Part shown: in pieces, positions 1 through 55,948 of the stretch | Layout of the letters: each line of letters begins with the position of its first letter | How positions within the stretch are numbered: position 1 is the stretch's first letter | Virus record (IMG/VR): IMGVR_UViG_3300017991_000130 | Location: 1-55,948 of that record | Source: a virus | Strand: one strand, 5' to 3' | Length of the DNA: 55,948 nucleotides | Position numbers and translations under genes: made by a program | The notes under the pieces: model-generated | Databases searched by the model: none | Seen by the model: the letters and a program-made list of their open reading frames with translations, nothing else | Told to the model about the DNA's origin: nothing

Positions 1-101
1 CCTTCGCAGACGAACTGATGTACGCGCCCGCGGGACACCCCCAACAAGCTGGCGACTTCACGGACGGAGTAATACCGTTCTTTGGGCTCCAGCACTTTCA
101 T
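1..101 (-). CDS. Partial excisionase/MerR-type helix-turn-helix protein, cut by left edge
   Basis: Thirty-three codons run from an ATG at 101 to the edge. The peptide YYSVREVASLLGVSRGRVHQ is a typical MerR/excisionase winged-HTH start: a tyrosine-rich strand, then helix-turn-helix with GVS at the turn. Such proteins act as recombination directionality factors or as early repressors. It lies beside a tRNA-derived att-like sequence and directly under a strong promoter, which suits an early regulator or Xis. The C-terminal half is missing here; it may lie at the right end of the window if the molecule is circular. Confidence 0.7.
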   Translation of the reverse strand, partial: MKVLEPKERYYSVREVASLLGVSRGRVHQFVCE

Positions 102-107
102 GCCCTT

Positions 108-137
108 ATTCTATTCGATCGCCTAGGCTTTTGTCAA
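108..137 (-). promoter_or_regulatory. Strong sigma70-type early promoter, probably leaderless
   Basis: On the minus strand TTGACA (132-137) is followed after 18 nt by TAGAAT (108-113). The -10 box ends only 6 nt before the ATG at 101, so the expected transcription start falls at or next to the start codon. No Shine-Dalgarno sequence fits in between. This resembles leaderless repressor transcripts such as lambda cI from PRM. Confidence 0.7.
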
Positions 138-221
138 TCCAAGAGGCAGGTGGTGATAGGCTCCGAGCACGGGGCCTCCCGGGCGTTGCCGACACCGGGC
201 ACCTGCCGTGTGCCGTTTTCC

Positions 222-271
<50 letters not shown>

Positions 272-293
272 AGCGACAGCCGCGGATGGCAGA

Positions 294-373
294 ATTCGGT
301 GAGACCGAAAGCACAGCGGTAGGGCAATCCACCAACGAGGATAGCAAGAGTGCGCCCGCGACCACCCTACCGC
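294..373. repeat. Inverted repeats between the last late gene and the att-like site
   Basis: Two inverted repeats are visible. TTCGGT/ACCGAA form a tight hairpin around 294-308. GCGGTAGGG (316-324) pairs with CCCTACCGC (365-373), the latter overlapping the stop codon of the last late gene. There is no clear T-tract, so these could be protein-binding arm sites as well as a weak terminator. Confidence 0.5.
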
Positions 374-1650
374 AGGATAGCGTCTAAAGCGGCCGGGGTG
401 AGATTCCAGAAGGCCATTTCGCCACGGCCGCCGACGATCCAGTCCGGCCGCCCTAGATAGCGGTCGGCACAGTGCCGCTCCCAAGGCCGCTCATGATCGT
501 GCAGGGCGATGATGGGCCGCTGACCCGTCTTGTCTATGAGGCGACTTGTCCAGCGGATGGGCAGCTCGCGGCCCGGCTGCTGGGGCTTCGAGCCGGGCGG
601 GCCGTCGATTAGAACCAGGTCCCAGGCCGTCTCGCCCACGGGCCCGGGCAGCGGGATGTCAGGCACCGGTTCGCCTTTGACGGAGGGGTAGGAGTAATCC
701 AGCACCTCGCAGCCGTGCGCCCGGCTCTTGGCTGCCCAGCGGGGATCGTTCTCAATGAAGAGCGTCCGGCCACCGGCATTGAGCACCCGCCACAAGTCGC
801 TGTCGGCCCCGCAGCCCCACACCAGCATATTGCAGGACCGCTTCAGACACACGAGCTTGCCGACAGCCTCATACTGACCGCGGACACAAATGCCCTTGCT
901 CACGGCGCGGCAAAAGGCCCGATAGGCGGCGTGGGGATTGGCCATCGGGGCCAGATGGGGGTGATACCACTTTTCGTGTTCTTTGCGCGAGAAATGAAAG
1001 ATCGAGGGTGACGCCTTATGGCGGTCAAACCAATCGGTACGGCAGTTGTACTGCCGGGCGTCCAGGCGGTTGACCCGCGCCCTGGAAGCCACCATCGCCC
1101 GGCACATGGCCAGTTGGTCCACGTGCTCGAATCGCAGCCATTCGGCGTGCCAGCGGTCCAGGAGGGCCGTTGCTGCGGGCGAGCGATCGAAGACCACTAC
1201 CCCGTCGTTGTAGTGCGGAAAGTCCGGCCGGCAAACGGCCGCGGTGGCGTCCCGCTCGACGGCCAGCGTCCAGCCGTTCCAACGGTTGTCCGGCCGGCAG
1301 AGGTGCCCTGTGGTGCGGCACTGGTGCTCCTGGGCCATGGCCAGGTCGCAGCCGCCGAGCATTTCGGCCAGCGGCGGCAGCGGCTTGTGAACCACCGTGT
1401 CGTCGTCGAGATAGAGCGTGAGCCCCGCGAAAGGGCTCAGCCGGTGCATCTGCGTCTTGTAGTATCGGCTGCCATGCCGTGGTCGGGGGGGGCAGCGGAC
1501 CCACGTGAACGGCACATCGACCGGCACGTCGCAGACTACGTGTACGGGCAGCCCGGGGCAGTGGCGCTGGACGCTGGCAATGGCGTTGAACAGCCACTGC
1601 CGGCGGCTACTGCCAAGAGAGACGAAAAGCACGCCGTCGCCCTCGGTCAT
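367..1650 (-). CDS. Two-domain protein: GT-A glycosyltransferase plus DUF579/GXM-like methyltransferase
   Basis: 427 aa. Residues 1-250 look like a GT-A glycosyltransferase: strand VLFVSLGSS, then LTLYLDDDTVV with an acidic DDD at 82-84 expected to bind metal and nucleotide sugar. Residues 274-415 resemble the IRX15/GXM (DUF579) family that methylates plant glucuronoxylan: MLVWGCGADSDLWRVLN (SAM-binding loop), FIENDPRW, WDLVLIDGPPG (343-353) and ALHDHERPWE. The ATG at 1650 overlaps the previous stop as ATGA. It is the last gene of the late operon. The inferred role is adding and methylating a sugar on a virion or host-surface glycan; substrates are unknown. Confidence 0.65.
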   Translation of the reverse strand: MTEGDGVLFVSLGSSRRQWLFNAIASVQRHCPGLPVHVVCDVPVDVPFTWVRCPPRPRHGSRYYKTQMHRLSPFAGLTLYLDDDTVVHKPLPPLAEMLGGCDLAMAQEHQCRTTGHLCRPDNRWNGWTLAVERDATAAVCRPDFPHYNDGVVVFDRSPAATALLDRWHAEWLRFEHVDQLAMCRAMVASRARVNRLDARQYNCRTDWFDRHKASPSIFHFSRKEHEKWYHPHLAPMANPHAAYRAFCRAVSKGICVRGQYEAVGKLVCLKRSCNMLVWGCGADSDLWRVLNAGGRTLFIENDPRWAAKSRAHGCEVLDYSYPSVKGEPVPDIPLPGPVGETAWDLVLIDGPPGSKPQQPGRELPIRWTSRLIDKTGQRPIIALHDHERPWERHCADRYLGRPDWIVGGRGEMAFWNLTPAALDAILR

Positions 1651-2984
1651 CGGTGGGCCTCGAAAAAGGCAGCTTTTAGCTGCCCGACGTTCTGTGCCTC
1701 GATCTCGATCACATCCCGATTCGTGGCCCCGCGGACCATTTCGGCGGTCAGGTCCGGGTGGCGGGCCACCACAACCATGCCGTCGCGGTCGGCCTCTCGT
1801 AAGAGGTAGTCGCACCACTTGCGGAGCCGGTCCGGGCGGTCGGCCTCTGGCCCGCCGAACAGCTGCTGGAGGCCGTTGTCGATGCCCGTTGCCCTGTCTC
1901 GCCAATAGCCGGGGTGGAATCCGGCGGCGTGCAGCTCCTCGACCATCGGCCGCGGGCACCGCAAGAACACGACCGGGCTGGCTCGCAGCGACACCCGGGC
2001 CTGCATCCGTTCCCGGACATCGGCCGGCAGCGAGGCCATCGCCTCGTCGGCCGTCTCGCCGCGGACCTCGTAAACCGGTCCGTCCCATGCCTGCGAGACC
2101 AGCTCGGCGGTGGCCCGCGGGTGCCAGACGGTGGGCAGCAGTCCGCCTACACATTCGGCCTGGATCATCTCCAGCCAATGCCGCAGACTCCTGATGATCG
2201 GGCTGCGTTTCTTGGTGCTGAAGCACTTTGCCAGGCCGGCGTCAATGCCGTCGGCATCGTTGCACGACATTCCCGGATGAAAGCCCGCAACCCGCATCGT
2301 CTCCAGCGCGTCGCGCGACACGAAGGCCACCGCCACCGGACCGGCTGTTTCGTGTCCGGAACCGGTCCACCACTCGGCGGGCTTTTCATCGCCGCGGATA
2401 TCCGACCGGCCGCCGGCCTGACCGATCAACCACGGGTCCGGAGCGTAGACCGTCTGGAGGTGCTGCCAGTCGCGCATTCGCCAGTCGATGTGGACCGTCG
2501 CACAGCCCCAACGCCGCTGGAGGGCCCGCATATAGGGCTTTCGGGCGGCGTAGGCATGTGTCCGTTGGGCGTAACGCACCCGAACAACGCCGTCCGAAAC
2601 GGGAATCTGCGGGGCGTGGTGCTGGCCGCCCAGCATGATTCCCTGCCAGTCTTCTGGCACCTGTGGAAGAAACGCGCGGACCCGCGCGCCGAAATCCAGG
2701 GGCAAATCGGCATCGTCTTCCAAGACCAGGACGCTGGAGACGTTTTCCATAAGGCAGTCCTGGAGTATCCGCAGATGCGATTCCCGACAACCGAAGGCCC
2801 CCCCGCCCTGCGTGAATTCCGGCGGGACGCCTACCTTGTCGCCTTCGACGGCCGGGTAGACTTCGGGACCGTAAAATGGCCAGTCGCAGCAGTTGAGGCG
2901 AGAGAAGAAGGCCCGCAACCGGTCCGGCCGCCTCCGGAGGTTGATGACGTAGACCCGCTCGAAGAAGTCTTGGATCGGCATCAT
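1647..2984 (-). CDS. Glycosyltransferase family 25-like protein
   Basis: 445 aa. The N-terminus VYVINLRRRPDRL, then ESHLRILQDCL and VLVLEDDADLP (about 86-96), matches GT25 enzymes that build lipooligosaccharides or modify hydroxylysine. The C-terminal third has two similar segments (VAFVSRDALETMRVAGFHPG and VFLRCPRPMVEELHAAGFHP), which suggests an internal duplication. ATG at 2984 overlaps the upstream stop; a second in-frame ATG follows at 2981. It is coupled to the downstream glycosyltransferase-methyltransferase by a 4-nt overlap. Confidence 0.7.
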   Translation of the reverse strand: MMPIQDFFERVYVINLRRRPDRLRAFFSRLNCCDWPFYGPEVYPAVEGDKVGVPPEFTQGGGAFGCRESHLRILQDCLMENVSSVLVLEDDADLPLDFGARVRAFLPQVPEDWQGIMLGGQHHAPQIPVSDGVVRVRYAQRTHAYAARKPYMRALQRRWGCATVHIDWRMRDWQHLQTVYAPDPWLIGQAGGRSDIRGDEKPAEWWTGSGHETAGPVAVAFVSRDALETMRVAGFHPGMSCNDADGIDAGLAKCFSTKKRSPIIRSLRHWLEMIQAECVGGLLPTVWHPRATAELVSQAWDGPVYEVRGETADEAMASLPADVRERMQARVSLRASPVVFLRCPRPMVEELHAAGFHPGYWRDRATGIDNGLQQLFGGPEADRPDRLRKWCDYLLREADRDGMVVVARHPDLTAEMVRGATNRDVIEIEAQNVGQLKAAFFEAHR

Positions 2985-3274
2985 TCGGCGAGAACAGCAC
3001 TCCACTCAGGGCATTTCAAGTCGGGGTCTTCGAGCATTCGGCGAAACCGCCTTTGCCGGGCGCAGCCGTCGTAGACCGCGCAGCTATCGTCTCGGTAGTC
3101 CTCGCACTGGCGGCAGACCTCCAGCAGCCGGGCAATCTGTTCGGCAGTGCGATGCGGCCGCGGGGCCTGGCAGTTTCGCCGAGCCTTTTTTGTCAGAAGC
3201 CGGATACGGCTTGGGTCGCAGCGAGGACACCACCATCGCCCGTCAGAAAGCCGCTGAAGTTTGCAATCTATCAC
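2981..3274 (-). CDS. Small cysteine-rich zinc-ribbon-like protein
   Basis: 97 aa from a GTG at 3274 (GTGA overlap with the previous stop). It has a CPRC knuckle near the start, a basic stretch, then CRQCEDYRDDSC and a terminal CPEW. The pattern implies metal binding. No catalytic motif is visible. Its position directly before two glycosyltransferases suggests an accessory part of the glycan cassette, but this is only context. Confidence 0.6.
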   Translation of the reverse strand: MIDCKLQRLSDGRWWCPRCDPSRIRLLTKKARRNCQAPRPHRTAEQIARLLEVCRQCEDYRDDSCAVYDGCARQRRFRRMLEDPDLKCPEWSAVLAE

Positions 3275-3783
3275 GAAAGCGCCGTGATCAAACAGGTTGA
3301 TGCAGAATTGTCGCAGTATTCCGCGCCCGCAGGAGAGACTGCTTCATCTTCCCAACTCATGCAGTCAGGAGGATCATCATAGTCGTTGGACCACTGAAAA
3401 ACAGGTTGTTGGATTGTAATAAACTCGACTATCAACACGTTTCCGGTTATGATGCGGGCTTGCAAGGCAAGGATCGGTCCGTAGTATAGTCCTTCGTCAC
3501 ACCACGGCGTAGGAAAGGTGTACTTGAGGCCGCATCCGCCGAAGCCGGTCGGGTCGTCGAGAATGAAGCTATCGTTGGCGTTCGGATCGCACTCTGTGCA
3601 GTTGTCGTAGGGATCGCTTGAATTCCCGTTTGCCACACCGCTTATGTCCACCCGAAGAGAATTCGGGAATCCACAACTGCAATAAGAGCAATCCTGCCCC
3701 AGTGCATTACAACATGCCGGGGCCATGGCGATTTGGTTGCCGACCCAAAGGATATGGTTGTTATAAAACTGGATGTTTCCCAT
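3271..3783 (-). CDS. Cysteine-rich virion-type protein
   Basis: 170 aa from ATG at 3783, which shares one base with the upstream TGA (TGATG). It contains clustered cysteines (ACCNALGQDCSYCSCGFPN, then NCTECDPN) followed by beta-rich sequence. The pattern Cys-cluster, short beta motif, Cys-x2-Cys looks like small secreted or virion surface proteins found after tail genes in planctomycete phages (my recollection, not checked). Function unknown. Confidence 0.55.
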   Translation of the reverse strand: MGNIQFYNNHILWVGNQIAMAPACCNALGQDCSYCSCGFPNSLRVDISGVANGNSSDPYDNCTECDPNANDSFILDDPTGFGGCGLKYTFPTPWCDEGLYYGPILALQARIITGNVLIVEFITIQQPVFQWSNDYDDPPDCMSWEDEAVSPAGAEYCDNSASTCLITALS

Positions 3784-5561
3784 CAGGGACACGCCGTACC
3801 CGTATGTATATCCGTCCAACCCGACTCTGCGCCGCTGGGGGCCAAGATGTCGCGCGTCTTCATCTGGAGCGTCAGGTTGACCGTGTCCACCTGGTAGTCT
3901 GTCATCACCTCGATGTGGTTGACGTACAGCGTTACCCACCAGCGGCCGCTGATTCGCTGAATCAACACCCACATGCCGGAGGCCGCCGTAGCGCCGGCCG
4001 GCAAGATCATGTCGTCCGCGTCTACGTCATCGCCCGTGTCCGCCAAGGCGTTGGGTGGATCACTGTCCCAGATCGAGACAGAGGCCGTCCCGCCGGCCGA
4101 CATGTTTTCGTTCAACGTGCCCCACCAGATGGTCGTTGTCGGCGCGGCGCTTGACGATGAGGATTCGCTGGCGCTGCTTTCAATGCTGCTGGAACTGTAG
4201 CTCGGTTCCCAGGGGTCGAAGTGCAGCAGTTCCGAGTAGCCCCAATCGGCCGGCAGCGAGGCCACGCGGGTGTAGAAGGCGTACGGGGCGCCGCCCTCAG
4301 TCCCAAAATCTTCGCCGTTGGGGTCCTCTGAGCCGCGGGGATGGAGCCGCCCGCAGTGCCAGGAAACGGCGTCGTCGTAGCCGGTCGGCACCCACGCCTT
4401 GACGCCCGGACAAGAGAGGTCGTAGGTCTCCACGTCCAGCCAGGCATAGTAGTTCTGGGCGATCTGCTGCGCGAGGTCCTCCAGCATCGTGAGGTTGAGC
4501 GGATCGTCGGCGGTCTCGGCCGGCGACGGCGATGCGCCGGCGTCGAACTGGGCGGGCATCGTGTCGTAGAAGGTCTTTACGCGGTCGACCGACGGGCTCG
4601 GGGCGGAGATGTAGGCGTCGCCTGAAACCTCCACTGCGAACACCTCGCCGGCGTCGCAGGCGTGCGTAGTACGAGTGACGCCCGTGGGCGAGGCGCCTTC
4701 GTCCCAGGGCTCGTAGCGGGGGAAGACCACGCGGACGGCGCTCGGCCACCGGGAACGCTCATAGAGCGGGTCGGCAGCGGCCGGACTGCCGAAGTTTGCC
4801 CCTAGCTGATAGAGGCTGGTTGCCGGACCGGTGGACCAGAGGCGACCTTCGAGGTCCCGCGTCACCCGCTGGCCCACACACCAGGCGGCGGCGTCCATCA
4901 AAACCGCGGCGTTCTCGTGCGGCCGGGAGAATTCCGTAGGGTCCGGCGCCAGATAGTAGCCGGTCACCGCCTCGATCGAGTAGTTGTCGGTCAACTGGCT
5001 GGCCAAATGGTCAAGCAACTCGTCCCACGAGTAGCCGTCGTCTTCGTCGAACAACAGGTCGCCGGCACTGCGAAACTGCCAGAAGTAGCGTTCATCCACC
5101 AATGGCAGCAGGTGTAACCGCTCGCCGCCATAGTCGCCTGGACTGTCCAAAGGCCGCGGGGGCAAGCAGTGCATCATGGTCTGAACCGTCTGGCCGCCGG
5201 TTTCGACCTCGCTGATGACCAAGAGGGCGGCCCCGTCGGTCCCGTCGGTCTTGAGACTTCCTAGGATCAAGTCGAGCGACACCTGCCCGCACAGGAAGAG
5301 TCCGACGGCAAAACGACTTGCCCCCGTGGGCCACCACAGGGTATTGATGCGGAGCGATTGCGGCATCGACCAGTTTGCGGTAGGCAGCCCCACGCGATAC
5401 CGGTCTGAACCGCGCGGCACCCATCGGCCGTCCTGATAGGCCACCGGACCGTTGCCGAAAAGCCGCAGGTCCGACAGGGGCAAGGTCCGATCTAACCAGC
5501 GTGAAAGTCGGTACTGCGGGTCCTCCAGGAGCAACGGTCGGCCGGCATAGGTGATGGGCAT
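3783..5561 (-). CDS. Probable tail-tip/baseplate structural protein
   Basis: 592 aa, rich in W, Y, D and P with no enzyme motif. A serine-rich linker (around residues 450-470) separates an N-terminal part from a C-terminal beta-rich domain with MWVLIQRISGRWWVTLYVNH. It lies downstream of the tape measure and tail proteins and upstream of the small Cys-rich virion protein. Domain layout and position suggest a tail-tip or adhesion protein. GGAG lies about ten bases before the ATG. Confidence 0.5.
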   Translation of the reverse strand: MPITYAGRPLLLEDPQYRLSRWLDRTLPLSDLRLFGNGPVAYQDGRWVPRGSDRYRVGLPTANWSMPQSLRINTLWWPTGASRFAVGLFLCGQVSLDLILGSLKTDGTDGAALLVISEVETGGQTVQTMMHCLPPRPLDSPGDYGGERLHLLPLVDERYFWQFRSAGDLLFDEDDGYSWDELLDHLASQLTDNYSIEAVTGYYLAPDPTEFSRPHENAAVLMDAAAWCVGQRVTRDLEGRLWSTGPATSLYQLGANFGSPAAADPLYERSRWPSAVRVVFPRYEPWDEGASPTGVTRTTHACDAGEVFAVEVSGDAYISAPSPSVDRVKTFYDTMPAQFDAGASPSPAETADDPLNLTMLEDLAQQIAQNYYAWLDVETYDLSCPGVKAWVPTGYDDAVSWHCGRLHPRGSEDPNGEDFGTEGGAPYAFYTRVASLPADWGYSELLHFDPWEPSYSSSSIESSASESSSSSAAPTTTIWWGTLNENMSAGGTASVSIWDSDPPNALADTGDDVDADDMILPAGATAASGMWVLIQRISGRWWVTLYVNHIEVMTDYQVDTVNLTLQMKTRDILAPSGAESGWTDIHTGTACP

Positions 5562-5576
5562 AGGCGGGCCACTCCG

Positions 5577-6083
5577 TCATTCGATCGAAAGATCCCAGTC
5601 AAAATCCGTCCCGAATCCGACGGCAATCATGGCGATTTTCGAGTCGGGCATGTATCGGGGCCGCCACGCCTGAACGGCGTAGAGCTGGGCGCGCAAGAGG
5701 GTGTTGTCTTCTTCGTCTGCCAGGTCGTGCCCCACCAATGCCACCAGAATCGCCTGTTTCAGCGGCAACATGCCGCGGTTGACCTTCTGGAGGATCTGTG
5801 TCGCCCGGTCGGCCGGATCGAGTGCGATGCGGGCGTAGGCTGTAACCGTAACGCTCGACATTTCCATAAGCTGCGCCGCCCCGCCGCCGACCTGCATCCC
5901 CTCGTCGAAGCGGCCGTCGCCCGGCGAGACCGTCAGAAAATAGTCGCCGCCTTTGGGAATCGGCGGATCGACCAGCGGCTCCAGCGTCTCGTAGCACCGG
6001 TGTTCGGGCAGCTCCAGCACGTCGCGCAGGCGGGCCACAATCCGCGAGAGGATCATGGCCTGGGTGGTGTCGATGCGGGTCAC
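5577..6083 (-). CDS. Head-tail completion or tail-terminator-like protein (tentative)
   Basis: 168 aa from a GTG overlapping the upstream stop (GTGA). It starts TRIDTTQAMILSRIVARLRD and has a central beta region (SSVTVTAYARIALDP) and ends in GFGTDFDWDLSIE. The size and the mixed helix/strand profile resemble minor tail or joining proteins, but no family signature is certain. It sits between the glycan-cassette genes and the large tail-tip protein. Confidence 0.45.
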   Translation of the reverse strand: MTRIDTTQAMILSRIVARLRDVLELPEHRCYETLEPLVDPPIPKGGDYFLTVSPGDGRFDEGMQVGGGAAQLMEMSSVTVTAYARIALDPADRATQILQKVNRGMLPLKQAILVALVGHDLADEEDNTLLRAQLYAVQAWRPRYMPDSKIAMIAVGFGTDFDWDLSIE

Positions 6084-7138
6084 GCCACGGCCTCCTGCTC
6101 CCTGGACTCGTAGTAGCGCTCGACCTCCTCGGCCCCTCCGTTCTGGAGCCAGCCGGAAAAATCGGCCAGCCAGCGGGTGACGGTGCCGCCCGGGGCGCGG
6201 CGGAAGCGGTCGATGGCCTGGCCCGGGCGCTCGTCGCCGCAGCCGTCGGGCTGGAGGACCAGCTCCCACAGGTCGCGGCGCAGAAGGGCCGTTCCCTCAA
6301 ATTCCTCGGCGTGCCGCTGGAACCACTGCCACATGGCCGGCGTGTAACTACCCCACAGCCGATCGTGGAGGACGTGGCAGGCTTCGTGCACGCTCCGCGG
6401 CATCCTGGCGACCAGCGGGGCCAGGCCGTGCCGGCTGAGCTTGTTGACGACCGGGCCCACGAGATCATAAATGTCCTGGAACGGCAGCCGGCCGCCGTGC
6501 TCGAAGAATCTCAGGGCCTCCAGCCAGCCCCGCTCGGCGAAGAACACGTCCTCGAACCAGTGCGTGTCGGTCGGCTTCGGCTCGGGGTGCCAGTAGATCC
6601 AGGGCACCTGGCCAAAAAGGTCCCAATGGTCGCGGAGAAAGGCGAAGTAATAGTCGTCCACCAGCCGCGCGAAACAGTCGTTCAAGGGGTCGTGCACGTC
6701 GCGAATCCGCTTCCGCCAATCGAAGGTGTGGGCCACGATCCGCCGCAGATTGCCCAGGGCGATCATGGGCTCGTTTGCCGCCAGCCAGTCGCAGGCGTTG
6801 GCCAGCCGGTCGGGCCCGTGGATGTACTCGATGTGGTTGAACGAGACGTAGCGGCCGCGGATCTTCGGCCACACCTCGCGGACCGGGCGAACGACCTCCC
6901 AGACGGGATAGCCCGTGCTGTCGCGGTCCAGGTCGCAATCGACCACCTCCACCTCGAAGGGCTGCTGGCGGGCGAGCCGGCGGATCGAGTAGCTCGACTG
7001 ACGCTGGCTCATCACCAGGACCTGGAGGCGGTCGTGGACCGAGGGGTTCAGCTCCCGCACGGCGGCAAACCAGCGGTGGTCAATGGTGAGCGGCTTCTCG
7101 GCGTCAACGAACAGCAGTACGGTCAGATCGGGGAGCAT
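6080..7138 (-). CDS. Possible GT-A-like protein of the glycan cassette
   Basis: 352 aa. The N-terminus alternates short strands and helices in the GT-A manner: LTVLLFVDAE, LQVLVMSQ, VEVVDCDLDRD, then GRYVSFNHIEYIHGPDRL where an acidic/His metal site could be. The C-terminal half is helical and tryptophan-rich. No confident family match. Its place immediately downstream of a sulfotransferase, with a stop four bases away, suggests a glycosyltransferase-like role. Confidence 0.4.
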   Translation of the reverse strand: MLPDLTVLLFVDAEKPLTIDHRWFAAVRELNPSVHDRLQVLVMSQRQSSYSIRRLARQQPFEVEVVDCDLDRDSTGYPVWEVVRPVREVWPKIRGRYVSFNHIEYIHGPDRLANACDWLAANEPMIALGNLRRIVAHTFDWRKRIRDVHDPLNDCFARLVDDYYFAFLRDHWDLFGQVPWIYWHPEPKPTDTHWFEDVFFAERGWLEALRFFEHGGRLPFQDIYDLVGPVVNKLSRHGLAPLVARMPRSVHEACHVLHDRLWGSYTPAMWQWFQRHAEEFEGTALLRRDLWELVLQPDGCGDERPGQAIDRFRRAPGGTVTRWLADFSGWLQNGGAEEVERYYESREQEAVA

Positions 7139-7141
7139 CGG

Positions 7142-7756
7142 TCACTGGTATCCAAAGGTCTGGTAATCATCGTGGAAGTATTCCTGCACCCGCCGGCGCA
7201 ACTCGGGCGCGTACCAGGTGCGATAGTCGATCGGCGGGCCGCTGGAGTTGATCACCGGCAGCGAAGGTGTCGGAGAAACGCAGGCCCACCGGCAGAAGCG
7301 ATCGAAATCCTCGGCGAGCGACTCGTACCTGCCCAGGAAATCGACCGCCAGCTCGCCGCGGTCGCAGAGGAGCGTGACCTGCGAAATGCCGGCGTGCCAG
7401 AGGGTGCCGTGGTGGATCGGTCGGTCGGCGGTGATCACGCGCTCGACGAACTCGTCGAAACCGAGGCGGCTCTCGGGGATTGCCCGGCAGCGGAGGCTGA
7501 TGTAGCGCCAGGCGGACGCCAGGCGTTCTTCAGGGTGGCGGACGAAGCCGGCCTTGCGATAGGCGGCAATCTCGGGCGACAGGCGGACAATGCGACTGAC
7601 CAACGACTCGCCCAGCAATTCCTCGGCCGACCAGCGACGGGGATGCGAGCCCATGTGGCGAATGAACCCCAGCGGCCTCAGAACTGCGGCCAGCGAGTGT
7701 CCGGCGACCTTGGGAACGCGGAACAGCGCTATCCGTCGCTTGCGGTCGGCGTACAT
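7142..7756 (-). CDS. Sulfotransferase family protein (PAPS-dependent)
   Basis: 204 aa. FRVPKVAGHSLAAVL near residue 12 is the 5'-phosphosulfate loop, and FVRHPEERLASAWRY near residue 75 is the 3'-phosphate loop of cytosolic/carbohydrate sulfotransferases. YESLAEDFDRF and the end YFHDDYQTFGY fit the Sulfotransfer_2 pattern. The family moves sulfate from PAPS to sugar hydroxyls. A strong AAAGGAGG precedes the ATG at 7756, and the upstream gene stops two bases earlier. Inferred role: sulfating a phage-encoded glycan. Confidence 0.75.
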   Translation of the reverse strand: MYADRKRRIALFRVPKVAGHSLAAVLRPLGFIRHMGSHPRRWSAEELLGESLVSRIVRLSPEIAAYRKAGFVRHPEERLASAWRYISLRCRAIPESRLGFDEFVERVITADRPIHHGTLWHAGISQVTLLCDRGELAVDFLGRYESLAEDFDRFCRWACVSPTPSLPVINSSGPPIDYRTWYAPELRRRVQEYFHDDYQTFGYQ

Positions 7757-7757
7757 C

Positions 7758-8315
7758 TTACGGGCCTCCTTTCGGCCGTCCGGGGTCTTCGTCGTCTCGG
7801 AAGCAGTAGCGGAGGACGATCCGGTCCAGTCCGCCCGCGCCGGAGACCAGGGCGTAGCACTCCGGCTCCAGACCCGTCCACAAGGCCAGCGTGTCCAGTG
7901 AGATTGCACCGTGGTCGCCGTGCGAGGCCGGCCAGAGATAAGGGACGCTCAGCACCGCCCAATCGGCCACGCGACGGGCTTCGGCGAACGCCTCTGGCTG
8001 ATAACCGTCAAAATGTTCCCAGACCTGGAGGCTGACGAGCAACCGGTAACGGCCGTCAGCGATCGGCCACGGCGCCTGGCGGGCGTCGTGCCGGTAGGCA
8101 ATCGGGATGCCGTGGTCGCAGTTGTCCAGCGTGTCGCACCCCGGCACCAGCGGCAGCCGGTAGGGGCCGATCTCCAGCACGTCGCTGGGCTGCCACTCTC
8201 CCCAACCGGGAATCTGCCGGCACAGTCCGGCTGCCACCCGCATGTACTCCCAGCGGCCCGCATAGTACGGGTCGGCGAGGGCCTGTATTTGAGTGCGGGT
8301 GAGAAACTCTAACAC
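7758..8315 (-). CDS. Class I SAM-dependent methyltransferase
   Basis: 185 aa from a GTG preceded by GGAG and overlapping the epimerase gene by 7 nt. DVLEIGPYRLPLVPG is motif I of a Rossmann methyltransferase, LDNCD follows the second strand, and LLVSLQVWEHFDGYQPEAF is the motif IV region. No SAM-independent features. As part of the epimerase/sulfotransferase run it most likely O- or N-methylates a sugar. Confidence 0.65.
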   Translation of the reverse strand: MLEFLTRTQIQALADPYYAGRWEYMRVAAGLCRQIPGWGEWQPSDVLEIGPYRLPLVPGCDTLDNCDHGIPIAYRHDARQAPWPIADGRYRLLVSLQVWEHFDGYQPEAFAEARRVADWAVLSVPYLWPASHGDHGAISLDTLALWTGLEPECYALVSGAGGLDRIVLRYCFRDDEDPGRPKGGP

Positions 8316-9409
8316 GACGGCTCCTTCTTCGGCCCCTCCCATTCGCCCAACGGCGTGCTGCCGGTGGTAAGGATGTCGGCAATCCGGTCTGCCGCGCGGC
8401 CGTCGCCGAAACAGTCGCAAGGACGGTTCATGGCGGCGAGTGCCTTGGCGTCGCCCAAAAGCCGATGGGCCTGATCGTAGAAAGCTTGCCCGGTCAGCAA
8501 CGTCACTCCGTAATCGACCGATTCGGGCCGCTCTGTTACCTGCCGGACCAGTAGCGTAGGCACTCCCAACACTGCCGCCTCTTCCTGCACGCCCCCGGAA
8601 TCAGTAATCACCAATGATGCCGCCGAGAGGCAGGTCAGAAAGACGTTGTGGGGCAACGGTCCTTTGAGCAGGACGTTGGGCCTGCCGTGACAGTACATTT
8701 GCGCGGCGTCGCCGATCTCCGGATTAGAGTGGACGGGCCAGACGAAACGAGTCGCCGGGTGTTGTTTGGCCAGCTTTCGCAGCGAGGCTGCCAGACGGGC
8801 CATGTGCGGCCAGTTTTCTCGCCGGTGGAGCGTTATGAGCACGGTCTGTTCAGGAGGCTGTCCATTCTGCTGCCGCTGGACGCCGAGCCGTTGTAAGCCG
8901 TCGACTATCGTGTTTCCCGTGAGGAAGACAGTGGCTCTTTCGATCCATTCGCCCAGACAGTTCCACACGGCGAGATCCGTGGGACAAAAGTGCCAATGGC
9001 TGATGGCGTCGATCTGCCGGCGGGTCATTTCTTCCGGCCACGGTTCACGGCCGCGGGTTCTGAGTCCTGCCTCTACATGGGCCACCGGTACGTCTACGTA
9101 CGCGCCGGCCATGGCTCCGGCCAGGTCGCTGATCGTGTCGCCCACAACCACCACGCCGTCATAATCAGTCACGAGCGGGGCAACCTGTTGGACCATGTTG
9201 CCCAAACGTGCCGCCAGGTCGCCGCGAGGGGGCGACAGACAATATCTGGGAGCAATTTCCAGGCTTTCCAGACAACAGTCGAACATCTGCTCTTGCTGCT
9301 TCAAGAGACAGACGTCGGCTACGGCGCCGCGCGACCGCAGCGCATGCACCACCGGTGCCAGCTTGACTGCCGACGGTCGTGTGCCAAAAGCTATGAGAAA
9401 TTGTCCCAT
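8309..9409 (-). CDS. wecB: UDP-N-acetylglucosamine 2-epimerase (non-hydrolysing)
   Basis: 366 aa, full family length. Signature segments are in order: FGTRPSAVKLAPVV, VVVGDTISDLAGAMAG, VAHVEAGLRT, PEEMTRRQIDAIS, ITLHRRENW, ITDSGGVQEEA and VTERPE. The enzyme interconverts UDP-GlcNAc and UDP-ManNAc. Phages rarely carry it. Here it would supply a nucleotide sugar to the downstream transferases. The best evidence for a sugar, rather than nucleic-acid, target of the whole cassette is this gene. Confidence 0.85.
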   Translation of the reverse strand: MGQFLIAFGTRPSAVKLAPVVHALRSRGAVADVCLLKQQEQMFDCCLESLEIAPRYCLSPPRGDLAARLGNMVQQVAPLVTDYDGVVVVGDTISDLAGAMAGAYVDVPVAHVEAGLRTRGREPWPEEMTRRQIDAISHWHFCPTDLAVWNCLGEWIERATVFLTGNTIVDGLQRLGVQRQQNGQPPEQTVLITLHRRENWPHMARLAASLRKLAKQHPATRFVWPVHSNPEIGDAAQMYCHGRPNVLLKGPLPHNVFLTCLSAASLVITDSGGVQEEAAVLGVPTLLVRQVTERPESVDYGVTLLTGQAFYDQAHRLLGDAKALAAMNRPCDCFGDGRAADRIADILTTGSTPLGEWEGPKKEPSC

Positions 9410-9421
9410 GCGGAGGCTTTC

Positions 9422-10120
9422 TTAAGGCGTCTTGTTCCCGCGAGTGGCGGCGGCGAACAAACAAGTGCTGCTGGTTGCACGCCGGTCTTGGACCGAAACG
9501 ACGGAGAATCCTTCATACAGCAGTTCGCGAAACTCGGCGCGATCGTACATTACGACCACCGTCTCTGGGCTCGGCTGACCATGACCCTTTTCGGGCACCT
9601 CTCGCCAGTGCTTGTAGGGCGGCTTCAATTTCGGGTAGGCTTCCCGATCAAGTACGGTCGCCAGAAACAGGCCCTTGCCGTTCGGAGCAGTCATCGCCGC
9701 GCAGTTGCGGACTGCCCGGTCGGGCCGCCACTTTAAGTGCGGGAGCACCTGAGACATCAATACCAGTTCAAAAGGCTCGCCGGGCAGGGGGGCATCGCAT
9801 ACGTCATACCGCACGTAGACCGGACGATGGCCAGTAAGTCTTTCGATCGCGCTCAGGGTCTCGTCGGTGATGTAGTGCCCCAGCGGCACGAGGTCCGCCA
9901 GCGTCACCTCCCAGCCGCGGCACGCGAGCCAGGCGGCCATCGTGCCCCAGCCCGGACCGATGTCTAGTGCTCGGCCGGACTTGAAATCGCTGAGAAGCTC
10001 ACACAAGACCGGCAGATAGTCCGCCTCCATCGCCCGGTAGCGGCGTTGGTAGTAATCGCTGGGGCAGATGGCGGCGATCTGTGCCTGCGCCTCCGCTAGT
10101 GCCAGGGTGTGTCTTTCCAT
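9422..10120 (-). CDS. Class I SAM-dependent methyltransferase
   Basis: 232 aa. ALDIGPGWGTMAAWLACRGW is a clear motif I, LADLVPLGHY the acidic motif II, and FELVLMSQVLPHLKWRPDRA the motif IV/post-IV region. AGGAGAGG lies eight bases before the ATG at 10120; an in-frame GTG at 10144 is also possible but poorly placed. First gene of the glycan cassette after the tail-fibre-like genes; target unknown. Confidence 0.65.
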   Translation of the reverse strand: MERHTLALAEAQAQIAAICPSDYYQRRYRAMEADYLPVLCELLSDFKSGRALDIGPGWGTMAAWLACRGWEVTLADLVPLGHYITDETLSAIERLTGHRPVYVRYDVCDAPLPGEPFELVLMSQVLPHLKWRPDRAVRNCAAMTAPNGKGLFLATVLDREAYPKLKPPYKHWREVPEKGHGQPSPETVVVMYDRAEFRELLYEGFSVVSVQDRRATSSTCLFAAATRGNKTP

Positions 10121-10159
10121 GGCGTCGTCCTCTCCTACTGCCACACCGTAGCCGGCGTT

Positions 10160-10516
10160 TTACGTGCCGGTGGCGGCTGTCTGGGCACCCACGACCGTCC
10201 ACAGCGGGCTGACCTTGATGTTGGTGTTGATGTAGAGGACGCCGTTGGTGGTGTCCTGGTACAAGCACCCCGTTGCCGCCACGCCGGCACCGGTGCCCGA
10301 CGCGCCGTCGGTCGGCGCCCCCTCGCCGGAGAGGCTGAGCACGCCGGGCGTGATGTCGCGCCCCGCACCGTCCCGCCACACGCTGCCGGCGTTGTCGCGG
10401 AAGATGGGGATGTCGAGCGTGGTGTCGAAGAAGCAGAAGCCGTCGGGGGCGTTTTGAGGGCGGGCCGTAGAAGGCCCTGACTGGTCGCAACCGTGAAGGA
10501 CGGTGATAGTTGCCAT
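10160..10516 (-). CDS. Small virion surface/tail-fibre-like protein
   Basis: 118 aa with GGGAG seven bases before the ATG. The chain FCFFDTTLDIPIFRDNAGSV and GCLYQDTTNGVLYINTN repeats a motif common in phage fibre and decoration proteins, in which short beta hairpins describe display domains. No enzyme motif. It follows the large beta-sandwich tail protein. Confidence 0.5.
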   Translation of the reverse strand: MATITVLHGCDQSGPSTARPQNAPDGFCFFDTTLDIPIFRDNAGSVWRDGAGRDITPGVLSLSGEGAPTDGASGTGAGVAATGCLYQDTTNGVLYINTNIKVSPLWTVVGAQTAATGT

Positions 10517-10601
10517 CGATGTTCTCCCATTGTGCGGAAAGTCGATACTCGAAAGCGGATTGTAACAGGGCCCGCGCGGCGGGCCGGGTTTTGCTGGCCA
10601 G

Positions 10602-12245
10602 TTAGGTCCACGAGGGCGGGATCTCGTCCCCGTCACCCGTAACGGGCAAGAGCAGGTCTTTGTCGGCCATGTTGAAGACGCGGTTGTACCACTCCTGGAT
10701 CGATCCGGCCCGATCGTTGGAGGCCGCCAGATCCCACGTATCGTCGGCCCCTGGAGGAGTCCTGCCTGCGAAGACCGCCACGTAAGGCCCGCCGGCGTAG
10801 AGCCGCCTCGCCTCGGCGATGGCCACGTCGTCGAAAAAGACCGAGCACGTGTTATCGACGGCCACCGAAATGCGGATCCGCAGGTAAACCGGCAGCAACT
10901 GGCCGGCCGGCAGCCGGAATGAAAACCACTCGCTGTCGTGGTCCGAGTCGCTGATGTCGGCGGCCGTCAGGACCAGCTCCGCCGCGTTGCCCGCCTCGTC
11001 CTGGACGACCGATCCGTCAATGCCATCGACGATCTCGACCCGCACCTCCCCGGCGGCCGTGGCCCCTACGCGTTTCACTCGCAGGTGCGTGAAGTAGACG
11101 GTCTCGTCCGAGATCGCCAGCGCGTGGTAGACGGCCGTCAGCTCCGAACCGTTGCTGTCGAATTCTAAGGCCCGGCCGCGGTAGACACCGTCCGAGCCCG
11201 CCACCGTCGTGGCATGGGCAATCGTCGGCGAGGACCCACCCGTAAGGTGATTGACGCTGGTAAGCTGGTCCGGATTGCCGGGAACGTTCTCGAAGACCAC
11301 CGTGTGCGTGTAATCCGGACTTGTGCCGGTGCTCGAAACAGTGACCAGCTCCAGGCCGGGGATGGCCCGCAGGGCGGCCTGGACGGTGGCGGCCGCGGCG
11401 TTGTAGGCAATTGCCTCGGTCGAATGGTTGGTTGACGCCAGGTCGGTCCACTGGAGCAGGTAGCTGCCGCCGGTGGGCGTGCCGGAGATGGTGACGGTCT
11501 GTTCCTCCGGACCGGTGACCTTGAGCGTGGTGCCCACCGTGCCCACGTCGACGATCCAGTCGTCAGGCACGTTCTCGATCGTCTCATCCTCGAAATCGCC
11601 GTTCGAGAGAAGCGAGCTGGTGGCGGCCGTGGTCGTGGGCAGCACGTTTATGCCCGAACCGCCCGGCCAGTCGTGGGCCAGGCGGCTCGACTTGGCGGCC
11701 GGCGAGCGGAAGCGGAGCCTTTGGGCCGTGGTCGAGTAGACGGTGACTGTGATCGTCTCGTCATAGATGTTCTGGTTCACCAGGCCGTCGTCGCGGCACT
11801 CGGTGTAGGCGATGGCCAGGTCGCCGCTGTTGTCGCCGTCCGGCGTGAGTTCCAGCGTGATGGTGTTGCCGGCCACGTAATCGCCGTCGGCGATCATCTG
11901 GTCGATCAGGTACTGGAGCGAATACACCAGCGTGCTCTCCGGCTGCTCGGCGTCGGCATCCACCACCTGAATCAAGAACTGCTCCAGGTTGGTGCGAACG
12001 CGGCCCGAGAGCGTGCCGCCGGCGAGCTGCCAGGTGGAGACGGCCGCAGGCAGGCCCTCCATCGACTCCCACACGTCCAGTTCATAGGCGTCCGCGCGAA
12101 GCTGGTACTGCTCCAAAAAGTCTTCTATCGCGTCCGGCACGGTGGTCTCGATGGCCGTCAAAAGCGTCTCCAGGGCCCCGAACGCCTTGCCCTGCACGTC
12201 GAACAGGCCGTCGCCGTTTACAGCGTCGTGAAGCTCAATGGTCAC
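10602..12245 (-). CDS. Large tail structural protein with carbohydrate-binding-like sandwich
   Basis: 547 aa. The N-terminal 150 residues are helical (tail-associated); the middle has a repeat-like beta region (QTVTISGTPTGGSYLLQWTD). Around 215 and again to 480 a jelly-roll pattern of CBM type appears, opening with SNGDFEDETIENVPDDWIVD and ending VFFDDVAIAEARRLY. Such modules bind sugars at the host surface. ATGA overlap with the preceding tail gene. Confidence 0.5.
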   Translation of the reverse strand: MTIELHDAVNGDGLFDVQGKAFGALETLLTAIETTVPDAIEDFLEQYQLRADAYELDVWESMEGLPAAVSTWQLAGGTLSGRVRTNLEQFLIQVVDADAEQPESTLVYSLQYLIDQMIADGDYVAGNTITLELTPDGDNSGDLAIAYTECRDDGLVNQNIYDETITVTVYSTTAQRLRFRSPAAKSSRLAHDWPGGSGINVLPTTTAATSSLLSNGDFEDETIENVPDDWIVDVGTVGTTLKVTGPEEQTVTISGTPTGGSYLLQWTDLASTNHSTEAIAYNAAAATVQAALRAIPGLELVTVSSTGTSPDYTHTVVFENVPGNPDQLTSVNHLTGGSSPTIAHATTVAGSDGVYRGRALEFDSNGSELTAVYHALAISDETVYFTHLRVKRVGATAAGEVRVEIVDGIDGSVVQDEAGNAAELVLTAADISDSDHDSEWFSFRLPAGQLLPVYLRIRISVAVDNTCSVFFDDVAIAEARRLYAGGPYVAVFAGRTPPGADDTWDLAASNDRAGSIQEWYNRVFNMADKDLLLPVTGDGDEIPPSWT

Positions 12246-14122
12246 GGTTCCATGTCCTCATTGGCATATGCCTGGTCGGGATCGAACTGGACTTCGGGGT
12301 CCGTTCGCCCGTACTTGGTGTGCGGCATCACGCCCACCCGGAACTGTTCGTCTTGCTTCGGCGGCCGGTTCAAGGCGTAGACGTAGTGGGCCGTGAGCCG
12401 GTAGAGTCGCGTCACGCCGTCGGCCGTGAGGCTCGGCGGGTGGGCCTCGATCCAGTGCCGCAGGAGTGTGCCGTGCAGATCGACATCGTCGTAATCGTCG
12501 AGCGGGCGGACGATTTCGGGCCAGATCCCGGCCCGCTCCACGTCTATGTCGATCTGCCGGCGGCACTGGGGGGCCCCCACGCGAAAGACCCGGCAGGTGT
12601 CGTCGGAATCACTCGCCGGCACGGCGGCCAACGGCAATTGCACCCGCAGTTGATTGAACAGGTACCGGCTCGACATGCGAACGAAGGTGTAGATTGAGGT
12701 CTTGGCCGAGTCGCTCCACTCGTCGCCCGGCGAGTACGGCAGCGTGCCCCCAGGAGATTCGGTGACTTCTGGGTAGTAGCGGTTGCCGGCCTCGCTCTCT
12801 TCCGTCTCGCCCGGATATTGGGCCTCCGCCTTGGCGATGCCGTGCTGGTCGATGCACGGCTGCTGGAGGTAGCACTGAAGGAGCATCAGAACCGTGGGCC
12901 GCCGCTCGCCGCCCGGATCCGTCTTGCCGGGCGGCGTGTAGCCGTAGATGCTGGTGTGCGGATCGCTCCACTGCGGATCGTAGGGCCACGACTGTTCGGC
13001 CACGTCCGGCAGCTCCAGCGGCTTGCCCATATTCTCCCGCAAGTTGCCGAACAGAATCGCGATGTTCTCGTCCGTATCCTTATAAGGTGTTTCTAAGAAC
13101 CTGACGTGTGCATTGACACGATTGTGCTCGCCGATGAAGTCGGTGTATTCGACGACTTCCGGGAAGTAACGTTTGCGTCCTTCTTCACCGTACATCGCCG
13201 CGAAATTAAGAATCGCGTCAATGATCTGTATCGCACGGCTGAGAAGCAGCTTCTTGTCGGCGTGTGGCGGCCCTTCCAGCTCCACGTGGACCTCGTTCCG
13301 CATGTTCACGCCTTCTTCGGTCGAATGATGATGCTGGACCGACATCTTCGTCGCCGGCCAGGGTGCCGCGGTGTGGACCTGCCGATCGGTTACGTGGTAT
13401 TCGCAGTCCAAGCCCGCCTTGTCCGTCGAGAAGTTGACGGCCGCCCGCCGAAAACCCCGTTCGAGTCCCGGGATCACCAGGTACTTGGCGTCTACGCCCG
13501 TGCTGCCCACGGCTGCCGAGAGGCGCAGCTTGCCGGTGATGTTGCGGGTGATGAAGGCGTTTTCGTCCATCTCTTCAGAAACCGACCAGCGGTTCGAGAG
13601 CACGACCGGCAGCGCACCGGCCGGATAGCCGTCGCTTGTGTATGTCGTGGTGGGACAGATGACCTTTGCGCACTCGATCTCGAAGGCCACCCGCAGGAGC
13701 TTGGCCCCGACGATCTGGAGGATCTGGAACCTGAGCGGTTTGGGCCCGTTGTTCACGTCCCGATCCACGTTGGCCAGCTCTGCCGGCGTGGCTGCGTTGT
13801 CCGGGTCGCCGGGGGCCGGGTCGCAGCGGAAGAGCCATGTCTGCTCGCCGCCGGAATCCGAAACGGAAACGGTCAGCACCTCGCGCGCCTTGAGGATTCG
13901 GGCGTGGACCACGGCGTAGTTGGCCACGGCTGACTCTGACGGACCGGGGCCCGAAACCCAGCCCGGACCCGAATAGTCGGCGTGCAGGATCCCCTCGAAT
14001 CGCAGCCGGAAGGTGTGGAACATGGCGTCGGTGTGGCTCTCGTCGTAGGCCACCTCCTGGCTCCACTCGCGTGTTACCACGTTGTAGAGCACCACGCCGT
14101 TGTAGGTGACGATCGTCGCCAC
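12242..14122 (-). CDS. Tail/baseplate structural protein
   Basis: 626 aa. Starts MATIVTYNGVVLYNVVTREW, a hub-like beta opening, and continues with several beta-strand blocks plus a helical segment (LLSRAIQIIDAILNFAAMYG). No catalytic motif was recognised. It is directly downstream of the tape measure, the usual place for distal-tail and hub proteins. The last four bases overlap the next gene's ATG. Confidence 0.5.
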   Translation of the reverse strand: MATIVTYNGVVLYNVVTREWSQEVAYDESHTDAMFHTFRLRFEGILHADYSGPGWVSGPGPSESAVANYAVVHARILKAREVLTVSVSDSGGEQTWLFRCDPAPGDPDNAATPAELANVDRDVNNGPKPLRFQILQIVGAKLLRVAFEIECAKVICPTTTYTSDGYPAGALPVVLSNRWSVSEEMDENAFITRNITGKLRLSAAVGSTGVDAKYLVIPGLERGFRRAAVNFSTDKAGLDCEYHVTDRQVHTAAPWPATKMSVQHHHSTEEGVNMRNEVHVELEGPPHADKKLLLSRAIQIIDAILNFAAMYGEEGRKRYFPEVVEYTDFIGEHNRVNAHVRFLETPYKDTDENIAILFGNLRENMGKPLELPDVAEQSWPYDPQWSDPHTSIYGYTPPGKTDPGGERRPTVLMLLQCYLQQPCIDQHGIAKAEAQYPGETEESEAGNRYYPEVTESPGGTLPYSPGDEWSDSAKTSIYTFVRMSSRYLFNQLRVQLPLAAVPASDSDDTCRVFRVGAPQCRRQIDIDVERAGIWPEIVRPLDDYDDVDLHGTLLRHWIEAHPPSLTADGVTRLYRLTAHYVYALNRPPKQDEQFRVGVMPHTKYGRTDPEVQFDPDQAYANEDMEP

Positions 14123-14137
14123 GTATTCACACTCCTG

Positions 14138-15676
14138 CTACTCGCGATCTTCGCGCATGAACCGGCCACGGACGGGCTTTTTGTTCTTCGGCTGTCCCCG
14201 GCCGTAAGCGGCCATGGTCTCAAGATGTCTGACGATCGGGAAAGTGTCCTCCTTTTTGCCCAGGCCACCCGCAATCCTGAAGAAGTCGATTATGGCTGCG
14301 AGTTGCCCGTGCATTTTGATGAGGATATTGCCTGCTCGGCCCACAACGGCTAGCCCAGCCATGCCGTAATTCTTCATTGAAGCTACGCCTTCCCTCATCC
14401 ACTGGGTTTCTCTGAGCAGAGCTTGATATTGGGTCCCCAGTACCTCCGCCGAGCCGCTGGTAGCTTGCGCAGTCCGAATGTCCATCAACCGCTTCTGATA
14501 GTCCAACCGCGCGAAGACCGCGGCCATCGTGGCGTTGTAGCGTGCCAGGTGCCGCTGGCCCTCCAGAAGCGAGCCGGTAAGCCGCTGGACCGCGCCGGGG
14601 ATCTTCAGGAAGGCAACTTCGACCGCCGCGGTGGCGACGATGAGCCCTATGACCCATCCGGGAGGGCCGGTGCCTGCTGCGGCGCCTGCCGCGGCCCCTG
14701 CGCCCGCGCCGCCGGCCCCGAGGCGGCCCACGATGCCGGCCAGGCCGGCAGCCCTGGCGCCACCGGCGGCAGCCGCACCGCCGGCCCTGCCTGCGGCCCC
14801 GGCCGCCAGGCGGCTGGCGGTACGCGCGGCTGTTCTGCCCAACGTCCGCTCGACACCGCGGGCGATAGCCCGGCCGGCCTCCGGGCCGAAGAAATGGGCA
14901 GTGAGGTTTCCTACGGTACGGCCCATGCTGCGGGCCACCGCGGCCTCAGCCTCGGCGACGGCCTTTCTGCCGCCGACCGATCCTCGCCGCCGCTGGCGTT
15001 CTTCGCGCCGCTCGCTCTCGCGGACGATGTCCTGCGGCGTCACTTCGTCCTTGAGCGTGGACCGCCGGACATCCTCCTCGCTCAAGAGCTTGCCCGATTT
15101 GGCCAGCCGCTCCATCCGCTCGCCCCAGGAGAGCCCGCGGACCTCCCGGGCGACGGTCCGCTCTCGCCTGTTGGCCTCGGAGACGGCCTCGGTGAGCCGC
15201 TTGACGGCTTCCATGAGCCGCAAGTCGTGCGGCGACTCGGCCGCGCGCCTTTCCGACGGCAGCGGCGGCGGTTCGGGCGGGCCGCCGATGACGGTGCTGG
15301 GCACCAGGCCGCTTGCGCCGGCGGGAACGGCAGGCGGTGATTTGGACGCGATGTGCGGATGGGATTTTGGTCCGGCCACTCCCAGCGCGGCGGCCGCCAT
15401 CTCCAAGAGCTTCTCTCGCGGGACGCGGCTGCCGACTGCGCCCTTGCGGCCCGCCTTCGTGCCCGAGAGGTCGTTGATCAGCTTGCGCAGCTCGGGATCG
15501 GCCAGCGCAAGAATCTCCGGCGGCAAACCAGGTTTGTCGGCTCCCGGACCGCCACGGAGGATCGACGTATAGGCCCGTGCGCTTGAGGGGCCGACGTCGG
15601 TCATCACGCCGCCCCGCTCGGTGACGTGTTCGCGATAAAGGGCCTCCAGGCCCTTGGTGATCTCTTCATAGGCCAT
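14138..15676 (-). CDS. Probable short tape-measure/tail-length protein
   Basis: 512 aa. Charged helical N-terminal half; from about residue 290 a long Ala/Gly-rich stretch, then the hydrophobic segment GWVIGLIVATAAVEVAFLKI and a second helical part. It follows the frameshifted chaperone pair, the canonical tape-measure position. It is short for a tape measure, which would mean a short tail. The last 30 residues (HLETMAAYGRGQPKNKK... RGRF..ED) recur in an unrelated protein at 40074-40733. Confidence 0.55.
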   Translation of the reverse strand: MAYEEITKGLEALYREHVTERGGVMTDVGPSSARAYTSILRGGPGADKPGLPPEILALADPELRKLINDLSGTKAGRKGAVGSRVPREKLLEMAAAALGVAGPKSHPHIASKSPPAVPAGASGLVPSTVIGGPPEPPPLPSERRAAESPHDLRLMEAVKRLTEAVSEANRRERTVAREVRGLSWGERMERLAKSGKLLSEEDVRRSTLKDEVTPQDIVRESERREERQRRRGSVGGRKAVAEAEAAVARSMGRTVGNLTAHFFGPEAGRAIARGVERTLGRTAARTASRLAAGAAGRAGGAAAAGGARAAGLAGIVGRLGAGGAGAGAAAGAAAGTGPPGWVIGLIVATAAVEVAFLKIPGAVQRLTGSLLEGQRHLARYNATMAAVFARLDYQKRLMDIRTAQATSGSAEVLGTQYQALLRETQWMREGVASMKNYGMAGLAVVGRAGNILIKMHGQLAAIIDFFRIAGGLGKKEDTFPIVRHLETMAAYGRGQPKNKKPVRGRFMREDRE

Positions 15677-15680
15677 GGGC

Positions 15681-16330
15681 TCAACCTCCGTCTATCGGTG
15701 GCGCAGCTGTTTCGACCTGGCTCCGCTGCCACGCCGCCCGGCTCTTGTGGAGGTTGTAGAGGGCCTCGCCTTCTTCCGGCGTCTCGGCCAGCGCGTCGAA
15801 GTAACCGGGCGGAATCTCGCCCGTGGTAGCCGCGCCTACGGCGTCAACGACGGCTCGGAACAGGGCGTAGCCTCGCCGGTGCTCGATTCGTTCGGCGTTG
15901 AAGAGGAGTCCGCAGAAGAGTTCGTAGCTGGGTCTGGGGAGTCCTGGCCAGGCGAGTACCCGTAGGCCGAAAGCTGCCACGGCATCCGCGACGGGTTGGT
16001 ACTTTTTTTTAGCGCAGAGAGGTACTCGTCGAACTGCCGCAGCAGGTCGAGAACCTCCCAGTTCGTCAGGCCGCTGCGGCTGACTTCGTCCCAGGGGCGG
16101 ACGTCGAAGATCTCCGCCAGCGCCGCCAGCACGATGCCGCTTTCCGGCTCGTGCCCTTGGTGCGCCAGCGGCATCATGTCGGCGAAGTTCATCTTCGGAT
16201 GCGAAAGCAGTTTTCGCCAGATCTCCGCCGGATCGCCCCACCGCCAGCGAGCCCCGTCGTGATAGAGGAACAGCGCCCGCCTTCCCAATCGCCGGCGCTC
16301 GCAGAAGCCAAGGATGAATCGCCATAACAT
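15681..16330 (-). CDS. Tail assembly chaperone, -1 frameshift product (GT-type)
   Basis: 216 aa made by reading 16330 to 16004 in the first frame, slipping back one base, then reading 16004 to 15681. The second frame continues as KKKYQPVADAVAAFGLRVL and is otherwise without its own start or RBS. This is the lambda G/GT arrangement: the long form recruits tail tube subunits to the tape measure. Both flanks (tail tube upstream, tape measure downstream) agree with it. Confidence 0.75.
15836..16330 (-). CDS. Tail assembly chaperone, short form (G-type)
   Basis: 164 aa from ATG at 16330, with GAGG seven bases upstream. Helical N-terminus, then ...EYLSALKKSTNPSRMPW and a low-complexity Ser/Pro/Thr tail. 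This is the zero-frame product; the slippery site lies within codons 107-109. An overlapping ATG at 16325 in another frame is not used. Confidence 0.7.
   Translation of the reverse strand: MLWRFILGFCERRRLGRRALFLYHDGARWRWGDPAEIWRKLLSHPKMNFADMMPLAHQGHEPESGIVLAALAEIFDVRPWDEVSRSGLTNWEVLDLLRQFDEYLSALKKSTNPSRMPWQLSAYGYSPGQDSPDPATNSSADSSSTPNESSTGEATPCSEPSLTP
16003..16010 (-). promoter_or_regulatory. Slippery site for -1 frameshifting (run of eight A)
   Basis: Minus strand reads CTA AAA AAA AGT. The heptamer A_AAA_AAA is a highly efficient bacterial slippery sequence, and after a one-base backward slip the next codons are AAG TAC. The only long open frame beyond it runs to 15681. Confidence 0.75.
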
Positions 16331-16357
16331 GTATCGTCCTCGTCGCGTCCTTTCGCC

Positions 16358-16846
16358 TTACGTGGCCGTTGCGTTATACAAGACGCCATTGGCGTCCTTG
16401 TGGGCCTCGAATTCCACCACGAACGTCGAATAGCGGGTGCCCTTGTTGATCTCCCACTCGCCGCGGATGAAGCACCGCGGGAAGTTCATTTCTCCGCTGG
16501 TGGGATCGATCAACACGCGAATGGTCTTCGACCCGCCGAACATCAGCGTCCCCGCCGTTCCCGGCTGTCCCTCGGTGCCGGAGGCGAGCCGGGCGCGGAG
16601 CTTGGCGGCTACCGCCTCGTCCCAACTGGTCATCTCCAGCCGGATCCGGGCGATCTCGCCCAGATACTGTATGTCGATGGGCGGGCCCTGGTCGCCGCCG
16701 TTCTCGTCACCGGGAACGTCCAGATAGAATCCCTGGTTGCGGACCTCGGCACCCTGGCGGGTGTAGCCGAGCGTCTCCAGGGCGCCGGCTTCGCCGGTGC
16801 CGGTCTTGATCAGGGCGGGGCCGAATACCTGAACTGAGGCGGCCAT
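16358..16846 (-). CDS. Major tail tube protein
   Basis: 162 aa, beta-rich, starting MAASVQVFGPALIKTG. It has segments typical of siphovirus tube proteins: IDIQYLGEIARIRLEM, TLMFGGSKTIRVLIDP, MNFPRCFIRGEWEINKG and FVVEFEAHKDANGVL. Position between the head-tail connector and the chaperone pair is canonical. The polymer forms the DNA conduit of the tail. Confidence 0.75.
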   Translation of the reverse strand: MAASVQVFGPALIKTGTGEAGALETLGYTRQGAEVRNQGFYLDVPGDENGGDQGPPIDIQYLGEIARIRLEMTSWDEAVAAKLRARLASGTEGQPGTAGTLMFGGSKTIRVLIDPTSGEMNFPRCFIRGEWEINKGTRYSTFVVEFEAHKDANGVLYNATAT

Positions 16847-16861
16847 GGGGCGTTCTCCGGG

Positions 16862-17362
16862 TTAGCTCCGCCCCAGCGGCAGACGGCTGCCGCGGGACGG
16901 GTAAAAGCGGGTTCGGTCGATCATCAGATTCATCCGCTGGTAGGTGGCCACCGTGGGGCCGTCCACGTCTGGCAGACTGGCGGCGCGGTTTTCTGCAGCG
17001 CCGCCGAAGATCCGCTCGCCCTTGCGGAGCCGATCCAGATAGTCCTCATAATCCTTGACCTGCTCGGCGATCTCGCTGTACCTGCCCGGCCGGCGACGCA
17101 GAAGGGCGGCCATCGTCAGGCCGCAGATAATCTCCTCCAGCAGGGCGAGGCTGGTGCCGGTCATCGCCGCCAGCGATTCGGGCGTGTAGATGGCGGCCAC
17201 GGTACAGGCCGATTCCAGGCGTCCCTGGGCGGCGGAGAGCAGCTTCGAGAGCTTGGCGTTCTCCTCCAGGTCCTCCGCCTGCTCGCCCGTGTCGGAAACC
17301 AGATCGGCGACGATCGTCTCGTCGTAGAACTGGATCATGCTGGCTGGCGTGGCGATGGGCAC
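16862..17362 (-). CDS. Head-tail connector (Mu gp36/DUF1320-like)
   Basis: 166 aa if the GTG at 17362 is used (VPIATPASMIQFYDE); ATG at 17338 is the alternative. Helical, with a stretch PGRYSEIAEQVKDYEDYLDRL and a Pro/Arg-rich end, as in connectors of Mu-like and related phages. It directly follows the capsid gene. Confidence 0.55.
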   Translation of the reverse strand: MPIATPASMIQFYDETIVADLVSDTGEQAEDLEENAKLSKLLSAAQGRLESACTVAAIYTPESLAAMTGTSLALLEEIICGLTMAALLRRRPGRYSEIAEQVKDYEDYLDRLRKGERIFGGAAENRAASLPDVDGPTVATYQRMNLMIDRTRFYPSRGSRLPLGRS

Positions 17363-17506
17363 GGCGAGAATTCCGCAGTCGGCTACCGGTGTTCGCGATT
17401 CTTCTTCTCTCTTCCGCCGCCTTCTCCAAAGGGCCCCGGGTCGCACGGGGCTGCCGCCATTGCCCGCGCGGCTGCGGGGGACGACAACAGGCCGGGGGGC
17501 TCTGTG

Positions 17507-18550
17507 TTACTGGCAGTTGGTGAACAACACGCCCGAGGCCGGGGCCACAACCTTGGCCGCGATGTTCTCCACCACGCGGCCCAGCGTGCGGCGGTTGTCC
17601 ACGTCGTTCTTGGTTTGGACGGTCATCTCCTCGTAGGCGAAAACGACCACCGTGGAGAAGGACGGCGCGCCGGCCACTCCCTCCAATTCGCCCACACGCG
17701 AGCAGAGACACGCCTTGTCGGTCGGGAAGACGCTGGAGACGGCGCGGGTGGCGCCCTTGCGGCTGGTTACCTTTCGCGTCGATTCGACGAACAGCTCGAT
17801 GCCGTACAGCTCGTTGGGCAGGCCGTAGCGGGTGTTCCGCCCGCCCTGGATCTCGCCCTTGATCATCGCCAGGGCCGCCGGCGAGGCCTTGATGTAATCG
17901 ACGATCTCCTGACAGAGGGCGATCTTGCCGGCCAGGCTGCCGGAGATCACCAGCCGCAGGTCTTCGGTTCGGACCACGTCCAGGGTGTCGTCGGCAATCT
18001 TCTCGGCCGCGGTGATCAGCGACCGCTTGATGTCCTGCCGGGCGGTGGTCGAGAGGGCCCACGTGCCGCTGTTACCGCTGACGGCCGTAACGTCCATCAC
18101 GTGGCTGGCGTCGTAGTTGCCCGTGGTCACCATCTGGTTAACGGCCAGTTGCGTGCGGGCCGTCATCGCCTGGCGGGCCTTGATCGAGCTGTGCTGGGCG
18201 ATGATGTCCCAGGTGGCGTTCTCGACGGTGAGGTTCCCCAGCTTGAAGGGGAACGCCCGGCGGGTGCAACTGAAGGGCTTCCACTCGAAGCTCTCGGTCC
18301 CCTCGTTGCCCTCGGGGGCCGGCTCGCCGTCGTACCAGACGAAGTTGTCGAGATTGGCGTTGAGGATGCGACCCGCCTCCTCGACGGTCATCTCCAGATA
18401 GTAGCCGGCCACCTTCTGGACCGGGATGATCTGGGCGTAGCCGTTGACGGGGAAGTCTTTGACGTTCCGCGCGAAATCGACGACCATCTTGCCCGAGGCT
18501 TCATGGCTCCTCACGAAGACATTGCTCGGGCCGGGAAAAGTAACTGCCAT
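17507..18550 (-). CDS. Major capsid protein
   Basis: 347 aa. Length and layout fit an HK97-fold capsid of the Mu/E-like branch: an extended N-arm, NFVWYDGEPAPEG, spine helix region SSIKARQAMTARTQLAVNQMV, and the A-domain ISGSLAGKIALCQEIVDYIK ... RYGLPNELYGIELFVESTRKV. GAGG lies ten bases before the ATG. Downstream of a decoration protein and a protease/scaffold, as expected. Confidence 0.8.
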   Translation of the reverse strand: MAVTFPGPSNVFVRSHEASGKMVVDFARNVKDFPVNGYAQIIPVQKVAGYYLEMTVEEAGRILNANLDNFVWYDGEPAPEGNEGTESFEWKPFSCTRRAFPFKLGNLTVENATWDIIAQHSSIKARQAMTARTQLAVNQMVTTGNYDASHVMDVTAVSGNSGTWALSTTARQDIKRSLITAAEKIADDTLDVVRTEDLRLVISGSLAGKIALCQEIVDYIKASPAALAMIKGEIQGGRNTRYGLPNELYGIELFVESTRKVTSRKGATRAVSSVFPTDKACLCSRVGELEGVAGAPSFSTVVVFAYEEMTVQTKNDVDNRRTLGRVVENIAAKVVAPASGVLFTNCQ

Positions 18551-18633
18551 GACTCGAATTCCTCGGGTTCTGTTTTCTGTTGAAAGGGCTCAATCGCCCG
18601 GAAGCTCAAACGGGCGCTGCACCGCAAAGGGGC

Positions 18634-19056
18634 TCAGATTATTGCCGGCCGCTCGCTCCCCAGGAGCACGAAGACGCGGATCTTCTCGCCCGAGCTGCCG
18701 CTTTCCAGGGCAATCGCCCCGTAGCGCTGGAGCGTGGTGCCGGTGGTGGCGATCGGCACGCCCTTGCCGTCGGCGTCGGCCTTGAGCTTGTTGCCGCGGA
18801 CGATCGTGTCGCCGGCTTCCAGGAGGCACTGCTCGCCGTCGCCGTAGAGACCGATGTAGTCGCCCGAAGCGGCGTGTGGGTTGTCGGTCACCAGATCGTT
18901 CAAGGGGGCGTATTTGCCGCCCTCGTAGCTGATGCCGATCAGGGCGTCGTTGGCCGTGGCCTGGAGGCCGCGGTCGTCGTTGCTCGCGTCCATCTGCACG
19001 AAGCGGCTGGGATAGATCGTCCCGCCGGCGACCAGACGCGGGGGTGTATTGGGCAT
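18634..19056 (-). CDS. Head decoration protein (DUF2190-like)
   Basis: 140 aa, small and beta-rich: TIYPSRFVQMDASNDDRGL, ALIGISYEGGKYAPL, CLLEAGDTIVRGNKLKADA. This profile and the place between protease/scaffold and capsid match gpD/DUF2190 capsid-stabilising proteins. GAGG nine bases upstream of the ATG. Confidence 0.65.
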   Translation of the reverse strand: MPNTPPRLVAGGTIYPSRFVQMDASNDDRGLQATANDALIGISYEGGKYAPLNDLVTDNPHAASGDYIGLYGDGEQCLLEAGDTIVRGNKLKADADGKGVPIATTGTTLQRYGAIALESGSSGEKIRVFVLLGSERPAII

Positions 19057-19115
19057 CGTTCAAAACCTCGTACTGGTGGTGAAAGTGACTTCGGCTCCGG
19101 CGGAGGCGGCCGCCG

Positions 19116-20498
19116 TTACTCTTCTGCGCCGCTGGCGACCTGTTCGAGCACTTCCTCGTAGCTCACCGGCTCGCCCCGCATGGCCTTCCGTTTGGCGATG
19201 TTCATCGCCTTGTCGGCCACCTCCCGGCTATAGCGCTCCTTGGCCTTCGCGCCGCCGGGGCGAGTGGGGCTGAGGGCCGCCGGCAGGTCGGGCGCCGGCA
19301 GAGTCGTGTCGAGCGGGATCTCGCGGTAGTTGGTGTTGATCCGCTCCAGGTGCGCGGTGAACTGCTCGTCGGACATGCGGCCGTAACGGACCAGCTCGAA
19401 CTCGCCGTCCAGGTCAAAAAGCCGCGTCCGCCGGCAGTCGGCCAGGGCGCTGTATCGCTCGGTGTTCACACGGCGCTCCCGCTGGTCTTCGAGCTGCGTC
19501 CGCAACGTGTCCACGGTCTGGCGCAGCGTGGTCAGCTCGCCCGACAAGCGGCTGTACCTCAGCGGCAGGTTCTGGTCGTTCTCCGCGGGAGGCGGCGGCT
19601 CGGCCGGCGGAGTTTCAGCCGGCGGAGGTTCAGCCGGCGGAGGTTCAGCCGGCGGAGTTTCGCCCTCCAGGGGCGGCGGCTCGGCCGGCGGGGGCTCGGC
19701 GCCCTGCATCTGGCTTTTGACCCACTGGACCCAGTCCAACTGTTCCAGGGCGTCGACAATCTGCTTCACGTCTTCGGGAGAAAAGGCCATCTTGTTGTTC
19801 TCCGGAGAATGAGTGGGATCTCGATCTGCGGCGTCACCGGCCTGGGGCGACGCTGCGGAGTACTCGGGGACGTAGACGCTGGTGGCCGACGGAGCGGCCG
19901 CGCTGTACTTCTCCACCTCTCGGCCGTCGCGACGGCAGACGGCCGAATACAACAGGCCCATGTCGAGCCGCGGGGCCTCTGCGCCCAGAAGCGCGATCGG
20001 ATCGAGGTGCATCTGGTCGTAGGAGTCCTCGACCCACAGCTCGGCTGAGCGGCGGGGGTACTGGCGCACCACGTCGGCCTGGCTGCGCTGGATGTGGAAG
20101 TCGGCCAGGATGGCCCACTTCGGCTCTCCGCCTTGCTGTCGCAAGAGGCCCATGCGGAAAGGGCCGGCCAGTCCGACCAGGGGCATGGGCGGAGTGTGTC
20201 CGGCGGTTTCCGGATCGGGGGTGTGCCCCACGACGATGCCCGCATAGTCCCCGGTCTGGCGAATCCGGCGGTTGCAGGCCTCGGCGAGCTGTTGGAGCGC
20301 CCGGCGGTCGAAGACCAGGTGGCGGCCGCCCTTGGTGGTCGTCTGGTGCTCGGCGAAGACCGGCACGTTGGGCACGTTCAGCCAGGCGTCGTCGGGAAAC
20401 TCCCGGCCGGCCGGCAGGATGTTCGCCCTCGGGATCTCCCCGTACTCGCCGGTGGGGCGTTCCAGGACGGCCAGCGGTTCGAGTTCGGCTGTTGCCAT
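19116..20498 (-). CDS. Prohead protease-scaffold fusion (Mu gpI-like)
   Basis: 460 aa. Residues 1-220 contain the protease-like part (HTPDPETAGH, WAILADFHIQRSQADVV, RSAELWVEDSY, PRLDMGLLYSAV). A proline-rich linker of repeated PPPAE units (about 250-290) leads to a coiled, charged scaffold (YSRLSGELTTLRQTVDTLRT) and a helical end. Such fusions mature the head and supply the internal scaffold. The ATG at 20498 is preceded by the U-tract of a terminator-like hairpin. Confidence 0.65.
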   Translation of the reverse strand: MATAELEPLAVLERPTGEYGEIPRANILPAGREFPDDAWLNVPNVPVFAEHQTTTKGGRHLVFDRRALQQLAEACNRRIRQTGDYAGIVVGHTPDPETAGHTPPMPLVGLAGPFRMGLLRQQGGEPKWAILADFHIQRSQADVVRQYPRRSAELWVEDSYDQMHLDPIALLGAEAPRLDMGLLYSAVCRRDGREVEKYSAAAPSATSVYVPEYSAASPQAGDAADRDPTHSPENNKMAFSPEDVKQIVDALEQLDWVQWVKSQMQGAEPPPAEPPPLEGETPPAEPPPAEPPPAETPPAEPPPPAENDQNLPLRYSRLSGELTTLRQTVDTLRTQLEDQRERRVNTERYSALADCRRTRLFDLDGEFELVRYGRMSDEQFTAHLERINTNYREIPLDTTLPAPDLPAALSPTRPGGAKAKERYSREVADKAMNIAKRKAMRGEPVSYEEVLEQVASGAEE

Positions 20499-20505
20499 GG
20501 CGCGC

Positions 20506-20550
20506 AAAAAAGGCCCGCCAGATTCCGCATCTTGGAAATCGGGCGGGCCT
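20506..20550 (-). terminator. Intrinsic terminator/attenuator directly before the protease start
   Basis: Minus strand: AGGCCCGCC (20550-20542) pairs with GGCGGGCCT (20519-20511), an inner GATTTCC/GGAATC extends the stem, and TTTTTT follows. The ATG lies only eight bases past the T-tract. With the promoter at 20609-20638 this makes an attenuator-like leader for the capsid operon. Confidence 0.75.
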
Positions 20551-20608
20551 CGATGTCGAGTAACCCTGCTGCCTCAGCCCGAGGCCCAAAGGCACCGGTG
20601 ATGGTGGC

Positions 20609-20638
20609 AATCTACGGCCGGCAGCAAAAAACTGTCAA
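20609..20638 (-). promoter_or_regulatory. Promoter of the head-tail operon
   Basis: TTGACA (20633-20638) and TAGATT (20609-20614) on the minus strand, 18 nt apart, the same spacing and similar -10 as the early promoter at 108-137. It lies upstream of the terminator hairpin, so transcripts would need read-through or antitermination. Confidence 0.6.
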
Positions 20639-20655
20639 GTTCGTGTTGGCCACCT

Positions 20656-20856
20656 TCAGACCTTTTGGGCCGTGAGCGACCGCTTCACCGGCAGCGCCAG
20701 GACCATCTCCTGGAGCGACTGGATCAGCTCGTCGAAGCGGCGGGTGTCCAGGCCGTCCAGCTCCGTCATGAGACTGTGGCACTGGGCCAGCCGCTCGATC
20801 GTCTCCCACTCCTCCTGCCTCAGTCCGCTGCCGGCGGGGATTCCTGCCAGGTCCAT
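20656..20856 (-). CDS. Small helical protein of unknown function
   Basis: 66 aa; GGGGAGG nine bases before the ATG supports translation. Fully helical, charged (EEWETIERLAQCHSLMTELD), with FDELIQSLQEM near the end. No motif. Last gene before the capsid promoter; stop lies 17 bases before the -35 box. Confidence 0.6.
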   Translation of the reverse strand: MDLAGIPAGSGLRQEEWETIERLAQCHSLMTELDGLDTRRFDELIQSLQEMVLALPVKRSLTAQKV

Positions 20857-20874
20857 TGCCCCCGACCTCCCCGG

Positions 20875-21201
20875 TCAGCCCCCGGGTTTCGGAGTTTTGA
20901 GGCGAAACAACTCGCCGCGCATCTCCCGCATGTCGGTTTCGATCCGGACCAGCGATTCCCTCGTGGCCCGGCGGTACTCCTCCGTCGTGTCCTTGGTGGC
21001 CTCCAGGTTTTTCGCGGCCTGCGTAGCCCGCTCACTCGCGGCCCACGCCCTGTCACTGGCCACCCATGCGCGTTCGATTGCCCAGGCCGTGCAGCCCAGG
21101 ATGGTGCTAAGAATCACCACCATCAGGCCGACGAACCATTTGGTGTTGCCGTGCCGCTTGTTGCATTCATCTGTCGTTTGGTAGCTCGGCTCGTCAGGCA
21201 T
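20875..21201 (-). CDS. Small membrane protein with coiled coil (spanin/XhlA-like candidate)
   Basis: 108 aa, from the second of two tandem ATGs (21204, 21201), with AAGGAG six bases before it. One membrane helix near residue 25-45 (WFVGLMVVILSTILGCTAWAI), then a long charged coiled coil rich in Ala, Glu, Arg. The type II layout fits an inner-membrane spanin or holin accessory. Located in the lysis-like block. Confidence 0.5.
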   Translation of the reverse strand: MPDEPSYQTTDECNKRHGNTKWFVGLMVVILSTILGCTAWAIERAWVASDRAWAASERATQAAKNLEATKDTTEEYRRATRESLVRIETDMREMRGELFRLKTPKPGG

Positions 21202-21224
21202 CATCTTCTCCTTGACGCAAAGCC

Positions 21225-22787
21225 TTACTTCGAGCCACTCCTGGCAGGTTTCTCTTCGGGTTCCGGCATGGGGGCGATCCGGTCGGCCAACCCGACTACC
21301 AACCGGACCAGCCCGCCGAAGAGCATGTCGTCCCACGGATTCTTGGTCCGGGCCGCCATTTCCTTCCCGCGGTCAAGCAGCTTTTCGGCAATCAGCTTGT
21401 CGCCGGTCTTTACCCGGTCGCGGGTGTCCCGCAGCACGACGATCAGGAGAATCAGCACGCCGGCAATGATGGCGATCGGCACCCAGGCTCCGTAGGCAGC
21501 CAGCTTGAGTGAGCCGAGCGTTCCATGAACTGCTTCCAACTTTGTGGCCAATCCTTCAGGCAACAGCCCTTTGACCTTTTCCAGCAACCGTGGTTCCGCG
21601 GCCTCGACGGCAGTTGCAGCCACTTCACTTGCCACCTTGCCCGCAACCTCATCGGCCGCCTGAACGGCCACCTGCTGGGCAACGTCCTTCGTCGATGCAA
21701 CGGCCGCCTCGACCTTCGGATTGAGTTGGGCCAACACGTTCTCTTGGACCTTACCAACCGCGGCAGCGATGGCTTGGTCGGCCTTGCTCTCCGAAGCCTT
21801 GAGGGCCTCGGCCTGCTTCTTCACTTCCTCGATGATCGTGTTGAAGCGGGCCACCTCTTTTGAATGCTCATCGAGCACGACCTTCTGTTCGCCCACCTGC
21901 TTCTCGATTTCGGCCACCTTATCGAGTACGATCGAGTCATCGTAAGATTCTGGTTTCACTTCGGGCACGGGCAACTGCTGCTGCCCGGCTTCCAATTGGC
22001 CGATTCGCCCGCCGTGGTCCTCCAGTTGGTCGCGGGTCTTCTGCCTGAAACCGAATGGCCACAGAAACTGATCGTCCGAACAGAGGGCGAAGATGCGCGG
22101 CAGGGCGGGGCCCACCGTGCCCTCTTCATTCCAGGCACGCCAGTGCGAGCGGCTCACGACGCTGACCAGTTCGCCGGCCGCGTTGACGATCGCCCCGCCA
22201 GACATGCCGGGAATCGCGTTAGCCGTGGTCGCCAAGCTTCCATACCGATCGTTCGCCGGGCCCTTGTACGTGCTGTTCTCATAGGCTTTGACGCGGGCCC
22301 GGATCGTTTGCCACGCCCGGCCGCCGGGAAAGCCACACAGCCGCACCTCTTCGCCCTGCTTCGGCCAAGTGCTGGCCATCACGCACGGCTCGGGTTTCGG
22401 CCGCGGCGTCTGAATCCAGGCAATGTCCCACGTCCGATCAATCGCGATGCCGTTGCCCACGCGGGCCTTGACCACGCTGCCTTGGAGCCGCGAGCCGTCC
22501 GAGAAAACTACCGCGATGTTGTCGCGGTCTTGGCCCTCGACGACGTGGTAGGCTGTCAAAACCAGGCCGTAATCGTCGCCCTTGGCAACCAATGTGCCGC
22601 TCGCCCCGCGAACCCGTACGGCCCAACCCGGAATCGCCGAATTGTCCACGGCAGGCACCTGAATGCGAGCCCGCCCTTGGAGCGACGGATTGCTGCTGGG
22701 GCAATTGCCGCTCGGGCAATCCTGCTGTGCGTAGGCCGTCGCCGCCATGAGCAACGCGGCCGCCAAGCCGATCAAGTAGCGTTTCAT
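21225..22787 (-). CDS. Membrane-anchored trypsin-like serine protease
   Basis: 520 aa. Signal peptide (MKRYLIGLAAALLMAATAYA), then an S1/S46-type protease core with the triad H81 (LTAYHVVEG), D121 (RTWDIAWIQ) and S196 (PGMSGGAIV). After the catalytic domain comes a coiled-coil stalk (about 260-410) and a membrane helix (VPIAIIAGVLILLIVVL, near 430). The expected topology puts the protease outside the inner membrane. Not typical of phages; lies among lysis-like genes. Confidence 0.75.
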   Translation of the reverse strand: MKRYLIGLAAALLMAATAYAQQDCPSGNCPSSNPSLQGRARIQVPAVDNSAIPGWAVRVRGASGTLVAKGDDYGLVLTAYHVVEGQDRDNIAVVFSDGSRLQGSVVKARVGNGIAIDRTWDIAWIQTPRPKPEPCVMASTWPKQGEEVRLCGFPGGRAWQTIRARVKAYENSTYKGPANDRYGSLATTANAIPGMSGGAIVNAAGELVSVVSRSHWRAWNEEGTVGPALPRIFALCSDDQFLWPFGFRQKTRDQLEDHGGRIGQLEAGQQQLPVPEVKPESYDDSIVLDKVAEIEKQVGEQKVVLDEHSKEVARFNTIIEEVKKQAEALKASESKADQAIAAAVGKVQENVLAQLNPKVEAAVASTKDVAQQVAVQAADEVAGKVASEVAATAVEAAEPRLLEKVKGLLPEGLATKLEAVHGTLGSLKLAAYGAWVPIAIIAGVLILLIVVLRDTRDRVKTGDKLIAEKLLDRGKEMAARTKNPWDDMLFGGLVRLVVGLADRIAPMPEPEEKPARSGSK

Positions 22788-22864
22788 CACTTCATCTCGC
22801 GAAATTACTGGGTATATGGTTTTCCGACGGACCAACTCTTTCCGTCGGCAAATACCCCGATACC

Positions 22865-23179
22865 TTATGACGGTTCCTCCAGCGGCCTTTCCTCACTGCG
22901 CCCGATGGGTAGCTGTTCGATCCGCCATTCCAGTTGCTTGAGCCTCGCAGACACTGGATCGTCCGCCGTTGTCCAACTGTCATCCGGATAGACAGCGTAA
23001 CCGCACGATGCCTCTGTTGCCTCGATTTCACACTCCAGGGCGTACAGTCGCAACATGAATTCACTCGCCGCTTTTTGCATCGGGCGGGTATACCCGAAGT
23101 AGAACCCCGTGTAGCCCGCCCCTATAAACAGAAACAAGAACAAGAACAGAACAACCCACCTTCCAACGATCTTTTCCAT
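22865..23179 (-). CDS. Small single-pass membrane protein
   Basis: 104 aa; ATG at 23179 shares a base with the upstream TGA, with GAGG seven bases before. VVLFLFLFLFIGAGYTGFYF near the N-terminus is a strong membrane helix; the rest is soluble and acidic. Possible outer-partner or holin-like role by position only. Confidence 0.55.
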   Translation of the reverse strand: MEKIVGRWVVLFLFLFLFIGAGYTGFYFGYTRPMQKAASEFMLRLYALECEIEATEASCGYAVYPDDSWTTADDPVSARLKQLEWRIEQLPIGRSEERPLEEPS

Positions 23180-23931
23180 CACTTCACCTCGCTGAGTCTG
23201 TACCGGGCCGGGGCCCGCCGCTCCAGTTCGTCGAGCGCCCCGCCAGTCACGTCCACGTAAATGCGCAGGTCCCGCGCATCAGAATCTCGATACCCGCGTT
23301 CGACCGCCAGCGACAACACGGCCCTTGAAAGCCGGTGCATCTGGCGTGCGAACCGGAAACTACCCCGTACCCGCGTAACGTCCGCCCCGCCCTCGACGCC
23401 GGCCGTGGTTCCGCAGAGATAGGCCGATTGCTCGTCCAAGACGTAGAGCGGTTCGTTCTGCCACCACCGCACGGCCTCGCCGGCCGGCAGTTGCGTCCCG
23501 GCCCGCTGAATAACGTCTGAAAGCGCGAACCCCTTCGGCTCCGGCAACACCAGCCCCAGGCCATCGCCGAGGTAGACGGCATTGACGCGGCCCGTCCCGC
23601 CGTGCTTGTTTCGCAAGTAGGCCGACATGCCGTGGCTGCCATAGTGGCCCAACCCCACCGTGTCCTGCCCCGCCATGATCGACTGGTCGGGCAGGTGGCT
23701 TCGCACGTCGGCCACCACGCCGCCGCCTTGCTGGGGCTTGGTTGCGGGAACCTCGACCCATTCGGCGTGGGCGGGCAGGCACGTCCCAATGGCAATGAAA
23801 ATCAAGACGAAAAAGATTGCCCAAAGTGCATCGCGGATCTCGACATTAAGCCTCCTAACGCTGTTTTCAATGGCGGTTAGGCGATCAACCAAATGGTCCT
23901 TCGATTTCCGCCAATCATCATCGGGTCGCAT
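23179..23931 (-). CDS. Membrane-anchored protein of unknown function
   Basis: 250 aa from ATG 23931 (a GTG at 23934 is as likely). N-terminal charged helix, then a membrane segment (IFFVLIFIAIGTCLPAH), followed by a soluble part containing YGSHGMSAYLRNKHGG and TRVRGSFRFARQMHRLSRAV. The orientation suggests an extracytoplasmic C-terminal domain. No family assigned. Coupled to the hydrolase upstream by TGATG. Confidence 0.5.
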   Translation of the reverse strand: MRPDDDWRKSKDHLVDRLTAIENSVRRLNVEIRDALWAIFFVLIFIAIGTCLPAHAEWVEVPATKPQQGGGVVADVRSHLPDQSIMAGQDTVGLGHYGSHGMSAYLRNKHGGTGRVNAVYLGDGLGLVLPEPKGFALSDVIQRAGTQLPAGEAVRWWQNEPLYVLDEQSAYLCGTTAGVEGGADVTRVRGSFRFARQMHRLSRAVLSLAVERGYRDSDARDLRIYVDVTGGALDELERRAPARYRLSEVK

Positions 23932-24590
23932 CACCTAACCACCTCCACTGGCTTTTGGTACAAACCGTCCTCCACCTGCGCCCGCAAGAACGTGCTCGGC
24001 GAATAGCGGCTGGCTGATTCCCTCTTGAGCCGCCCAACGATTCGCAGCCAGACTGCCACCGCCTCATTGCAGAACAGCCGCCCGTTGTGCTCCACGTCGG
24101 GCAAGAGCCACCTGAGCCAGGCCGGATGCCGCCGCTCGATCAGCCGCACGAGCCAGCCGAACCCGATCACCCGTACCCGCCAGGCCCCGCGCCAATCGTA
24201 GGGCGTGCCGAGCGAATCACGGCAGGCGTACGCCAGGCGCAGCCGCTCCGCCATCGTGAGCGGTTGAACCGGCCGGTAGATCCACGCCTTGCCGCCGGCC
24301 GCCAGGTGGCGGCGCAGGTATCGCATCGGTTCATGGTCTTGCACACCCTTGACCCGCCGCTGGGCCGTCAGACCGGTGGTATCGCTCGACATCGACGATT
24401 CATAGAGCAACAGCCGGTCGACGGTGAGATCGTCCGCCAACAGGGCGGCGTGACTCTTGCCGCCGCACGTACAAACACGAATCGCGCGGGCGAGGCAGGA
24501 CCGGCCGGTAAAGGCGACGATACAGCCCGGTTCGAGAATTCGCGACTGACGGAGTTCGTGGACACTGATTCGGGTTCGGGTTCGGACCAT
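23931..24590 (-). CDS. Permuted NlpC/P60-like (YiiX/YebB-type) cysteine hydrolase
   Basis: 219 aa. GCIVAFTGRS...KSHAALLADD places a histidine (H47) early; GTPYDWRG (about 128-135) and LFCNEAVAVW give a late cysteine (C174). An N-terminal His with a C-terminal Cys is the hallmark of the permuted papain-like fold used by cell-wall amidases and lipid hydrolases. Candidate lysis or host-envelope enzyme. Start ATG at 24590, eleven bases after a terminator-like hairpin's T-tract. Confidence 0.55.
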   Translation of the reverse strand: MVRTRTRISVHELRQSRILEPGCIVAFTGRSCLARAIRVCTCGGKSHAALLADDLTVDRLLLYESSMSSDTTGLTAQRRVKGVQDHEPMRYLRRHLAAGGKAWIYRPVQPLTMAERLRLAYACRDSLGTPYDWRGAWRVRVIGFGWLVRLIERRHPAWLRWLLPDVEHNGRLFCNEAVAVWLRIVGRLKRESASRYSPSTFLRAQVEDGLYQKPVEVVR

Positions 24591-24593
24591 CGC

Positions 24594-24635
24594 AAAACCA
24601 AAAAGCCGGCAGCCGCCTCGAAGGCAACTGCCGGC
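24594..24635 (-). terminator. Terminator-like hairpin abutting the start of the hydrolase gene
   Basis: Minus strand GCCGGCAG (24635-24628) and CTGCCGGC (24612-24605) form an eight-base stem, followed by TTTTTGGTTTTG and, at once, the ATG. Same arrangement as at 20506-20550. Could stop transcripts entering from the right or act as an attenuator. Confidence 0.55.
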
Positions 24636-24924
24636 CCGGTGGAACGGTTACCGGCTAGGGATCCGCGCTCAATCTAACACCGGCGGCTGTCGGCTGCAAA
24701 CGGCCATTGGCCACCGACTTTTTCGGGCAAATTCACGGCCGGTGAACTGAACACTTTGGAAGACGGGACACGCCAACACCTCTACGGTGGGGCATTTGCC
24801 GCCGCGTAGCCTTGCCTGATTCACCCATTCTGTCCACTTTTGCGGTTCTAGGGTGCCTGGCTGCGGCCAAACCCCCGCCGCAGAGGCAATTCCTGGAAAT
24901 TCGCGAATCGGGGCGGAATTACTA
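24636..24924. other. Intergenic region between divergent blocks, no convincing gene
   Basis: Separates the minus-strand lysis block from the plus-strand moron. It holds the moron promoter at its right end and the terminator hairpin at its left. A 113-codon minus frame crosses it but lacks a ribosome site and overlaps the promoter. No clear minus promoter was found here. Confidence 0.4.
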
Positions 24925-24952
24925 TTGACATTGCAATAGTACGTGCGATAAT
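24925..24952 (+). promoter_or_regulatory. Plus-strand promoter of the moron
   Basis: TTGACA (24925-24930), 16 nt spacer, GATAAT (24947-24952) on the plus strand. It is the only good plus-strand promoter I noticed and lies about 75 bases upstream of the first plus gene, in an AT-richer patch. Confidence 0.65.
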
Positions 24953-24997
24953 AGGGGTAGAGTGAGGAGTGAAACGAAACCTGACAAACCGAATCGT

Positions 24998-25028
24998 GAG
25001 AGCCGGCCACGCCGGCAGGAGATGAGAG
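24998..25028 (+). promoter_or_regulatory. Hairpin-SD module, copy 1
   Basis: GCCGGCCACGCCGGCAGGAG followed by ATGAGAG and the ATG. GCCGGC-CAC-GCCGGC can fold as a tight hairpin directly joined to the Shine-Dalgarno AGGAG. Three further copies precede the next plus-strand genes. Confidence 0.7.
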
Positions 25029-25406
25029 ATGCGGTTAGGACAAAATCGGAATCCGGAGCGGGAGCGGGAGTGGCGGGAACGGGTGGACGCTCAGCAGGCG
25101 GCCATCGACGCGGTGGTGCCGCGGTGGAATGGCGGCTATAAGGATTGGGTCGACGTGACCAACGACTCGCGTCCGTATGCTACCTGCGAGACGGCCGCTA
25201 CTCGGCTAGGACACGGGGAACACCCCACAATCACGGTCCGCAACGCCCGCGAAATTCGCAGTGAACTCAAACGCTTCGGCTACCGCTACGATGGCGATGG
25301 CGGCTGGGTCCGCCGGATCGCCGACGATCTGGCCGATACAATTGAGGAGCTAATCAACTGCGGCGTGGTTCGCGAGCGCATTTTTAACGCACTCGGTTGC
25401 AAATGA
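25029..25406 (+). CDS. Hypothetical moron protein
   Basis: 125 aa, charged and mixed helix/strand; motif ITVRNAREIRSELKRFGYRY and a C-terminal helix. No family recognised. First gene of the plus-strand block; its TGA overlaps the next hairpin-SD module. Confidence 0.65.
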   Translation: MRLGQNRNPEREREWRERVDAQQAAIDAVVPRWNGGYKDWVDVTNDSRPYATCETAATRLGHGEHPTITVRNAREIRSELKRFGYRYDGDGGWVRRIADDLADTIEELINCGVVRERIFNALGCK

Positions 25407-25433
25407 GCCGGTACAGCCGGCAGGAGATGAGAG
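25405..25433 (+). promoter_or_regulatory. Hairpin-SD module, copy 2
   Basis: GAGCCGGTACAGCCGGCAGG then AGATGAGAG: loop changed from CAC to TACA-like but the GCCGG/CCGGC arms, the AGGAG and the ATGAGAG spacer are kept, which implies selection on the arms and SD. Confidence 0.65.
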
Positions 25434-26048
25434 ATGAAACTCTACAAACTCACAGACGCGAACGGCCGCACGTATGGTAGCTGCCAATGGGGAGAGGGCA
25501 TCGAGCATACGGCCAGCGGCGAGGGAGACCTGTGCGGCCCCGGGTGGCTCCACGCCTATACCGATCCGTTGCTGGCCGTGCTCCTCAACCCAATACATAC
25601 CGGCTTCAACGATCCGTTGCTCTGGGAGTGTGAGGGAGAGGTTGGTCACGAGGACCACGGCCTGAAGGTGGGATGTACGCGACTGCGCACGATCGGCCAG
25701 ATCGCGATGCTCACGGTGACCACCGAGCAGCGAGTACGGTTCGCGATCGGGTGCGCTCGTCGGGTATGTCAGGAACCGAGTTTCACGGCCTGGGCCGATG
25801 CCTGGCTGAACGGTACGGATCGTTCAGCCGAGGCGGCTGAGGCGGCGGCTGAGGCGGTTGATGCGGCGGCTTGGGCGGCGGCTGAGGCGGTTGATGCGGC
25901 GGCTAGGACGGCGGCTAGGGCGGCTTGGGCGGCGGCTTGGGCGGCGGCTTGGGCGGCTGAAGCGGCGGCTAGGGTGGCTGAAGCAGCAGCTGAAATCGAC
26001 CTTGTAGCTATCGCCAGAGAGGCAATGAGAGGCGGGGTTGGTGACTGA
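25434..26048 (+). CDS. Moron protein with N-terminal YKLTD domain and Ala-rich helical repeat
   Basis: 204 aa. Residues 1-120 (MKLYKLTDANGRTYGSCQWG, CGPGWLHAYTDPLLAVLLNP) match a widespread but uncharacterised phage/bacterial domain I have seen with similar Ala-rich tails. From about residue 127 come tandem short repeats (AEAVDAAAWAAAEAVDAAAR) encoded by GCG-rich units that could slip and vary in length. The last residues are GGVGD. Confidence 0.65.
   Translation: MKLYKLTDANGRTYGSCQWGEGIEHTASGEGDLCGPGWLHAYTDPLLAVLLNPIHTGFNDPLLWECEGEVGHEDHGLKVGCTRLRTIGQIAMLTVTTEQRVRFAIGCARRVCQEPSFTAWADAWLNGTDRSAEAAEAAAEAVDAAAWAAAEAVDAAARTAARAAWAAAWAAAWAAEAAARVAEAAAEIDLVAIAREAMRGGVGD
25826..25985 (+). repeat. 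Imperfect GC-rich tandem repeats encoding Ala/Trp helix
   Basis: Units of the form GCGGCTTGGGCG or GCGGCTGAGGCG repeat within the previous gene. The encoded Ala-rich repeat is a plausible length-variable tract. Confidence 0.6.
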
Positions 26049-26060
26049 CCCGTTACACTA

Positions 26061-26090
26061 GAGCCGGCCGCGCCGGCAGGAGGTGAGACG
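26061..26090 (+). promoter_or_regulatory. Hairpin-SD module, copy 3
   Basis: GAGCCGGCCGCGCCGGCAGG then AGGTGAGACG and the ATG. Same arms; SD is AGGAGGTGAG. Confidence 0.7.
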
Positions 26091-26633
26091 ATGAGAGACT
26101 ATCAGGGCGTTGAATGCACAATCCGAGTGACGAATCGGGGGCGATTCCAGGTTCTGCCGGTACCACACAATGGCCGGGACCTGAGCACCCAACCTGTTTT
26201 CGAGACGCGCGAGGCGGCCGAGGCATATATTCGCCGCCCCATGCCAGCCTGGGAATTGGCAGAGCGTCACCGGCGGGCAGAGCGTCAGGAATATGCGAGC
26301 GCTTACGCCTCCATCCTGGCCGATCCCACCCTACGGGAGATGCGAGGCGCCATTCAGTCCCAGTATTCTGCTGCGGCATATCGCAGCAAATTGGCAGCAG
26401 ATCACCAACGGGCTGCGGTGCGGGCTGATGGGCAGGTATCTGTAATCGGCAGAGATATTTCTGCCGCGCATCAACACTACGCTGATGAAATCGCCGACGA
26501 TTCCTATGGGGAATGGGCGCGACATCGGCAACTCTGCGCGGAATACGAGCGGGAATTGCAGATCCGGATGACTGCTGCGGGGATTCCTGTCGAGTTGTTC
26601 CGCGCACCCGTGTTGGGCGGGGTTGGCGATTAA
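26091..26633 (+). CDS. Hypothetical moron protein
   Basis: 180 aa. N-terminal MRDYQGVECTIRVTNRGRFQ strand region, then a long charged helix; ends LGGVGD, sharing the terminal GGVGD with the gene before. No family recognised. Confidence 0.6.
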   Translation: MRDYQGVECTIRVTNRGRFQVLPVPHNGRDLSTQPVFETREAAEAYIRRPMPAWELAERHRRAERQEYASAYASILADPTLREMRGAIQSQYSAAAYRSKLAADHQRAAVRADGQVSVIGRDISAAHQHYADEIADDSYGEWARHRQLCAEYERELQIRMTAAGIPVELFRAPVLGGVGD

Positions 26634-26640
26634 CCACACT

Positions 26641-26670
26641 AGCGCCGGCCACGCCGGCAGGAGGAACGGC
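26641..26670 (+). promoter_or_regulatory. Hairpin-SD module, copy 4
   Basis: AGCGCCGGCCACGCCGGCAG then GAGGAACGGC and ATG: arms and AGGAGG kept, the ATGAGAG spacer changed. Confidence 0.7.
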
Positions 26671-26856
26671 ATGACGAAGACTGACTGGCGCCGACGGCCG
26701 CGGAAGCCGGCTGCGGCGAGGAAGGCCGCGACACTCTCGATCCGACTGACGCGGGCCGACGCCCTAGCGATCCACGCCCGGGCGCGGGCGGCCGGCATGA
26801 CAGCCACGGACTACATCGTCCGCTGCTGCCTGGCGGCGGAAAGAAGCATACGGTGA
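26671..26856 (+). CDS. Ribbon-helix-helix DNA-binding protein
   Basis: 61 aa. Basic N-terminus (RRRPRKPAAARKAA), then TLSIRLTRADALAIHARAR and a second helix TATDYIVRCCLAAE: the RHH pattern of MobC/CopG-type regulators. GTGA overlap with the next gene. Candidate regulator of the moron. Confidence 0.6.
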   Translation: MTKTDWRRRPRKPAAARKAATLSIRLTRADALAIHARARAAGMTATDYIVRCCLAAERSIR

Positions 26857-27260
26857 GGAAGACCGAAAGATCCGCTGTGTGCGACTGTTGCGGCGAGGAA
26901 CGTCTCTGCCGCTTGGTGGATATAGAGGCAGGATCGTGGTATTGCTGGAGCTGCTGCAAGGGCTGGCCTGGACCGTGGAACAAACTGGGCCGGTGCGGTG
27001 CTTGCGGCGTGTGGGCCCCTGGTAAGTCGATTGTCGAGACCGTCGATGGACCGCGCTGCGAGCTTTGTGCCGAAGACTATCGCACCTGCGATTGGTGCGG
27101 AAAGACGGTCGATGCCGAGACAATGGACTATTTCCCGTTGCCCGACAAGGACGACAGCCATGTCTGCGCAAATTGCTTCCAGGCGGCGACGAAAGCCCTC
27201 GAAACCCTCATAGAGTCTCGTCGGACAACTCCGGTGCGGCCCCAAACCGCTTCACGGTAA
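26853..27260 (+). CDS. Multi-zinc-ribbon protein
   Basis: 135 aa from GTG 26853. Four knuckle pairs (CDCCGEE, CWSCC, CGACG, CELC, CDWCG, CANC) form about three zinc ribbons. Likely a nucleic-acid or protein adaptor. It runs into the converging minus genes (overlap 27208-27260). Confidence 0.6.
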   Translation: MRKTERSAVCDCCGEERLCRLVDIEAGSWYCWSCCKGWPGPWNKLGRCGACGVWAPGKSIVETVDGPRCELCAEDYRTCDWCGKTVDAETMDYFPLPDKDDSHVCANCFQAATKALETLIESRRTTPVRPQTASR

Positions 27261-27432
27261 AATGCGGCAGGCCCAGCTTGCCCCCCTTGGCCGGAACCAG
27301 GACTTCTACGTTGCCGGTGAAGGCCGGGTCGAGCTGCACGGCCATCAGGCGGTCCAGTTCAGTGATCACGTGGAGCCGCGTGCGGCGGTTCTCGTCGGCG
27401 GCCGAGTGGTTGAACTGGCGGCGTGCGGTCAT
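27208..27432 (-). CDS. Small hypothetical protein, last of the portal operon
   Basis: 74 aa; ATGA overlap with the previous gene. Contains RRTRLHVITELDRLMAVQL and a beta end. It overlaps the 3' end of the plus-strand zinc gene by 53 bases, a convergent overlap. Confidence 0.6.
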   Translation of the reverse strand: MTARRQFNHSAADENRRTRLHVITELDRLMAVQLDPAFTGNVEVLVPAKGGKLGLPHFTVKRFGAAPELSDETL

Positions 27433-27638
27433 GGAGTCACCTCGAAGCCGCGGGTCCGAAACTCTTTGGCCAGCATTTCGTCAAGCGCATCGGTCGGCGA
27501 ACGGTCCGGCTCTTTTGCCGGATCGAACCCCAGCACGGCCACCACGTCCGGCGGCGTCTCGGACATTTCCTCGTCGTCCGGATCGTCCTCGTCGGCAAGT
27601 ATTTGCCGCCAATCTTCGGGCTTGTCGGTGTCGCTCAT
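27429..27638 (-). CDS. Small acidic protein
   Basis: 69 aa, strongly acidic (ILADEDDPDDEEMSETPPD). ATGA overlaps on both sides (27638 with the portal gene, 27432 downstream). The charge and place after the portal suggest a small assembly or decoy-type protein. Function unknown. Confidence 0.55.
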   Translation of the reverse strand: MSDTDKPEDWRQILADEDDPDDEEMSETPPDVVAVLGFDPAKEPDRSPTDALDEMLAKEFRTRGFEVTP

Positions 27639-30600
27639 ACGGCTACCTGCGCTTTCCAGGCATCGAACACGTGTGGATCAATGTATGATTGCAAGGCAAT
27701 CACGAGCGTGTTGCCCAACAATTCCGAAACCTGTCTGGCGACCTCGCGGATTGCCTTGCACCGCTGTTGCTCAGTCTCAGGTCGCGGCAGCCGCTCCACT
27801 AGCTCTCTCGCCGCTAGCGTACCGCGGATCGTGCGAAAATCCTTCGTCTTGAATCCGCCGCCATTGAGCGTGTGCGAGTAGTCGAGTAGCTCGCCGGCCG
27901 TCGTGGCAAAAAGCTGGCCGTCCGGCCCGGCTTCTTCGCTGCGCTTGAACAGATCGGCCGCAATCTTGTCATCGTGAATCGGGATATCCAAGGACACGCC
28001 TTTCTTGCCCGTGAACCGCAACCGAACGTTGCCGCTCCCGTCCACCACGACGTGCTTTCCAAGGAGCGTCGTGGCTCCATAGGCCCGAATCTCGGCCTTT
28101 GTGTCTCGTTCGCTGCCCGGGCGAATGCCCGTGGCCTGGACAAGCCGCCAGACGGTTGCCGCCTCTCGCGTCTTCTTGTCGCCGCTTGCGATATCGTGCT
28201 TGTTTTGCGCCTGCATTTGGGCGAGTTTCTCGATTCCCTCTTGGACGCGAGCAAACTTGGCCGCGGCCTGTCGCTGGACGTGGTCCGGCGAGTAGATGCG
28301 TTGCTCACGGCCTTTGGCGTCGATGCCGCGAGCCAGAACGTGATGGGCAGGATCGGTAGAGATTTCTGCCGACTTCCAGCCCGGCGGGAGCCGGAGTTTG
28401 CCGACGTGCTCGGGCATCGTCGCGCCGCCCGGCATCTGCCATTCGTGACGGGTCCTGGCCTCGCCTTTCTTGGTCTTGTAGCGGACGCGGCGCTTCTGGA
28501 GAGACTGAAACGGCGCAAACTGCCCGGCATTGTCCGGCTGCCCGCGGGGGTGCTTCGTTTCGTCCCACTTCGGCTTCTGGGCTCGACTGAACTTCGCCTT
28601 TTCTTCTCCTGTTTTTTTCGTCCGAAGGCGAGCAGCTTTTTCTTTTTCTATAGCCCTTGATCGTATTTCGCCTTTGGATTGTTTCAGGTCGGGGTAATCA
28701 GCCAGAACCTTCGGACGAACGGGAACGCCTGCTTCAATGGCGCATATGACTGCGCGGCGGTGATCGTTTGGCGTCCAATGCCGTTGGATCGGCCTTCGTT
28801 GTTCGTCGAAGTCGGCGCTTTTCCATTTCTCTGCCTCTTCTTGTTGGGCTTCGGCAAGCGTTTTGTCCCATGCATTCTGACCGGGAGTTTGCTGGTGCCG
28901 GCGGCGAGTTAGCGCGTTGTCGAGGTCTGCCTCCCAACCTAGGAAAGATTCAAGCACTTCGTCCGGTACCGGCTTGCCGGCTTCGAGTGCCTTTCGTATG
29001 GATTCGAGATGAAAGCGCGGCACTTCTTCGATGTCCTCTTTGGTGACCTTCCGCCCAGCCTTATCAAACTCAGCCTGCTGGTGTTTCAGCCACTCTCTCC
29101 GGGTCATTTGCCAGGGCTCGGAAGGCTTGTTTGAATCTTTTACGGGCTTACCCTTGGCCTTCCGCCGTCCCTGCGCGTCCTTACCCGTCTCGGGGTGCGG
29201 CTGCTTTTCCAGGGCCTTTGCCTCGGCCTTGGTGAGATCATCACCCTCAATGCCGCGGTTGCTGGCCCGATACCGTTCCACTCGCCGCAGTCGGCCGCGC
29301 CGATCGTAGATCAATCGTTCCATTCCGGGCCGCAACCGGCGGTAGCCTTCCGTCCGCCCGCTGAGTGCCGCAAAGAGCTTTTGGTAGTCGCCCTCAGGTG
29401 ACGGCGGCGACGGCATTTCCGGACCCTGCCCGTTTCCGCCCGGGCCTGGTGCGCCGGGCTGTCCGGCCGCCTGTGGGTTTTGCAGCGTGTCTTCATCCGG
29501 CTGTGCGATGGCCGCGCCGATCAGTTCCGCCACATCGGCCGCCCGAAGCTTGAGCCCCATGTTGTAGGCTCGCTCCCATGCCACCAGCTTGCCTTCCACG
29601 TCGGGCGACTCGGTTTCGATTACAAACCGGATGGGGCAGCCGGCGTATTTTGGCCAGTTGTACCGCAAGAGCGGCTGTACGAGGTCTGTGGTCAGCGTCT
29701 CGCCGAGATTGATGGCGTCGTAGCGGACGATCTGGAGGTATGTGTCCAGGTGGATCGTGGCCACGCCGGAACCTAGGCCCGTGGAGGCCGTCTCGCTGGT
29801 GAGGATCTGGCCCAGGATGTAGCGCTTGATCTGCCAGCCGAAATATTCGCGGATGATGCGGTCCAGGGCGTCGGCCCCCGCCATGCCGGGCTCGATCCGC
29901 TTCACGTCGGTCGAGAGTACGTCGCTGTCCGGGTGGCGGGGCACGAGCACGATGTTCCGGCCCTGGCCGATCCGTTCTTCGGCGGCCTTCAGCGTGTCGG
30001 CCTTGGCCTGGGCGTTGCCGGCCGGGTAGCTCCAGATCTCCATGCCGAACGCGCTCCGCTCCAGGTACTCCATCAGCCAGGCGAGCGTTTCCTGCTTCTG
30101 GTACCAGAGCCAGTAGAGGCGGTTGCGGATGCCCACGCCGTGAATCGCCCCGGCGCGGTCCGGGGCCTCGTACTCGGCGTCTTCGATCATGTGCTTGTGA
30201 ATCGCCAGCAGCGGCCTCTCCCAGTGTTCCAGAAAGTAGGCCAACCCGTGGTCGGTAGGGGCAATCTTGCCGAATCGCTCGATCACCCAGCGATTGGCAA
30301 TCTGCGAGCCGGCCGTGTAGCCCGCCCCAACGCGGATGCCGACTTGATCGTCGTCGTACTCGCCGGTGCCGTCGTCGTAGCGGAACACCAGCTTGTCGCC
30401 GTTGACCGGCCGCCACCGCTCGACCGCGACCCGCATCTTGCCGCCGATCGTCTTCCAGCGATAACGGTGAGCCACCGCGTACTTGCCGTACCACAAGGCA
30501 TAGAGCAGGTTTTCGCGGTACTTAAGGAAATTCGGGATCTGACGAATGATGGCCGACAGCTCATCGACGAGCGTTTTTTGCGCGGCGTTCTTTTCGTCTT

Positions 30601-30901
30601 CCGCTTCCAGGTGCCACCCCAGAAGTGCCGTTGACCGCTGTCGTTGTTCCAGGCACTCCATGATGCCCGGGTCGTTGCGCATGAAGCGGGCGTTCTCCCA
30701 CGAGTGCTGCATCGCCTCGTCGGAGACGTAGTACGTCCGGGCCACGTTCCGCAAGATGCCCTGAAACGTGACTACGTGCGGCAGCACATCCTGGCCCATG
30801 CCGGGCGGCATCCCCGGGATCTCCTCGAAGGGGTCGCGGTCATGGGAGTCGCCAGAGCGAAGAGGCTGGCGAGCTGGACAGTCGTAGCTGATAACGGACA
30901 T
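27635..30901 (-). CDS. Portal protein fused to polyvalent modules and a topoisomerase IB domain
   Basis: 1088 aa in one uninterrupted frame. Residues to about 480 are a DUF935-type portal (VVTFQGILRNVARTYYVSDE, IKRYILGQILTSETASTGLG). Then come polyvalent-like modules (PWQMTRREWLKHQQ, AGKPVPDEVLESFLG, AGVPVRPKVLADYPDL) and WDETKHPR...NAGQFA, a motif common in injected/MuF-type proteins. Residues about 829-1088 are a type IB topoisomerase catalytic region with R927, K966, R1023, N1064 and Y1073, the bacterial-type pentad. Start: first good ATG is 30901; no strong RBS. Confidence 0.75.
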   Translation of the reverse strand: MSVISYDCPARQPLRSGDSHDRDPFEEIPGMPPGMGQDVLPHVVTFQGILRNVARTYYVSDEAMQHSWENARFMRNDPGIMECLEQRQRSTALLGWHLEAEDEKNAAQKTLVDELSAIIRQIPNFLKYRENLLYALWYGKYAVAHRYRWKTIGGKMRVAVERWRPVNGDKLVFRYDDGTGEYDDDQVGIRVGAGYTAGSQIANRWVIERFGKIAPTDHGLAYFLEHWERPLLAIHKHMIEDAEYEAPDRAGAIHGVGIRNRLYWLWYQKQETLAWLMEYLERSAFGMEIWSYPAGNAQAKADTLKAAEERIGQGRNIVLVPRHPDSDVLSTDVKRIEPGMAGADALDRIIREYFGWQIKRYILGQILTSETASTGLGSGVATIHLDTYLQIVRYDAINLGETLTTDLVQPLLRYNWPKYAGCPIRFVIETESPDVEGKLVAWERAYNMGLKLRAADVAELIGAAIAQPDEDTLQNPQAAGQPGAPGPGGNGQGPEMPSPPSPEGDYQKLFAALSGRTEGYRRLRPGMERLIYDRRGRLRRVERYRASNRGIEGDDLTKAEAKALEKQPHPETGKDAQGRRKAKGKPVKDSNKPSEPWQMTRREWLKHQQAEFDKAGRKVTKEDIEEVPRFHLESIRKALEAGKPVPDEVLESFLGWEADLDNALTRRRHQQTPGQNAWDKTLAEAQQEEAEKWKSADFDEQRRPIQRHWTPNDHRRAVICAIEAGVPVRPKVLADYPDLKQSKGEIRSRAIEKEKAARLRTKKTGEEKAKFSRAQKPKWDETKHPRGQPDNAGQFAPFQSLQKRRVRYKTKKGEARTRHEWQMPGGATMPEHVGKLRLPPGWKSAEISTDPAHHVLARGIDAKGREQRIYSPDHVQRQAAAKFARVQEGIEKLAQMQAQNKHDIASGDKKTREAATVWRLVQATGIRPGSERDTKAEIRAYGATTLLGKHVVVDGSGNVRLRFTGKKGVSLDIPIHDDKIAADLFKRSEEAGPDGQLFATTAGELLDYSHTLNGGGFKTKDFRTIRGTLAARELVERLPRPETEQQRCKAIREVARQVSELLGNTLVIALQSYIDPHVFDAWKAQVAV

Positions 30902-30944
30902 CGCAGGACTCGCAGATCGTGAATTGCGGGCGGGAATCGCCGCG

Positions 30945-31235
30945 TCAGTTGATAGAGGCGACCAGGCAGCCTTTGACGCCGGCCCCGCCGGCTGCAAGGG
31001 TGATGATAAGGGTCCCGTCGCCGGTCATCGCCAACTTGTCGGCAAAGGGCACCGGCCCCGGCCCGCCTTGGGTGATGTACTGCTTGTAAAGCGTGGTGTC
31101 GTCCAACGCAATCTGGAGGTAGCCGTCAGTCGGAACCGCGTTGTAGGAAAAATGAATCCACTCGATGTATCGCGGGTTTTCGACCTCGATAGTGGCCGCC
31201 TCGTTGTCTTTGTCGATGCTCTTGTAGAGTGCCAT
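30945..31235 (-). CDS. Small virion-associated beta protein
   Basis: 96 aa. GGGAGAG precedes the ATG at 31235. Mostly beta (IEWIHFSYNAVPTDGYLQIA, TLIITLAAGGAGVKGCL). Between the fibre gene and portal gene; probably a small head or fibre accessory protein. Confidence 0.55.
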   Translation of the reverse strand: MALYKSIDKDNEAATIEVENPRYIEWIHFSYNAVPTDGYLQIALDDTTLYKQYITQGGPGPVPFADKLAMTGDGTLIITLAAGGAGVKGCLVASIN

Positions 31236-31257
31236 GGCTCTCTCCCGGGCTGTGAGG

Positions 31258-34008
31258 TTATCCGTACGCCGTTCCGCTAAGTCCGCTGAGTCCGCTGAGC
31301 CCGCTCAGGCCGCCGGCCGATGCGGCGGTCGCCCCGAAATTCCAGTTCTCGTTGTCGCCCGAATCCTCGCAGCCCACCGTCGCGTCGACCTCGACGCCGC
31401 CCGAGGCATCGCAGTACGCCGCGTCAACGTAGGTCACCGCGGCGCTCGTCGTCGCCGTCAAGGTCCAGGCCGCCGAGCCTTTGAGTTCTAAGAGGCTCCC
31501 GTCTGCACCGTCGGCCTGGAACGTGCCGCAGTTCCACGCCGAACCGACGGGGTCCAGAATCGTTACGCCGGGGCGAATCCTAATCGACGTTGCCGTAATC
31601 GTCTTGCCGTTCGGGTCGAACGTCCCGGCCACGATGTCCAACGACGTACAAGTCAAGTCTTCGGTGAGCGTGACTACGCCGCCCGGCTTGTTGATCGTGA
31701 CCGCACCCATCTCGGCCTCGATGGCCAGGTCCTGGTCCTCGGAGCCGCCGAGCGTCAGCGCGCCGGAGATCACGGCCGCGGCGGCAATCGTCACGTCGCC
31801 GGTCGAAAGCGTGATGTCGTTGAAGTCCACGGTCCCGGCCGTGATGGTCAGCGTCAAGCAGCCGAAACTGGCCTCAAAGGTGAGTGTACCTCCGGTCTTA
31901 TTGATCGTCGTTGCCCCGACCGTCTGCCCGGCCAGGTCGATCGACTGGTCGTTTGCGCCGCTGAAGAGCACCGTCTCGGAATCGGTGACCCAGGAGAACT
32001 CGCCTCCCACATCGACGTTTTCCTGAACAATGTTGCCCTGAAACACCCAGGCCGTAGACGCCCCGGTGTTGTCGATGATCACATCGCCGGCGTTATCGAT
32101 GTTGACCCGCATGGGACCGGTAATGGTGATCGAAGCAGTGCCCTTCGTCCCGGTGTCGATCTTGACGTAGCCGTCATTATCCGGGGCCGTGCCCGCCTCG
32201 GGCTGCAAGTGCAGCGTCGTGTCGAACACGTAGTTGCCAGCCTCCAGTTCCATCGTGCAAGAGGTCGGGCCCGTGGCGTGGAAGATTACGCAATCGGTCG
32301 GGGCGTAGGTGCCCGCCGCCATCACGGCACCCGCGGCGGGCCGGCAGAAGCGCACGCGATAAGGAGCAATCGTAGCCGTAGCGTCGAGTGAGACGATGCC
32401 GTGCCCGGCGGTGAGCAGGTAATTGTGAATCTGCCCCATGCCGTCGATGGTCACGCCCGCGCCGATGTGATAGTCGCCCGTTTTGTTGGCCCGCAGCGTC
32501 TTGGTCGTGTGGCCTATCGTCAAGTCGCCGTCGATGTGGCACTCGTTGGTGAAGTCGACGATGTTGCCGCTGGCCTCGGGAATGGTCGTGTGCGACCCGG
32601 CCGCGAACGTGAGGTTGTAAAACGCCGTCTCGTGCTTGCCGGTCAAGAGGCCGTCGGCGGCGTGCAGGACTACGGTGCTAGTGCCGGGGGTGAGCGTCCC
32701 GATGTCGGCATAGTTTAAGTCGCCGTATAGATCCCAGGTGCTACCGTCGCCGAGGTCAACCGTGTCGGCCGTTTCAAGGAGCGTGTCGCCGTCAACCCGC
32801 ACGTCAAAGGCGGCGGCGTCGAAATTGCCGTCAGTGACCGTAAGTCCGTCCGTCCGCAAATCGGCCCCGAGCGTCACGCCATTGGCGCTCTTGTCGATGA
32901 CGACCGCCTCTAGAGTCGTATCCGCCGGCCATGTCCAGGTCTGAGCGAGAGCCCCGCCGGCCGTAATTGTCCCCGTGCCCTTGGTCCACGCCGGCGTGCC
33001 TGTGCCACCTAAAGCATCCGTAGACACGCTGCCCAGGATCGTCCAATTGCAATCCCCGTCGGAATTGTCTACCGACGGGCTGCCTGAAGAACCAGCCGAC
33101 AAGCGATAGATGATGTCATTGATCGCAAACGAATCCGCTGCGGCGGTGACCATCCGCGGACTGGCCGTGGAGGCGGGTTGAATAACGAGGTCCGCAGTCG
33201 TGAGATCGTAGTCGCCGGCAGAGAGCGTCAGCGGCCAGGCTGCACTTACACCATAGAGGCTCAGGATGGTTATGGCATACGTGCCCGGGGCCAGAACGGC
33301 CGCCGCATTCGGGTCGCGGATGCGAATGGTCTCGATGTCCACCACCGCCGTTGCATCCAACGACGTAATGCCGTGACCGGCAGTAGGGGCGTAGAGATAT
33401 AGGATGCCGGCCGAGCCGGTAAGATTCGCACCAGCACCGATCACCACGTCGGCGTTCGACATGATTTGTAGATACTTGGTGTTGCCGTCGCCAACATCCA
33501 GCTTGCCGTTGATCGTCGCCTGATGGGCAATGCGGATAAAGTTGCCAGAGGCGGCCGGAATCTCCACCACCGCGCCGGAGTCGATCACTAGGTTGTAGAG
33601 CTCGACGGCGTTTTTGCCGATCAATTGGGCCGGCGTCTCGGCACTGCCACCCGTCAACACCACCGTACTGGTGCCGTCGTCGAGCGTGCCAACGTGAAGA
33701 TAGTCGAGGTCGCCGGCTACGGTATGCGTGGTGAGAAGCCCGAGGTCGGCCGTGTCCGGGTTGTCAAACACCATCCCCGCCGCGCCCCAGGCGTGCGTGA
33801 GGCCATCGCCGAGGTCGATGCTGCCGTCATACGCCGCGGTGGCCGCGATGCCGTCGCAGACGGCGTTCTCGTCGACCACTAGCGCATTATCGGTCGTGCC
33901 GTCCAGATAGGCCGTGTCGCCGACCGTCGGCTTCGAGCCGTCCGACCAATTGGCATCGGTTGACCACAAGTGGTCAGCGCTGGCATCAATGTAGGTGTTG
34001 TTGGCCAT
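31258..34008 (-). CDS. Large tail fibre / adhesin-like beta protein
   Basis: 916 aa. Two homologous blocks about 330 residues apart: one around 95-190 (LGLLTTHTVAGDLDYLHVGT, ELYNLVIDSGAVVEIPAASG) and one around 430-530 (STWDLYGDLNYADIGTLTPG, FYNLTFAAGSHTTIPEASGN), then repetitive beta-solenoid-like sequence to a C-terminal tail with four GLS units (DNA 31273-31311). No enzyme motif. Likely receptor-binding. Confidence 0.65.
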   Translation of the reverse strand: MANNTYIDASADHLWSTDANWSDGSKPTVGDTAYLDGTTDNALVVDENAVCDGIAATAAYDGSIDLGDGLTHAWGAAGMVFDNPDTADLGLLTTHTVAGDLDYLHVGTLDDGTSTVVLTGGSAETPAQLIGKNAVELYNLVIDSGAVVEIPAASGNFIRIAHQATINGKLDVGDGNTKYLQIMSNADVVIGAGANLTGSAGILYLYAPTAGHGITSLDATAVVDIETIRIRDPNAAAVLAPGTYAITILSLYGVSAAWPLTLSAGDYDLTTADLVIQPASTASPRMVTAAADSFAINDIIYRLSAGSSGSPSVDNSDGDCNWTILGSVSTDALGGTGTPAWTKGTGTITAGGALAQTWTWPADTTLEAVVIDKSANGVTLGADLRTDGLTVTDGNFDAAAFDVRVDGDTLLETADTVDLGDGSTWDLYGDLNYADIGTLTPGTSTVVLHAADGLLTGKHETAFYNLTFAAGSHTTIPEASGNIVDFTNECHIDGDLTIGHTTKTLRANKTGDYHIGAGVTIDGMGQIHNYLLTAGHGIVSLDATATIAPYRVRFCRPAAGAVMAAGTYAPTDCVIFHATGPTSCTMELEAGNYVFDTTLHLQPEAGTAPDNDGYVKIDTGTKGTASITITGPMRVNIDNAGDVIIDNTGASTAWVFQGNIVQENVDVGGEFSWVTDSETVLFSGANDQSIDLAGQTVGATTINKTGGTLTFEASFGCLTLTITAGTVDFNDITLSTGDVTIAAAAVISGALTLGGSEDQDLAIEAEMGAVTINKPGGVVTLTEDLTCTSLDIVAGTFDPNGKTITATSIRIRPGVTILDPVGSAWNCGTFQADGADGSLLELKGSAAWTLTATTSAAVTYVDAAYCDASGGVEVDATVGCEDSGDNENWNFGATAASAGGLSGLSGLSGLSGTAYG
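31273..31311 (-). repeat. Short tandem repeat encoding GLS units in fibre tail
   Basis: Four units of GG(N)CT(N)AGC coding Gly-Leu-Ser near the fibre's C-terminus. Potentially length-variable and Gly-X-Y like. Confidence 0.65.
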
Positions 34009-34013
34009 TCAGC

Positions 34014-34167
34014 CTAATCCTCAATCGGATCGTCCCGCGGCGTAGCGTCCCGATACTTAAACTCCAGCCCCACTTGCACGTCCAACTCCTCGCCGGCCCA
34101 GCAACTGGTTCCGCACCGAAGGCGTTAGATCGCCCGTCGGCGACGTCAACTCGTTTCGTTCTGCCAT
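34014..34167 (-). pseudogene. Small gene broken by a one-base frameshift (MAERNELT family)
   Basis: From ATG at 34167 (GAAGGAG nine bases before) the frame gives MAERNELTSPTGDLTPSVRN then QLLGRR and stops at 34058-34060. If one G is dropped at the GGG in the run CTGGGCC, the text continues AGEELDVQVGLEFKYRDA to a stop at 34014, a coherent 50-aa protein. Either a real frameshift or a one-base sequence error. Confidence 0.5.
34144..34167 (-). repeat. Direct repeat A of a 24-bp pair flanking the spike gene
   Basis: Encodes MAERNELT. The same 24 bases occur at 35321-35344, so the spike gene (34186-35301) lies between two copies of one gene start. Confidence 0.75.
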
Positions 34168-34185
34168 ATTAGATTGCTCCTTCTG

Positions 34186-35301
34186 TTAATCAACACCCTC
34201 GTTCGGACCTATGTAAACATGCGTGACGGTCTCTTTGACTACCACCAGCCTCTTCGGCGGGTCGCCCAAAAAGCGATTGCCAACGATGCAACCTCCGTTG
34301 CCGCGCCCGCTGTACTTGACCCCGACGCCCGGACTCCCGCCCGTCGCCACCACCGTGTTGCCAACTACACTCCAGTCGCCCGCTTCCTGCGCCTCGTCAC
34401 GGTTGCCGATCGAAATAGCGATGCCGATCGGCTCCTGAAGGTGAATGAAATTGTTCTCGACTTTGATCCCTCTCGGTGCGAGCGACATCGGCCCGGACGG
34501 CTCCATCCTGGTTTCAACCAGGATCGCCCGCTCGCAACCGATATGGCCACGGAGATTGTTGTTGCGGATGACGGCGTTCTCCCATCCCAAGAGCCGTATC
34601 GCGGCGGCATACCCAGCACGCGCGCGAATGGTGTTCTTCTCGACCACAATGTTGCGACACTCGCCGTGCCCGAAGCTGTCGATCAGCCCGCCCTTGTCCA
34701 CGGGGATATCGCCCTCGAACAGGTTCCCCGCGACCACGGCGTTCCGGCAGTCGGCCTGAAAGTGCAGGGGGTAGAACCGCACGTCGCGGCAACGGTTGTG
34801 GCGTAGCTCGATCTGCGACGCATTCCTCATATGAACAGCCGAACCCGATACCCGCGTGAACGTGGAACGGGCAACTTCCAGATGGTTACAGGCCGCGACC
34901 ATTACGGCATGGAACCGATCCGCGGCCGTCGGACCCGACCAATTCAGATTCTCGAAGTAGCAATCCCAAACACTCGCGTGCTCCGTCGTTTTGAGAAACA
35001 CGGCCCGCTTCTGACCCGACGGTTGATCGGTCGGTAGGCCGGCCCCGTCAAAAGTCAAATTTGCGACCTTCACGTATTTGGCCATAATGTCCAAATAGTT
35101 CTGACACCGACCGCAAAGGATTAAGGTCGTAGCTTTTCCCTTGCCCTGTAGAATCAAGGGCTTGGTGATCGGGATGGTGTCACTCAGCAGATAGCGGCCC
35201 GGCCCGAAATTGATTGTGCTTCCGTACTGTGCATCCTCAACGGCTTGCCGCAGTGCGGCCGTGACGTCCGTTCCGGATTGGAGATCGGGCTTTGCTGTCA
35301 T
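34186..35301 (-). CDS. Right-handed beta-helix spike / pectate-lyase-like protein
   Basis: 371 aa. Opening DVTAALRQAVEDAQYGSTIN and GRYLLSDTIPITKPLILQGKG are the standard start of pectin-lyase-fold tail spikes; rungs follow (VANLTFDGAG, HASVWDCYFEN, NIVVEKNTIRARAG, GIKVENNFIHLQEP). Such proteins bind or degrade host polysaccharide; active residues cannot be assigned. ATG 35301 has no obvious SD. Confidence 0.7.
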   Translation of the reverse strand: MTAKPDLQSGTDVTAALRQAVEDAQYGSTINFGPGRYLLSDTIPITKPLILQGKGKATTLILCGRCQNYLDIMAKYVKVANLTFDGAGLPTDQPSGQKRAVFLKTTEHASVWDCYFENLNWSGPTAADRFHAVMVAACNHLEVARSTFTRVSGSAVHMRNASQIELRHNRCRDVRFYPLHFQADCRNAVVAGNLFEGDIPVDKGGLIDSFGHGECRNIVVEKNTIRARAGYAAAIRLLGWENAVIRNNNLRGHIGCERAILVETRMEPSGPMSLAPRGIKVENNFIHLQEPIGIAISIGNRDEAQEAGDWSVVGNTVVATGGSPGVGVKYSGRGNGGCIVGNRFLGDPPKRLVVVKETVTHVYIGPNEGVD

Positions 35302-35302
35302 T

Positions 35303-35344
35303 TTAGTTCGGCTCGGGCAGCGTCAACTCGTTTCGTTCTGCCAT
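35303..35344 (-). pseudogene. Truncated 13-codon remnant of the MAERNELT gene
   Basis: ATG at 35344 reads MAERNELTLPEPN then stop. After the shared eight residues it diverges from copy A, as if the spike insertion cut it. Confidence 0.55.
35321..35344 (-). repeat. Direct repeat B of the 24-bp pair flanking the spike gene
   Basis: Identical to 34144-34167. Confidence 0.75.
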
Positions 35345-35357
35345 TCCAGCCACACTC

Positions 35358-35490
35358 CTATGTCAAAAGGATTGTCACAATCGTAAGCACTGCACCGGCC
35401 GCCGTGCCGTAGAGCCACCGGCGGGCCCATCGTGCGGATCTCGATAATCACCTCCCGCATATCGGCAATCTGATCAGCGATGTTAGGCAT
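35358..35490 (-). pseudogene. Frameshifted small holin-like gene
   Basis: ATG 35490 overlaps the previous stop by 8 nt and reads MPNIADQIADMREVIIEIRT. In frame it then runs out as a non-membrane sequence to 35323. If one base is skipped, it continues WARRWLYGTAAGAVLTIVTI and stops at 35358, a membrane helix typical of small holin/XhlA-like proteins; the stop TAG overlaps AGGAG for the next gene. Real decay or sequence error. Confidence 0.5.
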
Positions 35491-35836
35491 CGTCGTAGAT
35501 GTGGTCCCTCTGCGGATCGTATGGCTCGTATCGTGTGATCACCTCGTAGATGCCCGTCCCCCGGCAGCGCGCGATTACCGCCACACACCGTCCCAGCTCG
35601 GGGTCTATGCTGCCGTACCGCGGGATACCGGGGGCGCGGATCGCGGCAGCCGCAAAATCCTCATCTGGGTTCAATGTCCGCACCCAGTAGGTGTTGCCGG
35701 GCCAGTTGCGCTTGACGGACACGACCTCGAGCGCGTCGGCTTGTGGCTCCGGCTTTGTCGCTGTACTCCTCCACCAGCGCCAGAGCGCCATTGCGACCAG
35801 CGGCATCCAACGCCAGATCACCCTGAATCTGCTCAT
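35483..35836 (-). CDS. Small protein with N-terminal membrane segment
   Basis: 117 aa. A Trp-rich, Arg-containing N-terminus with a weak hydrophobic stretch (MSRFRVIWRWMPLVAMALWR) may be a membrane anchor. The soluble part includes ALEVVSVKRNWPGNTYWVRT and YEVITRYEPYDP. Stop overlaps the holin-like gene's ATG. Function unknown. Confidence 0.5.
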   Translation of the reverse strand: MSRFRVIWRWMPLVAMALWRWWRSTATKPEPQADALEVVSVKRNWPGNTYWVRTLNPDEDFAAAAIRAPGIPRYGSIDPELGRCVAVIARCRGTGIYEVITRYEPYDPQRDHIYDDA

Positions 35837-35866
35837 CTGCTCTCCGCTCGGGTTGCGATTTACCGT

Positions 35867-36988
35867 TTATCCCCTGTAGGGTTCTCCGCGGTCGGGCATG
35901 CCGCGATCCGGCTCGCCCCGATCGACGCGGCCCCACGCCGCGACCTCGCTGGGAAGCGGGCTTTCGAGCCAGCCGCCGCCGGAGATGTCGCGGACCCGCC
36001 GGCGGATGAACCACTCCTGCAAGCCGCCGGTCATGGGATCGACCCGCACGGTGGCCTTCCGCGGCACGTAGCCGCCGGTGACGCCCACCAGCTCATAATC
36101 CTTCTGGTGGCCGCTGACGGTGCCGCGGATCCGCAGGTTGTCCCACACCCAGGAACCCTTCGAGTCGGCCGCCATGAGCGTGAGAAACTCTTCGGGAGTC
36201 ACGTCGCGGTAGCGATAGAGCGGCCCCGGACCGGCCCTCGCCGCAGACCCGCGAACGTGCCCCAGGAACCGCACGTAGAGGTACGTCGATTCGATGTCGT
36301 AGCCATAGCTGTGGACGTTCGAACTTACCGCCGGGAGCATCTCGCCGGTGACGATCGGGTGATCGGTGCCGAACCGCCGCGGCGGGCCGTCGGCCATCGG
36401 CATCGAGACCCCTGCGGCTGCTCCTTCGCCGTAGGCCGGCACGCCGAACGGCATCCGGCCTGCCGGTCGTTCGGGCCGCCCTGCCTCCGGCCAGGTCACC
36501 CGGGCGCCCATCGATTCGAGCATCTCGGTGGCGGCGGATATGCCGCGCTCGGTGATCGGGTCTCCGCGCCGCCGAGCGGCGCGCGGCGGCAGCACCTCGA
36601 AGCCGAACGCCTGGAGGATGCTCACGAGCTTGTCGATCTCGCCGCGGCCCGAAGGGCCACTGAGGGCCCGGATTAGCCGGCCGGCGGGACCAAGCTCGTT
36701 CAGGAACTGGTTCAGGAGCCGCTTCATGCCGGCGTCGCCGCGGCTGTACCGCTCGATCTGGCGGGCGAACTGCCCAAAACCGGTGCCCCGCAACTCCCGC
36801 AGGGCCTCCCGCGGCCCGAATCGCGAATACTGCTCCAGGGTCCGGCGCATCCGGTCGGGCGCGGTGCTCGCGCGGCGCATCTCCACTTCGCCGAACAACC
36901 GGCCGGCAGTAGAGGCGGCGAATTCCCGGCGCGCGGCCTCCAGGACGGCCGTGCCGGCTACGCGAAATAGGGGGCTGTACCAGGTCAT
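35867..36988 (-). CDS. Virion-internal protein with KTSC domain
   Basis: 373 aa. N-terminal part is helical. Around 215-290 the sequence SSNVHSYGYDIESTYLYVRF, PLYRYRDVTPEEFLTLMAAD and DSKGSWVWDNLR matches the KTSC domain, a small module with unknown but probably nucleic-acid related role. Ends in short repeats of DRG(E/M)PDRG. ATGA overlap with the gene before. Confidence 0.6.
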   Translation of the reverse strand: MTWYSPLFRVAGTAVLEAARREFAASTAGRLFGEVEMRRASTAPDRMRRTLEQYSRFGPREALRELRGTGFGQFARQIERYSRGDAGMKRLLNQFLNELGPAGRLIRALSGPSGRGEIDKLVSILQAFGFEVLPPRAARRRGDPITERGISAATEMLESMGARVTWPEAGRPERPAGRMPFGVPAYGEGAAAGVSMPMADGPPRRFGTDHPIVTGEMLPAVSSNVHSYGYDIESTYLYVRFLGHVRGSAARAGPGPLYRYRDVTPEEFLTLMAADSKGSWVWDNLRIRGTVSGHQKDYELVGVTGGYVPRKATVRVDPMTGGLQEWFIRRRVRDISGGGWLESPLPSEVAAWGRVDRGEPDRGMPDRGEPYRG

Positions 36989-37392
36989 GGCGGCGACTGT
37001 GTTTCAGTCCGCACCCGCACGCGGCGGGCGACTGGCGGCGATTGTAACGCGCCGGCGGACCCGCCCCCGGCGGTGTTGGCCAGTCTGCGGGCCCGCAGGG
37101 CGCCGGCAGCCGCCTTCTCGCGTGCCTCACAGGCCACGCACGGGCGGTAGTAGACCATTACCGGATAGCCGGCCCGCGCCGAGCACTGCGGGCACTCGTA
37201 GGGCTCGACTTTGGCGTAGCGAGGCTCGGCCGGGGTTTTGCGCTTGCGGCGGACCTTCCGGCCGTCCCGGACGCGGCGGACCGTCTTGCGGTTGCAGCCT
37301 GTCTGGCGGGCGATCTGCGAGAGGTTCATCTGCCCGGCCCGCAACAGGGAGCGGACGGCCCGTTTCTGCTGAGGGGTGATCGGGACTCCCAT
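36985..37392 (-). CDS. HTH plus zinc-knuckle DNA-binding protein
   Basis: 135 aa; GGAGG seven bases before the ATG. LSQIARQTGCNRKTVRRVRD is a resolvase/sigma-type HTH; a basic arm follows, then CPQCSARAGY and CVACEAR form a zinc knuckle. Located just after the large terminase; DNA-binding packaging or regulatory role likely. Confidence 0.6.
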   Translation of the reverse strand: MGVPITPQQKRAVRSLLRAGQMNLSQIARQTGCNRKTVRRVRDGRKVRRKRKTPAEPRYAKVEPYECPQCSARAGYPVMVYYRPCVACEAREKAAAGALRARRLANTAGGGSAGALQSPPVARRVRVRTETQSPP

Positions 37393-37437
37393 CTTCTGTC
37401 CTCCAGTCCTCCTCAAGACTCCGGCCCGTCACGTCGA

Positions 37438-39696
37438 TCATTTGGCGAGTCGCCACCGCCGGTTGCCGTTGCGATTGAAGCGTATCGACTGCCGCGGCGC
37501 GGAAACCTCCCGGTGATCCACGGAAGTCGGCTGCTCCTGCAGCCCGCGGGTGGGAGAAAACACCAGGTAGCGGAGGCAGTCGGCCAGGTCGTCGTCTCGC
37601 TTCATCGGCACCGGCTTGGCGACCTCCGGGTTGAGGACGTTCCCGTCGGCCGCGGTGCGGCCTTTGCGCCAGCGGTACTTGCGCAGCTCTTCGACCAGGT
37701 GGCTGCACCGCGGGTGTATCCACAGCCGCGGCTTGCCGCTGTAGGGGCCGATCTTCAGCAGCCCGCGGACGCAGTTGATGCCCTGGTACACGTCGTTCGA
37801 CGCGGGCGCCATCTGGACACCGTAGCGGGTGAAGGCGGTCATCTCGCCCGGCCGGCTGGGGTCGGCGTAGGTGTAGCCGAACGTGTCCAGGGGCCGCAGC
37901 GTCGGCGTGTTATGGGGGTCGCGACGCCATTGCTCGAACCATCCGTACCGACTGTCGCTGATTTCTTCGAGCCGCTGGGCCACCAGGTCGCAGAACCGTC
38001 GCAATATCGGGTCTTCGGACTCGACGAAGACGTGCCACGGCGGCGGCCAGCCCCAGAAGATCGAGCGGGCCATGATCTCCACGGCGTGGTCGATGGTGAT
38101 CCGCGTCTGGTCGGCCGAGAGATACTCGTCGTAGATGAACCAGTCGCCCATGCCGTCCGCGTAGCCCCAGAGCGTGGCGTGCGGGTGCTCTTCGCTCGCA
38201 CCCCAGTCCACGGCCCGCATGTGCGTGATATTGAGCGGGAAGGCGAAGACGTCCGCGCTGACGTGCACCGCCGGGTTGAAGCTGGGGTAGATGCAGCCGA
38301 CGAACGTGGCCAGTGCCCCGGTCATGCGGGTCTGGATCAGCTCGCCGGGCACGGTGGCGAAGAACTGGTCGAACCAGCCGTCCGCCAGGTTCGCCACGTT
38401 GCAGGCGGTGTTGGCCCGATAGAACTTCCAGCCCTCCGGAGGATCGTCCATCACCTTCTCGACCCATATGCACAGTTCGGGGTCGATCGGCGTGAACTCG
38501 GCGAACTGCCCGCCGGGGAACATGTATTCGCGGCAGCCGCGGAGCACTTCGAGGAAGATGTCGAGCGGGAACTGCTCAGAGAACCAGAAGCCGCCGATCG
38601 AGCGGGCCTGCATCGAGCGGCGCCCCTGCTCGTAGCTCTTGAACTCCAACACCCAGTTCTTGCCCGGGCGCCCGGGCCACGGTTTCAGGGGCACGCTGAA
38701 CGGCAGGCCGCGCTTCGAGTCGTACCAGCGGATGCCGTCCCACTCGACCTCGCAGTCGGGGATGAACTGCTGGCCGGAGAGTTTTTCGGCCCAGCAGACC
38801 CCCATTACCTGCTCGTAGGTGTTGGAAATCACCCAGAACGGCGTGTTCTTGCGGGGCGGCGGCTGTTGCCGGAGGAGGAAATTGGCGGTCTTCCAGGCGG
38901 CGGCGGCGGTAGTGCCGCTATTGTGGTGAAAGAGACCGGCATGCTCGTAATTCCGGTGTGGCCAGACCGATAAATCGTGGAAGACATCTTGCCGTAGAAA
39001 CTCAATGGCGGCAATATGAAGGTCATTGCCTCGCGTTTCCCCTAAAGGAGACCTTGTCAATGCCAAAGAAGGTCCCGTGTCAGCTTCGTCGGCTTGGGAT
39101 TCCGAGGCGAACCGATAATGTTCAGACGCAGGTAACAATGCGTCACCGATGCGAAGCGTCCGAACTTCCCGCCAATTGCCGCGGGAATCTAAAACCCGAT
39201 GGAAGAGCGTTGCAGCAAAGGAGTCACCGTTCGACAGTCTAATGCGGTATAGACGGGCACGGCCCTTGATAAAGGGACGACTTGCCAACCCAATTTCTGT
39301 CGCTCCGGTTTGGTTGTTTCTACTCAGGACGTGAAATGGACCGTCGATCTGATCGAGGCGTCGATGCTGACGTTGCATTGGATCATAGATCAGGGACTCC
39401 CCAGCCAAACAGGCATTTCCACCGACGAGAAACGCCACGGGATCCCGGTTGCGGCAGAAGCTCGCCTGCTGGTCGAACAGTTCGGGCTTATCGGGCCGTG
39501 GGGTGAAGTTGGCCCAATAAGACTCCTGGAGCTGAGCCCACTCTTGAAACGTGGGATCAGAGGCGAGCACAGCCACGGCATCGTCCCGCAGCTCATCGGG
39601 GATCATCGACAGGGCGTCCACGCCGCGATACGTTCCCTCGCGCGGCCAGTCGTCCATGACCGCGGCAACAGTCGGCCCGTCTAGCAGTTTCCGCAA
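37438..39696 (-). CDS. terL: Terminase large subunit interrupted by a mini-intein
   Basis: 752 aa precursor, about 588 aa after splicing. The ATPase P-loop is split: residues VAFLVGGNA (87-95), then the intein, then SGTTAAAAWKTANFLL (260 on), giving GGNASGTT, where the usual lysine is threonine. Later SIGGFWFSEQFP is the Walker B region and MRAVDWGASEEHPHATLWGY opens the RNase H-like nuclease. Packages DNA through the portal. Start ATG at 39696 lies next to a repeat element. Confidence 0.85.
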   Translation of the reverse strand: MRKLLDGPTVAAVMDDWPREGTYRGVDALSMIPDELRDDAVAVLASDPTFQEWAQLQESYWANFTPRPDKPELFDQQASFCRNRDPVAFLVGGNACLAGESLIYDPMQRQHRRLDQIDGPFHVLSRNNQTGATEIGLASRPFIKGRARLYRIRLSNGDSFAATLFHRVLDSRGNWREVRTLRIGDALLPASEHYRFASESQADEADTGPSLALTRSPLGETRGNDLHIAAIEFLRQDVFHDLSVWPHRNYEHAGLFHHNSGTTAAAAWKTANFLLRQQPPPRKNTPFWVISNTYEQVMGVCWAEKLSGQQFIPDCEVEWDGIRWYDSKRGLPFSVPLKPWPGRPGKNWVLEFKSYEQGRRSMQARSIGGFWFSEQFPLDIFLEVLRGCREYMFPGGQFAEFTPIDPELCIWVEKVMDDPPEGWKFYRANTACNVANLADGWFDQFFATVPGELIQTRMTGALATFVGCIYPSFNPAVHVSADVFAFPLNITHMRAVDWGASEEHPHATLWGYADGMGDWFIYDEYLSADQTRITIDHAVEIMARSIFWGWPPPWHVFVESEDPILRRFCDLVAQRLEEISDSRYGWFEQWRRDPHNTPTLRPLDTFGYTYADPSRPGEMTAFTRYGVQMAPASNDVYQGINCVRGLLKIGPYSGKPRLWIHPRCSHLVEELRKYRWRKGRTAADGNVLNPEVAKPVPMKRDDDLADCLRYLVFSPTRGLQEQPTSVDHREVSAPRQSIRFNRNGNRRWRLAK
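38920..39411 (-). other. Mini-intein in the terminase P-loop
   Basis: 164 codons (residues 96-259). Block A CLAGESLIYDP, block B ATLFHRVLD with Thr163 and His166, and the C-terminal blocks FHDLSVWPHRNYEHAGLFHHN; the next extein residue is Ser260. No endonuclease domain between the blocks, so it cannot home itself. GC looks lower than in the extein. Confidence 0.85.
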
Positions 39697-39697
39697 T

Positions 39698-39763
39698 CAC
39701 ACGGAAGACGCGGAAGACACGGAAAAAGTCCTACCGCTTCCGTCTGCTCCGTGTACTCCGTGG
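39698..39763. repeat. Host-type CCGTG repeat element, locus A
   Basis: Left arm 39698-39724 (ACGGAAGACGCGGAAGACAC) and right arm 39738-39763 (CCGTCTGCTCCGTGTACTCC) form an imperfect inverted repeat. The same vocabulary occurs at loci B and C. It sits between the terminase ATG and the end of the gene at 39731. Confidence 0.65.
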
Positions 39764-40081
39764 TCTCTCAGTCGCCTCCGCCCGATTCGTCTCTGTTTCC
39801 CTCAAACGTGGCCACCGCCGCAGCCATCTGCCGGCTCGCCGCAAGCGACTGGTCGATACTGGCCTCTCGATCGACTCGCCGGCGTCCGTCTCGACCCGTA
39901 GATCGTCCAGTGTCGTGGCCGGCCGCCAGTCCCGCCGTTCCGAAGCCGCGGGGATGTACCGCCCATAGCCCGGACACTCGATCATTCTGCCCAGAGTCGT
40001 CTCGTCCACGGTGATCGGCATGCCGCAGTGGCCGCAGGCGATCACCTCGGCAATGTCAGGAGGCTCGAAGCGATCACTCAT
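39731..40081 (-). CDS. Small zinc-binding protein with basic tail
   Basis: 116 aa. VIACGHCGMPITVDETTLGR with a later CPGYGRY forms a zinc ribbon; the basic end runs into the repeat element. ATG 40081 overlaps the previous gene's end by 8 nt. Confidence 0.55.
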   Translation of the reverse strand: MSDRFEPPDIAEVIACGHCGMPITVDETTLGRMIECPGYGRYIPAASERRDWRPATTLDDLRVETDAGESIERPVSTSRLRRAGRWLRRWPRLRETETNRAEATERPRSTRSRRKR

Positions 40082-40733
40082 GGGCGGCCTCCTTGGCGTC
40101 TTCGACCTTGGCCGCTGCCGGCCCTTGCTCGTCCTCCGCCGGCGGCAACGACTTCAGATCGACCAGTATCGCCGGACCGATCTGTCGCCATGAGCCGCTC
40201 CGCCAGACGTAGACCGTGCCCTCGATCCCGTTGATGACCACCGCGTAGCGGACTCCCGGTTTCGTCGGCCGCGGGAGCCGGGCGGCGACCGTGCCCTTGC
40301 CGGTCAGACCGCCCACGACGGCCGTCATCGCTCCGGGCTGAAATCTGATTTTGCGATCAGGATGTGCCGCTGCGTACTCCGCCGCCGTATGGAACTTGAC
40401 GGGATCTTGGTCTTCGTGCACGAAACGGCCGCGCAGGTCGGGCTTCTTCTTCGGCTTCCCGACCCCATAGTTGGCCATGGCTTTGAGGTGATCGACTATG
40501 GCCTTGCGCCCGGCCAGCACTGTCTCATCCGGAAACGGCGTGGTCATTGTCAGACTGCCGCGACCGTCCCGTACGTTCACCCGCCACCCCTGGAGCACGT
40601 AACCGCCCAGCAGACGACACCGCACCTTAACGAACACGATGGCTGAGTGCTCGTATGCCAGGGCCACGGCTTGGACCACCGTATAGTCCGGGTCCGCCAC
40701 GTGTGTGGCTAGTTGCGCCTTCGCCGCGGCCAT
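40074..40733 (-). CDS. Hypothetical protein carrying the tape-measure tail module
   Basis: 219 aa from ATG 40733; the frame is open another 30 codons upstream and reads plausibly (THSGWQPTAEE), so the true start may be earlier and non-standard. Central HLKAMANYGVGKPKKKPDLR then GRFVHED repeats the last 30 residues of the tape measure. The C-terminal part is beta-rich (VRYAVVINGIEGTVYVW). Function unknown. Confidence 0.55.
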   Translation of the reverse strand: MAAAKAQLATHVADPDYTVVQAVALAYEHSAIVFVKVRCRLLGGYVLQGWRVNVRDGRGSLTMTTPFPDETVLAGRKAIVDHLKAMANYGVGKPKKKPDLRGRFVHEDQDPVKFHTAAEYAAAHPDRKIRFQPGAMTAVVGGLTGKGTVAARLPRPTKPGVRYAVVINGIEGTVYVWRSGSWRQIGPAILVDLKSLPPAEDEQGPAAAKVEDAKEAAHE

Positions 40734-40860
40734 CTCTTCCGCCGTCGGCTGCCAGCCCGAATGAGTCCGGGCATGGTATGCCCTTGCTGACGGCTGCGCC
40801 GATTGCCGTAGTGACAGCGTGCGGAAATCGGATAGGGCACGCAGTTACGCCTTCGGTACA

Positions 40861-41037
40861 CTAACCTGTCTTACGCAGCCTCTGAACCGCCCAGCGTGGG
40901 GCAACCACGAGATACCCGTCTGCGGCAAACCTAATAAGACAAGAGCCCAAGTGGCCCCGGGCCAGCACCTCACACCGCTGGCCGTGTCTCTCGGGCAGCC
41001 ACTTCCGCCACCGCCATACGTACCACTTCTCTGCCAT
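40861..41037 (-). CDS. Small beta-barrel-like phage protein
   Basis: 58 aa from ATG 41037, which shares one base with the TGA of the acidic-tail frame (TGATG). GQRCEVLARGHLGSCLIRFA ... DGYLVVAPRWAVQR matches a small family often found in phages, where one strand pair ends in a basic patch. Function unknown. Confidence 0.6.
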   Translation of the reverse strand: MAEKWYVWRWRKWLPERHGQRCEVLARGHLGSCLIRFAADGYLVVAPRWAVQRLRKTG

Positions 41038-41195
41038 CAGAACGGTATGTCATCATCTCCGGGCCTGCCATCGGGCTCACCGGCCGAAGGCGGCACCTCC
41101 GGCCCCGGGCCGCCTCCATCCGCCGCCGGACCATCATCCCCAGCGCCTCGACTGCGACCCGCGCCGTGGCCGCCGCCCTCGACGAGGCAATCAAT
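41037..41195 (-). CDS. Reading frame encoding an isolated SSB-type acidic tail
   Basis: 52 codons directly after the small terminase stop, ending RPGDDDIPF, the exact tip by which bacterial SSB binds its partners. The stretch GDDGPAADGGGPGPEVPPSA resembles the tail of the phage's SSB-like protein (TDEGPAADKQPPPDTPPFDA). No ATG or well-placed GTG: the possible start is ATT at 41195, a GTG at 41096, or +1 frameshifting from the terminase stop. The next gene is coupled by TGATG, which supports translation. Confidence 0.5.
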   Translation of the reverse strand: MDCLVEGGGHGAGRSRGAGDDGPAADGGGPGPEVPPSAGEPDGRPGDDDIPF

Positions 41196-41814
41196 TCAGC
41201 CCCGATCCGAGCTGCCCGTCGAGCCTGCGACGCTCGGCGATCTTCTCCATCAGCCGCTGGAGCATCGCCTGGTCGGTCTCGGCCGGCGTCATGCCGGCCA
41301 CCCGCAGCTCGCCACCGATGTCGTGCTTGTGGTGGATCGGGGCGTAGTGGGAGTGGACCCGGGCCCGGAAATCGAGACACCACTGGATCACCTGGAGCCA
41401 AGCCACCTCGCCCGTCCTGGTCACCCGGGCGGTGGCCTGCTTGACGATCCGGAGCCGCTTCTGGCCGCGCGGAGTGGCCGTGAGTGCCTTCTCGATCGTC
41501 TCCCGGGTCTCGCCCGGTGTGGCACTGTGAAACCGCTCCCAGGCCGTCCGCTCGATCAGCGCCACCTTGGCCAGGTCCTCATCCAGCCGGGAGCGCATCC
41601 GCTCGCGCCAGAGGGGACAAATGGTCTGCTCCAGGTGGTGCAGGATCGTCGTGTGGTGCACGCCGAACCGTTTGGCAATCGTGCGCAGGGGCACGTTTTT
41701 GAGCCACAGATCGGCAATTTCCTGGAGGGCGCCCGGCGTGACGGGCCGCTCCTTGCCCGGCGGGCGCCCTTGCGGCCGCTTCGATGCGCCGTTTGATCCA
41801 GGTGTTTCAGGCAA
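41191..41814 (-). CDS. terS: Terminase small subunit
   Basis: 207 aa from TTG 41814, with GGGGAGG seven bases upstream; a TTG at 41844 lacks an SD. Pro/Gly/basic start, then HTH ALQEIADLWLKNVPLRTIAKRF and HHTTILHHLEQ, a helical middle, and HSHYAPIHHKHDIGGELRVA near the end. Its place before the large terminase, with HTH plus oligomer helices, fits TerS that recognises pac/cos. Confidence 0.6.
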   Translation of the reverse strand: MPETPGSNGASKRPQGRPPGKERPVTPGALQEIADLWLKNVPLRTIAKRFGVHHTTILHHLEQTICPLWRERMRSRLDEDLAKVALIERTAWERFHSATPGETRETIEKALTATPRGQKRLRIVKQATARVTRTGEVAWLQVIQWCLDFRARVHSHYAPIHHKHDIGGELRVAGMTPAETDQAMLQRLMEKIAERRRLDGQLGSGLN

Positions 41815-41848
41815 TTCGCTTCCTCCCCTTGCCTGTGCGTCCAATGGG

Positions 41849-42880
41849 TCAGCTCGCCGGCATGGCCACCGCGCCCGGGTCCTCTTCGTACCGCTTGATG
41901 ACCGCGCGGACCTTCTGCGGGCTCACCCTCTGCTCGCTGGTGGTCAGCTCCGAGGCGATGTCGGCCGCCTCGACCCCCTGCTCGTGGAGCTGCACTATTT
42001 GCTGCTCGACGGAGAGGGTTTCTGCGGCCGCCTTCTTCCCGGTCTTCTCCTGATCCGCCAGCCGCTTCCGCTCCGCGTCCTGTGCTTTGAACTGGCGGGC
42101 CATCGGCTCCGGCAGCTCCGGCTCGAACTGGCCCGGCGTGGCGTTGAGGCTCGGGCCCTCAGGCGGCCGCGGCAGCCCCAGGACCTCGCACTGGGCCAGC
42201 ACCTTTTCGGGAGTTGTACGGAGCATCTCGGCAATCTGGCCTAATGATACATTTTGACGGACCAGGTCCTCCAGCGACTCCGGGCATTCCAGACTCATCC
42301 TGGCCACCTTCCGCTCCCGCAGCCGTTTGACGCGCTCGAAGATGGCTGACTGCTCCGTGGCCGCCGCCTCCCGCAGCCGGGTGACCGGATCGACCCAGCC
42401 GGTGGTGTGCTTGCCCGGTTCGGCCAGCTCCTCCTCGATCCTCCAGGTCTCGGGGGTGCCGCGGGCGTCGATCCAGCCGTAGATCTCGCAGATCTGGGGA
42501 TCGCCCACTCTCTGCTCCCGCAGGAGCTTGACCGACTCGACGGGCGGCCTTTGCGGGGCGGTCACGCCGCGGTATTCGCCCACCACCGCCTCCCAGGCCT
42601 TCCAGGTGGATTGTCCCGGTGGAATCATGACCGTGCCCCGCCGGTCGGCGTCTGCCTGCCAATCGTGCCACTCGCGGCCGAACGCCGCCACCAGTTCCTG
42701 GAGCGTCCGGCAGTCGCCGGGAATGCTCCCGTGAGCCCAGCCCTCGATGAGGTCTACCATGGCCTCGTTCAGGCCGGACGTAACGTAGGGGAGGTCCGTC
42801 CTGCCCGCCCACCGGTCGTGCTGGTCTATGGTCCCCTCGATGAGGCCCAGAAGAAACTCACGCCGCTCTCGATCGTCCAT
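41849..42880 (-). CDS. HTH DNA-binding protein of the packaging/replication border
   Basis: 343 aa; AAGGAG six bases before the ATG at 42880. Helical throughout. SLGQIAEMLRTTPEKVLAQC is one HTH and VSPQKVRAVIKRYEEDP a second near the end. First gene right of the iteron region on the leftward transcript; could be an initiator or a pac-binding partner. Confidence 0.5.
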   Translation of the reverse strand: MDDRERREFLLGLIEGTIDQHDRWAGRTDLPYVTSGLNEAMVDLIEGWAHGSIPGDCRTLQELVAAFGREWHDWQADADRRGTVMIPPGQSTWKAWEAVVGEYRGVTAPQRPPVESVKLLREQRVGDPQICEIYGWIDARGTPETWRIEEELAEPGKHTTGWVDPVTRLREAAATEQSAIFERVKRLRERKVARMSLECPESLEDLVRQNVSLGQIAEMLRTTPEKVLAQCEVLGLPRPPEGPSLNATPGQFEPELPEPMARQFKAQDAERKRLADQEKTGKKAAAETLSVEQQIVQLHEQGVEAADIASELTTSEQRVSPQKVRAVIKRYEEDPGAVAMPAS

Positions 42881-43146
42881 GCCGGGCTCCTTGATGGTCC
42901 GGCCCGTCATCGTCTTAGGGATTCCGTCCCCGTGCTGACGGTGTTGTGACCGATGAGCGGGGAAGACGTCAAGCGGCTGATGGCCACCCTGCGGGGCCGC
43001 ACGGCGGCGACGGCTACTCGTGGCTGGCCATTACTGGTCTGTGGCTGGCCATTGCCAAACCTGACCCTGTAGTCTGTTTGCGGGGGTGTTCGCGAACGTT
43101 CGCGAACGCCATTCGCGTTTGGACTCTATCTGCCGCCTTTGGGGGG
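42881..43146. other. Intergenic, no gene seen
   Basis: Right-hand flank of the HTH gene. Contains the palindromic CGTTCGCGAACGTTCGCGAA around 43085-43110, which may be an operator. Confidence 0.4.
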
Positions 43147-43430
43147 TTGTTCCAAATGGTTCAACGGCCCGGAACGATCTTTTTCGCCGTAAGGTCTTAC
43201 TGCTACACGCTCTACATCAGCCGCGGGAGATTGTTCCAATGTTCCAACGGAACAGAGAGCCATACGGCGCACGAATCGAGGGTCTGCCTAAGTACTAATT
43301 GCGCGCGCGCGCGCGCGTGTATGTGTAAACGCTGGAACAATTGGAACAATGGAACATTCTCTTGTAACTTCTTTTGTAGAAAGAGGATAAGATAATAGAG
43401 ATTGTTCCAAGATTGTTCCATTGTTCCAAT
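43147..43430. repeat. Nine GTTCCA boxes in AT-richer DNA
   Basis: GTTCCA or its complement occurs at 43149, 43233, 43241, 43333, 43342, 43350, 43404, 43415 and 43423. A (GC)n tract spans 43301-43317. No gene. Possibly initiator or regulator sites beside the iterons. Confidence 0.55.
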
Positions 43431-43445
43431 CGCGTTGCGTCGCAC

Positions 43446-43533
43446 CAAATGCGCTCGAAATGTCATCGAAATGCAGCCCAGATGTGCCGCAAATGCGCTC
43501 GAAATGCAGCAGCAATGTGCCGGAAATGCGGCG
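43446..43533. repeat. Iteron array 1: eight 11-bp repeats (origin candidate)
   Basis: Units start at 43446, 43457, 43468, 43479, 43490, 43501, 43512 and 43523; consensus (C/G)AAATG(C/T) plus four bases. Two mismatched units (43479, 43512) keep the phase. Near the helicase gene. Confidence 0.75.
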
Positions 43534-43559
43534 AAGTTGCTGCCGACCCCTGAAGAGAC

Positions 43560-43634
43560 AGGGGGTTGGTATCCCCTAACCCCTCTATTTGCAGGTTAAG
43601 GCAAGGCTTTGTGAATCGCGGTCGCCAACCCCCT
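43560..43634. repeat. Inverted repeat between the two iteron arrays
   Basis: AGGGGGTTGG (43560-43569) and CCAACCCCCT (43625-43634) are exact inverted copies; TTGGTAT/ATACCAA also pair. Candidate melting or cruciform element. Confidence 0.6.
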
Positions 43635-43687
43635 CTGGAGCAAAGGAATACCAAATCCCGCAGAAGAGGCAGAGGGCAATTTGCGGG

Positions 43688-43742
43688 CAAATGTTGCCTT
43701 GATGCGCCCGAAATGCGGCGGAAATGTCGCCAAGATGCGGCG
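43688..43742. repeat. Iteron array 2: five 11-bp repeats
   Basis: Units at 43688, 43699 (weak), 43710, 43721 and 43732, in phase with array 1 (165 bp = 15 x 11 apart). It abuts the helicase stop codon. Confidence 0.65.
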
Positions 43743-43744
43743 AT

Positions 43745-45571
43745 TCAGAATCGAGAGGCGGCGGACTCCGTTTGGTCGCCCTCGTCGTCGCCCAGGAAGT
43801 GCTCGTCGAACCACGCCCAGTCCAGCTCGACGCCCCAGACAAGCCGACCGGTGAGTCGCCGCTTGCGGCGTCTGGCCGTAGGCAATCGGAGCAGGATGGT
43901 GTCGATCGACTGCGACCCCTCCGCCCAGCGCGTGCCGGAGAGCAGATAGCGGCGGATCGTCCGCACGTCCAGGAAGAGCCCCGTCTCGGGGGCGTTGACC
44001 CACTGCCGCGGTCCGACGGAATCCGACGCCACGGCCAGGCCCACGCATTCCAGGGCCTCTGGAGCATCGCTGTAGAGGCTCGCGTGCGAGAGGAGTTGCG
44101 AGACGCTGGCCTGCTGGCCCTTCTCCAGCGAGACCAGGGAGGCCAGGATCGTCTGCATCAGCTCCACCTGGTCGGACTCCTGATGCGACTGATCGGAGAC
44201 CTGCGAGCGGGCGCAGAATTCCAGCACCTCACGGGCGGCCGCCGGGCTGTCAGCATGGCCCAGGGCCACCGCCAGCATGGCCGCCGGCACGGCCAGCGAC
44301 TCGACCGTGCGGCCGTCGAAACCCTCCAGAGGGTGACTCCCCAGCTCGGAGGCCAGCGCCAGGGCCGGTCCCGTGGCCCGCACGGCGATCGCCAGGAGCC
44401 GCTGGCCCAAATCCACCAAAGCATCCGTCGGCGGCATCCGAAACGCCTGCTGGGCCTCTGCCGTGGGCCGGAGCATCTCGAAGGAGAGGTACCGATTCCG
44501 GTCTGGTTGACGCTCCATGCCCACCTCGATTGCGGCAATCCAGCAGATGTGCCTGAGCCCGAACTCGATGCCGCCCTGGCCCGGGGTGCCCCGCAGGATG
44601 CGGGAGCCGGTGCCGCTGGTCCTCAGGAGCTCCAGGACCCGGCGGCGGTGGTGGTCCGATTCAAACTCATCGATCAGCACCACGCAAGCCCGGTGGCGAA
44701 TTTTCTGCCGAAGACCCGCCTCGCTGGGCCGGTCGGTGGCCAGTTCCAGTGGACCGTAGATCCCCTTGAGGAGATCGAGGAAGGACGTCTTTCCGCTCGT
44801 GGACTCGGCCGTCAGGGCCACATGCGGCCGCCACCGCCAGACCGTCTGGACCCACGAGGCGAGCACCAGGCCGGCCAAGAGCATCGAGGCGCCCTCCCTG
44901 ATCTGCCACCGCCAGAGGGCCAGGAGTTCCACCAATTCATCCAGGGCAGTCTGCCGCCAACCGGCATCGGCCGCCCGCTCCAAGTCGGCCGAGAGCCGCT
45001 CGAACGTGTACCAGGGCCGGCTGTCTAGGTCGAGCAGCATGCCCGCTACTTTGGGGCGGGTGACTCTTGAGAGCTTTTCGGCTTTCAGGTCCCAGACGGC
45101 TGCTTCCCGGCTGCCGACCAGCACGAGCCGGTCGCGGCTCAGCCAGCAGCCCGAGCCACGGGCCGTCTGGTCGAAGATCCGTTGTTGGCCGGCCTGCATG
45201 GCGATGGCCTCGGTGACCCGCCGAAGGTGGAAGCTGTCGGGCGCCGCGGCCTCCTCGCCCAGGAAGACGCGGCCGCGGATAGCCGGGCCGGCGATCTGAT
45301 AGAGGTCGGGGATCGAGAGCCGCGAGATCTTGGGGATCACGTCGGTCTTGCCCTGGGCGAAGACCACGATCTCGCCGTTCGGCCGCTCGCCCAGAACGTC
45401 GATTCCGAGGGCCTCGGTGACCCGCCTGTCGGGCTCGATCGACGGGCCGGCCTCGTGGCCTTCGTCTGCGCCCGCGGCCGCCTCTGGGGCTTCTGGCGCC
45501 GCCGGCAGCTCGGTGACCGGCGAGGCGGCCGCCAACTCCAGCAGATCCTGGTAGGTGTGATTTTTGTCCAT
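43745..45571 (-). CDS. AAA+ replicative helicase-like protein
   Basis: 608 aa. Walker A AESTSGKT (255-262) and Walker B VVLIDE (297-302), with an arginine-containing segment SDHHRRRVLELL. Resembles the helicase half of DUF927/primase-helicase proteins. The TOPRIM primase gene ends one base before its ATG, so the pair act together. The iteron arrays follow its stop. Confidence 0.65.
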   Translation of the reverse strand: MDKNHTYQDLLELAAASPVTELPAAPEAPEAAAGADEGHEAGPSIEPDRRVTEALGIDVLGERPNGEIVVFAQGKTDVIPKISRLSIPDLYQIAGPAIRGRVFLGEEAAAPDSFHLRRVTEAIAMQAGQQRIFDQTARGSGCWLSRDRLVLVGSREAAVWDLKAEKLSRVTRPKVAGMLLDLDSRPWYTFERLSADLERAADAGWRQTALDELVELLALWRWQIREGASMLLAGLVLASWVQTVWRWRPHVALTAESTSGKTSFLDLLKGIYGPLELATDRPSEAGLRQKIRHRACVVLIDEFESDHHRRRVLELLRTSGTGSRILRGTPGQGGIEFGLRHICWIAAIEVGMERQPDRNRYLSFEMLRPTAEAQQAFRMPPTDALVDLGQRLLAIAVRATGPALALASELGSHPLEGFDGRTVESLAVPAAMLAVALGHADSPAAAREVLEFCARSQVSDQSHQESDQVELMQTILASLVSLEKGQQASVSQLLSHASLYSDAPEALECVGLAVASDSVGPRQWVNAPETGLFLDVRTIRRYLLSGTRWAEGSQSIDTILLRLPTARRRKRRLTGRLVWGVELDWAWFDEHFLGDDEGDQTESAASRF

Positions 45572-46576
45572 TCAGCTCAGCCAGTCTCGCACATCCTTGC
45601 CGTGCTTGTCGGCAATCGGGTACGGGAGCGTGATCGAGCGCACTTCACGGGCCACCCGGGCGGCCAGTTTAGCCTGTTCGATGCCGCCGGCCTGCCCGTC
45701 CCGGTCGCAGTCGTGGACCACGTAGACTATCTTGCCGGCCAGGTGATCCCAGAATTCCTCGGGCAGCTTCTCGCGGCAGCCGCCGGCGTTGGCGATTACG
45801 ACATGGCGCTGCCGCAGCGATTCGGGAACGACAGACATCAAGGCCAACATGTCGCCCGGGCCCTCGGTCTTCCAGACCACCTCGGCATTGGCCAAGTGGT
45901 CCAGTCCCCAGCGGCCCATCCAGCCAGATCTTGAGCCGCCGACGGTGAGCATCTTGCGGGGTACCGGCGGCACGCCTTTGCCCTGAAAGAGCGGCAAGCC
46001 TCGGCCGGTCTTGTTCCAGATCACCCAGCCCGTGGGGTCGGCGTCCGCCAGGTGCGGCCCGTAGATCGGCAGGGCCACGACCGTGTAGCGCTGGTCCCTG
46101 GCCGGCCAGCCGGCGATGCGGGCCCCGGCGGCGATCGCCGCCCACTCGGTGATGGGCGGCTTGGTGGCGCACCACGCGCGGATCTGGTGCTGGCGGCCCT
46201 CCCGGAATACCAGCTTGTCGGAGGCCGACTCCGGCTGTCCGCCGCGGGGCAGTTTCACTCCGGTCTGGCGGGCGTAGTGCTTGCGGGCCTCCTTCCAGTC
46301 GCCAAAACCGCCCGCGGCAGCCGCGGCGAACTCGAAGAAGGAGACGTTCCGGCCCTCGCCCGTGAATTCCTTGTAGCGGCCCAGCACCGGGCCGTCGCCG
46401 GCGACGTTGACACCGGCCGACGGGTTGCGATCCTTTTCACCAGCCCCAAAGACGCGGCACGCCAGCCAGCCCGTGGCCGTCGGCCTGGTGCCGGTGATTT
46501 CGACGCCCAGAGCGGCGTACTCGGCCTTCAAGTCGAGCCGCTGGAGGATCTCGCGGGTCGCTGCTTGCCAATCCAT
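45572..46576 (-). CDS. TOPRIM-domain primase
   Basis: 334 aa. TOPRIM signature WKTEGPGDMLAL (E238) and VVHDCDRDG (D289, D291). The N-terminal 150 residues are a zinc-less primase-like part. ATG 46576 follows AAGGGAAGTCTT, an identical leader to the gene at 46922. Makes primers with the adjacent helicase. Confidence 0.75.
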   Translation of the reverse strand: MDWQAATREILQRLDLKAEYAALGVEITGTRPTATGWLACRVFGAGEKDRNPSAGVNVAGDGPVLGRYKEFTGEGRNVSFFEFAAAAAGGFGDWKEARKHYARQTGVKLPRGGQPESASDKLVFREGRQHQIRAWCATKPPITEWAAIAAGARIAGWPARDQRYTVVALPIYGPHLADADPTGWVIWNKTGRGLPLFQGKGVPPVPRKMLTVGGSRSGWMGRWGLDHLANAEVVWKTEGPGDMLALMSVVPESLRQRHVVIANAGGCREKLPEEFWDHLAGKIVYVVHDCDRDGQAGGIEQAKLAARVAREVRSITLPYPIADKHGKDVRDWLS

Positions 46577-46586
46577 AAGACTTCCC

Positions 46587-46650
46587 TTCCGTCTAATCCG
46601 TGTCTTCCGTGGTTTCCTTTGTGAGGGAACCACGGAACATGCGGAACACA
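46587..46650. repeat. Host-type CCGTG repeat element, locus B
   Basis: Left arm 46587-46617 (ends CCGTGGTTTCC) and right arm 46625-46650 (GGGAACCACGGAACATGCGG): the CCGTGGTT.CC/GG.AACCACGG core is inverted. Shares vocabulary with loci A and C. Confidence 0.65.
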
Positions 46651-46667
46651 CAAAAGCTGCCGACGCA

Positions 46668-46922
46668 TTAGGCCAACTTCACCGCCAGCACGTCTACCAA
46701 GCGGCGGTCAAGATGCCTGACGACGATCTTCTCTTCGTGCAGGTCCGAGAGCGTCAATCGCCCTCGCCAGTGACTCGTGACTCGCAGCATCGTCCCGGCC
46801 GCTATTACGGTTCCGTTGCGAAGCGGAAGCAATTCTCGCAGCCGTACGACCGCGCCAATGTAGTCGTCCATCGACTGGACGAGATCGGAACACTGCCCGC
46901 TGGCGAGATTCTTGGCACACAT
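46668..46922 (-). CDS. Small phage protein with beta-rich centre
   Basis: 84 aa. Shares AAGGGAAGTCTTATG with the primase start. GTVIAAGTMLRVTSHWRGRL suggests an SH3-like small fold. Function unknown. Confidence 0.55.
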   Translation of the reverse strand: MCAKNLASGQCSDLVQSMDDYIGAVVRLRELLPLRNGTVIAAGTMLRVTSHWRGRLTLSDLHEEKIVVRHLDRRLVDVLAVKLA

Positions 46923-46933
46923 AAGACTTCCCT

Positions 46934-47191
46934 TTACCTCCGTAGTGCATCACCCAGTATCAGCAGGCTCTCGCAGAGCCCTTCCAGCCGTTTGGCCAGC
47001 GCCAGCCGCTCCAGGGAGGAGTACTGATAGACCCAGACCTCGCTCTTGCCGAAGATGCCGGCGATCTCCCGGTTCGTCCGACCGCTCTTCTTCAGGGCCA
47101 CGACCGCCTCCATGATTTCCACTGCATCGTGCTGCTGGCGGCAGAAGTTGGCGGCCACGCTCGCGTAACACGTCCGCTTCCGCTTTTGCAC
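46934..47191 (-). CDS. Small HTH-like protein
   Basis: 85 aa from GTG 47191 (GGTGG upstream). NREIAGIFGKSEVWVYQYSSL is an HTH-like pattern. The upstream TTGACA at 47217 may belong to a weak promoter. Confidence 0.5.
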   Translation of the reverse strand: MQKRKRTCYASVAANFCRQQHDAVEIMEAVVALKKSGRTNREIAGIFGKSEVWVYQYSSLERLALAKRLEGLCESLLILGDALRR

Positions 47192-47268
47192 TCTTCCACC
47201 TAAACCAATTCCGGATGTTGTCAATCCACAGGTCAGGTTTCATGTTTGCGTCCCCCGCAAATAACTAC

Positions 47269-47658
47269 TCAGCAGCCATTCCACTCCCACAGCCCCGGCG
47301 CGCCGCGATGCGGAATCGGCGGATCGAGTACGTGCACGTTCGCCAGGATCCAGCACCAAGGTCCTTCGGTGTGCGGATGATTGAGGACCTGGCCTGCGGT
47401 GAAGCGGCCGCGTTGGATCGGGCAGGTCGGGCGCAGCGACTTGAGCGAACGGAGTGGTATGCAAGCCACTAATTCGCACGTGGCCATGATCGAGCCGGTC
47501 GGATACAGCTCCAGCTCGTCACGCTCAAGGTACTGCCCCTTCCCGGCGTGGATCGCCAGCGGGCCGCGGTACTGCGTGCCCCAGCAGCGATTCTCCACCC
47601 ACTTCTCGCCCGAGGCGATCAGCGAGGCAAAGGGTTGTGAGACGGTAAGTGCCTTCAT
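47269..47658 (-). CDS. ASCH-domain protein
   Basis: 129 aa from ATG 47658. Opening KALTVSQPFASLIASGEKWV and ENRCW...YRGPLAIHAGKG are the ASCH start; the middle has a hydrophobic beta core. ASCH domains bind RNA or modify RNA/DNA, often in phages. ATG lies inside the 63-bp repeat. Confidence 0.7.
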   Translation of the reverse strand: MKALTVSQPFASLIASGEKWVENRCWGTQYRGPLAIHAGKGQYLERDELELYPTGSIMATCELVACIPLRSLKSLRPTCPIQRGRFTAGQVLNHPHTEGPWCWILANVHVLDPPIPHRGAPGLWEWNGC

Positions 47659-47718
47659 CACATAACACCTGATCTCATGCGCCGTTGGCCGGTGCGGAAA
47701 GACTCTCGGCCCGGCCGT
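47656..47718 (-). repeat. 63-bp direct repeat, copy 1
   Basis: Identical to 48864-48926. It holds a gene start (ATG), a short leader, and the 3' coding end GRAESLSAPANGA. Marks the left border of the ERCC4 cassette. Confidence 0.8.
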
Positions 47719-47770
47719 GCGGCTCCGGCTTCGCTCCCACCGGCGCGGGCTGTGGCGCCTTGCTGGGCAT
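47675..47770 (-). CDS. 31-residue peptide ending like the RecD tail
   Basis: ATG at 47770 with AAGGAG six bases before; reads MPSKAPQPAPVGAKPEPHGR then the shared end ESLSAPANGA. Either a real small protein or a remnant of the repeat duplication. Confidence 0.45.
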   Translation of the reverse strand: MPSKAPQPAPVGAKPEPHGRAESLSAPANGA

Positions 47771-47846
47771 CGTCTTCTCCTTCATGATTTCGCGCTGTGG
47801 CTCATTACCTCCACGACAGCCCAGGACTCGAATTTGTCGTTCTCGG

Positions 47847-48386
47847 TCATTTCTGGAGTTTGATGGTTTGCGGCGGCACGTGTTCCTTCCAGAACTTCTC
47901 GCAGGCCCCGAAGATCCTCGCCTCACCGGCGCGGCGGCAGCCGACGGTCCACCAGTGGACCCGCGGATAGCGGATCGACCAGGCCACGATCGTGCCCTCG
48001 ACGCTCTTGGGCAGCAGGCAGCTCTTCCACTTCAGCCGATGTAGTGCCGGCCGCCAGATGTCCCGCAGGTCCGCCTCGACGACGATCGCCGCGAACGTCA
48101 TCCGATCGAGCCGCTGGATCTCGGCCTCGAACCGCCGGCGTTCCTGGCCCAGCGTGGCATACAGGTCTTCGAGGCTCTTGCGCTCGACGGCGAAGCGGTC
48201 CCGGAAACGCTCGATCGAGTAGTCGCCGGTGGGAAGATAGGTCCGCACCAGGCGGACCTGAGAGTAACCGAAGAGCGTCGCCACGCCGGCGAAGCGGTAG
48301 GGGGCCTGCTCGCGGTTGTCCACGAGGATCGTGAACGGGGCCGGCTTAAGCAGTCGCGTCCGTGCTGGTTTCATCGTGGTCTTCAT
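47847..48386 (-). CDS. ERCC4/XPF-type nuclease
   Basis: 179 aa. DNREQ (D23, E26), GDYS (54-57) and VERKSLEDL (E68, R69, K70, D74) make the GD...ERKxxxD nuclease core. Cuts branched DNA in XPF/Mus81 relatives. No HhH or helicase half. Inside the cassette bounded by the 63-bp repeats. Confidence 0.7.
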   Translation of the reverse strand: MKTTMKPARTRLLKPAPFTILVDNREQAPYRFAGVATLFGYSQVRLVRTYLPTGDYSIERFRDRFAVERKSLEDLYATLGQERRRFEAEIQRLDRMTFAAIVVEADLRDIWRPALHRLKWKSCLLPKSVEGTIVAWSIRYPRVHWWTVGCRRAGEARIFGACEKFWKEHVPPQTIKLQK

Positions 48387-48642
48387 CGATCGAAGAATCG
48401 AAGAGCGGCAACAGTTCCTTTACTTCAACTTCCCACCCCTGAGCCTCGGCCTGGCGTTTGGCCGCTTCGATGACCTCCTGGGCGTGTTGCTTGAAGACCC
48501 GGTCGAACGTGCCGTTGCGTTTGGTGCCGTGGAACACCCCGCCGCACATGCAGGTGCACCTCGTGCCCTTGGCGTTGTGGCATTTGCCGTCGCAGCGGCC
48601 CCTGGTGCCTTCAGAGTTGCCCCAGGACATGATGGTGGTCAT
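48346..48642 (-). CDS. Small zinc-cluster protein
   Basis: 98 aa; ATGA overlap. RCDGKCHNAKGTRCTCMCGG is a compact Cys/His cluster, a small family in many phages. Acidic C-terminus overlaps the nuclease gene by 41 nt. Confidence 0.6.
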   Translation of the reverse strand: MTTIMSWGNSEGTRGRCDGKCHNAKGTRCTCMCGGVFHGTKRNGTFDRVFKQHAQEVIEAAKRQAEAQGWEVEVKELLPLFDSSIDEDHDETSTDATA

Positions 48643-48866
48643 TCCGGCTCGTTCTCCTGATTGGCGTGATGCTCGCGGAGCTTGTGCTTGCAGGCGTATT
48701 CGTCCAGGTCCGCTTGTGCCCCGGCCCACGTCGATCGCAGCGGCAATCTGGGTGTCTTCAGCCGGGCCAGCGAGCCGTTTGGCTTACGCCAGTACGTGCA
48801 CCAGCACGTGCCGCCGGAAATGCCGTCCGAGACGAACAGTATCCGCGTTCGCCGGTCGCGGCGCAT
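48639..48866 (-). CDS. Small hypothetical protein
   Basis: 75 aa; ATG 48866 is inside the second 63-bp repeat. GISGGTCWCTYWRKPNG then a basic helix. Probably nucleic-acid binding. Confidence 0.5.
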   Translation of the reverse strand: MRRDRRTRILFVSDGISGGTCWCTYWRKPNGSLARLKTPRLPLRSTWAGAQADLDEYACKHKLREHHANQENEPE

Positions 48867-48926
48867 CACATAACACCTGATCTCATGCGCCGTTGGCCGG
48901 TGCGGAAAGACTCTCGGCCCGGCCGT
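48864..48926 (-). repeat. 63-bp direct repeat, copy 2
   Basis: Identical to 47656-47718; contains the true end of the RecD-type gene and the start of the next. Confidence 0.8.
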
Positions 48927-51276
48927 CCGGTTGGCCGTCTTCTTTGTCGTCTTCTTCATCGCTCAGGTCCTCGTTCCACGCCTCTTTCAACAGCCGCAGC
49001 CGCGCGGCCTCAATCTGCTCGGCCAGGAACGTCTTGCGGTGCCAGAGCCCGCTCGTGCGGCAGGAGGCATCGGCGACGTTCCGCCGGCCGATGGCGACAC
49101 AGTAGTCCTTGGCCCGGGAGATTGCCGTATACGTCCATTCGCGAGTCATCACCCGCCGGGCGCCGCCGTAGCCGTCGAGCATCACGAGGACGATCGGCCA
49201 CTCGCTGCCCTGGGACTTGTGGACGCTGATCGCGTAGGCCAGGTCGAAGTCGCAGCCGGCGGCCGGCTGGCCGTCCTCGCTCTCGTGCGGCCGGCCGCGG
49301 GGAACGCGCACCAGCCGCGCCGGCGTCTCCAGCCGGGCAGTGAATGAGCGTTCGGACAACTCCATTACGCGGGCCTGCTCGCCATTGGCCACGTAGGCTT
49401 CACCCGGCTGCGGCGAGCCGTTCTGGTCGCCTTCGATCAGGGGCAGCGTGCCGTTTTTCAAGCAGACGATCTTATCGCCCTCGCGGAAGGGGCAGCCGCC
49501 GACGGTCTCGCCAGTCGGATTGAGCAGCCCTTGGAGGTGCTTGTTGAGCAGCTTGCGGGCCAGCGGTGATTTGTCGTTCACGGGCACTACGACCTGGACG
49601 TCCCAGATCGGATCGTAGCGGCTCCCGTCGAGTCGGGCGTAAAACGCCTCCAGCTCGGCGATCTGCGCGGCCGGCTCCGATTGCTCGACGAGGACCAGGT
49701 TCTCCGGCTCGTCGCCCTCCAGCTCGAGCGCGGGTGAGAAGCGGATGCGATGCCGATCGCGGATCTCGGCACAACTCCGCACGATCCGCCCGGCGTTGCG
49801 GCGAATCTTCTGGAGGTGCCCGGAGGGCAGCCCGGCGGCGATCAGGTCTCGAAGCGGCGCCCCGTGGCCGACCGGGGCGAGCTGGTTGGGATCGCCCACC
49901 AAGAGCACGCGGCAGCCGTCGGGCCTGGCCGCCAAGAGCGAGGCAAAGAGACTGGTATCGCACATCGAAAATTCGTCGACGAAGAGGAAATCGAGCGCCA
50001 GCGGATTGTCCTCGTTATGCTCGAAACACCAGCCCTCTGCTCGCGTGCCCTGGCCCTCGGCCTGGACCACACCTAAGAGGCGGTGGATGGTCGTGGCCTG
50101 GATCGACAGACTTTGCTTGGCCAGACTCTCGGTGGCCCGGACAGCAGCCTTGCCCGTCGGCGCGCAGACGGCCACGCGGGCAGCGCCCTGTATTCGCTCG
50201 ATTCCGCGGATGATCTGTGCCAGGGCAAAGGTCTTTCCCGTCCCGGGCGAGCCGGCCAGGACGCCCATGAAGCCGCCCATGGCCTTGGTAACTTCCGCCT
50301 GCTGGTGCTCGCTGAGCAAAGGCATGTAGGTCGCCGGATCGGGCCACCAGGCCACCGAGGCCAGCGATTCCCGCTCGGCGCGGTGGACGTACTCGGCGGC
50401 CCGCGTTTCGGCCCACGCCTTGGCCGTCTCGGCAATCCAGCGGCAGCCGGCGGCATCGGCCCGCTCGGTCAGCAGGCCGTTCTCCCGGGCCAGTATCAGC
50501 GCCTCTTCGAGCTTCAGTTGCGCGCCGGAAATTGATTGCGCCAGCGCCCGCCGGCCGTCCTCCAGCCGGTACCAGGTGTGGCCTTCGCCCGTGGAGGCGA
50601 TCGCGTGCCACAGACAATACGCCTGCCTGGCGACGGCCGCCGGATCGTGGCCCAGCTCCAGGTACAAGGCATCGGCCCGCAGGAACCCCACGCCGGGGAA
50701 TTGCATCACGAGATACGGATTCTGGCGGACGATCCGCGGCGCGTCTTCGCCCCATTGGCGAATCAGTTTTTCGGGCAGCGAACGCGGGAAGCCCCGCTTG
50801 CCGATCAGCCCCTCCAGTTCGATCGTCACTCTCTCCAGCCGCTCGTGTGCGCGGAAGTACTCGGCAGCCGCCTCTGCCCGCTCGGGCGTGAGCCCCTCAA
50901 CCTCCTCGGCCACCAGGTCCGGATCGCTGCGCATGACCTCCAGCGACCGCTCGCGATAGAGGTTCCAGATCCGCTGAGCACGGGCCGAGCCGATGCCCGG
51001 GCCCTTGGTGAGATACCTCACCGTAGCCCGCTCGCCGGCGGGCATGGCGATCGTGAGACTCGTGAAGTGGAATTGTCGGCCGAACCGCGGGTGCGTAGTC
51101 CATTGTCCCATGAAGCGGTAGGTCAAGCCGCATTCGAGCGCCCCGCGGGCGGCGCGGCCTTTGACCACTGTGCCGTCTTCCAACGTGCCGATGACGGTCC
51201 GCCGTTCCGGGTCGGCGTCTTGGAAGACGTGCTTCTCCCAGTCGAAAACGCCAGAGACCTCCTCATGCCGATGCAC
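48883..51276 (-). CDS. RecD2-type helicase
   Basis: 797 aa from GTG 51276 (AGAAGG upstream). HhH-type N-region (GPGIGSARAQRIW), Walker A GSPGTGKT (342-349), Walker B LFVDEF (431-436), LVGDPNQLAPVG (motif III), and VHKSQGSEW plus TYTAISRAKDY near the end (motifs V/VI). 5'-3' helicase of recombination/replication. Acidic tail then ESLSAPANGA. Confidence 0.8.
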   Translation of the reverse strand: MHRHEEVSGVFDWEKHVFQDADPERRTVIGTLEDGTVVKGRAARGALECGLTYRFMGQWTTHPRFGRQFHFTSLTIAMPAGERATVRYLTKGPGIGSARAQRIWNLYRERSLEVMRSDPDLVAEEVEGLTPERAEAAAEYFRAHERLERVTIELEGLIGKRGFPRSLPEKLIRQWGEDAPRIVRQNPYLVMQFPGVGFLRADALYLELGHDPAAVARQAYCLWHAIASTGEGHTWYRLEDGRRALAQSISGAQLKLEEALILARENGLLTERADAAGCRWIAETAKAWAETRAAEYVHRAERESLASVAWWPDPATYMPLLSEHQQAEVTKAMGGFMGVLAGSPGTGKTFALAQIIRGIERIQGAARVAVCAPTGKAAVRATESLAKQSLSIQATTIHRLLGVVQAEGQGTRAEGWCFEHNEDNPLALDFLFVDEFSMCDTSLFASLLAARPDGCRVLLVGDPNQLAPVGHGAPLRDLIAAGLPSGHLQKIRRNAGRIVRSCAEIRDRHRIRFSPALELEGDEPENLVLVEQSEPAAQIAELEAFYARLDGSRYDPIWDVQVVVPVNDKSPLARKLLNKHLQGLLNPTGETVGGCPFREGDKIVCLKNGTLPLIEGDQNGSPQPGEAYVANGEQARVMELSERSFTARLETPARLVRVPRGRPHESEDGQPAAGCDFDLAYAISVHKSQGSEWPIVLVMLDGYGGARRVMTREWTYTAISRAKDYCVAIGRRNVADASCRTSGLWHRKTFLAEQIEAARLRLLKEAWNEDLSDEEDDKEDGQPDGRAESLSAPANGA

Positions 51277-51288
51277 AATCGTGCCTTC

Positions 51289-51837
51289 TCAAATGTGGGT
51301 CCACGTCTTTCGGTGCACAATCTGAAACACCGTGACTTGATGCACGCCAAACTCCTCTGCCAGTGATTTCATCGTGCATCCAGGCTTGTACCACTTGTAT
51401 CGCCGTCGAATTTCCAACACTTGGAATTCGCTCAGCACTGCACCGTTTTGTCGGCTTCCAAGAGCTTGATGTCCATTGCGTCTCTTGTCCCGTGCGTTTT
51501 CCTTCCACGTTCCCCAGCAAAGATTGCTTAAAGCATTGTTGATGGGATTGTCATCTAGGTGCCGAGCAACCATCCCGTTTGGACACGGCCCAACAAATGC
51601 TTCTAGCAGTAGCGAGCGAATCGTTCTGATCGTGTATTTCCCCTTGTGACACAGATTCACCATTAGATAACCGTGTTTGTGAGTGAACGTTTTTCGGCGT
51701 TTCCACTTGCCGGCCCTGGCGTAATGCGAACCGGGAATCTTGTTGGTCCAGACGCTGCCATTACTTCCAATACGGTAGCCGGGGAATCCATTAATCGGTC
51801 GGTACTCAACGCCGATCAGCTCTTTGTGGCGATGCAT
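51289..51837 (-). CDS. HNH homing endonuclease (NUMOD4-type)
   Basis: 182 aa. INGFPGYRIGSNGSVWTNK is the NUMOD4 start, VARHLDDNPINNALSNLCWG with KENARDK is the HNH core, and a C-terminal HTH (MKSLAEEFGVHQVTVFQIVH) follows. Clearly AT-richer than its neighbours, so likely acquired. The first residues MHRHKELIGV mimic the RecD start MHRHEEVSGV. Confidence 0.8.
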   Translation of the reverse strand: MHRHKELIGVEYRPINGFPGYRIGSNGSVWTNKIPGSHYARAGKWKRRKTFTHKHGYLMVNLCHKGKYTIRTIRSLLLEAFVGPCPNGMVARHLDDNPINNALSNLCWGTWKENARDKRRNGHQALGSRQNGAVLSEFQVLEIRRRYKWYKPGCTMKSLAEEFGVHQVTVFQIVHRKTWTHI

Positions 51838-51956
51838 AATTGCTACACCAATACCGCATCTTCGTCATGGAACACCGACTCGCCGGCCGCTACACGGGCT
51901 GCGTAGATTTCCAAACGGGACCTGCCCGGCGGCGCAGATGTTGGTTGCGCGGCCGG
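51838..51956. other. Short gap upstream of HNH with a possible readthrough frame
   Basis: After the preceding TAA the same frame is open (RSRLEIYAARVAAGESVFHD) and stops just before the HNH start. No start codon, so it may be a decayed end. Confidence 0.35.
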
Positions 51957-52091
51957 TTACGGCTTGGCGGTCACGATGGCCCGTTCGATTGCTTCATTCT
52001 TCGCGGCGCGGTACGCGGCTTTCTTGGCCTTGATTTCCGCCGCGTGCTCGGCATAGTACGCGGCCATGTAGCTTTTGCGGTCGAACATCAT
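51957..52091 (-). CDS. Small basic/alanine-rich peptide
   Basis: 44 aa from ATG 52091 (ATGA overlap). FDRKSYMAAYYAEHAAEIKA and AKKAAYRAAK repeat an AAY/KK motif common in small phage proteins of unknown role. Confidence 0.55.
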   Translation of the reverse strand: MMFDRKSYMAAYYAEHAAEIKAKKAAYRAAKNEAIERAIVTAKP

Positions 52092-52381
52092 TTTGTACAA
52101 TCTGTGTATTCCGTGTGTTCTGTGATTCCTTTTGCCTTCGCCTCGTAGTAGCCGCGGAACCACCAGTACCGTGGAAGCCCTTGCGGATAGGGACAGTCTG
52201 ATTCGCTCCCGCCTGCGGCGGCCGCTTTGCGCCCGGCAGCCTCAACGGCGGACATCGGCTCCAGCACGAAATGCGGGCGGCGGCGTCTTGTGGCCGCTTG
52301 GGTCGCCTCCAGGCACTCCAGGCAATGACCCGTGATCTCATCAACGTCCGCCGCCAGCCCGCAGCCTAAGCATCGCCTCAT
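52088..52381 (-). CDS. Zinc-ribbon protein whose tail is encoded by the host-type repeat
   Basis: 97 aa; ATGA overlap. CLGCGLAADVDEITGHCLEC is a zinc ribbon. The last residues ITEHTEYTDCTK are encoded by repeat locus C, so the gene has captured it. Confidence 0.55.
   Translation of the reverse strand: MRRCLGCGLAADVDEITGHCLECLEATQAATRRRRPHFVLEPMSAVEAAGRKAAAAGGSESDCPYPQGLPRYWWFRGYYEAKAKGITEHTEYTDCTK
52101..52129. repeat. Host-type repeat element, locus C
   Basis: TCTGTGTATTCCGTGTGTTC then TGTGATTCC, single-armed; encodes the gene tail HTEYTD. Confidence 0.55.
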
Positions 52382-52551
52382 AGCTCCAGCCTCCAACCGT
52401 GTTCGGTCCACACCAGTCGCGGCCCTTGATCGTCGTCGCTATCCGGCGGGGCGTCGGCCGTCGTTTCTGCCGCCTTCAGCAGTCCGGCAGCCGACATCAA
52501 CCGGCAGACCAGCCGATCCCACCAGGCGTAAATGCGGGCCAGAAAACGCAT
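52378..52551 (-). CDS. Small hypothetical protein
   Basis: 57 aa; AAGGAGG seven bases before the ATG 52551. Amphipathic N-terminal segment (RFLARIYAWWDRLVCRLMSA), then acidic and beta. Possibly membrane or dimer helix. Confidence 0.55.
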   Translation of the reverse strand: MRFLARIYAWWDRLVCRLMSAAGLLKAAETTADAPPDSDDDQGPRLVWTEHGWRLEL

Positions 52552-52574
52552 CGCAACACCTCCTTGCAGCTTAC

Positions 52575-52635
52575 GGGAAAAGGCAGCCGACCGGCGGCTT
52601 CGTGCCCAGGGGCTCCTCTTTCCCCGCCGATCGGC
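52575..52635 (-). terminator. Terminator-like hairpin after the SSB-like gene
   Basis: Minus strand GCCGATCGGCGG (52635-52624) and CCGCCGGTCGGC (52596-52585) form a 12-bp stem with a G-U pair, followed by TGCCTTTTCC. Weak or partial terminator between early genes. Confidence 0.5.
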
Positions 52636-52657
52636 TTGCCGGGAGCAGTTCTTTGAA

Positions 52658-53290
52658 TCAGAACAGATCGTCGCCGCCGTCGCCGAACGGCGAATCGCCG
52701 GCATCGAAGGGCGGCGTGTCTGGCGGCGGCTGCTTGTCGGCTGCCGGGCCTTCATCCGTGGCCACGCCGCCGCCGGGCTCGCCAAACGGATTGTCGGTGC
52801 CGCGATCCATTGCCAGCCGACGGCGGAACTCGGCCAGCTTGGCCTCGTTAAGCGGGATGCCCTTGGCCTTCGGCGAATCAATGGCCCAGATGTTGAAGTT
52901 CAACTTGTTCCGCGTCTTGCCCTGGTACTCCTCGGGCACCAGCTTGCCGCAAAACAGCCGGCCGATGGCCGGGCTCCAGTCGGTGCTCCATTGCTTTTCC
53001 GTATCCTTGAGCCGCTTCAATTCTTCGGCGCTGGTCATTCCCAGTGCAACGGCAAATTGCATCAACCGTCCCAACGCCGTCGGCGAGAGCGCAAAATACT
53101 CCCGATGAATCTTGCCCTCTTGGCCCGGCGTCGTGCCGGAACAGACCTCACAATCGGCCCACAGAGCGCCGCTCTTCGGGTCTTCAGGCTGGACCTCGAT
53201 TACCTCGAACAGATACTCGCCCGGCTCGGGCCGGTCTGGTCCGTCGAGCTTGTTAGGGTCGAACCCGTCTAGGTCATACTCGTACGTCAT
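52658..53290 (-). CDS. SSB-like protein (DUF669-type) with acidic tail
   Basis: 210 aa. EYLFEVIEVQPEDPKSGALW, HREYFALSPTALGRLMQFAV and KLNFNIWAI follow the DUF669 pattern. The end VATDEGPAADKQPPPDTPPF then DAGDSPFGDGGDDLF is an acidic tail of SSB type. GGGAG precedes the ATG 53290. Probably binds single-stranded DNA next to the annealase. Confidence 0.65.
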   Translation of the reverse strand: MTYEYDLDGFDPNKLDGPDRPEPGEYLFEVIEVQPEDPKSGALWADCEVCSGTTPGQEGKIHREYFALSPTALGRLMQFAVALGMTSAEELKRLKDTEKQWSTDWSPAIGRLFCGKLVPEEYQGKTRNKLNFNIWAIDSPKAKGIPLNEAKLAEFRRRLAMDRGTDNPFGEPGGGVATDEGPAADKQPPPDTPPFDAGDSPFGDGGDDLF

Positions 53291-53481
53291 GGTTTTGTGC
53301 TCCCTGTCTGTTGCAGGGCCGCTTCCACGGCCCTGAATTCGTAACTCGTGTGAGACCAAGTGGGCGGGTAGCCGATCGCTTCCAGCCCTGTGAAATAGAC
53401 CTCCTCACTGTCGTACCGCCGCACCAACGGGACAAATTGCGGCGGCCAGGCCCGCGAATCGAGCCACGGCCGCCGCGTCAG
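53287..53481 (-). CDS. Small hypothetical protein (start uncertain)
   Basis: 64 codons: TRRPWLDSRAWPPQFVPLVR ... YFTGLEAIGYPPTWSHTSYE; stop overlaps the next ATG. Only CTG (53481) matches the coupling and GGAGGG position; a TTG lies inside. Confidence 0.5.
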   Translation of the reverse strand: MTRRPWLDSRAWPPQFVPLVRRYDSEEVYFTGLEAIGYPPTWSHTSYEFRAVEAALQQTGSTKP

Positions 53482-54455
53482 TTTCCCTCCCGCTTCGCCT
53501 GCTCGCGCTCGAGCACCTCGATCAGACCGTTGCAGTAGGCCTCGGACAGGTCCGAGACCTTTGCGGCACCGGCCCGGGCCAGCATCGCAGACAGCTTTTC
53601 GCGATTGACGCCCAGCGTCGTGACCAGGTGTTTGACCTTGGTGACCTGGTTGACCGTGGCCTTGCCGTTGGCCGGTGGGGACGCCGGTTCGGGCGGCGGT
53701 ACGTGCTTCGGCAACTCTTCGTCCGTCATCAGCCGCGTGGTCTTGCCCATCGCCTGGGCCTCCGCCTCGCTGGCCACCGTGCCGTCGTCCGGCCTGGCCG
53801 GTTTTGCCGCAGGCGGTGTGGCCTCGGTCGTTTTTGCCTCTTCGGCGGGGACGATGTCGGCCTCGATGTAGTCGGCCGTCTCTTCCGGCGTGTAGTGCCC
53901 CGCCACGACCTCCGGCGCGACGGCCCGCACGCCGTCACTGACCACGCGGGCCCAGAGCATCTGCATCCGCGACCGCGGCGTGGCGTACTTCGGCTTGACC
54001 TTCAGTCGGTCCGTTTTGCCAGTTGCCAGCAGTCCCACCAAATCCGATTCGCGCCCCTCGTAGACGAACGGTTCCTTCGCCGCGTCGGCCCACGTCAACT
54101 CGAAAACGTGGCTCTTGCGACTCTTCGTCAGCTTAATCGCCGCCCGTTCCGGCGAGCGCTCGAGAATCTCGTGCGAGCCGCCGGTCTGCGAGGCGAAGTC
54201 CGCCAGCATGGCGTCGGCCTTCATCGAGAGCTTGCCCTTGATCAGGTGGTACCGTTCAGCCAGTGCCAACGGTGGCATTTTCCGGGCGGCGCACTCCAGG
54301 GCCAGCACGTAGCCTTGGCTCGGCGTGTCGCAGCCGAACATGCCGCTGGAATGGATCATCCGGGCGAGTTCCTTCAAGAACTCGCCCGAGTCCTTGGCCC
54401 GGTCGTAGACCGTGGGCAGGGCCACCGTCTTGACCGGAGCAGAAAAGGTTGTCAT
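53478..54455 (-). CDS. recT: RecT-like single-strand annealase
   Basis: 325 aa. FGCDTPSQGYVLALECAARK, KGKLSMKADAMLADF, QMLWARVVSDGVRAVAPEVV and GHYTPEE match the RecT family. Pro/Ala linker, then a helical C-terminal domain. Anneals strands during phage recombination. Confidence 0.7.
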   Translation of the reverse strand: MTTFSAPVKTVALPTVYDRAKDSGEFLKELARMIHSSGMFGCDTPSQGYVLALECAARKMPPLALAERYHLIKGKLSMKADAMLADFASQTGGSHEILERSPERAAIKLTKSRKSHVFELTWADAAKEPFVYEGRESDLVGLLATGKTDRLKVKPKYATPRSRMQMLWARVVSDGVRAVAPEVVAGHYTPEETADYIEADIVPAEEAKTTEATPPAAKPARPDDGTVASEAEAQAMGKTTRLMTDEELPKHVPPPEPASPPANGKATVNQVTKVKHLVTTLGVNREKLSAMLARAGAAKVSDLSEAYCNGLIEVLEREQAKREGN

Positions 54456-54484
54456 CGTCGTTTGCTCCCATTAGGGTTACTGGA

Positions 54485-54901
54485 TCAGTCGTGAAACCAC
54501 CGCTGGAGCCCGTCCAGCATGTTTTCCAGGGCCTCAAGCTGGCCGGCTGTCGCATAGCCCGTTCTCTCGATGGTGGCGACGATGTCCGCCGCTTTTTCGC
54601 TCACGCTAAGGGCAAACTCCTCTCCTCCGGGTGGAATGTCATCCGCCAGTTCCTGGATCTCCTCCGCAGCGGACAGGACTTCGCTCACCTCGGCCGGCTC
54701 CGGCTTGGCGGACGGTTTTCTCGGCGGCGGATCGGCACTCGCCGCCCTGACCAGCGGCGGGAAGACAGCCCGGTTCAGCACATTGAGCGAGTGATAGACG
54801 GTCGCCACTGGCGACATTTCCAGCCGTTGGGCGAGCCTCTGCAAGGCTGCCGCTGCGTCGCCGCTCAGTTCGAGCTTGATCGACTCGATCGAGCCAGCCA
54901 T
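54485..54901 (-). CDS. RHH-like regulator with C-terminal helical domain
   Basis: 138 aa. SIKLELSGDAAAALQRLAQR then MSPVATVYHSLNVLN looks like an RHH; a Pro-rich linker leads to IERTGYATAGQLEALENMLD. ATG shares a base with the previous stop (TGATG). Confidence 0.55.
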   Translation of the reverse strand: MAGSIESIKLELSGDAAAALQRLAQRLEMSPVATVYHSLNVLNRAVFPPLVRAASADPPPRKPSAKPEPAEVSEVLSAAEEIQELADDIPPGGEEFALSVSEKAADIVATIERTGYATAGQLEALENMLDGLQRWFHD

Positions 54902-55803
54902 CAGAGCACCCCCATCTTGGCCGCCACCTGGCGTGTGACCTCAAGATCGTTCCCGAGGTAGTCAAAAGCCTGTGTGCGCTCCTCCGGCGTTCCCCAAAAG
55001 AGCCGGGCGAAGTTGGCGCCGTTGCCGAACTTTCGCTGCGTGTCGAAGTACTGCGCCAGCCGGTCCAGCTTCGCCCGCTCGCCGTAGACGCCGCAGGCCC
55101 ACGCGGCCATCGTGTCTACGAACAGGCGGTTCCACGACCAGCGGCCGCCACTGAAGTTGAACGCCTCCGGCGGGATCGCGATGCCCAACAGCCACGACCG
55201 GCGGACCAGGAACGGCAGGTCGAAACCGTAGATGTTGTGGCCGATCATCTGCTGTTGCCGTTCTCTGTGGTAGTTGAATCGGCCCCACCAGCGCCGGAGC
55301 AGCGCCTCTTCACCTTGGCCATTGTCGCTTTGACTGGCCCAGTCCAGATCGGTCTTTCCGCTCGACAGATACCCGATGGCCAGCACGCGGCCGGTCAACG
55401 GCGAGAGCGGGGCCCGTTCCACGAACGCCAGCCACGCCTGCTCGCGGGCCTCTGCCAGTCGGGCAGTCGCCTCCGCGACCGCCTTCTCGTGCTCCGTGCG
55501 TTTCTGCTCGATTTTCTGCTTGATCTTGGCCTCGTCCTTCATGTTGCCCGTCTTGACGCAAGACGCGTCGAACGGCTGGCCGACCGGTTCCACCCCTTTG
55601 ACCTTGGATTCGTCGAACTCGAACATGTCCGTCAGCACGCCGGATTCTGCCGGGCCGGTCTCGCAATCAAATACCACCGTACCTGACAGATTCTCCTGGA
55701 CGGGTTGTGGCTCATGCGCCGGTTGTTCGTCCCGCTTCTCGGCGGTGGCTGTCGCCGGGCCGCCAGACGACTCGAACATGTCGCCGAACAGGTCGTCGCT
55801 CAC
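54901..55803 (-). CDS. DEDD-family 3'-5' exonuclease
   Basis: 300 aa from GTG 55803 (GAGGAG seven bases before); an earlier GTG at 55872 lacks an SD. ExoI motif VVFDCETG (D46, E48), ExoII HNIYGFDLPF (N190, D195), ExoIII YLGND (Y282, D286). Same fold as PolB/DnaQ proofreading domains. First gene of the early block seen in this window. Confidence 0.75.
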   Translation of the reverse strand: MSDDLFGDMFESSGGPATATAEKRDEQPAHEPQPVQENLSGTVVFDCETGPAESGVLTDMFEFDESKVKGVEPVGQPFDASCVKTGNMKDEAKIKQKIEQKRTEHEKAVAEATARLAEAREQAWLAFVERAPLSPLTGRVLAIGYLSSGKTDLDWASQSDNGQGEEALLRRWWGRFNYHRERQQQMIGHNIYGFDLPFLVRRSWLLGIAIPPEAFNFSGGRWSWNRLFVDTMAAWACGVYGERAKLDRLAQYFDTQRKFGNGANFARLFWGTPEERTQAFDYLGNDLEVTRQVAAKMGVL

Positions 55804-55948
55804 AAGACTGCTCCTCGTCTCGAACAGCGCCCCGGCTGGCGTCCGGCCGCCCGGGGCGCGCCTCGTTATCACCGTGCGTCATGCGCGGCGGACTGACGTT
55901 TCTCGATGACTCGTCTTTCGGCCGCTGCAAGCCGTCGCGGCGGATAGC
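55804..55948 (-). other. Right edge, possible continuation of the excisionase-like gene
   Basis: If the end joined the start directly, the HTH frame from 101 would continue 22 codons and stop at 55879-55881, with an ATG overlapping (ATGA). The joined text is only loosely Xis-like. Other frames are open too. Confidence 0.3.

What the first reader, a model, noticed from the sequence alone, without database searches (positions are those of the whole stretch)
27635..30901. Portal protein fused to a topoisomerase IB catalytic domain
A single frame joins a DUF935-type portal, polyvalent-style modules and a C-terminal domain with the full TopIB pentad pattern (R927, K966, R1023, N1064, Y1073; motifs ATGIRPGSE, KTKDFRTIRGT, LGNT...SY). 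A topoisomerase carried in the portal ring or cleaved off and injected could relieve supercoiling as DNA is packaged or enters. The 12-copy stoichiometry of portals would place many copies at the exit.
Basis: partly seen in the sequence, partly recalled or inferred. Interest (0 to 1): 0.85.

Follow-up and report, generated by a model that had tools for sequence, protein, structure and literature searches.

The report
Topoisomerase grafted onto phage portal proteins
A phage from environmental DNA carries a complete DNA-relaxing enzyme (topoisomerase IB) on the end of its portal protein, the ring through which DNA enters and leaves the virus head; about 90 uncultured phage contigs carry the same enzyme on portals, on other head proteins or in genes of their own, nearly always followed by the same small acidic partner, so phages seem to ship a topoisomerase inside the virion as poxviruses do.

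Summary
Confirmed, and larger than reported. The minus-strand ORF 27635-30901 (1088 aa, one open frame) joins a Mu-type portal (Pfam E 2e-39) to a complete topoisomerase IB: pentad R927-K966-R1023-N1064-Y1073, AlphaFold pLDDT 92, best structural matches all TopIB. It is not an isolated chimera. IMG/VR scans gave 76 loci with relatives of this TopIB: 26 fused to portals of at least four Pfam families, 9 to MuF head proteins, and 25 of the other 41 within about 4 kb of a portal or MuF gene. A second gene travels with it: a small acidic protein (DWR...LGFDP; window 27429-27638) follows the TopIB in 63/76 loci, and a reverse search from that protein found TopIB beside it in all 45 testable loci. 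A phage with a 77%-identical portal lacks both but keeps the next gene, so the pair is a cassette. Known: portals and MuF carry injected effectors; poxviruses encapsidate TopIB. New, as far as I could find: TopIB as this payload, and its acidic partner. Most likely the enzyme is packaged, held in check, and acts on DNA at or after entry. Activity, packaging and cleavage are untested.

The parts
27635..30901 (-). portal-TopIB fusion ORF, 1088 aa
   Evidence: single open frame; Portal_Mu and Topoisom_I; only portal hit in the contig
29516..30688 (-). portal domain, residues 72-462 (Portal_Mu / DUF935 type)
   Evidence: Pfam E 2.1e-39; phrog_113 portal; about 45 related portals
28511..29515 (-). 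residues 463-797: low-confidence (probably disordered) stretch, then helical segments
   Evidence: AlphaFold pLDDT below 50 for residues 460-603; no Pfam match
28517..28567 (-). linker motif WDETKHPRGQPDNAGQF, residues 779-795, just before the TopIB
   Evidence: motif upstream of TopIB in 36/70 viral TopIB ORFs against 8/800 other ORFs
27638..28510 (-). topoisomerase IB, residues 798-1088, N-terminal domain plus catalytic domain, pentad R927 K966 R1023 N1064 Y1073
27429..27638 (-). 69-aa acidic partner protein (DWR...TPPDVVAVLGFDP), net charge -15, start overlapping the TopIB stop
   Evidence: module follows TopIB in 63/76 loci; reverse search finds TopIB beside it in 44/46 loci plus one convergent
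27208..27432 (-). 74-aa gene shared with TopIB-less relatives; marks the far edge of the TopIB cassette
   Evidence: homologs directly after the portal in L003/L004 (E 3.5e-13 and 1.2e-12) where TopIB and acidic gene are absent
37438..39657 (-). terminase large subunit (context)
   Evidence: phrog_5653 E 2.4e-11
21225..22787 (-). protease, candidate head maturation protease (context)
   Evidence: phrog_9683 protease E 5.2e-14
17507..18550 (-). major head protein (context)
   Evidence: phrog_1005 E 7.7e-5

Best explanation
The gene makes a portal protein whose C-terminal extension ends in a catalytically competent topoisomerase IB. Portal C-termini face the inside of the head, so the enzyme is built into the virion next to the exit channel; in other phages the same enzyme reaches the head on MuF or as a neighbouring linker-tagged gene. 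The small acidic protein encoded next is its dedicated partner, and I think it most likely masks the DNA-binding face and keeps the enzyme off DNA while virions are made. At infection the enzyme, still on the portal or cut loose near the HPR linker, meets the entering genome and, needing no ATP, removes torsion as DNA is ejected, circularised and first transcribed, or relaxes host DNA to the phage's advantage. Shown: fusion, fold, intact active site, recurrence on unrelated head proteins, linkage to the acidic gene. Inferred: location in the virion, inhibition by the partner, release, timing.
For: Fusion, fold and pentad. 35 of 76 viral TopIBs are fused to portal or MuF and 25 more lie within about 4 kb of one; Pfam over 59 ORFs: portals of four families in 24, MuF in 4. 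Other effectors occupy the same C-terminal slot in sister portals (InPase, methyltransferase) and sit beside TopIB in carriers (ADP-ribosyltransferase, NUDIX, InPase). Shared linker. Strict pairing with the acidic module and its cassette behaviour. Precedents: SPP1 MuF is placed inside the head and supports infection rather than assembly (PMC6316719); the P22 portal C-terminus forms crown and barrel (PMC12005531); vaccinia encapsidates a type I topoisomerase used in early transcription (PMC12188299 and its refs 72-73).
Against: No direct evidence that TopIB is in a virion, is active, is cut off or enters a cell. 16 of 76 loci show no portal or MuF gene in the DNA held, so a free intracellular TopIB is possible in some phages. 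The acidic module fused in cis to TopIB in about 8 ORFs, and at the N-terminus of longer proteins in 22 loci, fits docking as well as inhibition.
Confidence: 0.55

Rival explanations
1. Packaging aid: TopIB at the inner mouth of the portal relieves torsion that builds up while the terminase drives DNA into the head.
For: Position on the only portal gene. T4 work supports a torsional compression model of packaging, and loss of T4 topoisomerase II impairs head filling (PMC10893049).
Against: The same TopIB is on MuF in 9 loci; the MuF of SPP1 is present in few copies and is dispensable for assembly. Most related phages with the same portal have no TopIB in it. The acidic partner suggests that the enzyme is restrained while virions are made (inference).
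Confidence: 0.2
2. Injected weapon against the host: delivered TopIB collapses host supercoiling or leaves covalent breaks, shutting down host transcription, and the acidic gene is the immunity protein, as in MuF toxin-immunity pairs.
For: Toxin-like domain slot and company of ADP-ribosyltransferases; the small gene directly follows the enzyme in most loci.
Against: Immunity should not be welded to its toxin, yet the module is fused to TopIB in about 8 ORFs and opens longer proteins in 22 loci. A relaxing enzyme is a mild toxin unless trapped on DNA.
Confidence: 0.15
3. Ordinary replication enzyme: the TopIB is a free replication topoisomerase of the phage that happens to be encoded in or next to head genes.
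For: Jumbo phages have free TopIBs; 41 of 76 loci are not fused.
Against: A soluble replication enzyme has no reason to be fused again and again to different portals and MuF, nor to sit behind the effector linker.
Confidence: 0.07
4. The domain is a tyrosine recombinase rather than a topoisomerase.
For: Shared catalytic core: Xer, Cre and integrases align to residues 85-298 of the model with Z up to 15.
Against: TopIBs match both halves with Z 17-22, and recombinases come only at Foldseek E 0.1; Pfam gives Topoisom_I and Top1B_N_bact and no integrase family at E up to 10.
Confidence: 0.03

Closest known systems
Polyvalent proteins of phages (Iyer et al. 2017, PMC5512222)
   Same: Effector domains appended to portal or MuF proteins, thought to be packaged and injected; portal fusions to PBECR, 2H and InPase domains are described.
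   Different: No topoisomerase is described there (only a reference title holds the word), nor an obligate small partner.
MuF polymorphic toxins (Jamet et al. 2017, PMC5576092) and SPP1 gp7
   Same: C-terminal effector on a portal-associated head protein; 9 of the TopIB fusions are on MuF proteins.
   Different: No topoisomerase in that paper (0 mentions); most fusions here are on the portal itself.
Poxvirus virion topoisomerase IB (vaccinia, variola)
   Same: Same fold (variola TopIB Z 21.5-21.9) and encapsidation with a role in early transcription (cited in PMC12188299): the closest 'works like'.
   Different: Only 18% identical over the alignment; the best sequence match is to bacterial TopIB. 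No portal fusion and, to my knowledge, no acidic partner gene in poxviruses.
Bacterial TopIB of Deinococcus radiodurans (2f4q, 3m4a)
   Same: Domain content, fold and Asn in place of the poxvirus His; best PDB sequence match, E 1.4e-25.
   Different: Free cellular enzyme, not in a phage head protein.
Jumbo-phage TopIBs (Lu11, Motura; PMC7824862)
   Same: Phage-encoded TopIB.
   Different: Genes of about 540-670 aa with no portal annotation; distant sequences (25-29% identical) that branch apart in the tree; no acidic module seen.

Membership tests
Topoisomerase IB | Catalytic pentad R-K-R-(H/N)-Y in the right order | tested here: met
   R927, K966, R1023, N1064, Y1073; R, R, N, Y in 76/76 and K in 74/76 relatives by column
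Topoisomerase IB | TopIB fold, N-terminal plus catalytic domain | tested here: met
   pLDDT 92.3; Foldseek best 2f4q E 4.7e-15; Z 17-22 against TopIBs
Topoisomerase IB | Relaxes supercoiled DNA without ATP through a 3'-phosphotyrosyl link | not testable with these tools
   needs biochemistry
Mu-type (DUF935) portal protein | Family profile match over the full length of the model | tested here: met
   Portal_Mu 5-335 of 336, E 2.1e-39
Mu-type (DUF935) portal protein | Gene between terminase and capsid genes, one portal per genome | tested here: met
   terminase 37438-39657, protease 21225-22787, head protein 17507-18550; one portal hit
Mu-type (DUF935) portal protein | Dodecameric ring in the virion | not testable with these tools
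   needs structure or proteomics
Polyvalent (virion-effector) proteins | Virion protein fused to effector domains that vary among orthologs | tested here: met
   related portals carry unrelated extensions of 16-2210 aa, including InPase and methyltransferase
Polyvalent (virion-effector) proteins | Delivered into the host cell | not testable with these tools
   inferred only
Toxin-immunity pair of MuF type | Dedicated immunity gene directly downstream that neutralises the effector | tested here: inconclusive
   dedicated downstream gene present, but it is also fused in cis or opens longer proteins; neutralisation untested
Tyrosine site-specific recombinases | Integrase-type profile match | tested here: not met
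   no such Pfam family at E up to 10 for the whole protein

The most novel reading that the evidence does not exclude
Tailed phages of many lineages deploy a dedicated virion topoisomerase system of two parts: a TopIB independently grafted onto different portals and MuF proteins, so that it rides in the head, and a small acidic protein, found only with it, that controls or docks it. This would be the bacterial-virus counterpart of the poxvirus virion topoisomerase.
Probability: 0.6. Interest if true: 0.88.

Novelty: new variant of a known kind. Interest (0 to 1): 0.8.

Why it matters
The topological state of DNA as it is packed, ejected and first transcribed in a new host is a long-standing gap in phage biology. 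A topoisomerase placed on the portal by repeated independent fusions makes that question testable: mutate one tyrosine and ask at which step infection fails. It also extends the known payloads of phage heads from toxins and nucleotide enzymes to an enzyme of DNA topology, and exposes an uncharacterised acidic protein family tied to it, a candidate natural TopIB inhibitor.

Tried and rejected
Assembly or frameshift artefact: one open frame, and independent contigs with the same architecture. Tyrosine recombinase: disfavoured on profile and fold. Internal translation start giving a free TopIB: only two weak candidates, at residues 523 and 627, neither just before the TopIB. Fusion in cultured phages: none seen; TopIB-like matches lie in 10 records, and the four I viewed are genes of about 250-670 aa without portal annotation. 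Acidic partner in cultured phages or plasmids: no match. TopIB of this clade in 294 Planctomycetota genomes: only cellular-like ones at about 30% identity in 5 genomes. My first linker regular expression was wrong and found nothing; corrected. The whole-protein AlphaFold model has pLDDT 57 and was used only to see that residues 460-603 are of low confidence. Literature searches for a portal-TopIB fusion gave no report; most subscription journals and bioRxiv are not held, so a prior report is not excluded. Parsimony gave 10 changes among six carrier states on the TopIB tree, but branch support is weak, so I rely on the number of carrier families instead.

Full report
OBSERVATION. The finding's coordinates hold a single minus-strand ORF, 27635-30901, of 1088 codons. 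Pfam assigns residues 72-462 to Portal_Mu (E 2.1e-39) and 877-1065 to Topoisom_I (E 1.8e-19), with a sub-threshold hit to the bacterial TopIB N-terminal domain at 833-861. By sequence the nearest solved proteins are D. radiodurans TopIB for residues 832-1082 (E 1.4e-25), variola TopIB, and phage portals for the N-terminal half. The window is a 55,948-base IMG/VR virus record. The terminase large subunit lies upstream, and a protease, a major head protein and a sheath-like tail protein lie downstream, so the gene sits where a portal gene belongs. It is the only portal found in the contig.

IS IT REALLY A TOPOISOMERASE IB? The AlphaFold model built on 40 viral relatives has mean pLDDT 92.3. All 22 Foldseek matches below E 0.001 are TopIB. 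VIA-align gives Z 17-22 for TopIBs, most of them covering the whole model, and 15 or less for tyrosine recombinases, which cover only the catalytic half. The pentad R927, K966, R1023, N1064, Y1073 is complete. Across 76 viral relatives R, R, N and Y never vary and K is present in 74; in two it is displaced beside an insertion. Sequences this divergent (35-53% identical to the window) with an unchanged active site are probably under selection for catalysis (inference).

THE PORTAL LINEAGE. Scans with the portal found about 45 related loci, 43-77% identical in the core, in IMG/VR and in 11 MAG contigs, 10 of which are labelled as Planctomycetota or its families and genera. Their C-terminal extensions range from 16 to 2210 aa and look unrelated in the sequences read. 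One (L014) carries an inorganic pyrophosphatase and a methyltransferase. L003, whose portal core is 77% identical to the window's, has an entirely different extension. None of these loci has a TopIB in the portal ORF, and two of 21 related contigs encode one as a separate gene. The later TopIB scan added L139 and L082 as further Portal_Mu-TopIB fusions.

THE TOPIB LINEAGE. The TopIB scan of IMG/VR confirmed 96 loci, of which 80 were returned, whereas cultured phages gave only 10 records with distant TopIBs. After removal of duplicates and cellular-like sequences 76 loci remain, the window included. TopIB is often the C-terminal domain of a large protein. Pfam over 59 of these ORFs gave Phage_portal_3 in 17, Portal_Mu in 3, Phage_portal_2 in 3, Phage_portal in 1 and MuF in 4. 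With local profiles seeded from portals and MuF proteins that Pfam or PHROGs had identified, 26 are fused to a portal and 9 to MuF; of 41 not fused, 25 have a portal or MuF gene within about 4 kb (my count from the listing) and 16 show none in the DNA held. Carrier families without recognisable sequence similarity need separate fusion events. In a maximum-likelihood tree all but two of the viral sequences, with one long-branched Bacteroides phage TopIB among them, form a group with SH-aLRT 97, and the 11 cellular or cellular-like TopIBs form another (95). Branches within the viral group are weak, so the exact number of fusions is not claimed.

A SECOND COMPONENT. The gene after the fusion, 27429-27638 (69 aa), overlaps its stop codon and encodes an acidic protein (net charge -15) with the motif DWR...DDPDDEE...TPPDVVAVLGFDP. 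The module recurs about 75-470 nt after the TopIB domain in 63 of 76 loci. Four more have it further away or on the other strand (L078 family, L098, L103, L104), four contigs end within 650 nt of the TopIB (L090, L096, L099, L112), and five lack it, among them the three divergent TopIBs L147-L149. A reverse scan with the module alone found 46 loci. In 44 a TopIB lies upstream on the same strand, usually within 75 nt. One (L175) is the L098 contig, where the module is convergent to the TopIB (deduced from coordinates). One contig begins 16 nt before the module and cannot be judged. So all 45 testable loci have the pair, 13 of them in contigs that the TopIB scan had not returned. The module is fused in cis to TopIB in about 8 ORFs (L087, L136, L191, L192, L193, L194, L197, L200), is a protein of 130 aa or less in 39 loci and starts a longer protein in 22. 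It has no Pfam family and no match in cultured phages or plasmids.

CASSETTE. In L003 the portal gene is followed at once by a homolog of the window's 27208-27432 gene (E 3.5e-13), with no TopIB and no acidic gene. In the window TopIB and acidic gene lie between portal core and that shared gene. The pair therefore behaves as one unit that is gained or lost.

LINKER. A motif [WF]xExxHPR-x(2-10)-GxF lies upstream of TopIB in 36 of 70 ORFs, in 33 of them 14-45 residues before the aligned domain, against 8 of 800 background ORFs. Among those eight are other effectors, such as ADP-ribosyltransferases. It looks like a common joint or tag of virion-borne effectors; whether it is cut is unknown.

MECHANISM. 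Portal C-termini form the crown and barrel in P22 (PMC12005531). MuF proteins are bound to the portal inside the head; SPP1 without its MuF assembles normally, but only about a quarter of virions are infectious (PMC6316719). What portal fusion, MuF fusion and linker-tagged neighbour gene share is placement in the head near the exit, not a place on the packaging motor. That, the other effectors found in the same slot, and the vaccinia precedent of an encapsidated type I topoisomerase serving early transcription (PMC12188299 and its refs 72 and 73) favour action on DNA during or just after entry. The strict acidic partner suggests that the enzyme must be held off DNA, or docked, until then. Location, timing and partner function are inferences, and a packaging role is not excluded.

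KNOWN OR NEW. Portals and MuF proteins carrying effectors are known as polyvalent proteins (PMC5512222), including portals with PBECR, 2H and InPase domains, but no TopIB. Jumbo-phage TopIBs are known (PMC7824862) but are distant and not portal-fused in the records viewed. I found no report of a portal- or MuF-borne TopIB or of the acidic partner; the library lacks most subscription journals and bioRxiv. I therefore file it as a new variant of a known kind (virion-borne effector) with a new payload and a new partner.

LIMITS. All carriers of this TopIB found here are uncultured contigs, many of them fragments. Carrier classes rest on profile matches. Host assignment (Planctomycetota for this portal lineage) rests on MAG labels.

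Noticed in passing
window 28517-28567; L103 9485-10093, L116 6735-8090, L128 3-2807, L129 3912-4760, L132 6680-7996: The linker [WF]xExxHPRx(2-10)GxF precedes not only TopIB but also ADP-ribosyltransferases and what looks by eye like a RelA/SpoT domain, fused to head proteins or in small genes nearby; it may be a general tag of virion-borne effectors.
   Followed up: partly
L014 4494-12092 / L037 4494-12722; L018, L030, L035, L059: Portals of this lineage with C-terminal extensions of about 800-2200 aa; L014 carries an inorganic pyrophosphatase and a methyltransferase domain.
   Followed up: partly
L121 1789-6006; L105 3941-5746: Intein-splicing-like domain (below the curated cut-off) inside a MuF-TopIB protein and in a head-module ORF beside another TopIB.
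   Followed up: no
L098 6738-6977 (-) and 7861-8970 (+): Two copies of the acidic DWR-LGFDP module beside one TopIB, one of them on the opposite strand.
   Followed up: no
L085 4102-6786: TopIB fused behind an ADP-ribosyltransferase domain in one ORF just downstream of a portal gene.
   Followed up: no
window 25029-26633 (+): A few plus-strand genes amid a minus-strand phage genome; two (25029, 25434) have the identical leader GCCGGCAGGAGATGAGAG and 26091 a near copy, as if duplicated as cassettes.
   Followed up: no
window 47847-48386 (-): ERCC4-type nuclease domain protein (Pfam E 9.5e-11) in the replication module.
   Followed up: no

Follow-up and report, generated by a model that had tools for sequence, protein, structure and literature searches.

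A probable P4-ori-like replication origin, with two phased 11-bp repeat arrays, beside the primase-helicase gene of an unclassified phage

The alpha protein of phage P4 is both a primase and a helicase according to the available part of PMC8628076, in which origin recognition is named in the title of a cited reference. In the annotation of the P4 record, type 1 repeats, TGTTCACC and near forms of it, are found in both ori and crr. The crr element adjoins the 3' end of the alpha gene, while ori has three tandem 10-bp type 2 repeats. Repeats are bound by the TP901-1 regulator Alt, which uses four imperfect direct copies located from -76 to -32 (PMC13123087, available excerpt), and by R1 ParR, which requires at least two 11-bp repeats and has a site made up of ten repeats flanking a promoter (PMC9426499, available excerpt).

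The window analysed here spans an entire IMG/VR virus record (55,948 bases) from an unclassified phage, and its genes with a coding signature are nearly all on the minus strand. A protein family scan gave matches to portal, head, tail sheath and tail spike proteins on the structural side, and the replication side holds an exonuclease, a RecT-like protein, a RecD-like helicase, an ERCC4 nuclease, a primase-like protein and a primase-helicase. Close to the left end of the record, 367-3005 (minus strand) holds matches to IRX15/GXM and to a glycosyltransferase family 25. The terminase large subunit (37438-39696, minus strand) has no Pfam family over its whole length, and by eye it looks interrupted by an intein-like insert at about residues 95-258. 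Two ORFs, 47675-47926 and 48883-51276, share the identical C-terminal tail GRAESLSAPANGA, as if gene ends had been copied, and the RecD-like and HNH proteins of this region (47675-47926, 48883-51276, 51289-51837) both begin with MHRH, which has the same look of gene-end copying. No close relatives of the helicase or of the C-terminal part of the terminase were found in viral_contigs or genome_contigs, the RecD-like protein retrieved a single locus at 31% identity, and a DNA-level search of phages gave none. Nor were phage homologues found for the proteins encoded by 41849-42910, 41191-41844 and 45572-46651. A literature search of partial coverage returned no account of these arrays or of the box origin described below, which is not proof of absence.

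The largest non-coding gap of the record, 42911-43744, comprises 834 of its 4,039 non-coding bases and has the primase-helicase gene on one side and the genes toward the terminase on the other. It houses two 11-bp repeat arrays and contains no ORF with a coding signature. This gap is probably an origin of replication with a build like that of P4 ori, and the fuller reading, in which the arrays would act as an extra binding site, is the one we favour with some confidence. No RNA families or tRNAs were found in the window, the promoter scan gave none, and terminator-like sites numbered one against 1.4 expected. A -10-like TATTAT is seen by eye on the minus strand at 43398-43393, within the stretch discussed next, and would suit a promoter too. 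The gap further contains paired adjacent GTTCGCGAAC palindromes at 43088-43107 and a (CG)n run at about 43300-43320.

The proposal of an origin rests first on short boxes surrounding an AT-rich stretch. Nine GTTCCA boxes had been noticed near the arrays in the sequence-only reading, and nine of the 43 GTTCCA/TGGAAC copies of the window do fall in 43149-43428. Three TGGAACA boxes (43333, 43342 and 43350, minus strand) form a left cluster at 43333-43356, and three TTGTTCCA boxes (GTTCCA at 43404, 43415 and 43423, plus strand) form a right cluster at 43402-43430. Together the left TGGAACA and right TGTTCCA clusters make up inverted 21-nt arms that are 95% complementary. Outlying boxes occur at 43147-43254 (GTTCCA at 43149, 43233 and 43241; GGAACA at 43249). 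The AT-rich core between the clusters, 43357-43401, is a candidate unwinding element: the least stable 40 bp of the entire record are 43362-43401, this stretch also ranks first at 60 bp, and the least stable 100 bp (43318-43417) cover the core. That the least stable point falls within the largest gap is weak evidence by itself, as the gap makes up 21% of the non-coding bases. Inverted paired GGAACA boxes around the core gave one match against none in 100 shuffles, and when the 6-mer was not picked by hand GGAACA came out on top around the core, with nine copies against 0.20 expected. Binding of DnaA had been suggested as a check on the origin, and here the gap offers a sole DnaA box (at most one mismatch), at 43322 on the minus strand. 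GC skew lends no support, with no switch at 43.4 kb.

The second line of evidence is the neighbouring gene. The protein encoded by 43745-45571 (minus strand) is the helicase part of a primase-helicase and the candidate origin-binding protein; it matches the PHROG DNA primase family (E 6.9e-20) and has 608 aa in which the invariant GK, DE-E and R positions are retained. Directly upstream, 45572-46651 (minus strand) encodes a primase/toprim-like protein (PHROG DNA primase, E 1.6e-5). The primase-helicase had no match in Pfam or among solved structures. Single-sequence structure models were too poor for searching (mean pLDDT 38 and 47), that of the helicase being unusable, and comparison of window proteins with solved structures gave nothing informative. 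Homologues of the helicase are distant, with at most 33% identity, and occur in 18 phage and nine plasmid records. Seventeen of these 27 records were fetched and 15 of the 17 tested, L451 and L459 being omitted since they have no annotation.

Among 16 loci including the window, the least stable 40-mer lies less than 700 bp from the helicase gene in nine, against 1.84 expected, in a test that makes no use of the boxes. In eight of the 15 homologue loci an over-represented 6-mer clusters around such a core beside the helicase gene (log10 p -5.8 to -20.1), the 6-mers being GTTACA, CTTACA, CGTTAG, GGTAAC, GGTAAT, CGTAAC (twice) and GTTGTA. The controls, five AT-rich places in each locus, mostly reached log10 p of -2 to -6; the two clear exceptions, L443 and L448, are further loci with a box cluster, of CGTTAC and CGTTAG, which 1.8 and 4.8 kb separate from the helicase gene. 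The Arsenophonus plasmid paNv_CAN17 (L458, 3104-3459) has GTTGTA boxes spaced at a 12-bp pitch within a large inverted repeat by its homologous helicase gene. In five large phages with a homologous helicase (L449 and L452-L455) the box build is absent from the stretches read. The gene order primase/helicase, gap, terminase-side genes is common to the window and three circular plasmids among the loci with boxes.

A search blind to protein sequence was also made on viral contigs, using inverted GGAACA box pairs with 42-72 bases between them, a pattern derived from the window. It gave seven stretches in five families, and in at least two of the five a helicase homologue adjoins the boxes, ending about 15 bp from them in L464 and about 120 bp in L465. 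The helicase profile matches three of the seven stretches (L464, L465 and L463, the last near-identical to L465) but only three of 439 control loci, which come from searches with other patterns and whose composition was not matched to that of the box stretches. L462, L466 and L467 had no match to the profile, while L461 overlaps L464 at 94.5%. In the box-layout comparisons of the homologue and box-search loci the box letters were taken from each locus itself or from the window, and only the tests on the least stable 40-mer, the 6-mers, the shuffles and the helicase profile are thus free of this choice.

Array 1 (43445-43532, plus strand) consists of eight NNRATGYNN units at an 11-bp pitch, with ATG at 43449, 43460, 43471, 43482, 43493, 43504, 43515 and 43526; a ninth unit, weak in score (3.0), follows at 43533-43543. 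Array 2 (43687-43741, plus strand) has five units with ATG at 43691, 43702, 43713, 43724 and 43735. The unit was earlier given as (C/G)AAATG(C/T), eight and five times; all 13 units fit RATG(C/T) at 11 bp, while the strict motif is present in nine of the 13. As had also been claimed, and as the ATG positions confirm, both arrays share one 11-bp phase with a separation of 165 bp, or 15 units. The chance of such phase agreement alone is 1 in 11. Four consecutive RATGY at 11 bp match seven times in the window and never in 100 shuffles, and the longest ATG run at an exact pitch is eight at 11 bp, compared with two to three for the other pitches from 8 to 15 bp. Within the arrays, identity at lag 11 reaches 0.59 and 0.52, and in the stretch between them it is 0.24, so the phase is held over the 165 bp without periodic sequence. 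The arrays do adjoin the helicase gene, with 3 bp between the end of array 2 and the stop of 43745-45571. An exact 10-bp inverted repeat had been reported between the arrays. This repeat, AGGGGGTTGG / CCAACCCCCT at 43560-43569 and 43625-43634, is present but ordinary, as 4.2% of simulations of the stretch contain one and the window holds 34; a foldback of the inter-array stretch was no more stable than shuffled sequences.

It had been proposed that the arrays themselves mark the origin. The location holds in the sense that the gap is probably an origin, given the boxes, the AT-rich core and the helicase-homologue loci, but the role of initiator sites for the arrays did not find support. Conservation in relatives had been named as a check, and arrays of at least five 11-bp units within 1.5 kb of a box origin are missing from all 17 other loci of the box build and from P4. 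The arrays are therefore not part of a conserved core; every relative is distant, however, and their absence there does not prove lack of function here.

A search for five-unit RATGY arrays gave at least 120 viral stretches with at least 68 distinct arrays. Of the 35 ORFs that span an array, 31 were scanned (all but L008, L058, L106 and a duplicate of the L020 ORF), and among the matches listed the Pfam families were Lin1244_N (10), DUF1376 (6), Phage_rep_org_N (2) and DnaB_2 (1), and the PHROGs primosomal, replication initiation and helicase-loader families. In L009, L018, L026, L066, L100 and others, a tract of short A/G-rich or CCAAGAA repeats comes after the 11-bp AATGC array; this pattern recurs in initiator genes, with the L100 case lying outside any ORF. 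As a control, RGATY, a permutation of the motif, was searched at the same 11-bp pitch and gave 79 stretches; here too the spanning ORFs included replication initiators and helicase loaders (20 of 22 scanned, the remaining two being repeats of one ORF), which indicates that pitch and not letters marks such genes. A 10-bp pitch control yielded at least ten ORFs of 150 aa or more, two with DUF6291, one methylase and seven without a Pfam match, and thus none of the array-initiator families among the Pfam matches listed. A 12-bp pitch control (at least 129 distinct arrays) was dropped as unfair before any family scan, since ORFs of 150 aa or more span most of the arrays, 108 of 129 among the matches listed. 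The presence of an AT-rich neighbour was tried as a mark of origins and rejected, as it did not separate initiator arrays from controls: the stability minimum of the locus lies less than 150 bp from the array in seven of 27 hand-chosen initiator loci against 0.87 expected, and in 24 among the 120 10-bp control loci listed against 5.7 expected.

These intragenic arrays raise the reading that the window arrays are iterons bound by a winged-helix or HTH initiator distinct from the helicase, with the TGGAACA boxes as operators. Arrays of the same motif and pitch do sit within phage initiator genes of many families, and a distance of about 45 bp separates array 1 from the record's least stable stretch. 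The reading is nevertheless unlikely, for the window arrays lie outside genes, the other loci of the box build are without arrays, and the window proteins scanned include no initiator of the array families.

Neighbours of other arrays, 37 of 63 of which were scanned, included HNH, terminase, partition, integrase and regulator proteins among the matches listed. L030 and L105 have ATGTC arrays at an 11-bp pitch on the terminase side, next to a regulator gene and TerS in L030 and to TerS and TerL in L105. Both are consistent with arrays acting as sites for a late-promoter activator comparable to TP901-1 Alt, with direct repeats along a single face of the helix ahead of the packaging operon, and the window arrays do lie at the border between replication and packaging genes. 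The repeats, however, run with the operon in L030 and L105 and against it in the window, they number 13 units versus four for Alt, the gene directly upstream is the helicase and not a small activator gene, and the scanned window proteins have no match to the activator family. Such a function for the window arrays is thus quite improbable.

An array in L027 (1123-1171, 11-bp pitch) is located 0.8 kb from a partition protein gene and is possibly a centromere. Together with the use of 11-bp repeats by R1 ParR (PMC9426499, available excerpt) and the plasmids among the helicase relatives, it allows the window arrays to be seen as a centromere-like partition site of a phage persisting as a plasmid. 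This is very unlikely, as no partition ATPase was detected among the scanned window proteins and no parM/parR pair beside the repeats, although small or divergent proteins could escape such a scan; a ParB-like HTH match at 46934-47224 is weak (E 0.003). Phasing at 11 bp would also suit DNA wrapped on a terminase ring, and a possible small terminase gene, 41191-41844, lies 1.6 kb away. Its identity comes from gene place and an HTH match only, and the arrays are most unlikely to be a pac site wrapped round a small-terminase ring. As initiator genes, the terminase side and a partition gene can all have them, an 11-bp array alone fits several machines.

In the favoured reading of the gap as a P4-like origin, the primase-helicase encoded by 43745-45571 would bind the TGGAACA boxes, of which two inverted triple clusters bracket the core at 43357-43401, and the core would melt. 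The helicase would then load on the melted core, after which the neighbouring primase would start synthesis. The 11-bp arrays, on the helicase-gene side of the boxes, would be an extra helix-phased site for a second protein that would assist or control initiation, in a place and at a pitch comparable to those of the P4 type 2 repeats. The regularity and length of the arrays and their placement between the helicase gene and the boxes argue for one bound, putative protein complex. More tentatively, and with less than even probability, the origin may be composite, a helicase box-and-core origin fused to a 13-unit array whose second protein couples replication to packaging, partition or late transcription. 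For a phage that has no near relatives in the collections searched, the analysis gives a concrete candidate origin, initiator and box sequence. It also suggests a testable rule, namely that phages and plasmids with this primase-helicase family have GTTAC-like boxes around the least stable stretch beside the gene. Exact 11-bp phage arrays mark several different machines, and an array alone is no proof of an origin.

Compared with known systems, the arrays in Lin1244_N, DUF1376 and Phage_rep_org_N genes resemble those of the window in RATGY core, exact 11-bp pitch and an AT- or A/G-rich tract nearby, but they are intragenic while the window arrays are non-coding. TP901-1 Alt and phage phi13 Ltr share with the window direct repeats at the border of early and late genes; they differ, as far as the available excerpts describe them, in having four repeats near the start site and the regulator gene directly upstream. 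Phaeobacter pP11_f, Leisingera unnamed3, Atlantibacter pLH84-a-B and Bdellovibrio phage phi1422 have, like the window, boxes around the least stable stretch, likewise a putative origin in each case, and the plasmid members also match it in gene order, while the letters are of the GTAAC type instead of GGAAC and 11-bp arrays are absent. The profile of the helicase family matches P4 alpha (E 7e-16 and 1.4e-12), but the alignment viewed lies in the primase part, which is absent from the 608-aa protein of the window, and the window helicase is therefore not filed as an alpha homologue. The P4 type of build, clustered short boxes bracketing an AT-rich stretch, is present in the window. P4 ori and crr have TGTTC-type short boxes in inverted clusters with an AT-rich stretch within, the boxes of crr adjoin the primase-helicase gene at its 3' end, as in the window, and both phages have additional direct repeats near the helical pitch. 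On the other hand, P4 ori is 2.1 kb away from alpha, the type 2 repeats are three 10-bp units versus 13 units of 11 bp, and the window boxes read TGGAACA where P4 has GGTGAACA, with TGTTC common to both. The likeness between the window and P4 is one of build.
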